Of a DNA stretch of 64,000 nt, positions 1 through 64,000 are shown piece after piece; the stretch's first letter is position 1, and the number at the start of each line of letters is the position of its first letter. The stretch lies in assembly GCF_023546765.1 (NCBI RefSeq), contig NZ_CP097484.1, positions 3,814,001 through 3,878,000 of the forward strand, written 5' to 3'. Origin of the DNA: Methylobacterium tardum. Lineage in GTDB: Bacteria; Pseudomonadota; Alphaproteobacteria; Rhizobiales; Beijerinckiaceae. The notes under the pieces were generated by a model. The model made no database searches. It worked only from the letters and a program-made list of their open reading frames with translations, and had not been told where the DNA came from. The translations under genes were made by a program, and so were the position numbers.

Positions 1-45
1 GCGGGGCCGATAGGGGCCCTGCGTCCGGCACGGATCCCCGTCAGC

Positions 46-231
46 ATGTCGTCGAACACCCTCGTCCTTCTCGCGTGCCTTGCCGTTGCGGTGGTGCTGT
101 TCCTCGGCCTCGCCAACATGATGCGGGGCGGCAGCGCCAATGTCTCGCAGAAGCTGATGCGCCTGCGCGTGCTGCTGCAGTTCGTGGCCATCCTGGTCAT
201 CATGGGCGTTGTCTGGTGGCGCTCGGCCTGA
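46..231 (+). CDS. Small twin-transmembrane (HIG1-like) protein
   Basis: A 61-residue inner-membrane protein with two hydrophobic segments (about residues 5-25 and 41-58) joined by a short basic loop (MMRGGSANVSQKLMRLRV). This is the layout of the alphaproteobacterial twin transmembrane or HIG1-domain proteins; mitochondrial relatives associate with cytochrome oxidase. The ATG start is the first in frame. No partner gene adjoins it in the window, and its left neighbour is outside the sequence. The family call rests on length, topology and the RLRVLLQ loop, so a generic small membrane protein remains possible. Confidence 0.75.
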   Translation: MSSNTLVLLACLAVAVVLFLGLANMMRGGSANVSQKLMRLRVLLQFVAILVIMGVVWWRSA

Positions 232-458
232 GGAGCTCGGATCGCTTCATCGCGCCCGTCCGGCCCGCACCGTCGCTCCGGACGTCGCAGGTGAGCCCGG
301 ACCCGCAGGGTGCGCGTGAGCCCGGCAACGCAGGGGTGTGACCACGCCGCCGCACATCGCGGGTTTCGCGCAGGCGGCGGATGAATTCGGCGCCTGAGCG
401 CGCAGGCCTCTGCTAGGTTCGGCCGAGCCACCCGCCAAGCCTACTCGGCCGAGACCGC

Positions 459-1088
459 ATGACCGCCCCTTCCCGTCTCTGTTTGATCGGCCTCATGACC
501 GGCGCGGCGATCCTGCCCGTCTCGGCCGCCGACCTGCCACCGGCGCTGCCGGCGGCCTACGCGGCGCCGGCCCAGCCGCTGAGCATCGTATCAGAGGTCC
601 GGATCGGCGGCTCGGTGCAGGATCCGGGCAGCGCCGAGGGCAAGCTCCCGGGATTCAGCAAGGCGAACGTCAACGGCGAGATCCTGTTCGCCAAGCCGCA
701 GATCAGCGCCGATCCGTTCTGGCAGGCCTTCGTGCCGCGGCCGACGGTGGGCGGCAGCTACAACACCGGCGGACGGACCAGCTACGCCTATCTCGGCGCC
801 ACCTGGACGCTCGAGATCTTCCCCGAGACGTTCAACCGCCGCATCTTCCTCGACGGCTTCTTCGGCGGCGTCGCCCATAACGGCTACACCGGTCCGAAGG
901 CGCAGACGCCCTACGGCTTCAACACGCTTGGCTGCTCGCCCATGTTCCGGGAGGCCGCGGCTCTGGGCTATCGCCTGACCGAGCACTGGAGCATCATGGC
1001 CACCGTCGAGCACATGTCGAACGCCGGCCTCTGCGCGAACAACCGCGGGCTGACCAATTTCGGCGGCAAGATCGGCTACACGTTCTGA
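459..1088 (+). CDS. Acyloxyacyl hydrolase (PagL-like lipid A deacylase)
   Basis: A 209-residue outer-membrane protein. Residues 1-23 form a signal peptide ending VSAA, followed by a Pro/Ala linker and then alternating beta-strand segments ending in the aromatic C-terminus GYTF expected of a beta-barrel. The stretch EHMSNAG near residue 184 matches the His-x-Ser active-site segment of PagL-type lipid A 3-O-deacylases. No Glu follows it at the place PagL uses its acid, so catalysis is inferred, not proven. The family removes an acyl chain from lipid A in the outer leaflet. The adenosyltransferase gene begins 13 bp downstream. Confidence 0.8.
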   Translation: MTAPSRLCLIGLMTGAAILPVSAADLPPALPAAYAAPAQPLSIVSEVRIGGSVQDPGSAEGKLPGFSKANVNGEILFAKPQISADPFWQAFVPRPTVGGSYNTGGRTSYAYLGATWTLEIFPETFNRRIFLDGFFGGVAHNGYTGPKAQTPYGFNTLGCSPMFREAAALGYRLTEHWSIMATVEHMSNAGLCANNRGLTNFGGKIGYTF

Positions 1089-1101
1089 GGCGCCCTACTC
1101 C

Positions 1102-1674
1102 TTGGTCAAGCTCAACCGCATCTACACGCGTACCGGCGACAAGGGCACCACGGCCCTGGCGGATGGGCAGCGCCGCTCGAAGGCGGACCTGCGGATCGAG
1201 ACTTACGGCACGGTCGACGAGACCAACGCCTGCATCGGGATGGCGCGCCTGCACAGCCAGGGGTCCCTCGATGCCATGCTGGGGGCGATCCAGAACGACC
1301 TGTTCGACCTCGGCGCCGACCTCGCGACGCCGCCGACCCCGGAGCCCCTCCCCTACGAGCCGCTGCGGATCGTCGCGAGCGAGGTCGAGCGCCTGGAGCG
1401 CGACATCGACGCGCTCAACGCGGCGATCCCGCCGCTGAAATCCTTCGTCCTGCCGGGCGGCACGCCGGCCGCCGCCGCGCTGCACCTCGCCCGCACCGTG
1501 TGCCGGCGCGCCGAGCGCCTCGCCGTGAGCCTCGCGGCCCGCGAGGACGAGACCGTCTCGCCCGAGGCTTTGCGCTACCTGAACCGGCTCTCGGACTTCC
1601 TGTTTGTGGCGAGCCGCGCGGCCAATTCGGACGGCGCGGACGACGTCCTGTGGGTGCCCGGCGCCAACCGCTGA
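1102..1674 (+). CDS. ATP:cob(I)alamin adenosyltransferase, PduO type
   Basis: A 190-residue cytoplasmic enzyme that transfers the adenosyl group of ATP to cob(I)alamin, giving coenzyme B12. The N-terminal ATP-binding signature IYTRTGDKGTTAL and the segment YGTVDETNA are typical of the PduO/MMAB family, and a C-terminal RRAERLAVSL helix is present. The start is a TTG at 1102 giving MVKLNRIYTRTGDKG, the usual family N-terminus; no ATG fits. Methylobacterium needs adenosylcobalamin for the mutases of the ethylmalonyl-CoA pathway, and its adenosyltransferase has been called MeaD. The downstream etf and hbd genes fit an acyl-CoA context, but that link is inference. Confidence 0.92.
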   Translation: MVKLNRIYTRTGDKGTTALADGQRRSKADLRIETYGTVDETNACIGMARLHSQGSLDAMLGAIQNDLFDLGADLATPPTPEPLPYEPLRIVASEVERLERDIDALNAAIPPLKSFVLPGGTPAAAALHLARTVCRRAERLAVSLAAREDETVSPEALRYLNRLSDFLFVASRAANSDGADDVLWVPGANR

Positions 1675-2319
1675 TCGCGGGTTCGCTCTAAGGATCCGAC
1701 CTCGGGCAGACCTCGATCCGCGCCCGATCGCATCGCGGCACAGGACACGACGGTGTCCCGGACCAGGGGGATCCCATTCATTCCCCGCATCCTGAGGTGC
1801 CGGAGCGCAGCGAAGGCCTCGAAGGAGGCCTCCAGAGATCGCGGCGCTTTCTGGAGCCCTCCTTCGGGGCCCGCTTCGCGGTCACCTCAGGATGAGGGGA
1901 AGGATTGGACGGCCGTTCTCTGAGGAGGCCTGCTGCTTGGCGCAACGCGCTCTGGCACGGCTCTAGGCAGAGCACCTGATCTCTGATCGGCTGTGGAGCC
2001 GACCCGCCATCCTTCCAAGGCGTCGAAAGCGGGACCGCAATCCAGAGCCGCCGTGGCCCTCCGCCGGCCCTCGGGTCCTGATCGAATTCGCGGCCTCCTC
2101 CTCACAGCTGGAACGAGGCGGTCACTGACTCCGGGCGACCCACGCTTCCGTTTGGTCAGGCCCGGCACCCGAGGGCCGCCGCCGCGCCGCGTTGACAAGG
2201 CGGAAATGTGGCCGTTACGGTCCGCGCGCTTTGCGTGCCCTCGCCACGCCGCGCCTTCGGCGCCGGTCGGAGAGTCTTGCACGACGAAAAGAATCCTCCG
2301 GGGAAGGATCGTGACCGCC
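1675..2319. other. 645-bp intergenic region before etfB
   Basis: No convincing gene lies here; the reading frames crossing it are GC-driven. It contains the dispersed palindromic element annotated at 1788-1894. The last bases before etfB hold a good ribosome binding site (GGGAAGGA, about 2301-2308). The frame that reads into etfB from 1993 lacks family similarity in its first 109 residues and is not the start. Confidence 0.6.
1788..1894. repeat. Dispersed palindromic element
   Basis: A perfect 12-bp inverted repeat, CATCCTGAGGTG at 1788-1799 and its complement at 1883-1894, flanks an imperfect internal palindrome (CTCCAGAG... and ...CTGGAG, with CCTTCGGGG and CGAAGG segments). The whole unit is about 107 bp. 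Similar CATCCTGAGGTG palindromes are scattered in intergenic DNA of rhizobial-group genomes, so this is probably a non-coding repeat family able to fold into a long hairpin. Confidence 0.7.
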
Positions 2320-3069
<750 letters not shown>

Positions 3070-3138
3070 TTCGCATCGCGGGGCTCCCGGCCGCCGGTCG
3101 AGCCTCGCGTCACCCCACTCGAAGGCTCTCGGACGATC

Positions 3139-4092
3139 ATGACGACACTCCTCTTCGTCGAGCACGGCAACGGACAGATCAAGGACGGCACGCTCAAGGC
3201 CCTCACCGCCGCCAAGCAGATCGGCGCACCGATCCACGCCCTCGTGCTCGGCAGCGGCGCCAAGGCCGTGGCCGAGGCGGCGGCCAAGCTCGACGGCGTC
3301 GAGAAGGTGCTGGTCGCCGAGGATGGCGCCTACGACCACGACCTCGCCGAGCCCGTCGGGGCGCTGATCGCGTCGATCGCCGGCCCCTATGACGTCATCA
3401 TCGCGTCGGCCTCCACGACCGGCAAGAACGTGCTGCCGCGCGTGGCCGCCCTGCTCGACGTCGCGCAGGTCTCCGACATCATCAAGGTGGTCTCGCCCGA
3501 CACGTTCGAGCGTCCGATCTACGCCGGCAACGCCATCCAGACCGTGCAGACGCCCGGCGGCAAGACCGTGATCACCGTGCGCACGGCGGCGTTCAAGGCC
3601 GCGGAAGAGGGCGGCGCCGCCGCTTCCATCGAGGCCGTCTCGGCGGCCGCGCCCGAGGCCGGCGGCTCGACCTTCAAGGGCGAGGAGATCGCCAAGTCGG
3701 ACCGTCCGGAGCTGGCCTCGGCGCGGATCATCGTGTCGGGCGGACGCTCGCTCGGTTCGTCGGAGAAGTTCCACGAGCTGATCGAGCCGCTGGCGGACAC
3801 GCTCGGGGCGGCAGTGGGCGCCTCGCGCGCCGCGGTCGACGCGGGCTACGCGCCGAACGACTGGCAGGTGGGCCAGACCGGCAAGGTGGTGGCGCCGGAC
3901 CTCTACGTGGCGGTCGGCATCTCCGGGGCGATCCAGCATCTCGCCGGGATGAAGGATTCCAAGGTCATCGTCGCGATCAACAAGGACGAGGACGCGCCGA
4001 TCTTTCAGGTGGCGGATTACGGCCTCGTCGGCGACCTTTTCCAGGTTGTTCCGGAGCTGCAATCCGAGATCGGCAAGGCCAAGGGCCAGTAG
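3139..4092 (+). CDS. etfA: Electron transfer flavoprotein subunit alpha
   Basis: A 317-residue protein with an N-terminal alpha/beta domain (about 1-190) and a C-terminal FAD-binding domain. The C-terminal part holds the family landmarks [36 protein letters not shown] and [13 protein letters not shown], which bind FAD. It forms the heterodimer with EtfB encoded just upstream and probably shares its transcript. Length and domain order are standard. Confidence 0.97.
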
Positions 4093-4275
4093 CGGCGGGG
4101 TTTTCGCGTCGCCGACGCGGCATGGGCATTGTTGCCGCGTGCGACGTCGCGGGTTTCTTCCGCGCCGGTGATTGGTCTAGAAGACGGCGAGCGCGGGACC
4201 TCGCCGTCGCGTCGGCGCAGTTCGTTGAACCGGCGGCCGTGCATCGGCATCCGCATTAGGGGCACAGGTCGGCAG

Positions 4276-5157
4276 ATGGACATGGAGATCAAGCGGGTCG
4301 GCATCATCGGCGCGGGCCAGATGGGCAGTGGCATCGCGCAGGTCTGCGCCGCGGCCGGTCTCGACGTCCTGCTGAACGACCGCGATCCGAACCGCCTTGA
4401 GAACGGCCTCGGCGTGATCGAGGGCAGCCTCGCCCGCCTCGTCTCCAAGGGCAGCCTCACGGAAGGCGACAGCCGCGAGGCCCGCGCCCGCATCCAACCG
4501 GCGCGGGATTTCGATGCGCTGGGCCCCTGCGATCTGGTGATCGAGGCCGCGACCGAGAACGAGGCGACGAAGCGCGAGATCTTCAGCACGCTGTGTTCGT
4601 CGCTGCGGCCGGAGACGCTGGTCGCGACCAACACCTCGTCCATCTCGATCACCCGGCTGGCCGCAGCCACCGACCGGCCCGAGAAGTTCATCGGCATCCA
4701 CTTCATGAACCCGGTGCCGGTGATGCAGCTCGCCGAGCTGATCCGCGGCATCGCCACCGAGGACACGACCTACGAGGCGGCCAAGGTCTTCATCGCCAAG
4801 CTCGGCAAGACCTCGACCATGTCGGAGGATTTCCCGGCCTTCATCGTCAACCGCATCCTGCTGCCGATGATCAACGAGGCGATCTACACGCTCTACGAGG
4901 GCGTCGGGTCGGTCGAGTCGATCGACACGGCCATGAAGCTCGGTGCGAACCACCCGATGGGTCCGCTGCAGCTCGCGGATTTCATTGGCCTCGATACCTG
5001 CCTGTCGGTGATGCAGGTGCTCTACGAGGGCCTGGCGGATTCGAAGTACCGCCCCTGCCCGCTCCTCGTGAAGTACGTCGAGGCCGGCTGGCTCGGACGC
5101 AAGGCCAAGCGCGGCTTCTACGATTACCGCGGCCCGACGCCGATCCCGACCCGCTGA
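4276..5157 (+). CDS. hbd: 3-hydroxybutyryl-CoA dehydrogenase
   Basis: A 293-residue NAD(P)-dependent enzyme interconverting 3-hydroxybutyryl-CoA and acetoacetyl-CoA. The N-terminal Rossmann motif is GAGQMGSG. Catalytic segments NTSSISIT (Ser), IGIHFMNPVPVM (His) and FIVNRILLPMINEA (Asn) appear in order. The ATG at 4276 is chosen because MDMEIKRVGIIGAG is the family N-terminus; an upstream in-frame ATG at 4129 would add 49 unconserved residues. It lies 183 bp after etfA on the same strand, consistent with PHB or C4-CoA metabolism. A palindromic terminator follows 10 bp after the stop. Confidence 0.95.
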   Translation: MDMEIKRVGIIGAGQMGSGIAQVCAAAGLDVLLNDRDPNRLENGLGVIEGSLARLVSKGSLTEGDSREARARIQPARDFDALGPCDLVIEAATENEATKREIFSTLCSSLRPETLVATNTSSISITRLAAATDRPEKFIGIHFMNPVPVMQLAELIRGIATEDTTYEAAKVFIAKLGKTSTMSEDFPAFIVNRILLPMINEAIYTLYEGVGSVESIDTAMKLGANHPMGPLQLADFIGLDTCLSVMQVLYEGLADSKYRPCPLLVKYVEAGWLGRKAKRGFYDYRGPTPIPTR

Positions 5158-5167
5158 AACCCGCGAT

Positions 5168-5189
5168 GAGGCGGCGCGCGCGCCGCCTC
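5168..5189. terminator. Palindromic terminator between convergent genes
   Basis: A perfect 22-bp palindrome, GAGGCGGCGCG followed by CGCGCCGCCTC, sits between the stop of hbd (plus strand) and the stop of the next gene (minus strand). The position and stem strength suit a bidirectional terminator. There is no clean T-run, which is common in high-GC genomes. Confidence 0.65.
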
Positions 5190-5200
5190 GGCTTCCGGTC

Positions 5201-5512
5201 TTACTTCGCCGCGCCGCCATTCGCGCCCGGCTGAGCCGGCTGCGGGTACGACGGGTTTCCGCCCGGAACCCCGGTGCTGTTCGACGGCGACGCGCCGTTC
5301 GACTGGCCGTTGACCGAGCCGGTCACCTCGCGCCGCGACGCATCCTGGCTCTGGCTGGCGTAGTCCTTGGGCGAATTCGACCCGTTCCATGTCAGCAGCC
5401 CGACCGTGGCGATCGCCAGGAGGACGAGGCTCGCCACCAGCACCCAAAGCACGGGCTTGCCGCGCTCACCCTGCCGGCTCTCCTGCTGGTTCAATTTCTC
5501 GACCATCTGCAC
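5201..5512 (-). CDS. Single-pass membrane protein of unknown function
   Basis: A 103-residue protein with a short polar N-terminus, one transmembrane helix at about residues 21-41 (VLWVLVASLVLLAIATVGLL), and a low-complexity tail rich in Ser, Asn, Gly and Pro. The predicted topology places the tail in the periplasm. No enzymatic motif is visible. It converges with hbd across the palindrome at 5168-5189 and stands alone as a transcription unit. Confidence 0.7.
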   Translation of the reverse strand: MQMVEKLNQQESRQGERGKPVLWVLVASLVLLAIATVGLLTWNGSNSPKDYASQSQDASRREVTGSVNGQSNGASPSNSTGVPGGNPSYPQPAQPGANGGAAK

Positions 5513-5617
5513 AATCCTCGTCGGCAGGACGCAACACGCCGGACGGCGGTCTGCGACACGTTTCCGTTACCGGCCGCCAACGCGGTGCCGACGAGGCGGG
5601 TTCCTGTGCTCGGGCCG

Positions 5618-6631
5618 TCAGCGGCCCGTCGTCAGCAGGATCTTGCCGAGATGGGCGCTCGATTCCATCAGCTCGTGCGCCTGTTGGGCCTGTTCCAGCG
5701 GGAAGGTCGCGTGCGTGACGGTGCGGATCCGGCCTGCATCGAGCTCCGGCCAGACGTCCTTGCGCAGGCCTTCGGCGATGGCGGCCTTGTCGGCCTTGGG
5801 GCGCGGGCGCAGCGTCGAGCCGGTGAAGGTCAGGCGGTTGCGCATGATCGGCGTGATGTTCAGGCCATCGACCTTGTAGCCGCCCATCAGGGCGATCATC
5901 ACCAAGCGACCGTCCGGTGCCAGGGATTTCAGGTTTCGCGGCAGATAGCTCGCCCCGATCATGTCGAGGATGACGTCGACACCGCGTCCGTCGGTCAGGC
6001 GCTTCACCTCCTCGGCGAAGTCCGCCTGCTTGTAGTCGATGGCGGCATCCGCGCCGAGTTCCTCGCAGAACCGGCACTTCTCCGCCGAGCCCGCGGTGGC
6101 GAAAACCCGGGCGCCGACATGCTTGGCGATCTGAATCGCGGTGGCACCGATGCCGCTCGAGCCGCCATGGACCAGGAAGCTCTCGCCCCGGGCGAGGCGA
6201 CCGCGCTGCACGACGTTTGAGTACACCGTGAAGAAGGTCTCCGGCAGGCCGCCGGCGTCGACCAGCGAGACCGCCTTCGGCCGCGGCAGGCAGTGGCCGG
6301 CTTCCGCCACCGCGAATTCCGCGTAGCCGCCGCTGATGACGAGGGCGCAGACTTCGTCGCCCGGTGCCAGGCCGGTGACGCCCTCCCCGAGTGCGATCAC
6401 GCGGCCGGCGACTTCCAGGCCGGGGGTCTCGGTTGCGCCCGGAGGCGGTGGGTAGACGCCGGCCCGCTGGGCAACGTCCGGCCGGTTCACCCCGGCGGCG
6501 ACGACCTCGATCAGCACCTGGCCCGCGCCCGGGCGCGGCACCGGGGCGGTCTCGACGGCGATCACCTCCGGCCCGCCGGAACCCGTGAAGCGGATCTGGC
6601 GCATGGTCTCGGGCAGGTCGGGGCTGGCCAT
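5618..6631 (-). CDS. NAD(P)H-dependent quinone oxidoreductase (zinc-free MDR family)
   Basis: A 337-residue member of the medium-chain dehydrogenase/reductase family, subgroup of quinone oxidoreductases resembling human TP53I3/PIG3. The N-terminal GroES-like domain includes the segment GVNRPDVAQRAGVYPPPPG. The NADPH Rossmann motif is VHGGSSGIGATAIQIAKHVG. The structural and catalytic zinc cysteines of alcohol dehydrogenases are absent. The start at 6631 (MASPDLPETMRQIRF) is favoured by a GGAGAGGA site; the alternative ATG at 6604 lacks one. A longer open frame to 7441 runs antisense into the next gene and is not real. Confidence 0.93.
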   Translation of the reverse strand: MASPDLPETMRQIRFTGSGGPEVIAVETAPVPRPGAGQVLIEVVAAGVNRPDVAQRAGVYPPPPGATETPGLEVAGRVIALGEGVTGLAPGDEVCALVISGGYAEFAVAEAGHCLPRPKAVSLVDAGGLPETFFTVYSNVVQRGRLARGESFLVHGGSSGIGATAIQIAKHVGARVFATAGSAEKCRFCEELGADAAIDYKQADFAEEVKRLTDGRGVDVILDMIGASYLPRNLKSLAPDGRLVMIALMGGYKVDGLNITPIMRNRLTFTGSTLRPRPKADKAAIAEGLRKDVWPELDAGRIRTVTHATFPLEQAQQAHELMESSAHLGKILLTTGR

Positions 6632-6756
6632 CGATGAATCCTCTCCGGCGCGGGGTCTCGGGCCGGGTCCACGGCACCGCGCTCGGGCTCTAGTTGCGGC
6701 ATCGACCGCGCTTGGCAAGCGGCGGCGCCAACCGGCTCCGCCGCGGGGCCGGGTTC

Positions 6757-7998
6757 CTACCGCGCGGCAGCCTTCACGGCGGCGGGGATCTCGATCTGTC
6801 CCTGCGCGAGGCTCTTCGGCCAGATCGCCACCTGCTTGCCGTTCTGCCATTGCGCCATCAGACCGGTGATGAAGCCCTGGCCGTATCGGATCGAGTGGGT
6901 GAACGGGTCGTCCTTGCCGTAAAACTGCGTCCGCCCGACGGTGCCGACCCAGTCGGTTGTCTCCAGGGCCTCCACGAGCTTGTCGGCCTCCGTGGTGCCC
7001 GCGCGCTTCACGGCATCGGCCGCGTAATAGACCTGATCGTAGGCCATGTAGCCGGCGTAGGACGGATCGCTTCCGAAACGCTTCTTGAACGCGTCGCTGA
7101 ACGCCATCGACTTGTCGGTGATCGCCGCCCCCGGCACCGCGATGCTCTGGAAGATCACGCCCTGGGTGGCGCCGTTGGTGTTGGCCCAGAAGGTCGAGGA
7201 GGTCGCCTGCGAGTTCATGCCGGTCATGGCCAGCGGCACCTGCTGGTTCTGCCATTGCACGGTCGGCTGCACGCCGACATGCGAGATGCCGGTGACGATC
7301 AGGTCGGGCTTGGCCGCCTCGATCTTGTTGTAGATCGGCGTGAAGTCGCCCGTGTCGGGCGAGAAGCGAATGTGGTCGGCGACCTTCACGCCGATCTCGG
7401 GCAGGCATTTCTCGTAGCCGACATCGAGCGGCCGGGTCCAAGCCGCATCCTCGCTCATGATCGCGGCCGTCTTCACCTTCATCAGGTCGATCAGCATGTC
7501 CTTGGTCGAGTCGCAGATCGACTGCGCCAGGGCTGCCGACGTCAGGTAGCCGTGGAAGGTGTACTTGTTGCGCGCGTAGTCCTTGTGGACCGCAAGGCTG
7601 ATCTCGTTCGAGGCCGCGCCGGGCGTGATCATCGGCGTCTTGAGCCGGGCCGCCCAGGGCATCAGGGCCAGCACCACCTCCGAGATGTAGCTGGCGATGA
7701 CGAGGTTGACCTTGTCCTCAGAGACCGCCCGCTGGAAGGCGCGGACCGCGTCGGACGCGGAGGACTTGTCGTCGTAGGTGACGACCTGGATCTGGCGGCC
7801 GTCGATCCCGCCCTTGGCGTTGATCTCGTCGGCGGCGAGCTGCACCGCCTGCGGGATCGAGGCCCCGACCACGGATTGCGCCTCGGCGATCACCCCGATC
7901 TTGATCGGGTCGGCGGCCCGCGCCGGCTCCGTGGTCACCAGCCCGGCCACTGCAAGCAGGGCCAGCGCCCGGCGGGATACGCTCCGATCGATCGCCAT
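6757..7998 (-). CDS. ABC transporter substrate-binding protein (branched-chain amino acid type)
   Basis: A 413-residue periplasmic protein of the Leu/Ile/Val-binding (type I) family. A cleavable signal peptide (residues 1-28, ending ARA-ADP) is followed by IKIGVIAEAQSVVGASIP and the helix AVQLAADEINAKGGIDGR, both typical. The ATG at 7998 is preceded by a strong AGGAGGA site. No permease or ATPase genes adjoin it, so it is an orphan binding protein and its ligand cannot be read from context. It is separated by 125 bp from the oxidoreductase gene and may share its transcript. Confidence 0.9.
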   Translation of the reverse strand: MAIDRSVSRRALALLAVAGLVTTEPARAADPIKIGVIAEAQSVVGASIPQAVQLAADEINAKGGIDGRQIQVVTYDDKSSASDAVRAFQRAVSEDKVNLVIASYISEVVLALMPWAARLKTPMITPGAASNEISLAVHKDYARNKYTFHGYLTSAALAQSICDSTKDMLIDLMKVKTAAIMSEDAAWTRPLDVGYEKCLPEIGVKVADHIRFSPDTGDFTPIYNKIEAAKPDLIVTGISHVGVQPTVQWQNQQVPLAMTGMNSQATSSTFWANTNGATQGVIFQSIAVPGAAITDKSMAFSDAFKKRFGSDPSYAGYMAYDQVYYAADAVKRAGTTEADKLVEALETTDWVGTVGRTQFYGKDDPFTHSIRYGQGFITGLMAQWQNGKQVAIWPKSLAQGQIEIPAAVKAAAR

Positions 7999-8499
7999 GG
8001 ATTTCCTCCTGCGCACCGTGCAGCTTTTGCCGCCGCATCGGCTTGACGGTCGGAGTGTGCAACACCTCGCCGGATGAATACAATGTGCAGCTGTGATCAA
8101 TGGACGGCGAATGTTGGTCAATCGCCGGGCTCGGCGGGGTAGAGCCGCGGACGAGCCCGGAATTCAGAAGCGGCGCCGGCGCCCAGACCTGGCATGTCGA
8201 CGGACCTGCAGCCCCGCCTTCCGCTGCGCGGGCCCAGGACGACGTGGGTCGCACCCTCAGCCGATCGCGCCGGCACGAGTCACTAGGGTCTCCGGCCGAG
8301 ATCGAAGCGGTGGGATCGTAGCGGCCGCGTATTGCGCTTGGGATCCCGTTGCCATACCGCATCCGGGGTGATCTCGGCCCCTCTTGCCAGCTCTCCGAGC
8401 CGCTCCGCCGCGGATTGTAACCTGCCGCCCGGGGGGACGGCGCCGCAGGGCCCTTTCGAGCCTCTGCCTTCGACAGAGACGTTCGGGACACCGATCATC
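7999..8499. other. 501-bp region between divergent genes
   Basis: This stretch separates the minus-strand binding-protein gene from the plus-strand kaiC operon and should hold both promoters. Open frames crossing it have no recognisable similarity. No palindrome or consensus promoter stands out with confidence. The kaiC frame is open back to 8332, so an earlier start for that gene cannot be excluded. Confidence 0.5.
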
Positions 8500-10200
8500 G
8501 TGACTGACCAGATAGCTGCCCCGAAGATGCTGACGGCCCTCGCCAAGTCGCCCACCGGCATCGCGGGCTTCGACGATCTGACCTTTGGCGGCCTTCCGGC
8601 GGGGCGCCCATCCCTGATCTGCGGCGCCGCGGGCTGCGGCAAGACGCTGTTCGCCACCACGTTCCTGGTCAACGGCGCGACCCAGTTCGACGAGCCGGGC
8701 GTGTTCATGAGCTTCGAGGAGCGGGCTGAGGATCTGGCCGCCAATGTCGCCTCCCTCGGCTACGATCTCGACGGGCTCGTCGCCGCAGGCAAGCTCGCCA
8801 TCGACCACGTGCGCGTCGAGCGCAGCGAGATCGAGGAGACCGGCGAGTACGACCTGGAGGGCCTGTTCATCCGCCTCGGCTTCGCGGTGGACAGCATCGG
8901 CGCCAAGCGCGTCGTGCTCGACACGATCGAGACCCTGTTTGCGGGTTTCACCGACCCATCGCTGCTGCGCGCGGAGCTGCGGCGCCTGTTCGGCTGGATC
9001 AAGGATCGCGGCCTGACGGCGATCATCACCGGCGAGCGCGGCGAAGGGCAGCTCACCCGGCAGGGGCTGGAAGAATACGTCTCGGATTGTGTGGTGCTGC
9101 TCGACAACCGCGTCGAGGACCAGATCACCACACGCCGTCTCCGGGTGGTCAAATATCGCGGTTCGGCTCACGGCACCAACGAATACCCGTTCCTCATCGA
9201 CCACGCGGGCATCAGCGTCCTGCCGGTCACGTCAGCGGATCTCGACTACGAGGTGCCGGGCGGGATCATCTCGTCAGGCATCGCCGGTCTGGATGCCATG
9301 CTCGGCCCGGGCGGCTTCTATCGCGGCTCCAGCATCCTGATCTCGGGTGAGGCCGGCACGGGCAAGACCATGCTGACCGCCTCGGTCATCGATGCCGCGT
9401 GCCGGCGTGGCGAGCGCTGCATGGCCTTCGCGTTTGAGGAGAGCAGCGCGCAGATCGTGCGCAACGCGCGCTCGATCGGGCTCGATCTCGCCGGGCACGT
9501 CGCGGGCGGGCTGCTGCGCTTCGAGGCCGCCCGCCCGAGCCTGTTCGGGCTGGAGACGCACCTCGCCCGCATGCACCGCGACCTCGACCAGTTCCGCCCG
9601 GACGTGGTCGTGATCGATCCGATCTCCGCCCTGCGCGGCTCGACGAGCGAATTACAGGCGACGCTCCTCCGGATGATCGACCTGATCAAGACCCGGGGCA
9701 TCACGGCGGTGTTCACCACCCTGCGTGGCGACGGTTCACTCGTGCAGGAGAACGATCTCGGCGTGTCCTCGCTGATGGATGCGTGGGTCAAGCTCCAGAA
9801 CATGGAGGCCAACGGCGAACGGACACGCACGCTCTATGTCATAAAAGCGCGCGGCATGAGCCACTCGAACCAAGTTCGGGAGTTTCTCATGTCATCGAAC
9901 GGGATCCGGCTGGTCGATGCCTATATCGGTCCGGCGGGCGTCCTGACCGGTACGGCCCGGATGGTGCAAGAGGCGCGTGAGATGGCGGAGACGCAGCGGC
10001 GCCTGCATGAGACCGAGCGAAGAATCCGCGAGGTCGCGCGTCGACGATCGGCGATCGAGCGGCAGATGGAGGAACTCCGCGCCAGCCTGGAGGCCACCGA
10101 GGACGAGGAGGAACATCTTCGTGTGGAGGACGGGCTGCGCGAGGCTGACCGCGCGAAGGAACGGCAGGAGCTGACCGCACGACGGAGTGCTGCGGAATGA
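8500..10200 (+). CDS. kaiC: KaiC-like double ATPase
   Basis: About 566 residues with two RecA-type domains as in KaiC. Domain CI has Walker A GAAGCGKT (near residue 42) and catalytic glutamates in FMSFEE. Domain CII has GEAGTGKT (near 282) and glutamates in FAFEE. The CII segment GVSSLMD aligns with the Ser431-Thr432 autophosphorylation site of cyanobacterial KaiC, here Ser-Ser. A charged coiled-coil tail (about 485-565) follows. The GTG at 8500 is the chosen start; ATG at 8527 is possible. The stop overlaps kaiB by 4 bp (ATGA). Without KaiA, such bacterial KaiBC systems are thought to act in timing or stress signalling; this is inference here. Confidence 0.9.
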
Positions 10201-10538
10201 ACGACACGACCTCGGAAGATCCGGTTCCGGAGACTGATCCCGACCGCGATCCGAACCATTATCACCTGCGCCTCTACGTCGCCGGTCAGACCACGAAGTC
10301 GCTTGCCGCGATGACCAATCTCAAACGCTTCTGCGAGGAGCATCTGGCGGGCCGCTACGACATCGAGGTCGCCGACCTCATGAAGAATCCGCAGCTCGCC
10401 GCGGGCGATCAGATTCTCGCGATCCCGACCCTGGTGCGCCGGCTGCCCTCTCCGCTGAAGCGGATCATCGGCGACCTGTCGAACACCGAGAAGGTTCTGG
10501 TCGGTCTGGACATCCGTCCGAGGGCGGACCAGCCTTGA
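10197..10538 (+). CDS. kaiB: KaiB family protein, first copy
   Basis: A 113-residue protein with a charged N-terminal extension and a thioredoxin-like KaiB fold. The family signature is clear: [10 protein letters not shown], then [26 protein letters not shown] and KRIIGDLS. In cyanobacteria KaiB binds the CI ring of KaiC. Start overlaps the kaiC stop (ATGA) and its own stop overlaps the start of the second copy, so translation is very likely coupled. Confidence 0.93.
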
Positions 10539-10852
10539 GCGGCGGCATCGCGCCTTCAGGCGCCCAGGATCGCTACAGCCTGAGGCTGTTCGTGGCTGGG
10601 ACAGCGCCGCGATCCCTGCGCGCCGTCGAATTCCTGCGCCGGGTCTGCGAGACCCACATCCCGAACCGGTATGAGCTGGAGATCGCCGACATTTACCAGC
10701 AGCCCGATCTGGCCGAACGCGACGGGATTCTCGCTGCCCCGACGCTGCTGAAGGTCGCTCCGTTGCCCGAGCGCCGCATCTCGGGGGATCTCCTGGACGA
10801 GGACCGCCTTCTGCGCGTGCTCGAGATCGATCCCGCTATGGAGGCGCGGTGA
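10535..10852 (+). CDS. kaiB: KaiB family protein, second copy
   Basis: A 105-residue KaiB-fold protein beginning at a TTG whose TTGA overlaps the stop of the first copy. Landmarks are [38 protein letters not shown] and [20 protein letters not shown]. It is diverged from the first copy: the LVRRLP motif becomes LLKVAPLPE. Two unlike KaiB copies in one operon suggest distinct partners, for example KaiC and the kinase; that is inference. Its stop overlaps the kinase start. Confidence 0.9.
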
Positions 10853-12609
10853 TGGGTGTCGACGCGCTGCTGCCCGAGGACGAGCCGGGCCCGGAAGCTT
10901 ATCGAACCCATATCCGTGAGCTCGAAGCGCGGCTCGAGGAGAGCGAGGAGACGCTCGCGGCGATCCGCCGGGGCGATTTCGACGCGGTGGTGGTCGAGGG
11001 ACCGAACCACGAGCGTCTGGTCTACACCCTGGAGAATGCCGACCGCCCGTACCGCGTGCTGATCGAGCAGATCCAGGAGGGTGCCTTCACCCTCGGGCTG
11101 GACGGCACCGTGCTCTATTGCAACCGCCGATTGGCCGACATGCTTGCCGAGCCGCAGGAGCGGCTGATCGGCCGGTCGTTGCGCGATTTCGTGCGCCCCG
11201 ATACCGACCTCGATCAACTGGTCCAGCGGGCCGTTGCGAGCCCGGTTCGCGAGGAGATCGCGCTCAAGGCGTCGGCGGGCGCGGAGAGCGCGACGTTCCT
11301 GTCGTTGAGCCGCTTCGAGCGCCAGGGCGATAAGCCCCTCCTATGCGGGATCCTGACCGACCTGACCGAGCAGCGGCGGCACATGCGTGCCCTGGCGGAG
11401 GCGCATGACCGCCTGCAATCCGAGAGCGTGGAGCGCGAGCGCGTCGAGGAAGCCCTGCGGCAGTCGCAGAAGCTGGAGGCGGTGGGCCAGCTCACCGGCG
11501 GCGTCGCCCACGATTTCAACAACCTGCTGACCGTCATCAAGTCGTCCACCGACCTGCTCAAGCGGCCGGACCTGCCGGAGGAGCGGCGGCGGCGCTACGT
11601 CGAGGCGATCTCCGACACGGTGGACCGGGCCGCCAAGCTCACCGGTCAGCTCCTCGCTTTCGCCCGCCGGCAGGCCCTCCGCCCCGAGGTCTTCGAGGTC
11701 GGCGCCTCGCTGCGCGCCGTCGCCGAGATGCTCGATTCCGTCACGGGCGCGCGGATCACCGTCGAGGCCCGAATCCCCGACGAGCCCTGCTACATCCGGG
11801 CGGACCTCAGTCAGTTCGAGACCGCCCTGATCAACATGGCGGTCAATGCCCGCGATGCGATGAGCGGCGAAGGCACGCTGACCCTTCGGCTGATCGGCGG
11901 GCGCCCGATGCCGGCGATCCGCGGCCACGCCGGATCGCGGAGCACCTTCGCGGCCGTATCGCTCTCCGATACCGGTCTCGGGATCGCCCCCGACGTGCTG
12001 CCGCGGATCTTCGAGCCGTTCTTCACCACCAAGGACATCGGCAAGGGCACCGGCCTCGGGCTCTCCCAGGTCTTCGGCTTCGCGAAGCAGTCCGGGGGCG
12101 ACGTCGACGTCGCGAGCCGGACCGGGGAAGGCACGACCTTCACCCTGTACCTGCCGCAGGTCGAAGGGGCGCCCGAGAAGGCCGATGAGGGCCCGCTCGA
12201 CGAGCGCAGCATCGAGGGCGCGAGCCTGTGCATCCTCGTAGTCGAGGACAACGTCGAGGTCGGCCGCTTCGCCACGCAGATCCTTGAAGATCTCGGCCAC
12301 CGGACGGTCTGGGCGACGAACGCCGAGGAGGCGCTTCAGGAAATCGAGCGGATCCCGTTCCGCTTCGACGCCGTGTTCTCGGACGTGGTGATGCCCGGAA
12401 TGGGCGGGATCGCCCTCGCCCGGGAGCTGGAACGGCGTCTGCCCGACCTGCCTGTCGTCCTCACCTCCGGCTACAGCCACGTGCTCGCGCAGGAAGGGGT
12501 TCACGGCTTCGACCTGATCCAGAAGCCCTATTCGGTGGAAGAACTCTCCCGCGTGCTTCGGAAGGTCGTCGGCAAGGGCCGCGCCCGCCCCTTCAGTTCG
12601 CGGCCGTAG
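10849..12609 (+). CDS. Hybrid sensor histidine kinase (PAS-HisKA-HATPase-REC)
   Basis: A 586-residue soluble kinase. A coiled coil at about 20-45 is followed by a PAS domain (about 66-172), HisKA with phospho-accepting His near residue 221 (GGVAHDFNNLL), an HATPase domain with N-box NMAVNARDAM, G1 DTGLGIAP and G2 GKGTGLGL, and a C-terminal receiver with VVEDN and phospho-acceptor Asp near 512 (FSDVVMPGMGG). No transmembrane segment is visible. It starts at GTG 10849 or the next codon, ATG 10852, overlapping the kaiB stop. It is therefore the likely output or input kinase of the Kai module. Confidence 0.93.
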   Translation: MMGVDALLPEDEPGPEAYRTHIRELEARLEESEETLAAIRRGDFDAVVVEGPNHERLVYTLENADRPYRVLIEQIQEGAFTLGLDGTVLYCNRRLADMLAEPQERLIGRSLRDFVRPDTDLDQLVQRAVASPVREEIALKASAGAESATFLSLSRFERQGDKPLLCGILTDLTEQRRHMRALAEAHDRLQSESVERERVEEALRQSQKLEAVGQLTGGVAHDFNNLLTVIKSSTDLLKRPDLPEERRRRYVEAISDTVDRAAKLTGQLLAFARRQALRPEVFEVGASLRAVAEMLDSVTGARITVEARIPDEPCYIRADLSQFETALINMAVNARDAMSGEGTLTLRLIGGRPMPAIRGHAGSRSTFAAVSLSDTGLGIAPDVLPRIFEPFFTTKDIGKGTGLGLSQVFGFAKQSGGDVDVASRTGEGTTFTLYLPQVEGAPEKADEGPLDERSIEGASLCILVVEDNVEVGRFATQILEDLGHRTVWATNAEEALQEIERIPFRFDAVFSDVVMPGMGGIALARELERRLPDLPVVLTSGYSHVLAQEGVHGFDLIQKPYSVEELSRVLRKVVGKGRARPFSSRP

Positions 12610-12655
12610 CGGCTCAAAGCCAACGCTCGATGCTTCGGCGCGGGGCCGCGGGCGT

Positions 12656-13291
12656 TCAGCGCGTGCCGTACATCCGGTCGCCGGCGTCGCCGAGGCCCGG
12701 CACGATGTAGCCGTGATCGTTCAGGTGACTGTCGATGGCGGCGGTCCAGACCGGCACGTCGGGATGCGCGGCCTGGAACTTGGCGAGACCCTCCGGCGCT
12801 GCCAGCAGGCAGACGAATCGCAGGTCCGACGCGCCCCGGGCCTTCAACCGGTCCAGGGCCGCGATGGCCGAGTTCGCGGTGGCCAGCATCGGGTCGAGGA
12901 CCAAGACGGTCCGGTCGGCGAGATCGGAGGGCGCCTTGAAGTAATACTCTACCGCCTCCAGCGTGTCCGGATCCCGGTAGAGCCCGACATGGGCAACCCG
13001 CGCCGATGGGACGAGCGACAGCATGCCGTCGAGGAAGCCGACCCCTGCCCGCAGGATCGGCGCCAGGACCAGCTTCTTGCCCTGGATCTGTCGACCCTCC
13101 ATCGGCTGAAGCGGCGTCTCGATGGTCACCGGCTCGAGCGGAAGATCGCGCGTGACCTCGTAGGCGAGGAGCATGCCGATCTCGTTGAGAAGCTGGCGGA
13201 ACCCCTTGGTCGAGCGGTTCTTGTCCCGCAGGTATGTCAGCTTGTGCTGCACGAGCGGGTGATCAACCACCGTGACCCGAGCTGTCGGCAT
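12656..13291 (-). CDS. upp: Uracil phosphoribosyltransferase
   Basis: A 211-residue cytoplasmic salvage enzyme converting uracil and PRPP to UMP. The N-terminus [18 protein letters not shown], the segment [17 protein letters not shown] and the PRPP-binding loop [12 protein letters not shown] are all diagnostic; [17 protein letters not shown] closes the protein. The ATG at 13291 has a GGAGGGG site; a longer frame to 13381 adds 30 unconserved residues. It converges with the kinase gene. Confidence 0.97.
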
Positions 13292-13863
13292 CGCCTGAAC
13301 CCCTCCGCTTCGGCTGCCGGAGCAATGCCGGACCCTCGGCCGGGGCGCAACTTCCGGAGCGGGGACACGGGCCGGCGGCAACCCGCTCGGCGATCGCGGG
13401 CGCCCCTCGAAACGAGGAGCCCGCCTCTCGTGGCCCTCTAACGAAATCCGACCTCGAGCGTCGATGTGCGGGCCCGCGCCGGGCGCGGCCGGAGCGGCGT
13501 ATCAAGGCTGGCGCGCCCATGGCCGCTGGAACTTGGCACGGGCGGGCACGAGGCCGTCGGACAGCCCGCCCTGGATCCGTGCCGTTCGTCGCTCCGCCTG
13601 TGACCGAGACGAGCAAATGGTCAACCCAATGGAAGAATATTAACGATCATTAAGTCAAAACATACATCTGAAAATCAATATACTCGACAAGTTACATATA
13701 TACACACCTATAATACTGGCGTTTCTAGGAACAGATAGTGCTCGGCCAATGACTCGACGACTTATTGCGGTGTCTTGCCGACGTTGATTTTCGATCTACA
13801 TTAGAGAGAGTCAAACCTCTTGCCTGAGGCGAAACTCAGGTCCAACGACATGCGAAATGTTTC
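13292..13863. promoter_or_regulatory. AT-rich regulatory region upstream of chemoreceptor gene
   Basis: The first 300 bp hold nothing recognisable. From about 13,620 the DNA becomes strikingly AT-rich for this genome. A perfect minus-10 TATAAT lies at 13709-13714 with a weak TCGACA 19 bp upstream. A second candidate, TTGCCG at 13775-13780 and TACATT at 13797-13802 (16-bp spacer), is closer to the gene. A hairpin CCTGAG-GCGAAA-CTCAGG at 13823-13840 lies in the leader, 23 bp before the ATG, which has no Shine-Dalgarno sequence. Leader control of translation is possible but inferred. Confidence 0.5.
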
Positions 13864-15555
13864 ATGCGCTTGAACTTATCCCTCAAATCATTACTCGCCA
13901 TCCTCTTCGGATTTTTAGCCCTCATTTCGGCCATCCAGGGTGGTCTTTCAGTCCGAGAACTGGCCGCTATTCGCGAGTCCGCGACGGCTCTCGCCACCAA
14001 TTTGCTGCCCTCCCTCGAAACGATCAGCGCCGTGGAGGTCGCCGCCTCGGAAGTGCGAATCAAGCAGTACCGGCTCCTCATGCTGTCGGTCACCGCGGAG
14101 CGTCGCGCAGTCAACGAAAACAATCTCGCGGCGACCTTCGCTAAATTGCGCGAAGCCAGGAACAGCTACGAGCCGCTGATCAGCAGCTCGGAAGAACGTA
14201 GCCTCTACGAGAGCTTCGCGGCGTCCTGGGCCAAGTTCGAGCGGGCGGACAGCGAGGTGCGCCGCCTCGTTGCAGGCGGTCAACAAGCTGAAGCCATTGC
14301 TCTTCTGACGCATCCCGATGTCGTCGCCCTGTACGACGGGGCGCGTGCGGCTCTCGCGCAACTCGTCTCCTTCAACGAGCGTGAGGCCGCCCGCGATGCC
14401 GACCTCGCGATGACGCGGGCCAATACCGCCACCGCCGCAGCCTATGTGGGAATCGGGCTCGCTGTGGCCTCCGCCCTGGCTGCGGCGATCTTCGGTTTGG
14501 TGCGGATTTCCCGACCGATCCAAGTGATGACCCGCATCATGTCGGTCCTGGCAGCCGGCGATACCGACGCGGAGGTGCCCTACCAATCCCGCCGCAACGA
14601 GATCGGCGCGATGGCTGCAGCCGTTCAGGTGTTCAAGGACAACTTGATCCGTAACCGGCAATTGGAGGAGCAGGCGGCCGAGGCCCGGCTCGCCGCCGAG
14701 GCGCAACGCAAGGCCGGGATCCGTCAGATGGCCGACCAATTCGCAAGGGCAGTCGGCGGCATCATCGGTCAGGTCTCCGCCTCAGCGAACGAGTTGCAGG
14801 CGACGGCACAGGTCATGACGGCGACGGCGCGCCGGACTGCCGACCAATCCACGACCGTTGCAGCGGCGGCCGAACAGGCGGCGAGCAACGTCAGCACGGT
14901 CGCAGCCGCCGCCGAGGAGTTGGGCTCGTCCGTGCAGGAGATCGGCCGGCAGGTCGATGGCTCCGCCAAGCTCGCGCAAGTCGCGGTCCGGGAGGCCGAC
15001 CAGACCGGCACCCTGGTTCAGGAACTCAGCGCAGCCGTCGCGCGCATCGGCGACGTCGCGGGTTTGATCGCCTCGATTGCCAGCCAGACCAACCTGCTGG
15101 CCCTGAACGCGACGATCGAGGCGGCCCGCGCCGGGGCGGCGGGCCGGGGCTTCGCGGTGGTGGCCTCGGAGGTGAAGGCGCTGGCCGAACAGACCGCGCG
15201 GGCCACGGACGAGATCTCGGCCCAGATCGCGCAGGTTCAGACTTCGACCGGACAGGCGGTCACGGCGATCGGTGCGACCACGGCTCGGATTCGGGAGATC
15301 AACGGCGTTGCCAGCTCCATCGCGGCGGCGGTTGAGGAGCAGGGTGCGGCCACGCAGGAGATCGTCCGGAATGTCGGCCAAGCGGCAGCGGGAACGGGTG
15401 AGGTCACGAACAACATCGTGAGCGTCGCGGGCGCAGCCGAAGAGACCGGACTCGCAGCCACCCAGGTGCTGGCCGAAGCGTCCAGGCTCTCGGAGCAATC
15501 CGAGCACCTGACAGCCGAAGTCGACCGGTTTCTCGAAACGGTCCGCGCTGCCTGA
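13864..15555 (+). CDS. Methyl-accepting chemotaxis protein
   Basis: A 563-residue inner-membrane chemoreceptor. Transmembrane helix 1 is at about 6-26 and helix 2 at about 193-215. The periplasmic part between them is a helical four-helix-bundle sensor. A HAMP domain ([20 protein letters not shown]) follows, then the cytoplasmic signalling domain with the hairpin tip [20 protein letters not shown]. There is no C-terminal CheR-binding pentapeptide. The gene stands alone after an AT-rich promoter region and ends before a bidirectional terminator-like hairpin. The ligand is unknown. Confidence 0.95.
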
Positions 15556-15668
15556 CCGGCCCGCCGCCGGACGATGCGGTGTCGCGCGAGAGGCACCGCG
15601 TGGCGAGGCTTCCGCGACCGGAGTCGCCCTCTTCGCCGATGTGCTCCGGCGCTTCTGAGGCTGTCGTC

Positions 15669-15704
15669 GCACCGGGCCTGAGCCGATCGGCCCGTGCCCG
15701 GTGC
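15669..15704. terminator. Hairpin between convergent genes
   Basis: GCACCGGGC at 15669-15677 pairs with GCCCGGTGC at 15696-15704, and CGGGCC/GGCCCG inside offers an alternative stem. It lies between the chemoreceptor stop and the stop of the minus-strand DUF2852 gene, where a two-way terminator is expected. Confidence 0.55.
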
Positions 15705-15714
15705 ACCGTCTTGA

Positions 15715-16179
15715 TCAGACTGAGCGCGGCTCGCCGCCCTCGCTGCGGCGCTTGGCCATGAAGGCGTCGAACTGCTCGCGATCCTTGGCCCGCTTCAGCT
15801 CCTCGACGAACTCAGCGAAGGCCCGGCTCTCCTCGGCGAGGGCGCGGCGCTGCGCTTCCAGCCGGTCGAGCTCGGCGCGGCGGTAAGCGTCGAAAGCCGC
15901 ATTGCCGGTGCTCTCGCGCCGGCTCGCGGCCTCGAATGCACGGGCGAACCGGGACGCGGGGCGCGCACCCTCGAAATCCGAGAACGTCCGGCGCGCGCTG
16001 TCGCGGAGTTCAGTAATGGCCGGATAGCCGGCCAGCTTCCAGGCGACCAACGCGAGACCCACAGGCCACCAGTAGATGAAGCCGACGACGATGGCACCGA
16101 TCTCCAGGGAACGGCGCGGGAACGGGCCTGACCGGCAGAGCCGGCCGGTCGCCCAGGGAGAGGAAGATTGAGAGGTCAC
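15715..16179 (-). CDS. DUF2852 domain membrane protein
   Basis: A 154-residue protein with one membrane segment at about residues 27-51 (IGAIVVGFIYWWPVGLALVA) and a long charged C-terminal helical region containing GNAAFDAYRRAELDRLEAQR and REQFDAFMAKR, which match the alphaproteobacterial DUF2852 family. The function of the family is unknown. The start is a GTG at 16179 with GGAG seven bases upstream. Confidence 0.85.
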   Translation of the reverse strand: MTSQSSSPWATGRLCRSGPFPRRSLEIGAIVVGFIYWWPVGLALVAWKLAGYPAITELRDSARRTFSDFEGARPASRFARAFEAASRRESTGNAAFDAYRRAELDRLEAQRRALAEESRAFAEFVEELKRAKDREQFDAFMAKRRSEGGEPRSV

Positions 16180-16245
16180 GGCTGTGCTCCGCTGTTCATG
16201 TGAACGCGGTTAACATGCGGGTGCCGAGAACGCCTTTCAAGGGCG

Positions 16246-16950
16246 TCAGCCGCGGTGTTCGGGTCCGCTGCTCCGTGCGGCCCCATGGACGAGAGCAAGG
16301 ACCCCGGCCCGCAGCAGCTCGTATTTGTCCGGAAATCCGGGGCCGCGCGGCAGGTGCCCGGCAGCCGAGAGGGTCGCCAGTCCGTGGGCCAGCGCCCAGA
16401 CCTCAAGGGCGATGAAGCGCGGCGCGACGCCTCCGAATCCGTCCGCGAATGTCGCCTGAAGCGCTTCGACCAGCAGATCGAACGGACTCGGACGCACGGC
16501 GGCGTCGCTCGGGCTCGGCCCAGCGTCGGGATCCGTCGCGCCGGCCGGAAACCCCCGGGTCTCGAAGATCGCCGCGTAGTAGGCCGGCTCCTCCTCGGCG
16601 AAGGTCAGGTAGGTCTCGCCCATACGGGTGAACCGCTCCAGCGGCGTACCGCGCGAGGTCAGCGCTCGTGCCAGGCGCTCGGCGAGTTCCGCAAAGCCGC
16701 GTCCTGCGAGTTCCTCCAGCAGAGCCTCACGACCGCGGAAATGGCGATACAGCGCAGCCGGCGTCACGCCGACGAGGCGCGCTGCGTCCACCAGAGTGAA
16801 GCCGCCGATCCCCCGCTCCGCGATGAACCGACGCGCGGCCTCGATAAGCGCCTCCTTCAGATTACCGTGATGGTAACTCCGCCGGTCGCTCGGTCCGTCC
16901 CGCCAGGGTCGCAAGATCTCACATCCTCTGCGCACGCCAGGACACCTCAC
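16246..16950 (-). CDS. TetR/AcrR family transcriptional regulator
   Basis: A 234-residue repressor-type protein. The N-terminal HTH domain begins YHHGNLKEALIEAARRFIAERG and contains VDAARLVGVTPAALYRHFRGREALLEEL. The C-terminal ligand domain resembles the WHG class (TRMGETYLTFAEEEPAYYAAIFE). The ATG at 16950 leaves about 24 residues before the conserved YHHGNL, so the true start may be later at a non-ATG codon. No efflux or enzyme gene adjoins it, so its target cannot be read from context. Confidence 0.9.
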   Translation of the reverse strand: MRCPGVRRGCEILRPWRDGPSDRRSYHHGNLKEALIEAARRFIAERGIGGFTLVDAARLVGVTPAALYRHFRGREALLEELAGRGFAELAERLARALTSRGTPLERFTRMGETYLTFAEEEPAYYAAIFETRGFPAGATDPDAGPSPSDAAVRPSPFDLLVEALQATFADGFGGVAPRFIALEVWALAHGLATLSAAGHLPRGPGFPDKYELLRAGVLALVHGAARSSGPEHRG

Positions 16951-17174
16951 AGAAGGTCCACCGCGCTGTCGAGTCGAGACACAAGCGGAGATCGGAGATT
17001 CGTGAAGCGTCCGTTGGCATTACGGCCGAGGGCCGGGTTTGTTTCGCGCCGCGTCACCGCAGCCGCGCTTGACCGGCCGGTACGGCCGCAACACTATTAC
17101 ATTCTCGCGCGAGCCCGACCGCCGCGCGGAGGTCGATGAGGCATGATGGCCTCCCCGAGGAAAGTGCATCCGGC

Positions 17175-17471
17175 ATGGCGTTCGTGAGCCTCAAGGCGTG
17201 GCGAGCCCGCTCGGCGGAGCGTGCCGAGATCGCCGCGCGGTTGAAGCAGGACCTGATCGCCGCGCTGGGGCTCGGCGAAGGCGACGCGCTCGCGGTCAAC
17301 GAGATCGCCTGCGCCGATCCCGGCTGCCCCGACCTGGAGACGATCGTGCTGGTGATGCGTGCGGGCGCCCCGACCCGCGCCTTGCGCATCCGGCGCACCA
17401 TGGATGCCGTGGACGGAGACGACATCGCCGCGCTCGTCGCCGAGGACCGACACGGTGAGCCATCTCGATGA
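17175..17471 (+). CDS. Conserved protein of unknown function
   Basis: A protein of 98 residues from the ATG at 17175, which has GAGGAAAG ten bases upstream; the frame is also open from an ATG at 17136. It contains the cysteine pair segment ACADPGCPDLETIVLV within an alpha/beta-like sequence and ends near DDIAALVAEDR. The CxDPxCP pattern could bind metal, but the function is not recognised. It lies divergent to the TetR gene and 126 bp before a thioredoxin-like gene. Confidence 0.6.
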   Translation: MAFVSLKAWRARSAERAEIAARLKQDLIAALGLGEGDALAVNEIACADPGCPDLETIVLVMRAGAPTRALRIRRTMDAVDGDDIAALVAEDRHGEPSR

Positions 17472-17597
17472 TGTGACGCACCCGGCATCACCTTTGACGC
17501 GCGGCGGCATCAAACGCTGCATCCTTCGCGTGGGCGTCGTGTACCCTGTGGGCAGAGCCGGCACTCTGGGGCAGATGCTGGTCGGGGGAAACGCACC

Positions 17598-17990
17598 ATG
17601 CAGAGCCGTCGCGCCGTCCTCACACTGGCCGGTCTCATAGTGGCCGCCAGTCTCGCGCCCGCCGCGGCCGGGGAGACGAGGCCGTTCTCGGATCCCGCAT
17701 TCGAGGCCGCGCAGAAGAGCGGCAGGCCGATCCTGGTCGAAGTCAGCGCCCCCTGGTGCCCGATCTGCAAGACGCAGAAGCCGATCCTCGCGAAGCTCGC
17801 GTCCGAGCCACGCTTCAAGGATCTGCAGATCTTCGACATCGACTTCGACAGCCAGAAGGATCTGCTCAAGCGGCTGAACGTGCGCATGCAGAGCACGCTG
17901 ATCGCCTACAAGGGCGCCACGGAGGTCGGCCGATCCGTCGGCGAGACCCAGCCGGAATGGATCGAGGGCCTTCTAGAGAAGGCGCTCTGA
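17598..17990 (+). CDS. Periplasmic thioredoxin-fold protein
   Basis: A 130-residue exported protein. A signal peptide (residues 1-25, ending AAAGE) precedes a compact thioredoxin fold with the redox pair in SAPWCPICKTQ. The C-terminal cis-Pro region of canonical thioredoxin is replaced by RMQSTLIAYKG, without Pro, which is unusual and may alter substrate binding. It probably acts in disulfide exchange in the periplasm. The glycosyltransferase gene follows after 90 bp. Confidence 0.88.
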   Translation: MQSRRAVLTLAGLIVAASLAPAAAGETRPFSDPAFEAAQKSGRPILVEVSAPWCPICKTQKPILAKLASEPRFKDLQIFDIDFDSQKDLLKRLNVRMQSTLIAYKGATEVGRSVGETQPEWIEGLLEKAL

Positions 17991-18080
17991 TCGGCAGGGG
18001 CGCCCTTCCGGTTCCGTTCATTCACCGCCCGGCATATCCCTCCCAGCCCCGCGATCTGACGGGGCCGATGGAGAGATTCG

Positions 18081-19253
18081 GTGACGCGCGCCCGACCCCC
18101 TGCGGACCAGAGCCCCGACGCGATCGTGGCCGTGCCCGTGCGCAACGAGGAGGAGCGCATCGCGGCCTGCCTGCGCGCCATCGACGCTCAGGCCGGTCTC
18201 GCCCCGGGCAGTCTCGGCTTGGTGTTGTTCCTGAACAACTGCACGGATCGGACGGAAGCCATCGTCGCCGATCTGGTGCCGGACTTGTCGATCCCGGTTC
18301 GGGTTCTGGTCGAGACGTTCCCAGGGGCGCATGCTGGCTGGGCCCGGCGCCGGGCGATGGACGCCGCCGCGGCGTGGCTCGGGGAATCGGGGAATGCGGG
18401 GATCATCCTGTCCACCGACGCGGACAGCCGGGTGCCGCCGAACTGGGTCGCCGGCAATGTCGCGGCGATCCGGGCGGGCGCCGATGCCGTCGCCGGCCGG
18501 GTCGAGCTCGATCCCGCGGAAGCGGCATTGCTGCCGCCGTCACTGCCCGCCCGCGGCAAGCTGGAGGATCGCTACGACGCCCTGATCACCGAAGCGGAGG
18601 CGCGTCTCGACCCCGATCCGCACGATCCGTGGCCGTGCCACCGCACGGCGATCGGTGCCACTCTGGCGGTGACGCGCGCGGCCTATCTCCAGGTCGGCGG
18701 CATGCCGGAGATACCGCTCGGGGAGGATGGCGCCTTCATCGCCAAACTCCTGGAGCACGGCCTGCGGGTTCGGCACGCCACCGACGTATGCGTGACCATC
18801 TCGGCCCGGCTCGCCGGCCGCGCCCCCGGCGGCGTCGCCGATACGATCCGCTCCCGCTGCGAGGAGCCGGACGCGCTGTGCGACGCCCGGATGGAGGCCT
18901 TCCCGCGAGCGGTCCTTCGGTATGTCTGGCGGCGGCGGTTCCGGCGGCTGCACGATCGCGGCCTGCTCGGCCGCAACCTGGCCTGGGCGCAGGCCATCGG
19001 GATCGGTCCGGCCGAGGCGGAACGGATCGCCGCCCTCCCCCTCGGCCAGGCCATCGCCGAGGCCGAGCGCGCGAGCCCGCGCCTCGTCTACCGTCCGATC
19101 GGTCCGCGCCAATTACCCGGTCAGATCCGGCTCGCGCGGGTCGGCGTGGCGGCAATCCGTCTTGGCTTGGCGGTTTCGGGCCTCGTCCAGAGAACGTGGC
19201 GGGCCGTGGCTCCCGGACGCGGGATCACCGACGCGCGCGGCAGCCGGATCTGA
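18081..19253 (+). CDS. Family 2 glycosyltransferase
   Basis: A 390-residue protein with the GT-A fold. The N-terminal strand IVAVPVRNEEERIAACLRAI, the metal-binding DAD in STDADSRVPPNW and the acceptor-side ED in PLGEDGAFIAKLLEHG match family GT2. There is no clear transmembrane helix. The start is the GTG at 18081. The donor and acceptor are unknown; no sugar-nucleotide or polymer export genes adjoin it. Confidence 0.85.
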   Translation: MTRARPPADQSPDAIVAVPVRNEEERIAACLRAIDAQAGLAPGSLGLVLFLNNCTDRTEAIVADLVPDLSIPVRVLVETFPGAHAGWARRRAMDAAAAWLGESGNAGIILSTDADSRVPPNWVAGNVAAIRAGADAVAGRVELDPAEAALLPPSLPARGKLEDRYDALITEAEARLDPDPHDPWPCHRTAIGATLAVTRAAYLQVGGMPEIPLGEDGAFIAKLLEHGLRVRHATDVCVTISARLAGRAPGGVADTIRSRCEEPDALCDARMEAFPRAVLRYVWRRRFRRLHDRGLLGRNLAWAQAIGIGPAEAERIAALPLGQAIAEAERASPRLVYRPIGPRQLPGQIRLARVGVAAIRLGLAVSGLVQRTWRAVAPGRGITDARGSRI

Positions 19254-19475
19254 CCCGGTCAGACACAGCGCGGCGGGACGCGTCAGGCCGACGGCCGGAC
19301 TGATCGAAGAGGCCGGCGCCGGTCAATCGTGCGGCCACCCGGATCGTCCGCCGGCAGGTCTCAATCGGCACGATCGGGCATGAGGCCGCTCGCTTGCGGC
19401 AGTCCGCGATCGTCTAAACCCTTCGAGACGACAGACGCGCGGCCCTGACCTACGATCCGCGCCGACTGGAACGCC

Positions 19476-20249
19476 TCAGTGATCGGCCGCCGCGACCCGC
19501 GGCTCGGTGCCCACGGCGCGGGAGTCGGCGAAGCGCAGCACGACCGCTCGCCCTTCCGACGGCGGCATCGGGAGGCTCGCGCGGAACCGCGCCGTCTCGG
19601 CCGAGCCGAGGACCGTCCGGGGTGCCGGGACCGAGAAGGTACGGATCGGCCGCCCGCCGGCATCCCGAATCTCGACGGCAAGCGGCGCGACCGGCGAGTC
19701 GGACCGCGCGACGCCCACGAGGTCGCCCTCGACCACCAGTTCCGGCGGCCGGCCTTCCTCGCCAGGGTTGCTGAACGCCACGACGTCGCGGATCTCGATG
19801 CCGCGCAGGTTCACCGGAAGCCCGACCCGCGCAAACAGCGCGGCGGTCTGCGGGACCACCCGGACGACGCTCGTGCGAGCAAGACAGACCAGGGGAAGCG
19901 CCGCCAGAAGAGTCAGGCCGAAGGCGAGGGAGAACGACATCCCGGACATGCCGCGACGGGCCCTCCCGCCCCACGACGCAGGCCGGGCGGCCGGTTTCAC
20001 CACCGGGGTCGGGATGTTGGTGGCCGCCCGGACCGAGGCGGTCGCCTCATCCCAGGCCGCAGCCGCGATCGGATCATCGCTTGCCTCGGCACTGTCGGCG
20101 AGCTCGGCCTCGTGGCCCGCGAGGACATCGGCCGGGGTGAGGAACCAGGTCTCGCGGCAGGCCGCGCAGCGGACGGAACGGCCCTCCATGCCGACCTTGT
20201 CGGCATCGATCCGGTACTCGCTCGCGCAGCTCGGGCAGGCGATCAACAT
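19476..20249 (-). CDS. Zinc-ribbon (MJ0042-type) membrane protein
   Basis: A 257-residue protein. The N-terminal zinc ribbon has CPSC (residues 5-8) and CAAC (28-31), the MJ0042 pattern. A disordered Ala/Pro-rich stretch, one transmembrane helix (about 105-128) and a C-terminal periplasmic beta-rich domain (FxxH/DUF3426-like) follow. This architecture is common in alphaproteobacteria next to ftsEX, as here: ftsE is divergent 180 bp away. Role unknown. Confidence 0.82.
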   Translation of the reverse strand: MLIACPSCASEYRIDADKVGMEGRSVRCAACRETWFLTPADVLAGHEAELADSAEASDDPIAAAAWDEATASVRAATNIPTPVVKPAARPASWGGRARRGMSGMSFSLAFGLTLLAALPLVCLARTSVVRVVPQTAALFARVGLPVNLRGIEIRDVVAFSNPGEEGRPPELVVEGDLVGVARSDSPVAPLAVEIRDAGGRPIRTFSVPAPRTVLGSAETARFRASLPMPPSEGRAVVLRFADSRAVGTEPRVAAADH

Positions 20250-20429
20250 ACGTGTCGGACTCGCAACGCGCGGCCGCAGCAGGCCGGATTACAGATTCGC
20301 TGAGAAAGAGTGGCTGAACAGGGTTAAGCGCGCGTGAAATTACGCAGGCCTTGAAAACGCCCGCCCATAAGGCGATTCCCAGGCGATGCGTGGACGGAAT
20401 ACGGCACGGCCTTGAACCTACAGGCGAAC

Positions 20430-21122
20430 ATGAAGAGCCTGCTGCCCGGTGCGGAGCGTCCGGTGGTGCAGTTCGAGAACGTCGGTATGCGCTACGGCCT
20501 CGGGCCGGAGGTGCTGTCGGACGTGAGCTTTCGCATCGCGCCGCGCTCCTTCCAGTTCCTGACCGGACCTTCGGGCGCCGGCAAGACGACGCTGCTGCGC
20601 CTGATCCTGCTGTCGGTGCGCCCGACCCGCGGCCTGGTGTCGATCTTCGGCGACGAGGTCAGCGGCATCTCCGCCAAGGCGCTCACCGGGCTGCGGCGCC
20701 GCATGGGCGTGGTGTTCCAGGATTTCCGCCTCCTCGACCATCTCACCACCTACGAGAACGTTGCGTTGCCGCTTCGCGTCCAGGGGCGGGCCGAGACGAG
20801 CTACCGGGCCGAGGTGGTGGAGCTGCTGCGCTGGGTGGGCCTCGGCGAGCGCATGCACGCCCTGCCGCCGCTTCTGTCGGGCGGGGAGAAGCAGCGCGCC
20901 GCTATCGCCCGCGCCTTGATCGCCCGACCGGACCTGCTGCTGGCCGACGAACCCACCGGCAACGTCGATCCGGGGCTCGGCCGCCGGCTGCTGCGCCTCT
21001 TCCTCGAGCTCAACAAGCTGGGGACTTCGGTCATCATCGCCACCCACGATTTCGGCATCATGGACGCCGTCGACGCCCGCCGGATGGTTCTCGGCGAAGG
21101 CCGGCTTCGGATCGAGGAATGA
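20430..21122 (+). CDS. ftsE: Cell division ATP-binding protein FtsE
   Basis: A 230-residue ABC ATPase. Walker A GPSGAGKTTLL, Q-loop VFQDFRLLDHLTTYENVALP, signature LSGGEKQRAAIARAL and Walker B LLLADEPTGNVDP are intact, followed by the switch His in ATHDFGIM. FtsE partners with FtsX to control periplasmic peptidoglycan hydrolases at the septum. The ATG at 20430 is used; an in-frame TTG at 20412 would add six residues. Its stop overlaps ftsX by 4 bp. Confidence 0.95.
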   Translation: MKSLLPGAERPVVQFENVGMRYGLGPEVLSDVSFRIAPRSFQFLTGPSGAGKTTLLRLILLSVRPTRGLVSIFGDEVSGISAKALTGLRRRMGVVFQDFRLLDHLTTYENVALPLRVQGRAETSYRAEVVELLRWVGLGERMHALPPLLSGGEKQRAAIARALIARPDLLLADEPTGNVDPGLGRRLLRLFLELNKLGTSVIIATHDFGIMDAVDARRMVLGEGRLRIEE

Positions 21123-22084
21123 GCACACAGGCCATCTCGCGGACGCGGCCCGACGCGTCCGGTTCCGCGGACCCGGCGGTTCCGGCCAACCTGCGCCGCA
21201 ACGCGCCGCTGGTTCCCACCGATACGGCGGCCGGGCGCTCGCTGGCGGCGGTGATCGCGATTCTGACCTTCCTGGCGGGACTCTGCGCGGGCGCGGCCGA
21301 GATGGTCGCGGCGAACGCGTCCCAGTGGCAGGGCGACGTGGCCCAGGAGGTCACGATCCAGATACGTCCCGGGCACGGCCGCGACGTCGATGCCGACGTC
21401 GCCCGCGCCGCCGGCATCGCCAAGGCGGAGCCCGGCATCGCCGAGACGCGGGTCTTCTCCAAGGCCGAGGCCGAGCGCCTGTTGGAGCCGTGGCTCGGCA
21501 GCGGCCTCGATCTCTCGGACCTTCCGGTGCCGCGGCTGATCGCCTTGAGGCTCGCCGGTGGCCAGGGCGCCGACCTGAAACGCCTCCGGTCGCGGCTCCT
21601 CGAAGCGCTCCCGGGCGTGGCCAGCCTCGACGACCACGCCCTCTGGCTGCAGCGGCTTTCGACGGCCGCCAACGCCTTCGTGGGGATCGGGATCGGGATG
21701 GTCCTGCTCGTCCTGATCGCAACCGGTCTCGCCGTGACCTTCGCCACGCGCGGCGCCATGGCGGGCAACCGCGAGGTCGCCGAGGTGCTGCACTTCGTCG
21801 GGGCGGACGACGATTACATCGCCAAGGCCTTCCAGCGGCGCTTCTTCGGTCTGGGCCTGCGCGGCGGCGCGATCGGCGCCGGGCTGGCGATCCTCGCCTT
21901 CGTCATCACCGGGCTCCTTGCCCGGGCCGCCCGTTCCGGTCCGGCCGGCCAGGAGGTCGAGGCCCTCTTCGGTGCCTTCCACGTGGGTCTGCGGGGCTAC
22001 GCGAGCGTCATCCTGATCGGCGTGATCGCCTCGCTGGTGACGGGGATCGTCTCGCGCATCACGGTGCGTCGCTTCCTCGCCTGA
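21119..22084 (+). CDS. ftsX: Cell division permease FtsX
   Basis: A 321-residue integral membrane protein beginning at the ATG that overlaps the ftsE stop. Helix 1 lies at about 41-66, then a periplasmic domain (about 70-180), then three more helices near 185-210, 245-270 and 285-315. The segment GNREVAEVLHFVGADDDYIAKAFQRRF is the conserved cytoplasmic coupling loop. It forms the FtsEX complex with the upstream gene product. Confidence 0.95.
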   Translation: MSTQAISRTRPDASGSADPAVPANLRRNAPLVPTDTAAGRSLAAVIAILTFLAGLCAGAAEMVAANASQWQGDVAQEVTIQIRPGHGRDVDADVARAAGIAKAEPGIAETRVFSKAEAERLLEPWLGSGLDLSDLPVPRLIALRLAGGQGADLKRLRSRLLEALPGVASLDDHALWLQRLSTAANAFVGIGIGMVLLVLIATGLAVTFATRGAMAGNREVAEVLHFVGADDDYIAKAFQRRFFGLGLRGGAIGAGLAILAFVITGLLARAARSGPAGQEVEALFGAFHVGLRGYASVILIGVIASLVTGIVSRITVRRFLA

Positions 22085-22235
22085 ACCGGGATCGCGCTGC
22101 GGAGCAGGTGAGAAGGCGGAGCCCGGTCATACGTTAACGAATGGGAAACCTTATCGACGCGGTGTGGACGGGGCCAATAGTGGTGCCTCCGGGCCGCCGC
22201 AATCGGCGCAGATCCTCCGGAGGATGACCACGCGT

Positions 22236-23018
22236 ATGCTGCGCGCATCGGATCCGCCCTCGACTGACGTCGTCGGCTGGGCATGGCACGAGTGGGCTCG
22301 CCCGCGTCGTTCGGTGATGCCCGCCAAGCCGCACAATCGGCGCGCGGTCGCGCTCTGGAGCTGCGGCGTCGGCGCCGGGCTGTCCGCGCTGGCCCTGCTG
22401 GCCGGCTTCCTGGTCTTCGTGAACGCGCTGGCGCGGCATGAGCGGATTCCCGCGGACCGGGCGGACGGAATCGTGGCGCTGACCGGCGGCGCACAGCGGA
22501 TCGGCGATGCGATCGACCTGCTCGCCGGCGGCTACGGTCGTCGCCTGCTGATCACCGGCGTCAACGAACGCACCAGCCGCGACGAGATCGCCCGGCTGAA
22601 TCCGACCCAGCGCGCGCTGATCGCCTGCTGCGTCGATCTCGACTACCGGGCGCGGAACACGATCGGCAATGCCATCGAGACCCGGCGCTGGATGCGGGCG
22701 CACCGATTCAGCACCGTCGCGGTGGTGACCTCCAACTACCACATGCCGCGGACCCTGATCGAACTCGACCACGCCCTGCAGGACAGCGATCGCGTCCTGC
22801 CGCATCCGGTGGTCACCGAAGGCTTCGATGCCGACCGCTGGTGGCAGAGCCCGCCAGCCGCCAAGCTCGTCGCCTCCGAATACGTGAAGTTCCTGGCGAG
22901 CTGGGTGCGCACCCGGTTCGAAGCGGATCCCGAGCGCTCCCGGGCGGCGATCCTGATCGGTCGCGGCAAGCCGGTGAAGATGGTGGCGGAGCCGCTGATG
23001 CTGCGCGGAGTGGATTAG
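22236..23018 (+). CDS. YdcF/DUF218 family membrane protein
   Basis: About 260 residues. One N-terminal membrane segment (VALWSCGVGAGLSALALLAG) is followed by a DUF218 domain: DGIVALTGGAQRIGDAIDLL, RRLLITGVN, SRARN-like YRARNTIGNA and VVTSNYHMPRTLIEL. YdcF and SanA-type proteins are linked to envelope integrity, but the reaction is unknown. Starts at 22164 (GTG), 22224 and 22236 are all open; 22236 best fits the GGAGGA at 22218. It follows ftsX by about 150 bp, a common alphaproteobacterial order. Confidence 0.85.
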   Translation: MLRASDPPSTDVVGWAWHEWARPRRSVMPAKPHNRRAVALWSCGVGAGLSALALLAGFLVFVNALARHERIPADRADGIVALTGGAQRIGDAIDLLAGGYGRRLLITGVNERTSRDEIARLNPTQRALIACCVDLDYRARNTIGNAIETRRWMRAHRFSTVAVVTSNYHMPRTLIELDHALQDSDRVLPHPVVTEGFDADRWWQSPPAAKLVASEYVKFLASWVRTRFEADPERSRAAILIGRGKPVKMVAEPLMLRGVD

Positions 23019-23165
23019 GGGCGATTGGCGCACGCCCATCCCGAGAGGGTGAACGTGCGGCCTTTCTGGACATTCCGCGCGGGTCGTGCGGAGCGGACCA
23101 CGCTGCCCTGATCGGCTACGGCGTATCGAACCCTCAAAGCTGGAGCGGCAGCGTCTCCGGTGCGA

Positions 23166-23492
23166 TCAACGCCCGTTGCACCGTGCCTTGATGGCTTCCG
23201 AGAACTCGCGGTCCGAGCCTTGGACCTGGGCGAGACGCTCGGACCGGTCCGAACCGGAGAGGCAACGCCCGTAGACGCTGGCAACCCGACGCATGGTCTC
23301 GACGTGGCGACGCCAGATCCGGCAGTTCTTGGTGTCTTCGCCATCCGCCTGCTCCAGCTGATCGATGGCCTGCCGCTGCATCGATTGCGCGACCAGGAGA
23401 TCGCGCGCGCAGGTGGTCTCACTCTGGGCCGGCGCGGGTCCGGTCCAGCCGGCGGCCAGGACGAACAGAGCGGCAGCTCGGATCCGCGTCAT
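23166..23492 (-). CDS. Small exported protein of unknown function
   Basis: A 108-residue protein with a signal peptide (about 1-23, ending PAQS) and four cysteines in the mature part (CARD, NCRIW, GRCLS, RCNG), likely forming two disulfides in the periplasm. The mature part is helical. Its ATG shares a base with the ptsN stop (TGATG), so it is translationally coupled to ptsN. The family is not recognised. Confidence 0.75.
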   Translation of the reverse strand: MTRIRAAALFVLAAGWTGPAPAQSETTCARDLLVAQSMQRQAIDQLEQADGEDTKNCRIWRRHVETMRRVASVYGRCLSGSDRSERLAQVQGSDREFSEAIKARCNGR

Positions 23493-23959
23493 CAGGCGGC
23501 CTGCGGTGCCGTGGAGCGTGTCAGGAGCGCGTAGAGGGCCCCGGCATCGCGGGCGGCGCGGATATGCGCGAGCATGCCGGGCTCGCGCAGGACGCGGGCA
23601 ACCTGGGCCAAGGCTTTCAGGTGATCGGCCCCCGCGCCTTCGGGGGCGAGCAGCAGGAAGGCGATATCCACCGGTTGGCCGTCGAGCGCCTCGAAATCCA
23701 CCGGCCTGTCGAACCGGGCGAACAGACCGAACAGCCGATCGAGGCCTGGAAGCTTTCCATGCGGGATCGCAACGCCCTCCCCGATTCCGGTCGACCCGAG
23801 CCGCTCCCGCTGAAGAAGCGTATCGAAGACGGGGCGCTCACCCAAGGCCGGCAGGCGCCGCGCAGCCTGGGCGGCGAGGTCCTGAAGCACCTGCTTCTTG
23901 GCCCGCGCGCGCAGGGACGGGACGACCGACTCGGGGTCGAGAAATTCCAGAACTGGCAT
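23492..23959 (-). CDS. ptsN: Nitrogen-regulatory PTS IIA protein
   Basis: A 155-residue EIIA-Ntr protein. The phospho-accepting His is at about residue 67 in STGIGEGVAIPHGKLPGL. The strand DIAFLLLAPEGAGADHLKAL is typical. It receives phosphate from NPr and regulates potassium transport, nitrogen and stress responses. It lies 141 bp downstream of hpf on the same strand, the usual order, and overlaps a small exported-protein gene. Confidence 0.95.
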   Translation of the reverse strand: MPVLEFLDPESVVPSLRARAKKQVLQDLAAQAARRLPALGERPVFDTLLQRERLGSTGIGEGVAIPHGKLPGLDRLFGLFARFDRPVDFEALDGQPVDIAFLLLAPEGAGADHLKALAQVARVLREPGMLAHIRAARDAGALYALLTRSTAPQAA

Positions 23960-24100
23960 CGAACGACCGTTGCCCCGTCACCAGTCCGCATCGGACCGGG
24001 CCTCGTCGCAGGAGCGCCCCGTCCAACCCGGTCGCGCCCCTGCCAGTCAATCGGCCGGGGAACGAGCCGGTTCCGGCTCCGTTCCTCTCGACCCGCGGCG

Positions 24101-24694
24101 TCAGTCGACGGTGTTCGGCGGGTCCACCCAACCGATCGCGCCGTCGCTGCGCCGATATACGACGTTGACGCGGCCGGTACCAGCATGGACGAAGACAACG
24201 ACTGGGGACCCTGTCATGTCGAGGGCGGTGACCGCCTCGCCGATGGTGCGGCGCTGCAAGGTCCGGGTGCTCTCGGCGACGATGGGCGGGTGGGCGTCGC
24301 CCTCCCCCGCATCGTCATCCTCATCATCCGGAGCGGCGAGCACCGCGTAAGCGGCCTCGACCGCCACGTCGTCGCCCCGCCCTGCAGCATGCTGCTTCAG
24401 CCGGTGCTTGTAGCGGCGCAGCCGCGTTTCCAGACGCTCGGCGGTCTGCTCGAAGCTCGATCGCGCATCGTGGGCAAAGCCGTTCGCCTCGATGGTCAGT
24501 CCGGATACGAGATGCAGCACGCAGTCCGTCCGGAACGCCGTCCCGTCCCGACGAAGCGTGACGTGACCGGAGCAGGAGCCGTTCATGTGCGAGTCGAGAT
24601 ATTTGGCCTGGATCGCGGACATCCGTTCCTCGACGCGGCCGCGCAGACTCTCGCCGAGATCCACGCCGTGGCCCGTGACTCGCAACGACCCCAT
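24101..24694 (-). CDS. hpf: Long-form ribosome hibernation promoting factor
   Basis: A 197-residue protein. The N-terminal ribosome-binding domain (LRVTGHGVDLGESLRGRVEER through about residue 105) is followed by an acidic linker (PDDEDDDAGEGD) and the C-terminal dimerisation domain (VNVVYRRSDGAIGWVDPP). This is the long HPF that pairs 70S ribosomes into 100S dimers in resting cells. ptsN follows downstream. In many proteobacteria rpoN lies directly upstream; here the upstream neighbour is the divergent opgG. Confidence 0.94.
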   Translation of the reverse strand: MGSLRVTGHGVDLGESLRGRVEERMSAIQAKYLDSHMNGSCSGHVTLRRDGTAFRTDCVLHLVSGLTIEANGFAHDARSSFEQTAERLETRLRRYKHRLKQHAAGRGDDVAVEAAYAVLAAPDDEDDDAGEGDAHPPIVAESTRTLQRRTIGEAVTALDMTGSPVVVFVHAGTGRVNVVYRRSDGAIGWVDPPNTVD

Positions 24695-24847
24695 GCTGCC
24701 TCCCCCGTTTCGAACCGTTCCCTCGAATTAGAGAGCCGGCTCGCGTGAAGTCAACGCAGCCGCATCGGTTCGGCCCTCCGTTTAAGCCTGGGTTCAGCCG
24801 GGCAGCCTGTATAGAGACACAAGCAGACACATGAGACCGAACTCCGC

Positions 24848-26416
24848 ATGACACTCGCCGACGGACCGCCCGCCGCACCGTCCCGCCGCTCCGTGCTGGC
24901 CGGGGCGCTGGCCGCTGCCGCGGGCTCGCTGCCGGCTGTCGCGCACGCGGCGGACCCGGACAAGGCACCGGCTCTTCCGGGGGCCGGAGAAGCCTTCGAG
25001 GCGAATACACTCGCCGATCTGGCGCGCGCCCGGGCCGCTGCGCCTTACGTCGGTCCGAAGAGCGGCGATGTGCCGGCCGTCCTGAAAAGCTTGTCGCGGG
25101 AAGCCTATGCGGCGATCCATCCCGCCGAGGGACGCACGGTCTGGGCCGATCGAGACCTCGGCTACACGCTGGAGCCGCTCCTGCGCGGCGCGATCTTCGA
25201 GACGCCGGTCTCGCTGTATGTCGTGCAGAATGGGCTCGTGCAGCCGATCGCCTACGACAAAACGGCGTACGTGGCTCCGGGCCTGACCCTGCCGGACCTC
25301 ACAGCTGAAACCGCCTTCTCGGGCTTCCGCCTGCGGGCACGCTTCGGCGGCAGCGATCCACTTTCGGATTTCGCGTTGTTCCAGGGGGCCTCCTTCTTCC
25401 GTCTGGTCGCGCAGGGACAGGATTTTGGCATCAATGCGAGGGCGCTCGCCCTGCGGCCCGCCGATGCCCGCGGCGAAGAATTCCCGCTGTTCCGCGCCCT
25501 GTTCATCGAGACACCGACGCCTGGGCAACCGGTCGTGGTTCACGCCCTGGCGGAGTCGGAATCGGCGACAGCGGCGTTCAAACTGACCCTCACGCCCGGC
25601 CGCGAGGTCTCGACGGCCGCGATCGACGGCACCGTCTTCGCCCGCGCCGAACTCGATCATATCGGGCTCGGGGGCATGCAGGGCAGCTACCTGTTCGGCC
25701 CGCTCGACCGGAACCGCGTCGATGACCTGCGCGCGGCGGCCTTCTCGGTGGAGGGCCTGGCGATCCACAACGGCTACGGCGAGCCGATCTGGCGGCCGGT
25801 GCACAACCCCGAAGCGCTCCAGGTCTCAGCCTTCCTCGACCGGGGGCCGAAGGGTTTCGGGCTGATGCAGCGCGCCCGCGCCTACGATGATTTCCAGGAC
25901 GATGCGCGACACTGGGAGCAGCGCCCCTCCCTGTGGCTGGAGCCGCAGGACAACTGGAGCGAGGGCGCCGTGACGCTGCTCGAGATCCCGAGTGATTCCG
26001 AGCTGAACGAGAATGTCTTCGCCTACTGGCGGCCGAAGGCGAAGCTGGCCAAGGGCGCCGAGATGCGCTTCCTGTGCCGCCAGCACTGGTCGAAGGGCTG
26101 GCCTGACCCGCTGCCGCCGGAGATCGCGCGGGTCCGCGACAGCCGCTGCGGCCACGGCGCCTCCGGAACCCGTCGCCTGTTCGCCGTGGATTTCGAGGGC
26201 GCCGCGCTGTTCGAGCCCGGGGACATCGACGTCGATCTCGGGGCCTCGGCCGGTGCGATCACCCGGCAGGAGCGGTTCCGCTACCCAGACCGCAAGACCC
26301 TGCGGATCCTGTTCGAGCTCGATCCCGGCAGCGAACGGGCCAGCGAGCTGCGCCTGGCGCTCCGCCGGGGACAGAATCGGATCAGCGAAACGTGGCTCTA
26401 CCGCTGGACCCCGTAA
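24848..26416 (+). CDS. opgG: Periplasmic glucan biosynthesis protein OpgG
   Basis: A 522-residue periplasmic protein of the MdoG/OpgG family. A twin-arginine-type signal (SRRSVLAGALAAAAG) ends near AHAADP. The family signatures SREAYAAIHP, LVQPIAYDK, GFRLRARF and GGMQGSYLFGPLDRNRVDD are in order, ending with ISETWLYRW. It shapes osmoregulated periplasmic glucans made by OpgH, encoded 37 bp downstream. The pair protects against low osmolarity. Confidence 0.95.
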   Translation: MTLADGPPAAPSRRSVLAGALAAAAGSLPAVAHAADPDKAPALPGAGEAFEANTLADLARARAAAPYVGPKSGDVPAVLKSLSREAYAAIHPAEGRTVWADRDLGYTLEPLLRGAIFETPVSLYVVQNGLVQPIAYDKTAYVAPGLTLPDLTAETAFSGFRLRARFGGSDPLSDFALFQGASFFRLVAQGQDFGINARALALRPADARGEEFPLFRALFIETPTPGQPVVVHALAESESATAAFKLTLTPGREVSTAAIDGTVFARAELDHIGLGGMQGSYLFGPLDRNRVDDLRAAAFSVEGLAIHNGYGEPIWRPVHNPEALQVSAFLDRGPKGFGLMQRARAYDDFQDDARHWEQRPSLWLEPQDNWSEGAVTLLEIPSDSELNENVFAYWRPKAKLAKGAEMRFLCRQHWSKGWPDPLPPEIARVRDSRCGHGASGTRRLFAVDFEGAALFEPGDIDVDLGASAGAITRQERFRYPDRKTLRILFELDPGSERASELRLALRRGQNRISETWLYRWTP

Positions 26417-26453
26417 CCGTCCGTCTTCTCCAACTCGAGGATCAGCCTCCACC

Positions 26454-28619
26454 GTGCCACTGGACGAGACACTCATTCCAATCGAGCGCCCGGTTGCCGC
26501 GGCAGAGCCCGGCTCGGCCGCAGCCTCAGCCGGGTTCGGCCTGGCGCCGGAAGCGCCGCTGGCCATGCCGATCCAGGATCTGGCGCGTTGGCATCCCGGA
26601 TCCGTCCGGAGGGCGTCGCGCCCCGTGCGGGCGCCGTGGCTGGCGCGCCTCGCGGTCTTCGGCGGCGCGCTGGCCCTGACGGCCTACGGTGGCTGGCAGA
26701 TGCTGGAGACAGTGTCGGTCTCGGGCAGCCCGACCGGCCTGCAGCTCGTCCTCGTGGTCCTGTTCTGCCTGACCTTCTCGTGGATTGCGCTCGCCTTCAC
26801 CAGCGGGCTGCTCGGATTTGCGATGCTGATGCGGCGCGAGCGAACCCTCGATCGTCCGACCGCGCTGCGGACCCGGACCGCCGTCCTGATGCCGGTCTAC
26901 AACGAGGCGACCGCCCGGACCTTCGCGGGCATCGAGGCGATGTGGGAGGCCGTCGAGGCGACGGGGCTCGGCCAGCATTTCGACTGGTTTGTGCTCTCCG
27001 ATTCGACGCAGGCCGACGCCTGGATCGCTGAGGAACGCGCCTTCCTCGACCTGCGCGACCGCCTCGGGCCGGAGGCCCGCCTCTACTACCGGCATCGCCC
27101 GAAGAACCATCACCGCAAGGCCGGCAACATCGGCGACTTCGTTACCCGCTGGGGCGGGCATTACGACCACATGCTCGTTCTCGACGCCGACAGCCTGATG
27201 AGCGGCTCCGCGGTCGTGGCGCTCGCCGCCGCGATGGAGGCCGATCCCGATGCCGGCATCATCCAGACGCTGCCGCTGATCATCAACCGCAACACGCTGT
27301 TCGCCCGGCTTCAGCAGTTCGCCGCCCGTATCTACGGGCCGGTGATCGCGGCCGGGCTCAGTGCCTGGTCGGGCCGCGACGGGAATTACTGGGGCCACAA
27401 CGCCATCATCCGCACCCGCGCCTTCGCGGAATCCTGCGGCCTGCCGGACCTGCCCGGTACCCCCTTCGGCGGCCATATCCTGTCCCACGACTTCGCCGAG
27501 GCGGCGCTGATCCGCCGGGCCGGCTGGGCAGTCTACATGCTTCACCGGCTGCCCGGCTCCTACGAGGAGAGCCCGCCCTCGCTGATCGACGTCGCGATCC
27601 GCGACCGTCGCTGGGCACAGGGCAATCTCCAACACGCGCGGGTGATCGGCGCCGCCGGGCTGCATCCGGCGACGCGGCAGCATTTCGCCACCGGGATCGC
27701 CGGGTACCTCGCCTCGCCTCTGTGGCTCCTGCAACTGCTCGTCGGTATCCTGCTGGTCCTCCAGACCGCCACGGAGCGGCCCGACTATTTCGCTGGCGCC
27801 GGATTTTCGCCGGTCTTCCCGCGGTTCGACCCCGTCCGCGCGCTCCAGCTGTTCGTGCTGACCATGGCGGTCCTGCTCGCCCCGAAATTCCTGGGCCTGA
27901 TCCTGGCGCTCCTCGATGGGCCGGTGCGGCGCGCCTGCGGGGGCGCCGGTCGGCTGGTGCTGTCCAGCCTCGTAGAAATCCTGCTCTCGGCGCTCGTCGC
28001 GCCCGTGGCGATGGTGATCCAGTCCGGCTCGGTCGTGAGCATCCTGCTCGGGCGCGACACGGGCTGGAACCCGCAGCGCCGCGACGACGGCTCGATCCCG
28101 CTGCGCGACATCATCGCTCGGCACCGCTGGCACATGGCGCTCGGCCTGGTGGCGGGGATCGCGGCGTTCGCGATCGCCACCTCGCTGTTCCTCTGGATGA
28201 GCCCCACGATCCTCGGCCTCGTCCTGGCGATTCCGATCTCCTGGGCGAGCGGCCAGGTGGGCCTCGGCCTCGCACTCAAGGACCGACGCCTTCTCGCGAC
28301 CCCTGAAGAGGCGACGCCTCCGGAGATCGCCGTGCGTGCCGGCGCGCTGACCGCGCGCAACGCCGCACGGGGGTACGACGAAGCCGACGCGTTGGCGGCG
28401 ATTCACGCCGATCCCGATCTCGCGACCGCGCATGCCCGGATGCTGCCGGTCGGCCGACCGCGACCGCGCGGCGCGATCGACCCGGACCAGACGCTGGCCA
28501 CCGCGAAGATCTGCGAGGCGGAGACGGTGGGCGAGGCGCAGGCTTGGTTGTCGCCGAAGGAGCGCATGGCGCTGCTGCACGACCGCGCGCTCGCCGACCG
28601 GCTGATCCGCCTGACGTAG
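26454..28619 (+). CDS. opgH: Glucans biosynthesis glucosyltransferase OpgH
   Basis: A 721-residue inner-membrane glycosyltransferase. Two N-terminal helices (about 62-85, 97-120) precede a GT2 catalytic domain with MPVYNEATA, the metal-binding DADS in HMLVLDADSLMSG and the RDRRWAQGN (QxxRW-type) motif; further helices follow. It polymerises glucose from UDP-glucose into the linear beta-glucan backbone and exports it. The start is the GTG at 26454, with GAGGA about 12 bases upstream. The frame open from 26013 runs inside opgG and is not used. Confidence 0.94.
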   Translation: MPLDETLIPIERPVAAAEPGSAAASAGFGLAPEAPLAMPIQDLARWHPGSVRRASRPVRAPWLARLAVFGGALALTAYGGWQMLETVSVSGSPTGLQLVLVVLFCLTFSWIALAFTSGLLGFAMLMRRERTLDRPTALRTRTAVLMPVYNEATARTFAGIEAMWEAVEATGLGQHFDWFVLSDSTQADAWIAEERAFLDLRDRLGPEARLYYRHRPKNHHRKAGNIGDFVTRWGGHYDHMLVLDADSLMSGSAVVALAAAMEADPDAGIIQTLPLIINRNTLFARLQQFAARIYGPVIAAGLSAWSGRDGNYWGHNAIIRTRAFAESCGLPDLPGTPFGGHILSHDFAEAALIRRAGWAVYMLHRLPGSYEESPPSLIDVAIRDRRWAQGNLQHARVIGAAGLHPATRQHFATGIAGYLASPLWLLQLLVGILLVLQTATERPDYFAGAGFSPVFPRFDPVRALQLFVLTMAVLLAPKFLGLILALLDGPVRRACGGAGRLVLSSLVEILLSALVAPVAMVIQSGSVVSILLGRDTGWNPQRRDDGSIPLRDIIARHRWHMALGLVAGIAAFAIATSLFLWMSPTILGLVLAIPISWASGQVGLGLALKDRRLLATPEEATPPEIAVRAGALTARNAARGYDEADALAAIHADPDLATAHARMLPVGRPRPRGAIDPDQTLATAKICEAETVGEAQAWLSPKERMALLHDRALADRLIRLT

Positions 28620-28762
28620 CGGGCAGTCCTCGTTCGCTCCTATCGGCCGGCATCGGGCGAAAGGCTCGGCGGTCGCCCACGGGCTCGAGACCGGCGGCTT
28701 AACGTCCGCCACGCGCCGGTTCCCGACGGTCGGCTTCTGCTGCCGCCAACCCTTTCCTATAG

Positions 28763-28826
28763 ATCCGGCTGGACTGACGTCCGGATCAAGGCGGCACGCG
28801 CGGAAGCCCTCGGACGAGCCGCCTTG
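28763..28826. repeat. Two consecutive inverted repeats
   Basis: ATCCGG at 28763-28768 pairs with CCGGAT at 28781-28786. Directly after it CAAGGCGGC at 28787-28795 pairs with GCCGCCTTG at 28818-28826. Both lie in the 285-bp gap between opgH and a small membrane-protein gene. They could form paired hairpins in a leader or trailer; no T-run follows, so a simple terminator is not obvious. Confidence 0.4.
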
Positions 28827-28904
28827 AAGGCCGTCAGAAGCGATTAACCATTCGCATCCTAGGCTCGGCCTGCCTAACCGGCTCCCGCCGATCGGACCCC
28901 CGCC

Positions 28905-29063
28905 ATGACCCTGCTGCTCGCATTCCTGCTCGTGCCGCTCGCGGCCGCGATCGTCCTCGCCCGCGGCGAGCCGATCCGCACCATCAGCTGCCTCGGCGCG
29001 ATGGGAGTCGGCTGCGTGATCGCCTGCTGGAGCGTGATGAGCCTGATCCGCCAGCGAGCCTGA
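28905..29063 (+). CDS. Small two-helix membrane protein
   Basis: A 52-residue open frame, ATG at 28905 to TGA at 29061-29063, with two hydrophobic segments: residues 2-20 (TLLLAFLLVPLAAAIVLAR) and 28-47 (ISCLGAMGVGCVIACWSVMS), joined by a short GEPIRT turn. Wobble positions are GC-rich, as in coding DNA here. Function unknown. A hairpin at 29074-29092 ends the unit. Confidence 0.6.
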   Translation: MTLLLAFLLVPLAAAIVLARGEPIRTISCLGAMGVGCVIACWSVMSLIRQRA

Positions 29064-29073
29064 ACGGCACTGT

Positions 29074-29092
29074 CCGCAGGTTGCGCCTGCGG
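29074..29092. terminator. Hairpin between convergent small genes
   Basis: CCGCAGG, loop TTGCG, CCTGCGG: a perfect 7-bp stem lying exactly between the plus-strand 52-aa gene and the stop of the minus-strand gene ending at 29093. Likely a shared terminator. Confidence 0.6.
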
Positions 29093-29353
29093 TCAGAGGA
29101 ATCCGACTTGGCGCGTTCCGCCCGCCAGCGTGCGCCCGGCCCGGGCCACGAGTTGGGAGAAGGCCAGCGCGGCTGCCGTGGCCTGCGCACGCGATGGGAA
29201 GCTCCGCCGCGAGACGAGTACGGTTTCCGCGGTCTCGTTAACGAGAACCCAGGACCATACCGACCGGCCGCTCTCGCGAATCTCAAACTGCACGGGACGC
29301 CTGCCTTGACGCGACATGCAAGATGCGAACTTTGCGTCAGTTGGTGACATCAC
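29093..29353 (-). CDS. Small protein of unknown function
   Basis: An 86-residue frame; a start at 29317 (MSRQGRRPVQFEI) is equally possible, since neither ATG has a clear ribosome site. The core PVQFEIRESGRSVWSWVLVN followed by AETVLVSRRSFPSRAQATAA resembles short beta-hairpin domains that carry a query-like strand and a helix of the YegP/DUF1508 kind, but the match is by eye only. Function unknown. Confidence 0.55.
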   Translation of the reverse strand: MMSPTDAKFASCMSRQGRRPVQFEIRESGRSVWSWVLVNETAETVLVSRRSFPSRAQATAAALAFSQLVARAGRTLAGGTRQVGFL

Positions 29354-29694
29354 GATGACATGATCGAATGACGGTCAAGGCTTAGCCTGATCACCGAAGA
29401 TCTGAAGCCAAAGACCGGCATTTTCTCCGAAAACACGCAGTCATCTCATTGACGATTGCGGTGACGGATCCGAACCGCGTTTCGTAGGACCTGCCGCTGC
29501 GAAAACGCGGGCAGGAGCGGCGGCGGCATGGGCTGACTGTCCACAAGATCCCGGGGCGTGCGAGACGATCGTGAAGGCTCCCGGGGTTCTGCGCGGAGGT
29601 CGGGCGTCAGCTTGACGCGACCGCCTTGTTTCCGGCGGCTTGCCGGGACAGGCAGAGCCTCGATCCAGCCGCCGCAGCCTATTCCGGAGACCGC

Positions 29695-32015
29695 ATGAAG
29701 CCCGTGAACGCGCGCATCGCCGAGGAACTCGGCGTCCGGGAAGCGCAGGTCGCCGCCGCAGTGGCGCTGCTCGATGGCGGAGCCACCGTCCCGTTCATCG
29801 CGCGCTATCGCAAGGAGAATACGGGCGGCCTCGACGACACGCAGCTGCGCGGCCTTGAGGAGCGGCTGTCCTATCTGCGCGACCTTACCGACCGGCGTCG
29901 GGTGATCGCCGAGAGCATCACGGCGCAGGGCAAGATGACCCCGGCGCTTGCCGCAGCCCTCGAGGCTGCCGACACGAAGGCGCGGCTGGAAGATCTCTAT
30001 CTGCCCTTCCGCCCGAAACGCCGATCGAAGGCTCAGACGGCCCGGGAGGCCGGGCTGGAGCCGCTGGCGCAGACCCTCCTGACACGGTCCGACAGGGCAC
30101 CCGAGCAAGAGGCTCGGCCGTACGTCTCGCTCGAGCGCGGCGTACCGGATGTCGAAGCGGCGCTGGAGGGCGCCCGCGCGATTCTCGTGGAACGCTTCGC
30201 CGAGGATGCCGACCTGATCGGCCGTCTGCGGACGGATTACTGGCGCGGCGGCCAGCTCGTCTCGAAGGTGCGTAAGGGCAAGGCGACGGAGGGCGCGAAA
30301 TTCGCGGATTACTTCGACTGGAGCGAGCGGATCGAGCGGATGCCCTCGCACCGGATCCTGGCGCTCTTTCGCGGCGAGCGCGAGGAGGTGCTCGATATCG
30401 CATTCGCGGCCGAGGGTGAGGATTCGCCGCCGGCCGCGCCCGGCCCCTTCGAGAGGGCGATCTGCCACCGCTTCGGCATCGCCGCACGCGGCCGTCCCGG
30501 TGACGCCTGGCTCCTCGAAACGGTGCGCACCGCGTGGCGAACCAAGATCCGGGCAGGGATCAAGCAGGACCTGCGCACCCGCCTGTTCGAACGTGCCGAG
30601 GACGAGGCCGTGACGGTGTTCGCCAGCAATCTGCGGGATCTGCTCCTGGCTGCGCCGGCGGGCGGTCGCGCCACGCTGGGGCTGGATCCGGGCTATCGGA
30701 ACGGCGTGAAGGTCGCGGTGGCGGACCCGACGGGCCGGATCGTCGCCGTCGAGACCACCTACCCGCACGAGCCGCAGCGCCGCTGGCGCGAAGCCGTCAC
30801 GACGCTCGGGCGGCTGTGCCGCCTCCACAAGGTCGAGCTGCTCGCCATCGGGAACGGCACGGCCTCGCGCGAGACCGAGCGGCTCGCCGCGGAGATCATC
30901 GCCGAGAATCCCGATCTCAAGCTGGCCAAGGTCTCGGTGTCCGAGGCCGGCGCTTCCGTCTACTCGGCCTCCGAGATCGCCGCCCGCGAATTGCCGGATC
31001 TCGACGTGTCCCATCGTGGCGCCGCATCGATCGCCCGACGCCTTCAGGATCCCCTCGCCGAGTTGGTGAAGATCGATCCGAAATCGATCGGCGTCGGCCA
31101 GTATCAGCACGATGTGAGCGAGACGAAGCTGTCGCGCTCCCTCTCGGCGGTCGTGGAAGATGCGGTGAACGCGGTCGGCGTCGACGTGAACACGGCCTCC
31201 CCTGCCCTGCTGACCCAGGTGTCGGGCCTCGGCTCGACTCTGGCCACGCGGATCATCACGCACCGCGACGCCAACGGCCCGTTCCGGACCCGAGCGGCGC
31301 TGAAATCCGTACCGGGCCTGGGCCCGAAGACTTTCGAGCTGGCGGCGGGCTTCCTGCGGATCCAGGGCGGCGACGACCCGCTCGACGCGTCCGGCGTCCA
31401 CCCCGAGGCCTATCCGATCGTGCGCCGCATCCTGCAGGCGACGAAGAGCGACATCCGTGTCCTGCTCGGCAACACGGCGGCGCTCGGCGGCCTCAACCCC
31501 GAGACCTTCGTGGACGCGCGCTTCGGCCTTCCCACCGTGCGCGACATCTTCGCCGAGTTGGAGAAACCCGGGCGCGATCCGCGCCCCGCGTTCCGCACGG
31601 CCAGTTTCCAGGAGGGCGTCGAGACGATCGGCGATCTCAAGCCGGCATGCAGCTCGAAGGCGTGGTCACCAACGTGGCGGCGTTCGGCGCCTTCGTGGAT
31701 GTCGGAGTCCACCAGGACGGTCTGGTCCACATCTCGGCCATGGCGCGCCGCCGGATCGCATCGCCATCCGAGGTCGTGCGGGTCGGTGATGTCATCCGGG
31801 TCCTCGTGCTCGGCGTCGATGTCCCGCGCAAACGCATCGCTCTGTCGATGCGGCTCGACGATCCCATCGAGCCGGCTGCGGGAGCCCCGCGCCCGAGGGA
31901 GGACCGCCCCGATCCGCAGCGGGATCGGCCGGACGGGCGTGCGAACGCGGCGCCGAATGGACCGCTCGCCGACGCGCTGCGGCGGGCCGCCGCCGCGCCG
32001 TCGCGGCGCCGGTGA
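29695..32015 (+). pseudogene. tex: Tex-family RNA-binding factor, frameshifted before the S1 domain
   Basis: The reading frame from ATG 29695 (MKPVNARIAEELGVREAQV) encodes the Tex N-terminal helical region, the YqgF-like domain ([17 protein letters not shown]) and the helix-hairpin-helix region ([17 protein letters not shown]). At 31641-31647 the expected [13 protein letters not shown] is broken: the DNA reads AAGCCGGCATGC where one more G is needed. The S1 RNA-binding domain ([20 protein letters not shown]) continues intact in the next frame to TGA 32015. Without the lost base the first frame runs to 32094 with a nonsense tail. Either a real recent mutation or a sequence error. Intact Tex would be about 773 residues. 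Confidence 0.88.
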
Positions 32016-32032
32016 AGGCTGGAAGACAGAGC

Positions 32033-32066
32033 GCAAAAGGAAACGGCCGGGGCGATGCCCCGGCCG
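32033..32066 (-). terminator. Rho-independent terminator of the flagellin gene
   Basis: On the minus strand, CGGCCGGGGC, loop ATC, GCCCCGGCCG form a perfect 10-bp stem at 32066-32044, starting 24 bp after the flagellin stop. It is followed by TTTCCTTTTG, the expected T-rich tail. This is the clearest intrinsic terminator in the window. Confidence 0.85.
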
Positions 32067-32090
32067 GTCCCGTTGTCGACGATGCCGCTC

Positions 32091-33281
32091 TTAGCGGAGC
32101 AGCTGCAGGATGCCCTGCTGCGCCTGGTTGGCCAGCGACAGGGCCGAGATGCCCAGCGACTGCCGGGTCGTCAGCGCCTGCGAGTTGGCCGCCTCCTGGT
32201 TGAGATCGGCCGCGGTGAGGTTGGACGATCCGGTATCCAGGATGTTGATCAGGTTCTTGCTGAAGTCCTGACGGTTCTGCACCACCGAGAGGTTCGAACC
32301 GAAGGTCGACGCATCGGTACGCAGCTGGCTGGAGGCAGTGGTCAACTTGCTAAGTGTCGTGTTGATGTCGTCGTTCAGCAGGAAGTTGCCCTGTCCTGCC
32401 TTGGTCGTGCCATCCGACTTGTTGGTGATCGCACTGAGATTAAGGCCGGCCGAGGTCTCGTCAGTCGCGGAAACCGTCAGGTTCGAGTTGCCCTTCGGGT
32501 TGAAGTTGATCGTCAGGTCCTTGTTGGGGCCCTTGCCAGAGATGAGGTTCGTGCCGTTGAAGCTCGAGTCACTGGCCAGCTGATCGATCTGGGTCAACAG
32601 GCTGTTGTACTGCGACGCAAGCGTCTTTCGTGCTGAGACGCCCGACACCGTCAGATCCGTGCTCTGGCTGGCGGCGGTCGTGGTGTCATAGGTCACGCCC
32701 GACGCGTTCGTTCCGCCCGTGAAGCCGAGCGCCGTTTGATCGGCCGAGGTCTTGAACTCGACGTCGGCCGACGCGTTCATGACGATCTTGGTACCATCCG
32801 TGCTCTTCGAGAAGCTGCCGGCGCCGACGGCGGTATTGAGAGAGGCGATCGCGTCGCCGATCGTTCCGGTCGAGGTGAGCGCGGCAGTCGTCGCGACACC
32901 GTTGACGAACAGGTTCAGGGTGGTGTCGGCCGCCGGGGCCGAATACTTCGTCGATGCGGTGCCGGTGGTGGTGATCTGGGTGGACAGCGCCTGGTTGGCG
33001 ACCGACTTGGCCTGATCGACCAGCTTCTGGATCGACGTGATGCCCTGGTTGGCCGCCTGGATCGCCTGGACGCCGTTGGAGATGCCGTCGAGCAGGTTCC
33101 CCAGGTCGCCGGAGCGCTGGCTCAGAGACTGGGAGGTGAAGAAGCTGACCGGGTTGTCGAGGGCCGAGGAGACCTTCAGGCCGGTGGAGAGCCGGTTCTG
33201 GGTGGTCGCGGTCAGCGACGCCGTATCCTGCAGGGAGAGCAGGTTCTGACGGGTGGCAGCAGTGAGGGTAACACCAGACAT
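32091..33281 (-). CDS. fliC: Flagellin
   Basis: A 396-residue flagellar filament protein. The N-terminal D0/D1 part (SLTATTQNRLSTGLKVSSAL, then NPVSFFTSQSL and SNGVQAIQAANQGI) and the C-terminal part (LINILDTGSSNLTAADLNQE through GISALSLANQAQQGILQLLR) are the coiled-coil ends conserved in flagellins. The middle is Thr/Ser/Ala-rich and variable, the surface domain. The ATG at 33281 has AAGGAT upstream. A TPR/GT41 glycosyltransferase gene lies upstream on the same strand, which may bear on flagellin glycosylation. Confidence 0.96.
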   Translation of the reverse strand: MSGVTLTAATRQNLLSLQDTASLTATTQNRLSTGLKVSSALDNPVSFFTSQSLSQRSGDLGNLLDGISNGVQAIQAANQGITSIQKLVDQAKSVANQALSTQITTTGTASTKYSAPAADTTLNLFVNGVATTAALTSTGTIGDAIASLNTAVGAGSFSKSTDGTKIVMNASADVEFKTSADQTALGFTGGTNASGVTYDTTTAASQSTDLTVSGVSARKTLASQYNSLLTQIDQLASDSSFNGTNLISGKGPNKDLTINFNPKGNSNLTVSATDETSAGLNLSAITNKSDGTTKAGQGNFLLNDDINTTLSKLTTASSQLRTDASTFGSNLSVVQNRQDFSKNLINILDTGSSNLTAADLNQEAANSQALTTRQSLGISALSLANQAQQGILQLLR

Positions 33282-33636
33282 GGAAGCGATCCTTTTGATC
33301 GGGGAGCCGTCTTATTGGCGGCCCATGTGGTTTATCCAGCTCGGCTTGCCGAGATCTTAATGCGATGCTCGAACATCCAGTTGCCGAAGAACAAAATTAA
33401 CAAACCCCTTCAGGAAATACTCAGATGCTGCTCAGGCGTTGACGAGGTCCGGCTGGAAACGGATCGTCGCGCTCATGTGACTGCCTCGCGCGGCCTCCGC
33501 GCGCGCACCGTGTGGGCTGGCGCTTCCGGCCAAGCCCGCACGGAGCCGGAGGCAACGCCGAGACCGACAGTTTCCAACGCACCGGATCCACGTCGCGCGA
33601 CGCCGCGGTCTCCGCGCGAGCCCGCGGCTCCGCTTC
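33282..33636 (-). promoter_or_regulatory. Flagellin promoter and leader region
   Basis: The 355 bp between the glycosyltransferase gene and flagellin should carry the flagellin promoter. It holds an AT-rich patch (about 33,355-33,420) and a perfect palindrome CTCGGC-TT-GCCGAG at 33340-33353, about 60 bp before the ATG, which may be an operator or leader hairpin. No unambiguous sigma-54 or sigma-28 consensus was found by eye. Confidence 0.45.
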
Positions 33637-35778
33637 TCAGACGCCGCTCTCCGAGAGCCAAGTCCGCCACATCCCCCGGAAAGCGTCGCCGACGTCCCGG
33701 GCAAGGCCGCAATGATCCATCAGCGGGCTCGAGCGCATGCGCTCGCGCAGACCGTGCCGGATCGATCTCAGGCGGTCGAGGTCACGGCACAGATCCTGGG
33801 CGATCGCCACATAGGAATCGGCATCGTCGGCGATGAGGTCCGGAAGACCGATCGCCGTCAGAACCAGCACTCCGTGGCGCGCGACGGCGTGCCGACCGCG
33901 CAAGGCCACGATGGGCACACCCATCGACAGCGTGTCGAAGCTCGTGGTGCCTCCGTTGTACGGGTATGGATCCAGCGCGACGTCCACGTGGTGGTAGAGA
34001 TCGTAATAGCCGCTGTTCACGCGCCCTTGATAGATGATCCGATCCAGCGGCATACCGGCCGCCGCAAGGCGGTCATCGACGGCTCGGCGGACATCGGGAT
34101 TGTCGATATCGCCGACAACCATGAACAGCCGCGCATCGGGCACGGCCGACATGATGCGTGCCCAGGTCTGCAGCGCCTCATCGCTGATCTTGGTCAGCCG
34201 ATTGAAGCAGCCGAACGTCACGTATCCGGCGTCCTCAAACGGTGCCCGGCCGCGCACCGGCGGAAGATCATCGGGACCCTCGTAGGTCACCCAAACCTTC
34301 GGCAACCGCCAAAGGCGCTCCGAATGCAGCGCCTCGGTGAGACCCGGCGGATCGGTGATGGGATCGGAAAAGCGATAGTCGATGGCGGTGAGACCGGTCG
34401 TGGCCGGGTGCCCGATCCAGGACACTTGGATCGGTGCCGGCTTCCTCGCGAAGACAAAAAGGCGGTTGCCCGCGCTGTGACCCGACAGATCGACGAGGAT
34501 GTCGATTCGGTCACGCTCGATCAGGTCGGCGGCCTCATCATCATCGAGCCCGGAGATGTTGTGCCAAGCGTGGAACAACGGACGCAGTCGGTCCGACACG
34601 GAATCCTCGCTCGCATGCGTCATGTAGGCGAAGGCCGTGAAGTGTTCCCGGTCGACCGCACGCAGGTAGGGCTCGAAGAATCGGACCAGCGCGTGATTGC
34701 AGAGATCCCCCGAGACGAAGCCGACGCGCAGGGGACGATCCGGGTCGCGATCGTTGGCGAAGGGCCGACGGCGCAGGAGCGGGTCCGCGAAGCGGCGGCC
34801 ATAGGCCAGCGCGTCCGCGGTATAATCCTCTGGCGGGATGTCAGCGGAGTAGAGCTTGGCGAACAAGCGATTCGAGGCAACGAACAGCTTCGACGGGTCG
34901 AGGGCGAGCGCCCGGTCGAAGGCATCCACGGCCTCACCCAGGCGGCCGAGTGCCAGAAGTGCGCTGCCACGGTTACTGTACGCCCCGGCATTGTTCGCAT
35001 CGAGGGCAATGGCCCGCTCGGCGTGCCGCAGCGCTTCGCCGAAGCGGAAACGGCGCTGGTAGACCCCCGAGATGTTGGCATGAGCCATCGCCAGATCGCC
35101 GTCGATCTCCAGCGCTTTCTCCAGTGCGGAGATGGCGCCGTCGTGATCCCCGCGATGGGTCAACACCGTGCTGAGGCCGGTGAAGAACAGCGCGTTCTGC
35201 GGCTCGCGCAGGAGCGCGATGCTGATCAGATCGAAGGCGAGTTCGAGCCTGTTCGTCCGGGCGGCGACGGCACCCGCGAGGTAGGTGGCGTGGCTATGCT
35301 GATCATCGAGGAGGATGATGAGATCGAGCAGCGCCTCCGCATCCTTCCATTTCCCTAGATCGTAGCGGCCCTGCGCCGCCGTGAGGGTGCGATCGATGAA
35401 GGCCTTGGTCAGCGCCCGCGCCTCGGGGCCGAAATTCTGCGCCTTATAGCGCTCCAGGATCGCGCGCGCGTCAGGCAGCCGGTCAGCGGCGAGCAAAGCC
35501 GAAGCCAGCGCAATCCAGTGAGCCGGCTTCTCGGGCGCCCCGCGAAGAGCCGTGACAAAGTGCGTGATGGCCTTCTCGGGCGCGGTGGCCGCGAGGAGCT
35601 GGCCCAACTCGTAATGCGCTTCGGGGTGATTCGGCTCTTCGCCCAGCACGCGGCTCAGGCTGGCGCGGGCCCGTTCGGAGCGACCGGCCGCGCGGTGATC
35701 GCGGGCTTTCGCGAGACAACGCTGGGCCAGACCGGATGAGGCCGACCGGACCGCCCGCCCATTGTGATGATCGAGCAT
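33637..35778 (-). CDS. TPR protein with O-GlcNAc transferase-like (GT41) domain
   Basis: A 713-residue soluble protein. About eight tetratricopeptide repeats fill residues 20-310 (for example YSNRGSALLALGRLGEAVDA). The C-terminal half is an OGT/SPINDLY-type GT41 catalytic region: RVGFVSGDLCNHALVRFFEP, PIQVSWIGHPATTG, VTFGCFNRLTKIS and the nucleotide-binding PYPYNGGTTSFDTLSMG. It transfers a sugar from a nucleotide donor to protein Ser/Thr. It sits directly upstream of flagellin; TPR glycosyltransferases such as Caulobacter FlmG modify flagellin, so flagellin is the likely but unproven acceptor. Confidence 0.92.
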   Translation of the reverse strand: MLDHHNGRAVRSASSGLAQRCLAKARDHRAAGRSERARASLSRVLGEEPNHPEAHYELGQLLAATAPEKAITHFVTALRGAPEKPAHWIALASALLAADRLPDARAILERYKAQNFGPEARALTKAFIDRTLTAAQGRYDLGKWKDAEALLDLIILLDDQHSHATYLAGAVAARTNRLELAFDLISIALLREPQNALFFTGLSTVLTHRGDHDGAISALEKALEIDGDLAMAHANISGVYQRRFRFGEALRHAERAIALDANNAGAYSNRGSALLALGRLGEAVDAFDRALALDPSKLFVASNRLFAKLYSADIPPEDYTADALAYGRRFADPLLRRRPFANDRDPDRPLRVGFVSGDLCNHALVRFFEPYLRAVDREHFTAFAYMTHASEDSVSDRLRPLFHAWHNISGLDDDEAADLIERDRIDILVDLSGHSAGNRLFVFARKPAPIQVSWIGHPATTGLTAIDYRFSDPITDPPGLTEALHSERLWRLPKVWVTYEGPDDLPPVRGRAPFEDAGYVTFGCFNRLTKISDEALQTWARIMSAVPDARLFMVVGDIDNPDVRRAVDDRLAAAGMPLDRIIYQGRVNSGYYDLYHHVDVALDPYPYNGGTTSFDTLSMGVPIVALRGRHAVARHGVLVLTAIGLPDLIADDADSYVAIAQDLCRDLDRLRSIRHGLRERMRSSPLMDHCGLARDVGDAFRGMWRTWLSESGV

Positions 35779-36081
35779 GACCTGAGCCCTCCAGTGCTCA
35801 GGACCGTCGCAAAACCAGGGTTAAAGCCGCGTAAAGTTGGCCGTAACTCTCATTTCAACAGAGCGGTTTGGATCCCGCCATCGTGCATTCGAAGCGCTTG
35901 TGATTGCCGCGATGGGGTCGATCCGTGACGTGGGACGGTCAAGACGCAGTCCATCGTCCGCGTGGGTGCGCGCAGATGCTGCCCGGCATTGAAGGCGGCG
36001 ATCGACCGTCCGCATGACCCGAGCCTCGCCATTTTCCCGGCCAGAAGCGCGGACACATCCGTTGCCAGACCCGGCTCTATG
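35779..36081. other. 303-bp gap upstream of the GT41 gene
   Basis: No supported gene. It should contain the promoter of the minus-strand glycosyltransferase gene; nothing matches a consensus well enough to mark. Confidence 0.4.
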
Positions 36082-36309
36082 TCACTCCACGGTCTCAACG
36101 CGGGCGGCGCCGCGCGCCTCCAGCCGCGCGCTGGCCAGGATACGCTGCCGGGCCTGCGGCTCGGTGATGGCGTTCCACAGGCGAAGCAGCTCACACGTCA
36201 TGCCGGCTTCGTGCGCTTCGCTGTCGGGCAAGTAGAACACCTCGACGCGGCAGCCCATCACGGCCGCGATCTCGCTCAGGCGTCTGACAGCGCGATCATC
36301 GACAGCCAT
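36082..36309 (-). CDS. Small protein of unknown function, possible regulator fragment
   Basis: A 75-residue protein from ATG 36309 (MAVDDRAVRRLSEIAAVMGC); a longer frame to 36369 adds 20 residues through AT-rich upstream DNA and is less likely. The sequence RVEVFYLPDSEAHEAGMTCELLRLWNAITEPQARQRIL has the form of the linker and C-terminal helix found after small HTH domains, but no complete HTH is present. Two 16-bp direct repeats lie 66-101 bp upstream and may be its operator. Confidence 0.55.
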   Translation of the reverse strand: MAVDDRAVRRLSEIAAVMGCRVEVFYLPDSEAHEAGMTCELLRLWNAITEPQARQRILASARLEARGAARVETVE

Positions 36310-36781
36310 AGGCAGATCAAATCCTGTTCGACGGCGGGCGCCGGCACTAACATCCTGCGGCCACCACAAACAAGTGATCGTTTTATACCAAAGCTGATCA
36401 TTTTATATCATAATTCTAACGCGTCACAGCTATCGCAAGCTGAAATTGAAGCATTTCCCAGCTTGGTTCGGTCCGCTCACGGTATCTCGTCGAGCGACAG
36501 AAGATCGCCTGATCCGCAACGCGGCAGGCGTGGCTCATCACACCAGCCCGCCGCGCAAGCCGATCAGCATCGCGGCACACGGAAACGTCACCCGGACTGG
36601 CCGCTGGCGCACGTGATGCGTGAACGAAGGTAACGACCTACAGCGGAGTCTTGTTTCAGCCCGGGTCTTAACACCGAAGCTGGCGCCAGATTTGGCTGTT
36701 AACCGCTCGTTAACGCCTGCGCCCTAGCGAGAGTCAGGCAGCCATCGATCACATGGGCTGCACAGGTCGGGTGCACCTCCG
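36310..36781. other. Intergenic region with AT-rich segment
   Basis: A 472-bp stretch without a supported gene. The AT-rich part at about 36,365-36,425 holds the direct repeats annotated at 36375-36410. The remainder (36,430-36,780) contains scattered stop codons in all frames apart from a GC-driven frame that ends at 36633 and has no recognisable product. Confidence 0.5.
36375..36410. promoter_or_regulatory. Two 16-bp direct repeats with 20-bp period
   Basis: TGATCGTTTTATACCA at 36375-36390 is repeated as TGATCATTTTATATCA at 36395-36410, 14 of 16 bases identical, with starts 20 bp apart. That is close to two helical turns, so a protein could bind both on one face. They lie upstream of the minus-strand gene starting at 36309 in the only very AT-rich patch of the neighbourhood. 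Confidence 0.55.
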
Positions 36782-37078
36782 ATGTTCGTTCTGATAGCGG
36801 TTGGGATCAGCACCGGCCTCCTTGCGGCGGTCGTGCTGGCGCCCGTCAGTTTCCTGGCTGCGCTGATCATCGCCCCGCTTGTCTCGAGTGCCGCTGCAAT
36901 CCTCGCCTGTTTCGTGATCGCATGGCGCAACACCGCCGAGACCGGGACACGTTTACAGCTCGATGCGCAGACCGACGCGATGGTTTTCGCGCTCCGCGAC
37001 GTCGCCCAGAAAGCGACGGCCGTGTCACCCGCACCGCGGGTCGGATCGAGCCGCCGCAGCGCCGTCAAGGCGGGGTGA
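36782..37078 (+). CDS. Small membrane protein of unknown function
   Basis: A 98-residue protein with two adjacent hydrophobic segments (about residues 2-21 and 25-47) and a cytoplasmic-looking tail ending in basic residues (RVGSSRRSAVKAG). No motif is recognised. The ATG at 36782 lacks a strong ribosome site, but third-position GC supports coding. Confidence 0.55.
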   Translation: MFVLIAVGISTGLLAAVVLAPVSFLAALIIAPLVSSAAAILACFVIAWRNTAETGTRLQLDAQTDAMVFALRDVAQKATAVSPAPRVGSSRRSAVKAG

Positions 37079-37184
37079 AACTGGTGGTGTGCCGGATCGC
37101 GTCGGACAACGCGATCCCCTGAGAGACCGGGACGGTGCGCACGCTCGAAATCCGCCTCCTCACGGACACGGCAGGACCGATCGG

Positions 37185-37523
37185 CTAACGCCATCGCTCC
37201 TTCGTGCAGGCCAGCAGATAAACAGTGCGCATGCAGCGCTCCTGATCGCCCTGCGAGCGCGCGCTCTTCATGCAGACATCCATCCCGGAGGTCAGCAACA
37301 GGCGGTCGATGTCCCTCTTCGACTCGCAGGTGAAGATCGGCTGGAAACCTTCGAACTGGCTCACCTGCCAGAAGATGGCGACGAAGGCCAAGAGACAGAA
37401 CGCGCAGACCAAGACCTTGCTGTCGTAAAACCAGTGCCGGCGCTCGGCCGCTAGGGTGGCGCGGGCGCTCACGGCGTACCCTGTCTCGCGATGGAGAACG
37501 GGACGCTGAGGCTTGCACCGCAT
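37185..37523 (-). CDS. Single-pass membrane protein of unknown function
   Basis: Up to 112 residues. One transmembrane helix at about 37-54 (VLVCAFCLLAFVAIFWQV) is followed by a domain with four cysteines (FTCES, DVCMKS, ERCMR, LACTK) that probably form disulfides in the periplasm. Two starts are possible: ATG 37523, with GGAG touching it, or GTG 37472, with AGGG at normal spacing; the latter gives a 95-residue protein and may be correct. Confidence 0.6.
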   Translation of the reverse strand: MRCKPQRPVLHRETGYAVSARATLAAERRHWFYDSKVLVCAFCLLAFVAIFWQVSQFEGFQPIFTCESKRDIDRLLLTSGMDVCMKSARSQGDQERCMRTVYLLACTKERWR

Positions 37524-37946
37524 CTCCAGCCCCCCCGAGGTGCTGGAGAGAGCTTGCCGGCGTCAAGGCGCGCCCCAGGCCAAGACCGGAGGTGACAGGC
37601 TGTGCGGGCGGCGACCATCGATTCCTGCTCGCTCATGGCCGGTGAAGGGCCCATCGTCGGACATCCTCGCTCTTGATCCGGGCGCATTTGCGGAACACGC
37701 CGGATCGACCGTCCGCCGGCCCGAGGCAGCGCGCGGGAACGCTCTGCACGCCGAAGCCCCGTTCGGTTGCGGCACCACGATGTAGCACCGAATCCCGGTT
37801 CCGTTCAGTCATCCTCCGAGGGTTGCGGGTGAGGCTTCGGACCGGCACAGACGGCCGGCGGAGGGATGGCCCCTTCCAGGCCTCGCGCCGTCGACTGACG
37901 ATGGCGCGCATAACGCACCCGAGACCGCGAGCCGAGAAGGCGCACC
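37524..37946. other. 423-bp gap before the secreted propeller gene
   Basis: Nothing supported. Several short frames cross it on both strands but show no family features. It should contain the promoter of the gene at 37947. Confidence 0.4.
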
Positions 37947-39362
37947 GTGAAGCTCAAACCCGTCGTTGCACTCGGCACCGCCCTTGCGCTCGCAGGTCCC
38001 CTCTCGGCGCGCGCCGCCTGGACGGCGTCCGAGGGCCGCCCGCTCTTCACCAACGAGGCGAATCCGCGCGGCTACAACTATGCCCCGAGCCTGATCACGG
38101 AGAACGGGACCACCGACATCTGGTGGTGCGGCCAGGGCAAGACCGACGTGATCTACCACCGGTCCTACAATGCGCAGACAGGCTTCTCGCCGGCTCAGGT
38201 CGTGTTCCAGCCGACACCGGGCTCATGGAACCGCCAGTACGTCTGCGACCCCAGCGTGATCAAGGGGAGCTTCACCAACCCGGCCGACGGGCAGCATTAC
38301 GCCTACGCGATGTACTATTCGGGCGCCGACAATCTGCCGGGCAACAACAACCAGACCGGCCTGGCGTTCTCCAACGACAAGGTGACCTGGATCGGCCACC
38401 CGTCGCCGGTGATCGCGCCTCTCAACCCGGTCGTTGCCCAGACAAATTACGGGGCCGGGCAGCCGGCGAGCTTCGCCGTCGGCGGCCAGCCAGGCCATTA
38501 CGTCTTCGTCACCGACCTGACCGGGCCGCAGGGCGTGCCGGGGTTCGGCGACCTCTATGTGCGGCACACGGCCGACGGCGTGCATTTCGATGCGCCCGCC
38601 CGGGTGCCGAATCTCGCCACCGACGGCACGACGATCAATCCGAATTCCGATTTCGGATACGACGCGTCGTCGGGCGAGGTCTACGTGATCACCGGCCTGC
38701 CGGGGCGGGTGTGCGCGCAGGTGGCCTGCAAGGATCCGGCGCGCAATCCCGACCGCGAGACCTATCAGCTCGGCCTCTTCAAGATGCCGCTCAAGGCGCT
38801 GCTGAGCGGGAAGCCCGTGCGCTGGACGCCGTCCGGCTACCTGAACTCGGACGTCACCGGTTTCTACCTCAATCACAGCCCCGGTTTTCAGCGTGATCCG
38901 CACGGCAGCCTCACGCCGTTCTTGCCGGCGATCACGGTCTTCTATGCGGGCGGTGATCCCTATCCAGGCACGTGGCGGATCGCGACGGCGACTCAATCGG
39001 TCGCGAACGATCGCGCGCCGCTCAAGCGGTACCTCGGGCCGGGCGGGCACTGGGTCACCACTGGCTACGCGGCACCGGATTTCGCGCCGGAAGCCACCCT
39101 GGGATCGCTGTTCCTCCTCCCGAGGCCCAGCACGGCCAAGCTCATGAGCTGCGTCGCCGGGACCGATCATTTCCTCAGCCGGGACGAACAATGCGAGGGG
39201 CAGACGCCCCTCGGCCAGACCGGCTACATCTCCGAGGCGCCGCAGCCGGGCAGTCACGCGCTGTTCCGCTGCAGGGCGGGAGCACACGATCACTTCGTGT
39301 CGCGCGACAAGAGCTGCGAGGGCCAAACGAATGAGGGCCTGCTGGGCTACGCCCTCGACTGA
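37947..39362 (+). CDS. Secreted beta-propeller-like protein with C-terminal Cys repeats
   Basis: A 471-residue exported protein. The signal peptide covers about 1-23 (ending ARAAW). Residues 25-390 resemble a five-bladed propeller of the GH43/GH32 kind, with aromatic-rich blade motifs such as YNYAPSLI, DIWWCGQG and SWNRQYVCDPSV. The last 80 residues contain two related repeats, CVAGTDHFLSRDEQCEGQ and CRAGAHDHFVSRDKSCEGQ, each followed by LG-GY, similar to DUF5648-type modules. Substrate unknown; binding or hydrolysis of glycans is inference. Confidence 0.75.
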   Translation: MKLKPVVALGTALALAGPLSARAAWTASEGRPLFTNEANPRGYNYAPSLITENGTTDIWWCGQGKTDVIYHRSYNAQTGFSPAQVVFQPTPGSWNRQYVCDPSVIKGSFTNPADGQHYAYAMYYSGADNLPGNNNQTGLAFSNDKVTWIGHPSPVIAPLNPVVAQTNYGAGQPASFAVGGQPGHYVFVTDLTGPQGVPGFGDLYVRHTADGVHFDAPARVPNLATDGTTINPNSDFGYDASSGEVYVITGLPGRVCAQVACKDPARNPDRETYQLGLFKMPLKALLSGKPVRWTPSGYLNSDVTGFYLNHSPGFQRDPHGSLTPFLPAITVFYAGGDPYPGTWRIATATQSVANDRAPLKRYLGPGGHWVTTGYAAPDFAPEATLGSLFLLPRPSTAKLMSCVAGTDHFLSRDEQCEGQTPLGQTGYISEAPQPGSHALFRCRAGAHDHFVSRDKSCEGQTNEGLLGYALD

Positions 39363-39375
39363 GCCGTCGACCGCC

Positions 39376-40842
39376 TCACGGCATCACCGGCGGGTGATAG
39401 GTCAGTGTGAAGGCGAGCGCCCAGAGCAGGAACAGCACCAGCGGCAGGTGCACGAGAAGCTGCAGGAAGCTGAAGCCGACGATGTCGCGTGCCTTCAGGC
39501 CGAGGATGCCGACCAGCGGCAGCATCCAGAACGGGTTGATCAGGTTCGGAAGCGCCTCGGCGGCGTTGTAGATCATCACCGCCCAGCCGAGATGGACCTT
39601 CAGCTCGTTGGCCGCCTGCAGGACGTAGGGTGCCTCCAGGAGCCACTTGCCGCCGCCCGACGGCACGAAGAAGCCGAGGATCGCCGAGTAGACGCCCATG
39701 GTCAGCGGGAAGCTGCCGGTGGTGTTGAGGCTGACGAAGGCGTGGGTGATGGCATCCGAGGCAGAGGTTCCGGCGGCGTTCTTCGGCCCGGTGAGCATGC
39801 CGCTGATCGCCGCGTAGAGCGGGTACTGGATCAGGATGCCGGCCGTGGCGGGCACCGACTTCGCGACCGCCAGAAGGAAGCGCTTCGGCCGCCAATGGAG
39901 CAGCAGGCCGAGCGTGATGAACAGAAGGTTGTACGTGTTGAGGTTCGAGATCGCGACGATCCAGGACTGGCGCGCGAATTCCTGCACGATCCAGCCGCCG
40001 GCGATCAGCACGAGCAGGAGGGTCAGGATCGGCGAATGTTCGAGCCACTCGCCGGGCTGGCGGGCCGGGGGAAGGTCGTTCGTCTCGCGGGCCACGTCGA
40101 CGCCGAGGCTCTCGGCGGTGACCGCCGTCTCGCGGAGGGGCGCCGAGGCGTAGGCGATCAGCACCGAGACGACGAACAGCACCGCGGCGACCAGCATCGA
40201 CTGCCACAGGAAGATCGTCTCGCTGAACGGGATGACGCCCGAGATGGCGAGCAGGTTCTTGGTCAGGCTCGCCGGGTTAGCCTGGAGCTGCGCCGCCGAG
40301 GAGCTGAGACCCAGCGCCCAGGTCGCGCCGAGGCCGAGATAGGCCGCCGCGCCCGCGGCCCGGTAATCCATGCGCAGATCGGTGCGGCGCGCCAGTGCCC
40401 GAACCAGCAATCCGCCGAAGATCAGGCTGAGACCCCAGCTGAGGAACGACGAGATCATGGTCGCGCCGGCCACGAAGCCGACCGCGCCGCGCCCGGTCCG
40501 CGGGATTTGGGCCATGCGCTCGATCAGCGCCTGCACGGGCGGCGACACGGCCACGACGTAGCCGCCGATCGTGACGAAGGCCATCTGCATCGTGAACGGA
40601 ATCAGGCTCCAGAAGCCGTCCCCGAAGCTCTTGGCGACGGCCGGCGCGGAGGCGCCGTTCGCCAACGCCCCGAGCGCCACGATCACCACGGCAATCGCCA
40701 CGAAGATGAACGCGTCCGGGAACCACCGTTCCGCCCAGTTGGTGAACCGGACGCCGAGCCGTTCCAGGGCACCGGTCTCCGGGGCGGTGCCCGGGCCGGC
40801 CGGCCGCGCGGCTCGTGTTCGATCGATCGGCGCGACGGCCAT
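39376..40842 (-). CDS. atoE: Short-chain fatty acid transporter (AtoE family)
   Basis: A 488-residue inner-membrane protein with about twelve hydrophobic helices. The segments RFTNWAERWFPDAFIFV, DGFWSLIPFTMQMAF and FVPSGGGKWLLEAPYV match the AtoE family, which takes up butyrate and similar acids. The ATG at 40842 (MAVAPIDR) has GGAGG at proper spacing; the ATG at 40848 touches that site. It converges with the secreted-protein gene after 13 bp. Confidence 0.9.
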   Translation of the reverse strand: MAVAPIDRTRAARPAGPGTAPETGALERLGVRFTNWAERWFPDAFIFVAIAVVIVALGALANGASAPAVAKSFGDGFWSLIPFTMQMAFVTIGGYVVAVSPPVQALIERMAQIPRTGRGAVGFVAGATMISSFLSWGLSLIFGGLLVRALARRTDLRMDYRAAGAAAYLGLGATWALGLSSSAAQLQANPASLTKNLLAISGVIPFSETIFLWQSMLVAAVLFVVSVLIAYASAPLRETAVTAESLGVDVARETNDLPPARQPGEWLEHSPILTLLLVLIAGGWIVQEFARQSWIVAISNLNTYNLLFITLGLLLHWRPKRFLLAVAKSVPATAGILIQYPLYAAISGMLTGPKNAAGTSASDAITHAFVSLNTTGSFPLTMGVYSAILGFFVPSGGGKWLLEAPYVLQAANELKVHLGWAVMIYNAAEALPNLINPFWMLPLVGILGLKARDIVGFSFLQLLVHLPLVLFLLWALAFTLTYHPPVMP

Positions 40843-41023
40843 GGGCATCCTCCGGGTTCGGCTCTCTCGGCCGCAGACCCGTCCGGTTAGCACACGGCTC
40901 CGTCGTAACACCGCGGCGGATCATCCGGAGCATGACAGAGGACGTGAAGCGTGGCGGCAGGAGCACATGCGGGGCGCGAGCCGCTTCGCGGGATGCATGC
41001 AGCGAACGCCACCGCACCATCGT

Positions 41024-41056
41024 CATCCCGGGGCCGCGCAGCGGCGCCCCGGGATG
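41024..41056. repeat. Short palindromic intergenic element
   Basis: CATCCCGGGGC at 41024-41034 and its exact complement GCCCCGGGATG at 41046-41056 flank CGCGCAGCGGC. It lies between two minus-strand genes. The GTCATCCCGGGG palindrome is of a type often repeated in intergenic DNA of related alphaproteobacteria. It may act as a terminator or mRNA stabiliser. Confidence 0.6.
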
Positions 41057-41135
41057 AGGATGACAGCATCACGCCTCGAACAGCGCGTCCGCAGGCTCTC
41101 CTCAGCCTCTGGGGGCGGCCCGGCTGCGCCCGCAT

Positions 41136-42494
41136 CTAGCGCACGAGGCAGGGACGCTTGTTGTCGAAGGTCCAGCCCGGGATCAGGGCCTGCATGGCCT
41201 GCGCGTCGTCGCGGGCGCCGAGGCCGTGCTTCTGGTAGAGCGCGTGGGCGGCCTCGACCTGCGGCCAGTCGATCTCGATGCCGAGCCCCGGACGCTCGGG
41301 CACCCGGACGAGCCCGCCCCGGATCGCGAGCGGCTCCTTGGTCAGGCGCTGGCCGTCCTGCCAGATCCAGTGCGTGTCGATCGCCGTCACGCGGCCGGGC
41401 GCGGCGGCGGCGGCGTGGGTGAACATCGCGAGCGATACGTCGAAGTGGTTGTTCGAGTGCGAGCCCCAGGTCAGGTCGTGGTCGCGGCACAGCTGCGCCA
41501 CGCGGACCGCACCCGCCAGGGTCCAGAAATGCGGGTCGGCCAGCGGGATGTCGACCGATCCCAGCTGGATCGCGTGCCGCATCTGCCGCCAGTCGGTGGC
41601 GATCATGTTGGTGGCGGTCGGCAGACCCGTGGCCCGCCGGAACTCGGCCATGATCTCGCGGCCGGAGAAGCCTTCCTCGGCCCCGCACGGATCCTCGGCA
41701 TAGGCGAGCACGTCGCCCTTGCCCTTGCACAGCCGGATCGCCTCGGCCAAGCGCCAAGCGCCGTTCGGGTCGAGGGTCACGCGGGCCTGCGGGAAGCGCT
41801 TGGCGATCGCCGTGACGGCCTCGATTTCCTGCTCGCCGGCCAGCACGCCGCCCTTCAGCTTGAAGTCGTTGAAGCCGTAGCGGTCATGAGCCGCCTCGGC
41901 CAGCCGGACCACCGCCTCCGGGGTCAGGGCCTCCTCGTCGCGCAGGCGCAGCCAGCCGTCGCCGGCCTCCGGTGCGCGGTACGGCAGATCGGTGCGGCGG
42001 CGGTCGCCGACGTAGAACAGGTAGCCGAGCATCTCGACTGCATCCCGCTGCTGACCCTCGCCGAGCAGCGCCGCCACCGGCACGTCGAGGAACTGCCCGA
42101 GCAGGTCGAGCAGCGCCGATTCGACGGCCGTCACTGCGTGGATCGTGATGCGCAGGTCGAAGGTCTGGAGGCCGCGGCCGGCGGCGTCGCGGTCGGAGAA
42201 GGTCGCGCGCATCGTGTTCAGGACCGCGTTCCAGGCGCCGAGCGGCTGGCCGACCACGAGGGCGCGCGCCTCCTCGAGCACCCCGCGGATGCCCTCGCCG
42301 CCGGGCACTTCGCCGAGACCGGTGGCGCCGGTCGAGTCGGTCAGGATGACGAGGTTGCGGGTGAAGAACGGCCCGTGCGCGCCGCTGAGGTTCAACAGCA
42401 TGCTGTCGCGCCCGGCGACCGGGACCACCTTCATCTCGGTGACCACGGGGGTCTGCCGCTTGGCGTGTTGGGTCGCGGCGTGATCCGTCTGCAT
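41136..42494 (-). CDS. gudD: Glucarate dehydratase
   Basis: A 452-residue enolase-superfamily enzyme converting D-glucarate to 5-keto-4-deoxyglucarate. The general-base lysine pair is in NDFKLKGG (about 212 and 214), metal ligands in LDPNGAW (D242) and AEDPC (E267), and the catalytic His in [15 protein letters not shown] (about 346). The ATG at 42494 has a strong AGGAGGAA site. It is the last gene of a minus-strand run with an MFS transporter and kdgD. Confidence 0.96.
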
Positions 42495-42583
42495 GGTTCC
42501 TCCTGCGTGTCTGAGGCGGGCCCGTCTTCGCGCGCGGGCCGCGCCGGATAGGTGGTTCCCGGCCGCGGCCGGCCCGTCGGACG

Positions 42584-43924
42584 TCAGTGCGGGTCCAGAT
42601 GGACCCGGCGGATCTCGCCGACCACGACGAGGTAGCAGAGCACCGCGATCAACGCGTTCGCGCCGACGAACACCAGGGCGCCCGAGAATGAACCGGTCTG
42701 CTGGACGATGTAGCCGATGGCGATCGGCGTGGTGATGCCGGCGGTGTTGCCGAAGGTGTTGAACAGGCCGCCCGACAGACCGCCGCTCTCCCGCGGCGAG
42801 GTGTCGGCCACCACCGCCCAGCCGAGGGCGCCGATGCCCTTCCCGAAGAAGGCGAGCGCCATCAGCCCGACCACCACGGCGTCGGCCTGGACGTAGTTGC
42901 AGCCGATGATCGACATGGACAGCAGCATCCCGCCGACGATCGGGATCTTCCGGGCGGCGGTCAGGGAGAAGCCGCGCTTGAGGAGCATGTCGGAGATGAA
43001 GCCGCCGAGGAGACCGCCGGCGAAGCCGCAGAGCGCCGGCAGCACCGCCGCGAAGCCGGCCTGGAGGATCGACAGGCCGCGCTCCTTCACGAGGTAGACC
43101 GGGAACCACGTGAGGAAGAAGTACGTCAGTACGGTGATGCAGTACTGCGCGATGTAGATGCCGATCAGCATGCGGTTCGACAGGAGCTGCCTGATCGTGC
43201 GGCCCGCGTGGGACGTCGCGTTCAGGCTGCCGCCGTCCATGTCGACGAGCGCACCCCCGGCCTCGATGTAATCGCGCTCGGCCCGGTTCACGGACGGGTG
43301 GTCCTTCGGGCCGTAGATGGTCTTGACCCAGACGAACGCGAAGGCGATCCCGAGGGCGCCCATCACGGTGAACACGTGGTGCCAGCCGAAGGTGTGTACG
43401 ATCCACGCCATCAGCGGCGTGAACAGCACGGTGGCGAAGTACTGCGCCGAGTTGAAGAACGCGGAGGCGAGCCCGCGCTCCGCGGCCGGGAACCACGCCG
43501 CGACGATGCGGGCATTGGCCGGGAAGATCGGGGCCTCGGTGAGGCCGACCGCGAGGCGCAGGGCGAACAGCAGGATCACCGCGGTGAGGCCGGTGAAGAA
43601 GCCGATGCCGCCCTGAACCAGCGTGAAGGCCGACCAGAGGAAGATCGCCGCGGCATAGACCCACTTCACGCTGAAGCGGTCGAGAAGCCAGCCGCCCGGG
43701 ATCTGCGCCAGCACGTAGGACCAGGACAGCGCCGAGAAGACATAGCCCATCTGGACCGGCGTCAGGCCGAGATCCTTGGCCATGTCCGGACCGGCGATCG
43801 AGATGGTCGCGCGGTCGGCGTAATTGATGGTCGTCGCGATGAACAGCATCAGGACGATGAGGAGGCGGACGCGGCTGCGTCTCTCGGCGATGACGCCGAG
43901 CGCAGGGCTCGTAGCACCGGTCAT
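42584..43924 (-). CDS. MFS transporter, probable glucarate/galactarate importer
   Basis: A 446-residue membrane protein of the anion:cation symporter branch. The helix-1 motif [20 protein letters not shown], the loop 2-3 region [12 protein letters not shown] and twelve hydrophobic helices are seen. The ATG at 43924 has AGGGAGAA upstream; a longer frame to 44458 reads antisense-like DNA of kdgD. It lies between kdgD and gudD, so it very likely brings in glucarate or galactarate. Confidence 0.93.
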
Positions 43925-44019
43925 GAACGTTCTCCCTGAGAGGCGCCGCCCGGTCCGCCCGGACGGCTGCTGGTCCCGCCGTTGGTTCGGCTTGTTTTTT
44001 GGGACCTTCGGCGCGGCGC

Positions 44020-44934
44020 TTAGCGCCGGTCGCCGATGAGCGCCGTCAGCTCGGCCAGCTCGGCGGCGTCGAGATCGGTGAGCGGCGGCCGGACCGGACC
44101 GGCCGGCCGCCCGACCGCATTCATGCCGGCCTTGACGATCGAGACCGCGTAACCGCGCTTGCGGTTGCGGAGGGCAATGTAGGGCAGGACGAAGGCGCGC
44201 AGCTCGGCATAGATCGCGTCGCGGTCGCGCCGGCGCACGGCCTCGTAGAACGACAGCGCCCAGTCCGGCAGGAAGTTGAAGATCGCCGAGGAGTAGGTGG
44301 TGACGCCCATCTCCAGGTAGGGCAGCGCGAAGGTTTCGGCGGTGGGCAGGCCGCCGATATAGGTGAGGCGGTCGCCGAGGCCGGCATAGACCCGCGTCAT
44401 CAGCTCGACGTCGCCGACCCCGTCCTTGAAGCCGACGAGGTTCGGGCAGCGCTCGCACAGACGTGCCAGGGTCTGCTCGTTCAGCTGCGCGTTGGCGCGG
44501 TTGTAGACGATGATTCCGAGCTTCGTGGCGCGGCAGACCGCCTCGACATGGGCGGCCAGGCCGTCCTGCTCCGATCCCACGAGATAGGGCGGCAGCAGCA
44601 GCAGGCCGTCGGCTCCGGCGCTCTCGGCGGCCTTGGCGAGCTCGACCGCGATGGCCGTGCCGTGGCCGGCCGGCGCGATGACCGGCACCCGGCCGGCGGT
44701 CTCCTCCACCGCCGCGCGGAGCACGCTGTCGACCTCGGCGGGCGTGAGCGAGAAGAACTCGCCGGTGCCGCCAGCGGCGAACAGGCCGGCGACCTTGTGT
44801 TCGGCGAGCCGCGCGAGATTCCGGCGATAGGCCCCCTCGTCGAAGGCGAGATCGTCGCGGAAATGCGTGACGGGAAAGGACAGAAGGCCGGAACCCAGGG
44901 CCTGCGCCATCTCGGCGGGCGTCATCTTGGACAT
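44020..44934 (-). CDS. kdgD: 5-dehydro-4-deoxyglucarate dehydratase
   Basis: A 304-residue aldolase-class enzyme of the dihydrodipicolinate synthase family. It dehydrates and decarboxylates 5-keto-4-deoxyglucarate to 2,5-dioxopentanoate. The Schiff-base lysine is at about 170 in [11 protein letters not shown], the catalytic Tyr near 144 in IIVYNRANA, and [13 protein letters not shown] is the substrate loop. It is the first gene of the glucarate operon. The next enzyme, 2,5-dioxovalerate dehydrogenase, is not in the window. Confidence 0.95.
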
Positions 44935-45007
44935 TGCGCGGTCCTCCCGACCAGGCGTGCGCCTTGCTGATGCTGGCCGCGTCTCTATGGCGCTCCGATT
45001 TGTGCGT

Positions 45008-45023
45008 CCAATGTTGATTTTGG
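45008..45023. promoter_or_regulatory. Candidate LysR operator
   Basis: CCAA-N8-TTGG dyad at 45008-45023 in the 114-bp gap between the divergent kdgD and lysR genes, about 25 bp before the regulator start. LysR-type proteins usually bind such dyads and control the divergent operon. The assignment is by position only. Confidence 0.4.
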
Positions 45024-45048
45024 CTGATTTATCCCGGATCCTGCATCA

Positions 45049-45966
45049 ATGTTTGACCTGGGCCACGTCCGCAGCTTCGTCGCCGTCGCCGAAGAGATGC
45101 ATTTCGGCCGTGCCGCCGCGCGGCTGAACCTCTCGCAATCGCCTCTGTCCCGGCAGATCCAGGCCCTGGAGCAATCTCTCGGGGTCACCCTTCTGGAGCG
45201 CACGACGCGCGCCGTTCGCCTCACGCCCGTCGGGCGCACCTTCCTGGCCGAGGCCTATCGGGTCCTGGCGGCGGCCGAGGGAGCCGCCCAGATCACCCGT
45301 CGGGCCGCCCAGGGCGAGAGCGGGCTGGTCCGCCTCGGCTTCACCGCGGCCTCGGCCTTCCGCGCCCTGCCCCGCCTGGTGGCGCAGGTTCGCGCGACCC
45401 TGCCGGACATCGACCTCGTCCTGGAGGAGATGGTCTCGGAGGAGCAGATGCAGGCGCTCAACGGCAAGCGGATCGACTTCGCATTGCTGCGCCCCTCCCC
45501 CGCACTGCTGAGCGAGGACGGCCCGATCGCGACGGCCCTCCTGCTGCGCGAACGCCTCGTCCTGGCGGTGCCGAGCGGCCGTCCGCTGGCATCGGCCCGG
45601 CAGCTTGGCATCCAGGCCCTCGACGGTCAGGCGCTGGTCACGTGGTCGCCGCGCGGCGGCCGCTACTTCGTCGAGCTGCTCGACCGCCTGTTCGAGGCAG
45701 CGAAGGTGCGGCCGCGGATCGTGCAGCGGGTCAACCAAGCACATACCATGCTGGCGCTGGTCGGCGCCGGGCTTGGCGTCGCGCTGCTGCCGGAGAGCGT
45801 CCGCAGCATCCGCATGACCGGCGTGGTCCTGCGCCCGATCCGGCTGCCGGCCTCCGCGCAGCCGGAGCTGATGCTCGCATGGCACCGCGACAACGAGAAT
45901 CCCTGCCTGCCGACGGTTCGCGACGCGGCTCTCGGCCATGCTCGATCATCCGTTGCGGTTCCGTGA
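45049..45966 (+). CDS. LysR family transcriptional regulator
   Basis: A 305-residue regulator. The N-terminal winged HTH (FVAVAEEMHFGRAAARLNLS, then QSPLSRQIQALEQSLGVTLL) is followed by the two-lobed effector domain. It is divergent to the gudD-transporter-kdgD operon with a 114-bp gap, so it is the likely glucarate-responsive activator. This is inferred from arrangement. Confidence 0.92.
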   Translation: MFDLGHVRSFVAVAEEMHFGRAAARLNLSQSPLSRQIQALEQSLGVTLLERTTRAVRLTPVGRTFLAEAYRVLAAAEGAAQITRRAAQGESGLVRLGFTAASAFRALPRLVAQVRATLPDIDLVLEEMVSEEQMQALNGKRIDFALLRPSPALLSEDGPIATALLLRERLVLAVPSGRPLASARQLGIQALDGQALVTWSPRGGRYFVELLDRLFEAAKVRPRIVQRVNQAHTMLALVGAGLGVALLPESVRSIRMTGVVLRPIRLPASAQPELMLAWHRDNENPCLPTVRDAALGHARSSVAVP

Positions 45967-46312
45967 TCGGCTGCGCCTCTCGGGCAGGATCGAACCGACG
46001 TCGATCAGCCAAGCGACGCTTGCGTCCGCGGTCAGAGACAGGCAGGCCTACACCAGGAGTTGCATCGGCCCGGCATCCGGTCCGACGGCTCGCCCGTGCG
46101 CAGCTCCGCACCCTCCCAACCGTATCAAGCCAAGCTCACGCGCAGCGCGGGCAACCCCTCTCGGTCCCGCAAGACACGATTTCAGTCCGGACACCACCAA
46201 TGCCGGGTGCTGCACCGTGGATACAGCAGCATCCGAGAAGCGCACGACCGGACCTTCCGGCGCGATCGATTTTCCTTCATCACCGAACCGGGTCTCTGGA
46301 AACCAACACGTT
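45967..46312. other. 346-bp gap between LysR and MFS genes
   Basis: No gene supported. The MFS frame is open through it but lacks similarity before 46313. An AT-richer end (about 46,270-46,330) precedes the start of the transporter. Confidence 0.4.
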
Positions 46313-47650
46313 ATGAATCAAACAGAAAAGCAAACTAAATTCAGGTTCGTCATCTTCTCATCGATCGTCGTGATCGCGATGATCAACTACATCGACCGCG
46401 GTGCGATCTCCTACGCGGCGGCCGACATCACGGCCGAGTACAACCTGGATCGTGCGGCCTGGGGGGCCGTGCTCGGCTATTTCGGATACGGCTACATGTT
46501 CGGCGCCCTGATCGGCGGCGCCCTGGGCGATCGCTTCGGCGCCAAGCTGGTCTGGCTGATCGCGGGCATCGCCTGGTCGGTGTTCGAGATCGCGACGGCC
46601 TACGCGGGCGATTTCGGGATGGCCGCTCTGGGCGGCTCGGCCCTCGCGGGCTTCGCGGTCGTACGCGTCCTGTTCGGGTTCTCGGAAGGACCCGCCTACT
46701 CCATCATCAACAAGACGGTCGGGAACTGGGCCACGCCGCGCGAGCGCGGCTTCGCGGTCTCGATCGGGCTGCTCAGCACGCCCCTCGGCGCCTTGCTGAC
46801 GGCACCGATGTCGGTCGGCCTGCTCCTGCTGACCGGCAGCTGGCGCGCCATGTTCTGGATCCTCGGCATCACCGGGCTGGTCGCGCTGCTCGCGTTCATG
46901 CGGATCTTCACCAATCGGCCGGAGGACAACCCGCGGGTCAACGCGGCGGAACTGGCCGAGATACGGAGCGGCACTTCAGTCTCGGACGCTCCATCGACGT
47001 CCATTGGCCGGCAAGACGCTGATGTCCCGTGGTGGATGTTCTTCACCAGCCGCACGATGGTCTTCAACACGATCGGCTATTTCGCGTTCATCTACGTCAA
47101 CTTCATGCTTCTGACCTGGACGCCGAAGTACCTTCAGGATCAGTTCCACTTCAACCTGGCTTCGCTCTGGTATCTCGGCATGATCCCCTGGACCGGCCCT
47201 TGCCTGACGGTCCTGTTGGGCGGCCGCTTCTCCGATTGGCTCCTCAAACGGACCGGAAATCTGCGCATCGCGCGCAGCTGGTTCGCCGCGCTCACGCTGC
47301 TTCTGACGACGCTCGTCTTCCTCGGAGTCTCACAAGCCACGAGCCCGGCGGCGGTGATCGCCCTGATGACCCTGGGCAACAGCCTCAACGCGCTCGTCAA
47401 CACCGTGTACTGGACGGTGGTCATCGACACCGCCCCCCGCGAGCACCTCGGGGCCTGGAGCGGCTTCATGCACTTCTTCGCCAATATCGGCTCGGTGCTC
47501 GCGCCGACGCTGGCGGGGATCCTGGCGAGCACCTACGGCTATCAGGCGATGTTCATCGCGACGGCGGTTGCGACCGGAATCGGCATGGCCGCGATGCTGC
47601 TGGTCAGTCCCGGCGTATTGCCGGTTCGCCGCGGCGCGGTCCCGCGCTGA
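46313..47650 (+). CDS. MFS transporter (anion:cation symporter type)
   Basis: A 445-residue membrane protein with about twelve helices. Start ATG 46313 (MNQTEKQTKFRFVIFSSIVV). Family features are MINYIDRGAISYAAADI in helix 1, GGALGDRFGAKLVW in the loop 2-3 motif and FGFSEGPAYS in helix 4. It belongs to the same broad group as the transporter at 42584-43924, but the sequences differ, and the residues after helix 1 suggest another organic acid or sugar acid. It lies downstream of the LysR gene, same strand. Confidence 0.9.
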   Translation: MNQTEKQTKFRFVIFSSIVVIAMINYIDRGAISYAAADITAEYNLDRAAWGAVLGYFGYGYMFGALIGGALGDRFGAKLVWLIAGIAWSVFEIATAYAGDFGMAALGGSALAGFAVVRVLFGFSEGPAYSIINKTVGNWATPRERGFAVSIGLLSTPLGALLTAPMSVGLLLLTGSWRAMFWILGITGLVALLAFMRIFTNRPEDNPRVNAAELAEIRSGTSVSDAPSTSIGRQDADVPWWMFFTSRTMVFNTIGYFAFIYVNFMLLTWTPKYLQDQFHFNLASLWYLGMIPWTGPCLTVLLGGRFSDWLLKRTGNLRIARSWFAALTLLLTTLVFLGVSQATSPAAVIALMTLGNSLNALVNTVYWTVVIDTAPREHLGAWSGFMHFFANIGSVLAPTLAGILASTYGYQAMFIATAVATGIGMAAMLLVSPGVLPVRRGAVPR

Positions 47651-47792
47651 GGACGAGCGCGGGCGCGAGCAGAGGCGGTGCTCCACGGATGAGAGAACCG
47701 TGGGGCACCGCGGCACGTCCGATTGAGGCCTGCCGGCTATCGGGCGCCGGCTTCGAGGCCTCAGCCATGCTCCGCACGATCGTGCGCCGCTT

Positions 47793-48954
47793 CTATCGGA
47801 CGCCGCCCAGCCCCGGCGCGGCAGCGTCCGTCGGCCGGTCCGCTTCACTCTGCAGACGATGCGCGGCCACGAACGAGAAGCGACGCCGCAAGCCGAGGAT
47901 CGGCCGTTCGATCAGGTGCCAGGACACCATCGCGAACAGGACGATGCAGGGCAGCGCCAGCAAGACTTGCTGTCGTATTCCGCACCGGCACCAGCGCAAC
48001 CAGGGCCTGCTGGATCGGCCAGCCGTACAGGTAGATCCCGTAGGAATAGTCGCCGCGCTTGAGCAGGGCCGGAACCCAGAGATCCGTCACGCCCAAGCAG
48101 ACGGTGAGATAGATCAGCGACGGCAGGACCACGAGGTTCAGGAACGGGTGGACCGGCACCGCCGTGACGGCCGTCAAATCGAAGGCGCCGGCGGCGAACA
48201 CGATGGCTGCCGCAAGCCCGATCAAGCGCAGGTCGTAAGGGAGCCTGTAGCGATACAGGTAGGCTGCAATGCCCAGCAGGAACGCCACGTAGAGGCGCGA
48301 CGCCTTATCGACGAACAACTTGTCGGCCAGTCGCGCCGTGAGGGTGACGGGGTCACCCAGGGCGCCAGAACCGAAGACGAAGCCGAGCCCGATCACCACG
48401 GCGGCCGCGCCGAGGACGAGAGCCGGACGCCGCAGCAGTCCGGTCAGAACGCAGGCCGACATCAGCCCGTAGCAGACGATCTCGTGCGGGATGGTCCAGA
48501 GCGAGCCGTTGACGACATCGGTGGGGTTGTGCGCGAACACGCCCGGCAGGGTGTAGATGATCAGGCCAAGGATATTGGCGAGATAGCGGTAGGTCTGCGG
48601 GTCGGTGGCGTAGTTCGACAGGGGCAGGTCGGTGAACAGCGGCCCGAGAACCACCGCGCTGAGCACGATCTCGACGGCAAGGGCGGGAATGATCCTGAGC
48701 GCTCTGTTGAGCAGAAAGTCGCGCAGCCGGAGGCGCAAGGCGCTTCCGGTAATCAGGAAGCCCGAGAGCCCGAAGAAGGCTGCGATGATGCCGTAGCTGC
48801 CGAGTTCGAAGAAGCCGTCGACGCGGGTGATCTCGTTGTTCACGATCGCGCGCCCGTGCCAGACCACGACGGACACAGCCAAGACGATCCGCAACAGGTC
48901 GAAGCCGGGGGCAAGGCCGCCGCGGCGGTCGAGAACAGATCCGACGGTTTGCAT
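47793..48954 (-). pseudogene. Acyltransferase family 3 membrane protein, frameshifted near its C-terminus
   Basis: From ATG 48954 the frame encodes a multi-helix acyltransferase-3 protein: GFDLLRIVLAVSVVVWHGRA near the start, GLSGFLITGS, and NGSLWTIPHEIVCYGLM. After YSYGIYLYGWPIQQALVALV the frame loses hydrophobicity and ends at 47845. In the other frame, starting at about 47975, the expected last helix and motif appear (LALPCIVLFAMVSWHLIERP) and run to 47793. A 1-base gain or 2-base loss at about 47965-47985 explains this. Intact relatives O-acylate sugars or lipids at the membrane. Confidence 0.8.
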
Positions 48955-49112
48955 CCGCGCGTCCGGCCCCTGTGCTGTTGCCGCGCAGCCCTAGCACGCG
49001 AGACCTTGCCAAAATGCGCTGTCGACCCCGAAGGGTCGTTGGACACGAGGATGAATGCGGGACTGGCCGCCGACGCGGCGATGCCTCCGCGATCGAGGAC
49101 CGGCAGCCTGCG

Positions 49113-49601
49113 CTAGATCATCTGAAATGCGCCCGTCGCTTTCCAGCGCAGAAAAGCGTCGATCGTGAGCGCCACATTGGGCAAGACGTCCGGCAGCGCG
49201 TCGGGCCTGAACCAAGCGACCCTCAGGTTCTCACCACCGTCGCTTGCCGGGGCGCCCGAGAACGTCTGCGTCGTGAACATCATGCTGAAGTAGTGGCAGA
49301 CATGTCCGTTCGGATACGTCCACACCTCGGTTTCGGGCCTGGACGCGAATCCGAACGGGACGAGATCTGAAATCCGGAGCCCGGTTTCCTCGAAGGTCTC
49401 GCGCACTGCGCAGGCGACGATATCCTCGCGCTCGTCCGGCACGCCGCCCGGCAGCCCCCAGAGATTGAAATCGGCGCGCAGTTCCAAGAGCACACGGCCT
49501 TGTGCGTCGGCGACAACGACGCGCGCGCCCGGCACGAGCAGCAGCCGCGAACCGACGGATGCGCGCAGGCGGCCGAGGTAGGAGCTGGCAAAGTCGCTCA
49601 C
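49113..49601 (-). CDS. NUDIX hydrolase
   Basis: A 162-residue enzyme with a complete Nudix box, GGVPDEREDIVACAVRETFE followed by ETGL, which binds Mg and hydrolyses nucleoside diphosphate-linked substrates. Two strands (ARVVVADAQGRVLLELR) precede it. Start GTG at 49601. It is the last core-type gene before the island. Substrate unknown. Confidence 0.92.
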   Translation of the reverse strand: MSDFASSYLGRLRASVGSRLLLVPGARVVVADAQGRVLLELRADFNLWGLPGGVPDEREDIVACAVRETFEETGLRISDLVPFGFASRPETEVWTYPNGHVCHYFSMMFTTQTFSGAPASDGGENLRVAWFRPDALPDVLPNVALTIDAFLRWKATGAFQMI

Positions 49602-50114
49602 GTGGCGTTCAGCCCATTACCTTGTGCATCGGACGGTCGCGATCCCGATCTCGTTGCGGATCCAGGCCATTGCGCCGGTCCTCCCGGCCCAAAGCCACGC
49701 GTTCGGGCACAACGATGGTCGCGGCGAGATCGAGGATCGCCCCTTCGCGAGCCCGCACGATCCGGCCGCGCGGTCGGTGCACACCGTCTCCCGCGCCGCG
49801 AATAAGACCGAAGGCGATCCCTTTGATCGCCCGCGACACCCGCGGATGGCAACGAGGATGGTGGGGCAGGTCGCCGATCGACGGGACTGGTTCGTTTGCA
49901 TGCGATGCCCGCTGGCGGAAGGGGTGGCTGCCCTCATCGATTGTCCAGGGAGATGCGGAAAGCCCCGGCGATATCCGAAAATTGCAGCATTGGCAGTGAT
50001 ATACGGTGCCAGAGCCAGCAGTAAGTTCGTCCAATACGATCCAGCACAATCCGCTTGCACCCCACATTTGTTGTGGGTCAAAATGTGGGGCAAGCGAGTT
50101 AGGCGGACCCGGCA
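49602..50114. other. Junction region before the island integrase
   Basis: 513 bp without a supported gene. Open frames exist on both strands, but none resembles a known protein. No tRNA or tmRNA gene, the usual P4-type target, is visible. The right end carries the inverted repeat at 50054-50094. One attachment site probably lies in this stretch, but it cannot be placed without its partner. Confidence 0.5.
50054..50094. repeat. Inverted repeat upstream of integrase
   Basis: CTTGCACCCCACATTT at 50054-50069 faces AAATGTGGGGCAAG at 50081-50094; the 14-base right arm pairs throughout apart from two extra bases on the left. It ends 20 bp before the integrase ATG. It may be an operator, an arm-type integrase site or a leader hairpin. 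TTGTGGGTCA and ATGTGGGGCA inside also form a loose direct repeat. Confidence 0.55.
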
Positions 50115-51320
50115 ATGGGCGGCAAGGGGCGGCACCCCGAAAAGGCGCTGACGACCGTGCAGATGCGCGCGCTCAAGACCCCTGGGCGCTACGCCGACGG
50201 CCACGGTCTCTACCTCGTCGTTGATCCCTCGGGGTCGAAGCGATGGCTGCTGCGCATCGTCGTGCAGGGGAAGCGCCGCGATATCGGGTTGGGCGGGGCG
50301 AGCCTCGTCACCCTCGCCGAGGCGCGCGAGAAGGCCCTCGCCTACCGCAAGACCGCTCGCGACGGTGGCGACCCGCTGGCCGAGCGACGCCGGGCGCAGT
50401 TGACGGTTCCGACCTTTGCCGAAGCGGCCGAGACGGTGCACTCCGAACATAAGGCGACGTGGCGTAACCCCAAGCATGCGGCGCAGTGGATCAACACTCT
50501 TCGCACCTACGCTATTCCGCATTTCGGCGCGAAGCGAGTCGACCAGATCGAGACTCCTGATGTGCTGCGGGCGCTCGCGCCGATCTGGCTGACGAAGGGT
50601 GAAACAGCCAGCCGCGTGCGCCAGAGGATCGGCACAGTCTTGGATTGGGCGAAAGCAGCCGGCCACCGCAGCGGCGACAACCCGGTCGAGGGAGTCACCC
50701 GAGGCTTGCCAAGGCAGGGTGAGCGCGAGGAGCATCACGCGGCGCTGCCCTACGCCGAGGTGCCCGCGTTCGTCGCGCGTCTGCGGGCGATGTCCGGGCA
50801 GGGTGAGATCGGGCGGCTTGCGTTCGAGTTCCTTATCCTGACCGCCGCGCGCACCAGTGAGGTGCTTGACGCTCGGTGGGGCGAGATCGGCGAAGCGCAG
50901 GCGCTGTGGACAGTGCCGGCGGCTCGGATGAAAGCCGGCCGCGAACATCGGGTACCGCTCAGCGCGCGGGCGGCCGAGGTGCTGGCCCGAGCGAAGGTTT
51001 TAGGGGGCAACAGTGCGCTCGTTTTCCCTGGGCGAAACGGTGCGAGGCCGCTGTCCAACATGGTGTTTCTGATGGCGTTGCGCCGTATGAAGTTGCCGAT
51101 CACGGCCCACGGCTTCCGCTCGTCGTTCCGCGACTGGGCAGCCGAGGCGACGACCTTGCCGCGCGAGGTAGCCGAGATGGCGCTGGCCCATGTTGTCGAG
51201 AACAGGGTCGAGGCGGCTTATCGCCGTGGCGACCTGCTGGCCAAGCGACGCGAGATGATGGAGCAGTGGGCCACGTTCGTCGCCACCAACTCGAAGGGCG
51301 ACAAGCCTGCCAGTGTCTAG
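50115..51320 (+). CDS. int: P4-type tyrosine integrase
   Basis: A 401-residue site-specific recombinase. The N-terminal arm-binding DUF4102 domain (GRYADGHGLYLVVDPSGSKR) and SAM-like core-binding domain precede the catalytic domain. Active residues are visible: R246 in LTAARTSEV, K273, HGFR (H332, R335), H359 in LAHVVENRVEAAY and nucleophile Y369. It inserts the island into the chromosome. The start ATG at 50115 has no clear ribosome site. The gene marks the left end of the accessory region. Confidence 0.95.
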   Translation: MGGKGRHPEKALTTVQMRALKTPGRYADGHGLYLVVDPSGSKRWLLRIVVQGKRRDIGLGGASLVTLAEAREKALAYRKTARDGGDPLAERRRAQLTVPTFAEAAETVHSEHKATWRNPKHAAQWINTLRTYAIPHFGAKRVDQIETPDVLRALAPIWLTKGETASRVRQRIGTVLDWAKAAGHRSGDNPVEGVTRGLPRQGEREEHHAALPYAEVPAFVARLRAMSGQGEIGRLAFEFLILTAARTSEVLDARWGEIGEAQALWTVPAARMKAGREHRVPLSARAAEVLARAKVLGGNSALVFPGRNGARPLSNMVFLMALRRMKLPITAHGFRSSFRDWAAEATTLPREVAEMALAHVVENRVEAAYRRGDLLAKRREMMEQWATFVATNSKGDKPASV

Positions 51321-51334
51321 GGAGAGGAGGTTTT

Positions 51335-52372
51335 GTGCGTGCTCACCGCCGTCGCTCATCACGCATTCGCTCGGTCCGGCATTCTTCTACCGAGCAGGTT
51401 GCGCTCCTCGCCCAGTTTGAGGAGGAGAGGGGCAAAGGCCGCTCAGCGGCCGAAGCTGCCAAAACTGTCGGCGCATCGCTTCCTTCGATTTACCGATGGC
51501 GGCGTTCTCATCACCCGTATGAGGGGCTACCAGCAGCAACTCCCGCTCAGAAGCTCAACATCGACGCTGCAATTGCTCGGCTTGCGGACGACGGCAATCA
51601 CGACCGCCTTTCCTTTCTAGAAGCTTTGTTCAAATTTGCCGCTTGGCTGCGCTGGCCAACTAGGCCCGGAGATCATCCCGCTGCGACTACCGCATACGTG
51701 GTTTCTTACTTAGCGAAGGGCCATTCGACCGAAACTCTTGATCAATTGAGCGATGCCAACCGAGACTTGATTTTGCGCAATGTGCAGGTTGATACTCTCA
51801 AACGCATGTTTTCGAGTGAAGCTCTCGTTGGTCCAAGCTTCGATCTTTGGCCGATACGCGGTCAGAAATACAACGAACTGGATTTTCTTGCTCAGGTAGC
51901 GTGGTTTATGATTGCATATGAACCTCTATCTAATCACCCGCGAGATATTGCGAGCCTGAACAAAGCTTACCTCGCAACGCAAGAGGGCATCTTCGGCTTC
52001 CGGTGGCCTATGGTGCGAAGCACCTTCAGGAACTTTTGGCTATCGTACGGCCCGGCGGCACCCTTCCATTATGTCGAGCGGTACCATCCATCCTTCGATT
52101 TTACCTTAAGTCCTCTGGACGCGACCTTTGCGGATAGCGTTGACGAGATCATTGAGCGGCCAGATGTACTGCGCCGTCATCTCGGTAGATGCCGTTCAGC
52201 TGTCGAGTTGATCCGTACGAAGCTTGACCAACGCGCGTTGCAGCGGCTCAATTTTCCCAATTTCCCTCCCTTCTTGCCAGTCGAACCTATTCTGCCACCC
52301 CCACTACCAGATGCGATAAAACCAGTGATGCAAATGGCGGTAAGGGGCGATAAACGCAAGCGTCACAGGTAG
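51335..52372 (+). CDS. HTH-containing protein of unknown family
   Basis: A 345-residue protein starting at GTG 51335, four bases after a near-perfect GGAGAGGAGG. The N-terminus is very basic, followed by a helix-turn-helix-like segment SAAEAAKTVGASLPSIYRWR (about residues 38-57). The remaining 270 residues are helical and aromatic-rich (FKFAAWLRWPTRPGDHPAAT; FLAQVAWFMIAYEPLSN) and match no family I recognise. It follows the integrase by 14 bp and is likely co-transcribed. A link to recombination or regulation is inference. GC is lower than in the core. Confidence 0.8.
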   Translation: MRAHRRRSSRIRSVRHSSTEQVALLAQFEEERGKGRSAAEAAKTVGASLPSIYRWRRSHHPYEGLPAATPAQKLNIDAAIARLADDGNHDRLSFLEALFKFAAWLRWPTRPGDHPAATTAYVVSYLAKGHSTETLDQLSDANRDLILRNVQVDTLKRMFSSEALVGPSFDLWPIRGQKYNELDFLAQVAWFMIAYEPLSNHPRDIASLNKAYLATQEGIFGFRWPMVRSTFRNFWLSYGPAAPFHYVERYHPSFDFTLSPLDATFADSVDEIIERPDVLRRHLGRCRSAVELIRTKLDQRALQRLNFPNFPPFLPVEPILPPPLPDAIKPVMQMAVRGDKRKRHR

Positions 52373-52478
52373 TTACGGTCGTCTGACACTTCGGGCGCTC
52401 ACAATGCGGGCGGTCATCCAGCAAAGTCTTCCTCGTTCCGACCGCGTGATGTGCGCTCGGAAGTGAGGAGCACAAACA

Positions 52479-52718
52479 ATGACATCTTCGACATCAACTG
52501 CGCGGATTGAGAGGGCCCCTGATGGCCTACCTCTCAGTGGATTTGTACGATTATCTCGGCTTCTCGCACCCAATGGACCGCTACCGATAAGCAAAAGTAG
52601 CTGGTGGGAGGGGGTGCGGAAGGGCGTGTATCCGCAACCGATCCGGCTCGGAAAGCGCATCACTGCGTGGCGCGCGAGCGATATTCGCGCCCTTATCGAG
52701 CGGGGGGTGCAGCCGTGA
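52479..52718 (+). CDS. AlpA-family regulator/excisionase
   Basis: A 79-residue MerR-like winged-helix protein. The core SGFVRLSRLLAPNGPLPISK, SSWWEGVRKGVYPQPIRL and GKRITAWRASDIRALIERG is the AlpA pattern, common next to island integrases where it controls integrase expression or excision. The GTGA overlap with the next frame suggests coupling. Confidence 0.9.
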   Translation: MTSSTSTARIERAPDGLPLSGFVRLSRLLAPNGPLPISKSSWWEGVRKGVYPQPIRLGKRITAWRASDIRALIERGVQP

Positions 52719-52924
52719 AGCTCCCCGCCCAAACGGCAGCCGAGGAAGTCCCAGAACGCCGACGGCTGGTGAAGCGGTCGCGGCGGCTCGACAGGTCGGG
52801 CGTTCGGGCTCGGTTTGTGAGTAGGCGGACGCCCAGCTCCGGATGCGCCACACGGCACGCGATCCCCCCAGAGCCGCCACGGCTATCGCTGCGTGCGATG
52901 CTAGCCGTAACTGATCGCCTTTAG
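52715..52924 (+). CDS. Short basic protein overlapping the AlpA gene
   Basis: A 69-residue frame from GTG 52715, overlapping the AlpA stop by 4 bp. The sequence is Arg-rich (ERRRLVKRSRRLDRSGVRAR) without a known motif. The overlap is the main support; the composition could also come from GC bias. Confidence 0.4.
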   Translation: MKLPAQTAAEEVPERRRLVKRSRRLDRSGVRARFVSRRTPSSGCATRHAIPPEPPRLSLRAMLAVTDRL

Positions 52925-53004
52925 GTCACCTGCGAATCCCGAAACGGTCGTTATCCACGCGGCCAGTATTCTATCCAGCGGACACTACATAAAAGGAGAA
53001 GGAA

Positions 53005-53328
53005 ATGCGCATCGAAATGCAATTCAAGGGTGGCGCGTTCAAGATGGAGCGCTCGGGAGACATCAAGGATCTCTCGATCCTTGCTAGTCTCGGCTATCGT
53101 GAAGCCCTCAGCTGGGCAATTTCTCACGAAAATACTGAAATCGTGCTCGGCGGCTTGACCGTTCAGGGCAACCCGCACGAGAATGAATATATCGAGATCG
53201 CCTTGCTCGGCCGATATTGCACGGAGGTCTGGGGTCAGGGACTTCCCAACGACCCCGAGTTCTGCCTGGGCTTCTATGTGGGTCTCGGCGAGGCGGTGAA
53301 GCGGCTAAGCATCCAGAGCGGCACCTAG
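53005..53328 (+). CDS. Small island protein of unknown function
   Basis: A 107-residue acidic protein with an AAAAGGAGAAGGAA ribosome site just upstream, among the best in the island. The sequence has beta-rich ends and a helix (SILASLGYREALSWAISHEN). No family is recognised. It is flanked by about 80 and 135 bp of non-coding DNA. Confidence 0.75.
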   Translation: MRIEMQFKGGAFKMERSGDIKDLSILASLGYREALSWAISHENTEIVLGGLTVQGNPHENEYIEIALLGRYCTEVWGQGLPNDPEFCLGFYVGLGEAVKRLSIQSGT

Positions 53329-53464
53329 CAATGTCCTTGGCGGGCGGCTCTACCCAGTCGCCCGCCTACCGCCGTTGAACCACACCGGCACTTACGGCCC
53401 TCCCAGTCCAAAGAGCTAGCGAACTGGCACTCGCTAGTACACGCCCGAACGGCCAAGGCAGACC

Positions 53465-54292
53465 ATGACCGACCACCGGATTGAAGCGCTTGACCGCCGC
53501 AGCCAGCGCAGCTCGAAAATGTGCGAAACGCACCTTTCAGACCGACTCAATGACCATTCGGCCACGATTAGCATCACCGATCCGGCCGCTCTTTTAGTCT
53601 TGGCGCGCGAAGCTCCGGTCTCGGCCGCACGCGAGGCGCAGATCGCGATGAGGACGCTACGAACCGGCTTCAAGGAGCATCGAGTCGGTATCATCGGAGC
53701 GGCTTATGCTTCGGCCTACCACATGATGCGCACAGACAGAGCATGGGAGCTATTCATCAAAGATCCGGGGTGGGACGACCTATCGAACCGACCCAAGAAC
53801 ACGAAGCGGGCGCGCCATCACATGCTCCTGCATGTCTTGCGCTATGTTTTTCGAGCGGAGGGAGGGAACGCCCGTCGGCGGGTGCGCGTGTATGCGGGGA
53901 TGCTCCAGGATCGCTTCCACAAGGGGTTCAAGCCCGAGGGCGTGATCCCGCTGATCAAAAGCCGGGGCATTGAGGCGCTGCGGGACGAAGGAGTTGCCCT
54001 GCGCAAAGGGATCCAGAAAGGATCGAAGGACAAATACTTCGCCGACCTCAACAGCGTCGGCGACGAGGACCGCACCCCGACTGCACCCTTGCCGAAGCCG
54101 CGATGGAGGAAGCTGAAGCCGGCGCAGATCGGCGAGGCAATCGCCCTTATGAATACCTTCAACGGTGCGATGCTGCGCTATCTCTCAGAGCAGACTGAAC
54201 AGGTTAAGGCGGTGCGCTCGCCCGATCCGACAGGGACGTCGCGCGAGCAGTCCTGCGGTCAACCGGCAGCACCCGCGTGGCGTCGGCGCTGA
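53465..54292 (+). CDS. Island protein of unknown function
   Basis: A 275-residue basic protein, helical, with a central Lys/Arg-rich region (NRPKNTKRARHHMLLHVLRY) and a tail rich in Ser, Pro and Arg. No motif is recognised. Its last 89 bp overlap the convergent HUH-like gene; the true protein may be functional without its tail. An upstream 137-bp gap contains no clear promoter. Confidence 0.6.
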   Translation: MTDHRIEALDRRSQRSSKMCETHLSDRLNDHSATISITDPAALLVLAREAPVSAAREAQIAMRTLRTGFKEHRVGIIGAAYASAYHMMRTDRAWELFIKDPGWDDLSNRPKNTKRARHHMLLHVLRYVFRAEGGNARRRVRVYAGMLQDRFHKGFKPEGVIPLIKSRGIEALRDEGVALRKGIQKGSKDKYFADLNSVGDEDRTPTAPLPKPRWRKLKPAQIGEAIALMNTFNGAMLRYLSEQTEQVKAVRSPDPTGTSREQSCGQPAAPAWRRR

Positions 54293-54791
54293 TGAGCCCG
54301 CGACCGATGTTCTTGCGTACGTAACCGACGACATAGCCGGTGCGATGAGTGATCGGTTCGACGTCAATCCGCATGAGCGGGTGCTCGCGCCGCACGTAGA
54401 GGTCGTCGTGGTGGTGTTCAAAGTGCTCGACAACGCCCTCGCGCAGGCGCGACCGCGGCGCGTAGAAGCCGACGGCGTGTGCATGCAGGCCGTCGTTGAT
54501 CAGCACGTCGAGCCGGCTCTGCTTCGCGTGCTTGAACACGGGTAGGTCGAGGCTGCAGAGCCAAATCGGCCGCTCATCCAGGTGTGCGGGTGCGTTCGGC
54601 TTGCGAACGACGCGGGTGACATGGATGCGATAAACCCGCTCAATGTCGCCGAGCATCCGCTCGCCCATGCTTGAGAGCGAACCGCCGAGCGGTTGGAACA
54701 TGAAGGTAAGAAGGTAGGGGACGTAGCTCTCCGCTAGGAGCCGTTCGGCCCAATCCTCATAGGCGGCTTCGATCTCGGGCTGACGGGGCAT
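54204..54791 (-). CDS. HUH-endonuclease-like replication protein
   Basis: A 195-residue protein. The segment DGLHAHAVGFY gives the His-hydrophobic-His metal site of HUH nucleases, and TGYVVGYVRKNIGRG downstream carries a Tyr and Lys in the spacing of the catalytic motif of rolling-circle Rep proteins. This supports a nicking or replication role for the island; it is a motif match by eye. It runs convergent to, and overlaps, the gene ending at 54292. Confidence 0.55.
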   Translation of the reverse strand: MPRQPEIEAAYEDWAERLLAESYVPYLLTFMFQPLGGSLSSMGERMLGDIERVYRIHVTRVVRKPNAPAHLDERPIWLCSLDLPVFKHAKQSRLDVLINDGLHAHAVGFYAPRSRLREGVVEHFEHHHDDLYVRREHPLMRIDVEPITHRTGYVVGYVRKNIGRGLISADATRVLPVDRRTARATSLSDRASAPP

Positions 54792-55072
54792 CGGGCCTTC
54801 TCCATGGTCGCTGGGGTTGGCGTCTGCATCAGGGCGAGCGGTTCAGGCTCAGGGGTGATCTCAGCCTTCGCTGAGCGGGTTGTCGATGGTCTCCCTTGTG
54901 TGTGCTCCTCAGGGGTTGGTTGGGGTAGGGTCTGGGTTGGGGGCGGTTTCGTACTTATCGGCCTATGCCCAAGTAGGCGTCTCTGCGGTGGGCCGTTCAA
55001 CGTTGTCAGCACGTCCACACGACCGAGCAGGCAAGGTTCTTCATGTACGAGCGCCAGATCCGGCATTCGCAT
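54734..55072 (-). CDS. Possible small gene upstream of the HUH-like gene
   Basis: A 112-residue frame overlapping the HUH-like gene start by 58 bp. The N-terminal 40 residues (MRMPDLALVHEEPCLLGRVD) look protein-like; the rest is a Pro/Thr-rich tail (KPPPTQTLPQPTPEEHTQG) that may be disordered. Unknown function; weak support. Confidence 0.3.
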   Translation of the reverse strand: MRMPDLALVHEEPCLLGRVDVLTTLNGPPQRRLLGHRPISTKPPPTQTLPQPTPEEHTQGRPSTTRSAKAEITPEPEPLALMQTPTPATMEKARCPVSPRSKPPMRIGPNGS

Positions 55073-55440
55073 CCAAGTTCGATTGAGTAGGTTTGGTGAT
55101 CGGTGGCTATCCAGCCGAAAGCCATTGCCTACATTTGCAATTGGCTTTTACGAGGCTGAAGCGGCGATTCTGGATGTCTTTGCTGATCGGCTTGACGAAG
55201 CGAATCGTAGCAGTCCCGCCAATCCGATGATAGCCGTTACTGCTGTAATCTCGGCCGCAATCTTGTTCTTCATAGGCGTCTGGGAGCCATAACCTCTTCC
55301 GCGCCGCGTTTTAGAAAACCCGAGTCACAGCTCAAGCTACAGATTGATGCGCAAAAGTTCTGGATACGCCGCGGGACACACCCACCAAGCCCGAGCTCGT
55401 CAAGCTCGGCGCCGAAAGGCTGATGCGGCCTCCACCGCGC
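55073..55440. other. Intergenic stretch with a short hydrophobic reading frame
   Basis: A plus-strand frame crosses 55,120-55,292 and ends in a hydrophobic segment (MIAVTAVISAAILFFIGVWE), which may be a small membrane peptide or a remnant. It has no ATG near the conserved-looking part and no ribosome site. The rest, to 55,440, holds nothing recognisable. Confidence 0.3.
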
Positions 55441-55884
55441 TTATAGCTGGCTGATAAGGCGGTCCCATTGGTCCCGGTGCGCGGCCATGCGCTCTAGCAC
55501 GGCCGACCCAGGATTGGTCACAGCATACAGCCCGTTTTCTGTCCAGGATTTCGATGCGCTAAAAGTAGCTCCAAGGGCTTCGTCAATCCTTGATAACGAA
55601 TCGAACACGTAAAACTCTGGCACCGTTTCCAGGCGCCAAGCCAGCACAAGATTAGCCGATTTTTCCAGCCACCGCTTATCAAAAGAGAACCTAACGCCAG
55701 ATGCGGCTTTAACTTGGATCGGCACAATGCGAACCGGCACCGTCGAGCCGGGCTCAAGCCTGTAGGCAAGCAGGTCCACGCCTACGTCGGAATGGGGTTG
55801 GGCAACCTCGACGCCGCGGCGCATCAGTTCGGCCGCTACCATCATCTCGCCGGCCTTGCCAATCAGCGCTGGGTGGATCGCCAT
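55441..55884 (-). CDS. PD-(D/E)XK nuclease-like protein
   Basis: A 147-residue protein whose first half has the restriction-endonuclease-like pattern: GKAGEMMVAAELMRRGV (Glu), SDVGVDLLAYRL (Asp) and VPIQVKAASG (Gln-x-Lys). This order matches PD-(D/E)XK folds of the resolvase or island nuclease type. The second half is unassigned. It is divergent to the 83-aa gene, 60 bp away. Biological role unknown. Confidence 0.7.
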   Translation of the reverse strand: MAIHPALIGKAGEMMVAAELMRRGVEVAQPHSDVGVDLLAYRLEPGSTVPVRIVPIQVKAASGVRFSFDKRWLEKSANLVLAWRLETVPEFYVFDSLSRIDEALGATFSASKSWTENGLYAVTNPGSAVLERMAAHRDQWDRLISQL

Positions 55885-55944
55885 CTTGAAGCTCCTTGCC
55901 AGCCTCTATGCTACGATGCCGACGTGAGCGCCACGAGGTTCGAT

Positions 55945-56196
55945 ATGTTGGCTGGGACGGCGTTGAAACCCGCGCCAAAGGCAACCACCGAGCGCGGCGC
56001 CGAGCAGCTGAGGCCCGAGAAACAATGCCCCAAGCCCCTGGGCAATATGGGCGAGCCATTGTCTCCGGCCGAGCAGCGTCGTCGCTTCGGGGAACTATCC
56101 CGCGAGCTTGGTACGGAGAACGACGAGACGCTTGACTGGGTGTTCGGAAAGATCGTGCCGGCAGAAGCACCCACTGAGGAGGCACAGGATGACTAA
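55945..56196 (+). CDS. Small protein paired with the 208-aa gene
   Basis: An 83-residue protein from ATG 55945 with GAGG six bases upstream. It is acidic at the end (AEAPTEEAQDD), and SPAEQRRRFGELSRELGTEN is a predicted helix. Its stop overlaps the next gene by 8 bp, indicating translational coupling. No family is recognised. An antitoxin-like or adaptor role would be speculation. Confidence 0.65.
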   Translation: MLAGTALKPAPKATTERGAEQLRPEKQCPKPLGNMGEPLSPAEQRRRFGELSRELGTENDETLDWVFGKIVPAEAPTEEAQDD

Positions 56197-56815
56197 GCCC
56201 TTCAAGGCTCCGGAGCCGGATTTTGATCGGCTGGCGCAACAAACCCACACGGCGTTTGCCGCTGGGGAGCGCAGGGTCGATGCATTCTACAAACACACCT
56301 ATCCCGTCATTTTGCGCGAATGCTCTAAGTTGGCGTTTGATGGAATGGAGCTGGACTATCAGCAGACGCAGGTTTGCCTTTTGCTTGTTTACAGCTGGAT
56401 GAGTCCATCTCGTTTAGACAAGAAAGTAACATGGGCTCAGTACCGATCTGCCTGTGCCCCACTTGATCGCATGAAACATCACGGCTCATGTACGTTGGCT
56501 GACGTCAACAGCGCGGTGGAGCTAGTCAATGACTCGGTCGTCGGCGCATCTAAGTTCTTACACTTCGTCGCACCCCAACAATTCTCGATTTGGGATCAGC
56601 ATGTGGCCCGGTATTGCGGCTTCGACCATCGCTATCAGTACGACAGCCCCGACTTGTACGCGGCCTACGTCGATTGGTTGCGCAGTCGGCCAATCTCGGA
56701 ACAGGCAGTGACACTGACCGCCGGTCTGCTCGGTGTAACCCCGGAAGGACAGCAGCTACGGTGCAAGGAGTTTTTGCTGTTCCAAGCCGGACTCAAACTG
56801 AAGACGGCTCGCTAG
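56189..56815 (+). CDS. Possible helix-hairpin-helix DNA-glycosylase-like protein
   Basis: A 208-residue protein from ATG 56189 with a GAGGAGG site. The central SKFLHFVAPQQFSIWDQHVA resembles the Pro-rich Asp-containing segment of small HhH/8-oxoguanine-glycosylase-like or DUF6308-type proteins. The match is by eye and the function is not proven. It overlaps the 83-aa gene by 8 bp. Confidence 0.6.
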   Translation: MTKPFKAPEPDFDRLAQQTHTAFAAGERRVDAFYKHTYPVILRECSKLAFDGMELDYQQTQVCLLLVYSWMSPSRLDKKVTWAQYRSACAPLDRMKHHGSCTLADVNSAVELVNDSVVGASKFLHFVAPQQFSIWDQHVARYCGFDHRYQYDSPDLYAAYVDWLRSRPISEQAVTLTAGLLGVTPEGQQLRCKEFLLFQAGLKLKTAR

Positions 56816-56878
56816 TCGCCCTAAAGCTGTGTACGTGATGTGCAATATCGCCTTAGCTTTAGCCCGATGAATTTTTCG

Positions 56879-57163
56879 CTATTCGCCGTGATCGCGCTTG
56901 CAATCTGGACATTCGATGTTGACGTTTGCCATTGCATTTCTAACTGCATGCAATATTTCTTCTAGCGACCCATCGATCTCGCCGCGTTTAAATTCTCTTG
57001 TCACTTGCGCATATGTTGCCTTTACACCTTCGTTGTATAAGCCGTTGACTTCGTGTTCTCCGCAATCGGTGCACTTGGCGATTGCCCCATGCGTCTTGAG
57101 AACTTCAATCGCGTGTTCGTCCAAACCTTCCAGACGTCCAATCTCATGATCTATGCTCGGCAT
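56879..57163 (-). CDS. Small zinc-ribbon-like protein
   Basis: A 94-residue protein with two CxxC pairs: CTDCGEHE near residue 31 and CPDCKRDHG near 85, likely binding one zinc. An AGGAG site precedes ATG 57163. It lies convergent to the 208-aa gene. Function unknown. Confidence 0.7.
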   Translation of the reverse strand: MPSIDHEIGRLEGLDEHAIEVLKTHGAIAKCTDCGEHEVNGLYNEGVKATYAQVTREFKRGEIDGSLEEILHAVRNAMANVNIECPDCKRDHGE

Positions 57164-57382
57164 GGCTGGCTCCTACTCGACGCCAACCATACGCCATCAA
57201 GAAGGTTCGCGCGAGGGTACGCGACTTGACGTCAAAGGGCTCCGACAAGTCTCACATTACAAGCCGCCATACTATCGGCAGGGATAGCTTGAGCATTCCT
57301 TCAGCGGGCCTCAAAAGCACGACACTTACTGCGGATTTGTGCCATCGGCCGGCGCGACGGTCGGAATCTCCATAGCCCAAAC

Positions 57383-57410
57383 TTGACATTAGGAATAAAA
57401 TCTGTATTAT
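57383..57410 (+). promoter_or_regulatory. Near-consensus sigma-70 promoter
   Basis: TTGACA at 57383-57388, a 16-bp AT-rich spacer and TATTAT at 57405-57410. This is the best housekeeping-type promoter seen in the window. It would give a leader of about 170 nt before the gene at 57590. Confidence 0.65.
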
Positions 57411-57546
57411 GGGCACGGTTAAACATCATTCGCGATTTCCCCGGGTCCTGCAATGATACGGCCTGAACCGAGGCTAGCCCCGCCCATCAACCGAGCACTG
57501 CGAAAGCGGCCAATGCCACTTCGGCACCCAGCATCCACCCTCACGC

Positions 57547-57568
57547 AAGGCGGCCTCCGGGCCGCCTT
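57547..57568 (+). terminator. Leader hairpin, possible attenuator
   Basis: AAGGCGGCC, loop TCCG, GGCCGCCTT: a perfect 9-bp stem ending 21 bp before ATG 57590. Only a weak T-run (CGCCGTTTC) follows. It lies between the promoter at 57383 and the gene, so it could attenuate transcription or hide the ribosome site. Confidence 0.45.
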
Positions 57569-57589
57569 CGCCGTTTCTGGAGCCCTCTC

Positions 57590-58303
57590 ATGACCCTCGA
57601 TACCGCCCCGCTCGCGCCTGCCGCCGTGCCGTCCATTGCCATTAAGCGCGGCATAGTTGCCCCACCGGCCGCGTCGACCGACGATGTGCCGGAGCCGAGG
57701 CCTGACAGGACCGCGCCCGGCCTAATCCTGTTCGGCCGTGACGAGCGGGGGCGCCCGCACGCCTCGCGCTTCGTCGCCGCCGAGGCCGAGTCCGCCGCCC
57801 ACGCTGCTGCGCTGATGGGCCTGCACACCCTTGTCGGCACCGAGGCACACCAGTCGCTCGCTACCAGCCTACCGCAGGGGCGCCTCTTCAAAAGCGGCAA
57901 GGCCTTCGTGCCCTTCTGCTCGGCCCGGATGTTCGCAGATCTGCTCGCTGCGGCGGGACTGCGCGATGCGCCGCCCGTCAAGGCCGCAAACAAGGCCGTT
58001 GAGGCACCTTCCGCCCCAACAGGCGGTTTGGGCAGCGGCGGGGCGGCCGGAGGCGCTGGCGGGGCTTCCAAACCGCCCGGCGACGCCGCACTCACGGACT
58101 CTTGGGCCGGCGTCACGCTCGGTAGTGTCGTACTGGCGAAGGGCGATGACGAGGACGGGTACTACGCCGCCAAGGTCATCGCCACGAAGGCGAATCAGAA
58201 CTTCGTCTTGACCTGGGTGGACTACCCCGACCTGCTGGAGTTCACCCGCTACCGCGACGACCTCGGCCTGCTCCACCCCGGCCCGGCGCCGCAGGTCAAG
58301 TAA
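57590..58303 (+). CDS. Island protein with C-terminal Tudor-like segment
   Basis: A 237-residue protein. The first half is unassigned, then a Gly/Ala/Pro linker (about 140-165), then a compact C-terminal segment (about 176-235): TLGSVVLAKGDDEDGYYAAK and FVLTWVDYPDLLEFTRYRDD, which resembles Tudor/Agenet or SH3-like barrels. Function unknown. GC is higher than in the neighbouring RiPP genes, so it may have a separate origin. Confidence 0.65.
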   Translation: MTLDTAPLAPAAVPSIAIKRGIVAPPAASTDDVPEPRPDRTAPGLILFGRDERGRPHASRFVAAEAESAAHAAALMGLHTLVGTEAHQSLATSLPQGRLFKSGKAFVPFCSARMFADLLAAAGLRDAPPVKAANKAVEAPSAPTGGLGSGGAAGGAGGASKPPGDAALTDSWAGVTLGSVVLAKGDDEDGYYAAKVIATKANQNFVLTWVDYPDLLEFTRYRDDLGLLHPGPAPQVK

Positions 58304-58509
58304 GCCGCCGCCGTGGCCGCTCAGACCTCAAACGACCACCACGTCGCGGCTTCGGCCGCGGCGACCCGCACGGAGCGCATCGCAGTCCTCAACAACAAGA
58401 TAGTGCTACAATCTTATGTCGGCCAATTAATTTCAAGATCAATTCACCGATCAGACAACCCTTATGGTCTAACAGATTCTCGGTTTTCGAAAGTCTCCGT
58501 ATTCAGAGA

Positions 58510-60123
58510 TCAAACTGACGGCGCCTGCGGTTTTTCCCCTTGTATCCTATTTAACACACTTCGCACTGCGGCGTCCGCATCCACACACCCATAACCAAAA
58601 TAATGAGAATGACCTGACGAACTATAGTCGCCTTCTTCACCAATCTTCCTTGCCGTGTCAGTTAATATCGACTTTATCTCGCTACTTCGAAGAAGAGGAT
58701 TGATCGACAATAAGAGAGCGCATATACCTGCAACCAAGGGGCAAGCGCTCGATGTGCCACCAAACTCATCGGTATACGATCCAGCAGAGTAGCCAGCTTC
58801 GCTAATCTGACCATTCCTTACGTACGTTCCGATGACATCCGCAGTGGTGATGCGCCAGCCACCCGCTCCGCTTGACGGAGCCGAGACTGCTATGTGATCG
58901 CCAAAATTGGAATACGTTGCCCGTACGTCCTGACTAGTACTGGCAGAAACAGTAATGACATTCGGGTGACACGCAAATCCGTTGATTGAATTCTTTTCCG
59001 GGTCAAAAACGTTTCTATTGTCGTTTCCGGCAGCAAATACGATCACGCATCCGAGGCCACCTCTTCCATTCTCCGACGCCCGAGCGATTGCTTCTTGCTT
59101 TCTCGTTGAGAGTGGATAGTTGCGAGCACGTGGGGACCAGCTGCAACTGATCACAGCAGCGCCATTATCAACCGCCCAATCAAACCACTTTTCTATCTGG
59201 TCGTCTGAGAGAGACGCTCCCCACCTAATTGGCATCAGACGGCAAGCTGGCGCCGCTCCTACAATACCCACCGTGTCCGCGTTTCCGACAGCCACACCAG
59301 CGCAGGCGGTACCATGCCAGTCGCCAGCAAGATAGTCTGGAAGTGGTTCCGATGAAGACCGTTTGAAGTCCCATGGTGCAACGACCTTGTCTGCACCCGA
59401 TATATCCGGATGAGTAAGGTCGAAGCCGTCATCGATGATCGCTACAACAACCGACGGGTCCCCGAGACACTGCGAAGTTTGCCAAGCCTTCGTGATACGG
59501 GCGTCCGCTCCCTTCTTGAATCCCAGCGCGGTTCCGTGATGAAAACCAGTATTATCAAGATGCCACTGTCTGCACATCAGCTGATCGCTTGGAAACACGA
59601 AGGAAGTACTTTCAGCTTCGGAGTAAAAATCGGGTTCAGCAACCTCAACTAGTTTACTGCCCTGCAGCATAGATGAAACTTCCACGGCATCCGGGCCGTC
59701 AGCAAGCGAGCGTAAGATCAACGTCCGCTCGCCGCGCGCTTCCACAACTTCAGCCTTCAAGGATCCGATAAGTTGTTGAACATCAGCAGGAGATCCCTCG
59801 GCTGCAAATCGCACAAAAATAGTTCCCGTGGGCACGAATGGCACGCCGTCTGAGCTGGTATGATAAACATGCGCAATGTCGCCTACTACCGGACTTGCTT
59901 TTAGAATTTCTCTTCCCTCACCGGCTGTTGAAGCTACACTACTGATATCGGCGACGGAGTAGGGGCCCAGAGCCGACATATTTGACGTAGCTGTATTCAA
60001 GGTGGTCGCAAGTTCGCCGTCAAACTCGTGGCCGGCTCCGGGCTTTGGCGCGACGGCAAGTAGCTTATCGCTTACGGTTAGAGACGTTGGAACCCCGCCT
60101 AGATCTAGCTGAACAGTGCTCAT
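58510..60123 (-). CDS. S8 (subtilisin) family peptidase in RiPP operon
   Basis: A 537-residue serine protease without a signal peptide, so probably cytoplasmic. The catalytic triad is visible: Asp in VVVAIIDDGFDLTHPD (about 231), His in GDWHGTACAGVA (about 270) and Ser in EFGGTSSACPLVAG (about 458); the oxyanion Asn is in FAAGNDN. The first 175 residues form a non-catalytic N-terminal region. Start ATG 60123 with AGGGAGAA. It is the last gene of the four-gene operon and is a candidate for leader cleavage of the 56-aa precursor. Confidence 0.92.
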   Translation of the reverse strand: MSTVQLDLGGVPTSLTVSDKLLAVAPKPGAGHEFDGELATTLNTATSNMSALGPYSVADISSVASTAGEGREILKASPVVGDIAHVYHTSSDGVPFVPTGTIFVRFAAEGSPADVQQLIGSLKAEVVEARGERTLILRSLADGPDAVEVSSMLQGSKLVEVAEPDFYSEAESTSFVFPSDQLMCRQWHLDNTGFHHGTALGFKKGADARITKAWQTSQCLGDPSVVVAIIDDGFDLTHPDISGADKVVAPWDFKRSSSEPLPDYLAGDWHGTACAGVAVGNADTVGIVGAAPACRLMPIRWGASLSDDQIEKWFDWAVDNGAAVISCSWSPRARNYPLSTRKQEAIARASENGRGGLGCVIVFAAGNDNRNVFDPEKNSINGFACHPNVITVSASTSQDVRATYSNFGDHIAVSAPSSGAGGWRITTADVIGTYVRNGQISEAGYSAGSYTDEFGGTSSACPLVAGICALLLSINPLLRSSEIKSILTDTARKIGEEGDYSSSGHSHYFGYGCVDADAAVRSVLNRIQGEKPQAPSV

Positions 60124-60134
60124 TGGGTTCTCCC

Positions 60135-61136
60135 TTAACTCGAAACGGCAGCGCGCCCCGAGCGTAAAGTACGCCGAGAACAGCCGCCGAGAGACTTGGT
60201 TTTTGAGAGGAACTGATCCCAAACTATTTGTCCGATGAGAGGATCGTTGCGGCTCAATTTTCGCAACAAAACAACCAGCATATCATCCCAAAGTTCGAGA
60301 CAAGCGTTGTTTGGCCGTCGACTATAAAGTGCTCTCTTCAGGAGCAACGAACTGTCTTCTGGCGGGCCAGCGGCATGCGCGAGCCATTCTGCCGCGACAA
60401 TAGAAAATGCGTAAAGATTCTTTCTAACTTTTCTTGAAAAGACCGTTTCATTAAGGCCGGAAAAACTGAAGTGATCGCGAATTGCAGGAAACTCAGAGAT
60501 AATTTGGGAGCGGACGGTCGTTAAGAACCCATTATCAATGCCTCGTAGCTGATGTGCAGCCCAGATTCCTGGGACGCCATCGATTGAAATTGATTGATTT
60601 GTAAAAAGCACTTTCATAGCCAACTTCATGAGGTGATGAGCATTCGCCGCGTCCCCAGCCATGCGAGAAAGTCGGATGAGATTGTGCAAACACTGGTATC
60701 GGTGTACGTGCATGACATCTAATGAAAGCTGTGTAGCTATCAGGTAGTCTATATTAATTGAACAGATTAGCCTGTGTTGAGCTTGCGGCCACTCAGCATG
60801 TCTCGCGTTAACGTAGGCGGCCGCGGACTCGAGGAAACTTCTGCCGATGAAGTATGCTGGTTCAGAATGAGATCGCAAAATTTGATTCGAATAGAATGCA
60901 CTTCTCAATGTATCTCTTGCCCCCTTAGCTTCTCCTTTGGCTGCTTGCGCGATCCCCAGAGTGCATGCCGCCCGTGCTGTGCGCACGCCATTTCGCGCCC
61001 TGTCGTCCATGTGATGATCGAGAACGTCGGCAAATCTAGACTCGAATGCAGCTCCCGTAGCGTAGCTGTCAGGGGCCTGAGCATCGGTCAAGCCGACTAA
61101 GGGCCATCCGGCCATCTCTATCGAAGAGGCGCGCAT
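60135..61136 (-). CDS. Protein of unknown family in RiPP operon
   Basis: A 333-residue protein, largely helical by composition, with repeated 30-40 residue Ala/Leu-rich stretches (AACTLGIAQAAKGEAKGARD; HHLMKLAMKVLF), reminiscent of TPR-like solenoids. No catalytic motif is seen. Starts at 61136 or 61112 are possible; neither has a strong ribosome site. It sits 3 bp after the radical SAM stop and 11 bp before the protease start, so it belongs to the operon and is a likely helper for peptide recognition or scaffolding. Confidence 0.8.
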   Translation of the reverse strand: MRASSIEMAGWPLVGLTDAQAPDSYATGAAFESRFADVLDHHMDDRARNGVRTARAACTLGIAQAAKGEAKGARDTLRSAFYSNQILRSHSEPAYFIGRSFLESAAAYVNARHAEWPQAQHRLICSINIDYLIATQLSLDVMHVHRYQCLHNLIRLSRMAGDAANAHHLMKLAMKVLFTNQSISIDGVPGIWAAHQLRGIDNGFLTTVRSQIISEFPAIRDHFSFSGLNETVFSRKVRKNLYAFSIVAAEWLAHAAGPPEDSSLLLKRALYSRRPNNACLELWDDMLVVLLRKLSRNDPLIGQIVWDQFLSKTKSLGGCSRRTLRSGRAAVSS

Positions 61137-61139
61137 AGG

Positions 61140-62513
61140 CTATGTGACCGCTTTATGAGCCCCAACAATCTTAGTTGCCCTGTTACTAATCAGATCTTTG
61201 ATTATAAGGCGCTGTGGTAAGTTAAACTTTTCCGGAGGGCAAGGAATGTTTCCCTCCTGCCAGCTTTTCGGGCACTTGCCTCCACATACAGGAAAAATTT
61301 GGCATTTAGAGCATTGGTATGCTCCGGAAGAGACTTCATCGTAGAAATTCGTGAAAGGTAAATCGTCCGAACGAATGTGATTGTCGACGGCGCCAATGGC
61401 ATATTTATTTGTTGTGGTGCTAGAGTCGCCGTTACGAATATTATAGGCTTCGACGTGGCTAACTTCAGTGCAGTTGTAGACGTTGCCGAATGCGTCGTAC
61501 AACTCAGAATCCGGTTTGAAGACCATGCATGCAATTGTTGTACGCTTAGGAATTAAGTCGACTTTATACCCGAGCGCCAGCATCTTAAGAAACCACTCGA
61601 CCTGCAAAGCGGCAAATGCCGATGCGGTCAGTGCCTGATCGGCGCCGGCGGTTCCCCAAATATGGACGGGGGCGAAATACAAGGAAGCTATGCGGTTGTG
61701 TAAGCCGCGCCTGTGCAGTTCTAAAATTAATTCATGTACCCCATGCACATTGGAGCTATCCACGTTGCATCGGATGCTAACACTGATTTTATCTCTATGA
61801 TTATCGAGCACCGAGATGATGTTATCGAGTATACGATGGAACGTGCCCTTCCCAGACTTAGTACCACGGCGATTGTCATGGATTTCGTCGGGACCATCCA
61901 GAGTGATCTCGGCGCGTATGACGCCAATCTGCAACAGGTCTGCCGCAGCCGCTGACGTGAATGCTAGTCCGTTTGTAATAATTCGCCCTAAAAATGCGAC
62001 ATCATAATAACCACATAATGATCGAAGTTCCGCGCCGACTTTCCGTATCTGAGGCAGAGCATTAAGCGGTTCAGCACCGAACCAGCCGATTTCTAACTGA
62101 GTATAACGCTTTGTCTTTAGCTTTTCATCGGCGCGAGCGACGATGCTTTTTATCGTTTCATCGGTAAGTCGACGCTTTGAATGGGTTTGCCCACAGTAGG
62201 AGCAACTTAGCTGACATGAAGCCGTGGGTTGAACGACGAGGAACAGTGTACTGTAAGTCATAGAAGCATTAGCATTTTCATTGAGTACGCTGCGAAATTC
62301 ATCTTCGATTGATGGTACTATGATCCCGCTTTCTTTTAATCTCTGGAAGTCGTTCAAAGTAAGTCGATCAAACTGATTTGTTGCCAGCTGATCCCATAAT
62401 GAGGTCGATAGCCGCATGGTCTGCCCGGTCCTGGCACTGTAGGCCAAGACCGGATCAGAACCAGACGATGCTGCAGTGCGAGATGTTGTGACGTAGCGGG
62501 AAAGTTTGTACAT
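61140..62513 (-). CDS. Radical SAM/SPASM peptide-modifying enzyme
   Basis: A 457-residue enzyme. The SAM-binding Fe-S cluster motif is CQLSCSYC (Cys 100, 104, 107), followed by the GGEP-like FGAEP and a TIM barrel. The C-terminal SPASM region has seven cysteines (about 329, 348, 401, 404, 410, 414, 425) for auxiliary clusters, as in YCSKCQIFPVCGGKCPKSW. The first 90 residues are compatible with a peptide-recognition domain (RRE-like position). It lies 57 bp after the 56-aa peptide gene. It is predicted to install a thioether or C-C crosslink on the Cys/Gly tail; the chemistry is not known. Confidence 0.93.
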   Translation of the reverse strand: MYKLSRYVTTSRTAASSGSDPVLAYSARTGQTMRLSTSLWDQLATNQFDRLTLNDFQRLKESGIIVPSIEDEFRSVLNENANASMTYSTLFLVVQPTASCQLSCSYCGQTHSKRRLTDETIKSIVARADEKLKTKRYTQLEIGWFGAEPLNALPQIRKVGAELRSLCGYYDVAFLGRIITNGLAFTSAAAADLLQIGVIRAEITLDGPDEIHDNRRGTKSGKGTFHRILDNIISVLDNHRDKISVSIRCNVDSSNVHGVHELILELHRRGLHNRIASLYFAPVHIWGTAGADQALTASAFAALQVEWFLKMLALGYKVDLIPKRTTIACMVFKPDSELYDAFGNVYNCTEVSHVEAYNIRNGDSSTTTNKYAIGAVDNHIRSDDLPFTNFYDEVSSGAYQCSKCQIFPVCGGKCPKSWQEGNIPCPPEKFNLPQRLIIKDLISNRATKIVGAHKAVT

Positions 62514-62570
62514 CGATGATGCTCGCGCTGCAGTAAAGATTACGGCTTATGCGGCGAACTGAGATACAGC

Positions 62571-62741
62571 TTAAGCTCCGCCGCACCCACAGCCATTCCA
62601 GGCTAGATTCCCCTGGTCATCTTCTGTTATAGGCTGAGCTTCTTTTTCATTCTGAACAACGGCCGCATCGTCATCAACTTCTACAAATTCGATCTCTAGA
62701 TCATAGCCTTCAGGAATTTTGAGCTTCAACTTCTTGCCCAT
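62571..62741 (-). CDS. Candidate RiPP precursor peptide
   Basis: A 56-residue peptide from ATG 62741, with GGAGGG four bases upstream; an in-frame ATG at 62753 would add four residues. The leader is basic then strongly acidic (EIEFVEVDDDAAVVQNEKEA). The last ten residues, AWNGCGCGGA, hold two cysteines among glycines and form the likely core. Cys-Gly tails of this kind occur in radical-SAM RiPP families. It starts the operon of peptide, radical SAM enzyme, unknown protein and S8 protease. Confidence 0.85.
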   Translation of the reverse strand: MGKKLKLKIPEGYDLEIEFVEVDDDAAVVQNEKEAQPITEDDQGNLAWNGCGCGGA

Positions 62742-62753
62742 TGAGCCCTCCAT

Positions 62754-62974
62754 GGCGACGCTTAGGATCGCCGGGTACTATATTGTGCTGCGAATTTCAT
62801 CCTCGTCAATAGTCTTGCTCGTCGGATGATCAGTACGCGCGATTGGGCTTTGCTCTCGGGCCGAGCATGGGAGGGGCTGCTTACGATGGTGCTCGGTGAG
62901 GTCGCAAATGCGTAGACCGCGGGCGCGGCGTCGTGCAGCAAGCGTGACCGGGGTCGTTTCCATCACTCAAGACC
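62754..62974. promoter_or_regulatory. Upstream region of the RiPP operon
   Basis: Non-coding by eye. On the minus strand a possible minus-35 TTGACG (62809-62804) and minus-10 CAATAT (62785-62780) with an 18-bp spacer lie about 40 bp before the peptide ATG. The minus-10 is weak, so this is tentative. Confidence 0.3.
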
Positions 62975-63481
62975 ATGTTTGACGAGGTTGCGTATGGACT
63001 GACCGTCCTAACTGGGATGCATCGTATTGCGGTCGTGGCGGTGTGGGCTCCAACGAGCATCCAGCATGTTCGGTGTCCTGGCTTTGCCTACGAGTTGCCT
63101 GTCTGGGCACCACGACGAGAAGCCGGGCTCGTCATGCCCGGCTGCACCAACGAGGCGATGAGCCTGCACCTCGAAGAAATCGCGAGCGCCGTTGCCCCCG
63201 GCGCGCACACCGTGCTGCTGCTCGATCAGGCCGGCGGGCACACGACCTGGAATCTCGTGGTGCCCGCCAACATCACCCTACTGCCGCTGCCGGCGCGCTC
63301 TCCCGAACTCAACCCGGTCGAGAACCTCTGGCGGTTCATGCGTGACAACTGGCTCGGCAACCGCGTCTTCACAACCTACGCCGACATCCTCGAGCATTGC
63401 TGCGACGCTTGGCGCAGCTTCATCGACCAGCCCTGGCGCATCATGTTCATCGGCCTGCGCACGTGGGCGCATCGGTCCTGA
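62975..63481 (+). pseudogene. IS630-family transposase, 5'-truncated
   Basis: From about 63,122 to the stop the frame matches the C-terminal half of IS630-type DDE transposases: TNEAMSLHLEEIASAVAPG, HTVLLLDQAGGHTTW (second Asp) and LPARSPELNPVENLWRF (Glu), ending in GLRTWAHRS. The first 50 residues (MFDEVAYGL onward) do not match, and the HTH and first Asp region are missing. It is therefore a remnant, not an active element. Confidence 0.85.
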
Positions 63482-63634
63482 TCAATGAGGGGGGGTATTA
63501 GGCGCCAAGGGGGTAACGACACGCGCCTACTTACCTAAGCTCGACTTTGGCCATATGCGGCGCGTCGATTGGGCGGAGGTGACGAAGCGGGCGTGCCGGG
63601 TAGGCTGGTGGCGTCCCCGCCAAGAGACACGGCC

Positions 63635-63931
63635 ATGCCGCCCCTGCCTGCCCGCTTCGCCGGGATCATCCTGGCGTTCGCGCCGCTGTTCGTCCACCGC
63701 TCCTGGCGCCATGCCCAGCTGTTGCTGACCGGCGCGATCCTGACGCCGGGCCGCCGCACGGTGGCGAGCGTCCTGCGCATCACGGGCCGCGTGCAGGAGC
63801 GGCGGTTCGTGAACGTCCACCGCATCCTCAACAGGGCAGCGTAGTGCCCGCACTCCGGCAGCCGCGTCCTACTCGGGATGCTCATCTCAGCCTTCGCATC
63901 GCGCGGTCCGGTCATCCTCGCGCTCGCTGAG
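63635..63931 (+). pseudogene. IS701-like transposase N-terminal fragment with stop
   Basis: The frame PPLPARFAGIILAFAPLFVH, RSWRHAQLLLTGAILTPGRR and RVQERRFVNVHRILNRAA is the conserved N-terminus of IS701-family transposases. A TAG at 63841-63843 stands where the family has Trp (NRA-W), and downstream the frame continues with similarity (RVLLGMLISAFASRGPVILA) for about 30 residues before it diverges near 63,930. The gene is broken by a stop and truncated. Confidence 0.8.
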
Positions 63932-64000
63932 TTGCGACGTTCTGAACGAAAATTCGGGTCGCGTGCGACTGCATCCTTTACGGCTTGCAACCCAGTTGCT

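What the first reader, a model, noticed from the sequence alone, without database searches (positions are those of the whole stretch)
58510..62741. Four-gene candidate RiPP pathway: Cys-Gly peptide, radical SAM/SPASM enzyme, unknown helper, S8 protease
All four genes lie on the minus strand with gaps of 57, 3 and 11 bp, so they form one operon. A small peptide gene directly before a radical SAM/SPASM enzyme is the standard layout of rSAM RiPPs (established). Here it is joined by a 333-aa protein of unknown family and a subtilisin-like protease without signal peptide. I do not recognise this four-part set as a described system. GC is lower than the core and it lies on an island, which suggests transfer.
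Basis: partly seen in the sequence, partly recalled or inferred. Interest (0 to 1): 0.9.

Follow-up and report, generated by a model that had tools for sequence, protein, structure and literature searches.

The report
Thioether-type peptide pathway with borrowed protease
This is most likely a small horizontally acquired pathway in which an iron-sulfur radical enzyme cross-links a short cysteine-glycine peptide, helped by a helical partner protein and a protease; it belongs to a widespread enzyme family whose peptide partners often carry Asn-x-x-Cys motifs.

Summary
In detail: four minus-strand genes at 58510-62741, gaps 57, 3 and 11 bp, in a low-GC block (genes 46-53% GC; long ORFs elsewhere in the window average 68.5%). 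It is very likely a RiPP pathway. The enzyme keeps the radical SAM motif and the seven SPASM cysteines; its model matches the thioether maturase CteB over residues 5-441. The 333-aa protein is a TPR-like helical protein found directly after the enzyme in 23 of 75 related loci; four of 198 Bacteroidota genomes carry it (two were query rows), all in RiPP loci. The peptide is real: a similar leader precedes the same enzyme family in Segetibacter. The S8 protease is not conserved: none in the held stretches of 80 related loci. But its composition matches the block, and Segetibacter has a weakly C39-like protein in that slot. Upstream peptides of this enzyme family are strongly enriched in Asn three residues before Cys (NxxC), the site of the known NxxcB beta-thioether; the window's own core, WNGCGCGGA, departs from that motif. 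New variant of a known kind; bond type, helper role and leader removal are inferred, not shown.

The parts
62571..62741 (-). precursor peptide, 56 aa, MGKKLKLKIPEGYDLEIEFVEV...AWNGCGCGGA; Cys-Gly core at the C-terminus
   Evidence: leader relative in L020 and a weaker leader-like peptide in L007
61140..62513 (-). radical SAM/SPASM peptide maturase, 457 aa, with an RRE-like N-terminus; CX3CX2C at C100/C104/C107, SPASM Cys 329, 348, 401, 404, 410, 414, 425
60135..61136 (-). TPR-like all-helical protein, 333 aa, family found in RiPP loci
   Evidence: jackhmmer family in 31 of 80 loci; directly after the enzyme in 23 of 75; model; TPR matches
58510..60123 (-). S8 subtilase without visible signal peptide, about 180-residue N-terminal region, Asp/His/Ser motifs present (AIIDDGFD, DWHGTACAG, GGTSSACP)
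   Evidence: motifs read from the sequence
62975..63481 (+). DDE_3 transposase ORF next to the upstream edge of the low-GC block; not part of the pathway

Best explanation
A horizontally acquired RiPP operon. Step 1 (inferred): the leader of the 56-aa precursor docks on the RRE-like N-terminal domain of the rSAM enzyme, with the TPR-like protein holding leader or enzyme. Step 2 (inferred from family and fold): the radical SAM cluster abstracts a hydrogen from a residue just before a core cysteine, and that cysteine is joined to it as a non-alpha thioether with help of the SPASM clusters, as in CteB and NxxcB; in this peptide the candidates are Trp48 or Asn49 with Cys51 and/or Cys53 of WNGCGCGGA. 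Step 3 (inferred from position, composition and the protein in the same slot in Segetibacter): the S8 protease removes the leader in the cytoplasm, as ElxP does for epilancin. Shown by computation: the genes, intact motifs, the enzyme's fold match, a TPR-like model, recurrence of peptide, enzyme and TPR-like protein elsewhere, and common composition of the block. Product and role are not shown.
Against: The window peptide has no NxxC; of the 26 precursors only L020 shares its W-[ND]-G-C-G-C-G-G core. In 31 of 80 loci no upstream ORF with NxxC was found. S8 is absent from the stretches held for 80 related loci, and a copy of the same S8 family in another genome of the genus has no rSAM or TPR-like homologue in its 16-kb stretch (L092). 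The enzyme sits on a long branch without close relatives (best identity 42-43%). No exporter lies among the four genes. Bond type cannot be read from fold: CteB, anSME, ChlB and SkfB all match. Composition is also what any gene of the same donor would show.
Confidence: 0.6

Rival explanations
1. A three-gene RiPP cassette (peptide, rSAM, TPR-like protein) with an S8 passenger: the protease has its own role, and leader removal is done by an unrelated host protease.
For: No S8 in the held stretches of 80 related loci; its family is large (3030 matches among the 8000 scored candidates) and stands without an rSAM in the same genus.
Against: 11-bp gap with a ribosome-binding sequence, same strand, GC3 equal to enzyme and TPR-like gene; a weakly protease-like protein in the same slot in L020. 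At E 1e-100 it is in only 2 of 111 genomes of the genus, so it is not a general resident gene.
Confidence: 0.3
2. The enzyme makes another bond: an alpha-thioether or a carbon-carbon or Trp crosslink rather than a non-alpha thioether.
For: The window core lacks NxxC and has Trp48 at -3 of the first Cys, as L020 has Trp; SPASM enzymes of several chemistries match the fold.
Against: Family-wide Asn at -3 of Cys; best fold match is a thioether maturase.
Confidence: 0.3
3. A conflict or signalling module: the modified peptide is bound by the TPR-like protein, which then controls the S8 protease as an effector, as peptide-sensing TPR proteins do.
For: Structure matches include the peptide-receptor TPR proteins of the Rap and NprR type; PMC10352776 mentions a pheromone-binding role for such proteins in other bacteria (passage).
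Against: PADLOC finds only its generic subtilase model for the S8 and nothing for enzyme or TPR-like protein; the TPR-like family also sits by a lanthipeptide dehydratase, which fits a biosynthetic helper.
Confidence: 0.12

Closest known systems
NxxcA/NxxcB streptococcal RaS-RiPP (beta-thioether between Asn20 and Cys23)
   Same: radical SAM RiPP logic; many family precursors carry NxxC
   Different: Window core is WNGCGCGGA without NxxC; TPR-like protein and S8 present; the NxxcB sequence was not compared here
CteB, SCIFF maturase (5wgg, 5why)
   Different: 17% identity; 56-aa precursor with two Cys, not six
NCBIfam TIGR04463 rSAM_vs_C_rich maturase
   Same: matched by 30 of 30 rows of A1 and best for the window enzyme
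   Different: 186.7 bits against a cut-off of 525: not a member
Segetibacter koreensis locus L020
   Same: similar leader, W[ND]GCGCGG core, enzyme family, TPR-like protein
   Different: weakly C39-like protein instead of S8; extra GNCSC tail; enzyme 37% identical
ElxP and other S8 RiPP leader proteases
   Same: S8 family, no visible signal peptide
   Different: this S8 belongs to a large family not tied to RiPPs here

Membership tests
rSAM/SPASM RiPP pathway | radical SAM CX3CX2C and seven-Cys SPASM set | tested here: met
rSAM/SPASM RiPP pathway | small precursor gene next to the enzyme with a conserved leader | tested here: met
   one clear leader relative (L020), one weaker (L007, 21%)
rSAM/SPASM RiPP pathway | RRE domain | tested here: inconclusive
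   strand-helix N-terminus and CteB alignment from residue 5; the domain was not searched alone
ranthipeptide | non-alpha thioether in the product | not testable with these tools
   needs MS and NMR
NxxC RaS-RiPP | Asn three residues before Cys in the core | tested here: not met
   window peptide has none; 23 of 26 sampled precursors have at least one [ND]xxC
TIGR04463 | curated score cut-off 525 bits | tested here: not met
   186.7 bits
TPR protein | helical hairpin repeat fold | tested here: inconclusive
S8 leader protease | S8 domain with Asp/His/Ser motifs | tested here: met
   motifs read by eye
S8 leader protease | encoded beside the precursor in related loci | tested here: not met
   0 of 80 loci
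S8 leader protease | cleaves this precursor | not testable with these tools
   needs an assay

The most novel reading that the evidence does not exclude
A pan-bacterial, uncatalogued RRE-rSAM/SPASM + TPR-like RiPP family built on NxxC thioethers, of which the window is a divergent branch with a C-x-C core in which Trp48 takes the place of Asn at -3, giving a Trp-Cys beta-thioether or fused small rings in GCGCGG, released by a recruited S8 protease.
Probability: 0.2. Interest if true: 0.72.

Novelty: new variant of a known kind. Interest (0 to 1): 0.52.

Why it matters
It ties one orphan operon to an rSAM enzyme family spread over Bacteroidota, Cyanobacteriota, Pseudomonadota, Planctomycetota and others. 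The window enzyme stays below the cut-off of all 25 NCBIfam models shown, and 26 sampled precursors gave no NCBIfam match beyond two weak single ones (class IIb bacteriocin E 0.0025, xseB E 0.0072). The NxxC rule makes the chemistry directly testable, and the TPR-like protein becomes a candidate shared RiPP helper, since its family also sits beside a lanthipeptide dehydratase. The window's departure from NxxC is a natural test of what the enzyme needs.

Tried and rejected
Conserved four-gene system: rejected; tblastn, phmmer with the S8 (E up to 0.1) and a Ser-motif pattern found none among 1210 called genes of at least 60 aa in the 80 loci. S8 searches at 1e-100 found nothing in 198 Bacteroidota and 244 cyanobacterial genomes, where the tool warns that an empty answer without a positive shows nothing, and only the window's own copy in 349 Pseudomonadota genomes. 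Plasmids: no S8 match at 1e-90; two rSAM matches. Viral contigs: 34 pattern stretches, none a relative. Known defence system: PADLOC gave only a generic subtilase. A common clade of the window enzyme with L020 or L007: not supported by the tree. Synonymous-substitution test of the peptide: not done, no close relatives. Peptide profile search: 4 proteins of 10 candidates, all from the three query organisms, so circular. Promoter and terminator scan: not above shuffles. The closest enzyme P0001 and an S8 relative P0125 lie on contigs of at most 26339 and of 26335 bases; whether they are neighbours could not be checked. Print: nine searches gave no paper on this family that I recognised; listings, and passages of four papers, are all I saw. 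Subscription papers, such as a 2022 rSAM RiPP atlas seen only as a reference, are not held, so the family may be in print.

Selections: A1 holds the window plus 29 of the 120 hits listed (157 found); A2 the window plus 29 of 31 homologues (L011 and L062 left out; the L062 ORF of 706 aa is doubtful); A3 is 26 hand-picked precursors (window, 24 of 80 loci, L090). One search covers 75 of 80 loci, as five enzyme genes were not assigned. One search counts overlapping ORFs, and single-NxxC hits in L021, L047, L050, L054 and L060 look spurious. Of the four genomes, two (G444 = L020 and G664, whose contig length is that of L039) are query rows.

Full report
The peptide start at 62741 and the S8 start at 60123 each follow a good ribosome-binding sequence. 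The block is compositionally foreign and uniform: GC3 0.493 (enzyme), 0.491 (333-aa), 0.483 (S8) and 0.421 (peptide), against 0.760 for 28 long non-overlapping ORFs below 44 kb (not checked as genes); the next ORF downstream has 0.824.

Distribution. A scan of the genome contigs found 187 relatives and kept 80 loci, in Bacteroidota, Cyanobacteriota, Pseudomonadota, Planctomycetota and others, at 32-41% identity. Around the window's own genome the family is rare: the own genome alone among 61 relatives at 1e-60 and among 385 of the class at 1e-80, and 4 of 397 of the order at 1e-60, own included, two of them weak. One of these is the Roseibium aquae locus (L104, the same as L040); none of the three stretches fetched showed the S8 Ser motif.

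Precursors. Upstream of the enzyme lie small Cys peptides. In 26 chosen precursors 54 of 78 Cys have Asn at -3 and 5 more have Asp; at no other offset from -6 to +6 do Asn plus Asp exceed 17. Over all 80 loci, 162 of 712 upstream plus-strand Cys have Asn at -3 against 42 of 743 on the opposite strand; 49 against 22 of 80 loci have an ORF with at least one NxxC, and 31 against 1 with at least two. This is the motif in which NxxcB forms a Cbeta-thioether (passages of PMC8326336 and PMC13361665). The window peptide (WNGCGCGGA) has none; its nearest relative in L020 (WDGCGCGGGNCSC) has it only in its tail. Both have Trp at -3 of the first Cys. L020 also has a truncated copy of the precursor just upstream.

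The protease. It is an S8 subtilase with 3030 relatives among 8000 scored candidates, the best 120 at about 47-56% identity (own copy left out), many fused to an S1/P1 nuclease domain. In the genus 2 of 111 genomes have it at 1e-100, and the other copy has no enzyme or TPR-like homologue in the 16-kb stretch fetched. No S8 was found in the held stretches of the 80 loci. In L020 the gene after the TPR-like protein has a weak C39-like match. In nine Bacteroidota loci (L011, L016, L034, L036, L039, L066, L068, L072, L076) the TPR-like gene is followed by a 730-767 aa gene of one cluster that looks like a C39 transporter by its start motif (recalled, not scanned). Thus a protease slot seems to exist, but its filling varies. 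S8 enzymes do remove RiPP leaders, ElxP in the cytoplasm (PMC10885120, passages).

Verdict. A RiPP operon acquired as one block, whose core (peptide, rSAM/SPASM, TPR-like protein) belongs to a widespread family, with an S8 protease not seen elsewhere in it. Bond type, the role of the TPR-like protein and leader removal are inferred.

Noticed in passing
L002-L004, L006, L026, L075 (Nitrobacter, Paracoccus, unnamed MAG), L038: Six loci have precursors with DQNTGCQNSGCGG before this rSAM, followed by a 708-836 aa protein that clusters with the YcaO protein of L038 (only L038 was scanned): possibly thioether plus azoline or thioamide.
   Followed up: partly
L042 (Cupriavidus) and L090 (Rhizobium etli plasmid pRetIE4803b): Six-gene version: NSGC peptide, rSAM, 351-365 aa unknown, JmjC protein, TPR-like protein, then a 160-163 aa gene annotated as GNAT in R. 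etli; there beside an adenylate/guanylate cyclase and a cyclic-nucleotide-binding/TIR-like gene.
   Followed up: partly
L100:5637-11573: The TPR-like family sits beside a lanthipeptide dehydratase (Lant_dehydr_N/C) and a GG-leader peptide, suggesting a helper shared by different RiPP classes.
   Followed up: partly
L020:11939-13225: TP_methylase protein with a weak LigA-like N-terminal match close to the Segetibacter locus, reminiscent of borosins (recalled).
   Followed up: no
L099:5635-9797: Two ORFs matching the enzyme family (one only 217 aa), a P450 and a TPR-like gene in two pieces in one Bacteroidota locus.
   Followed up: no
L010:7444-7782, L025:5966-6349 (cyanobacteria): The peptide ORFs before the enzyme (112 and 127 aa) look by eye as if they begin with an export signal.
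   Followed up: no
window 62975-63481: DDE_3 transposase ORF at the upstream edge of the low-GC block.
   Followed up: partly
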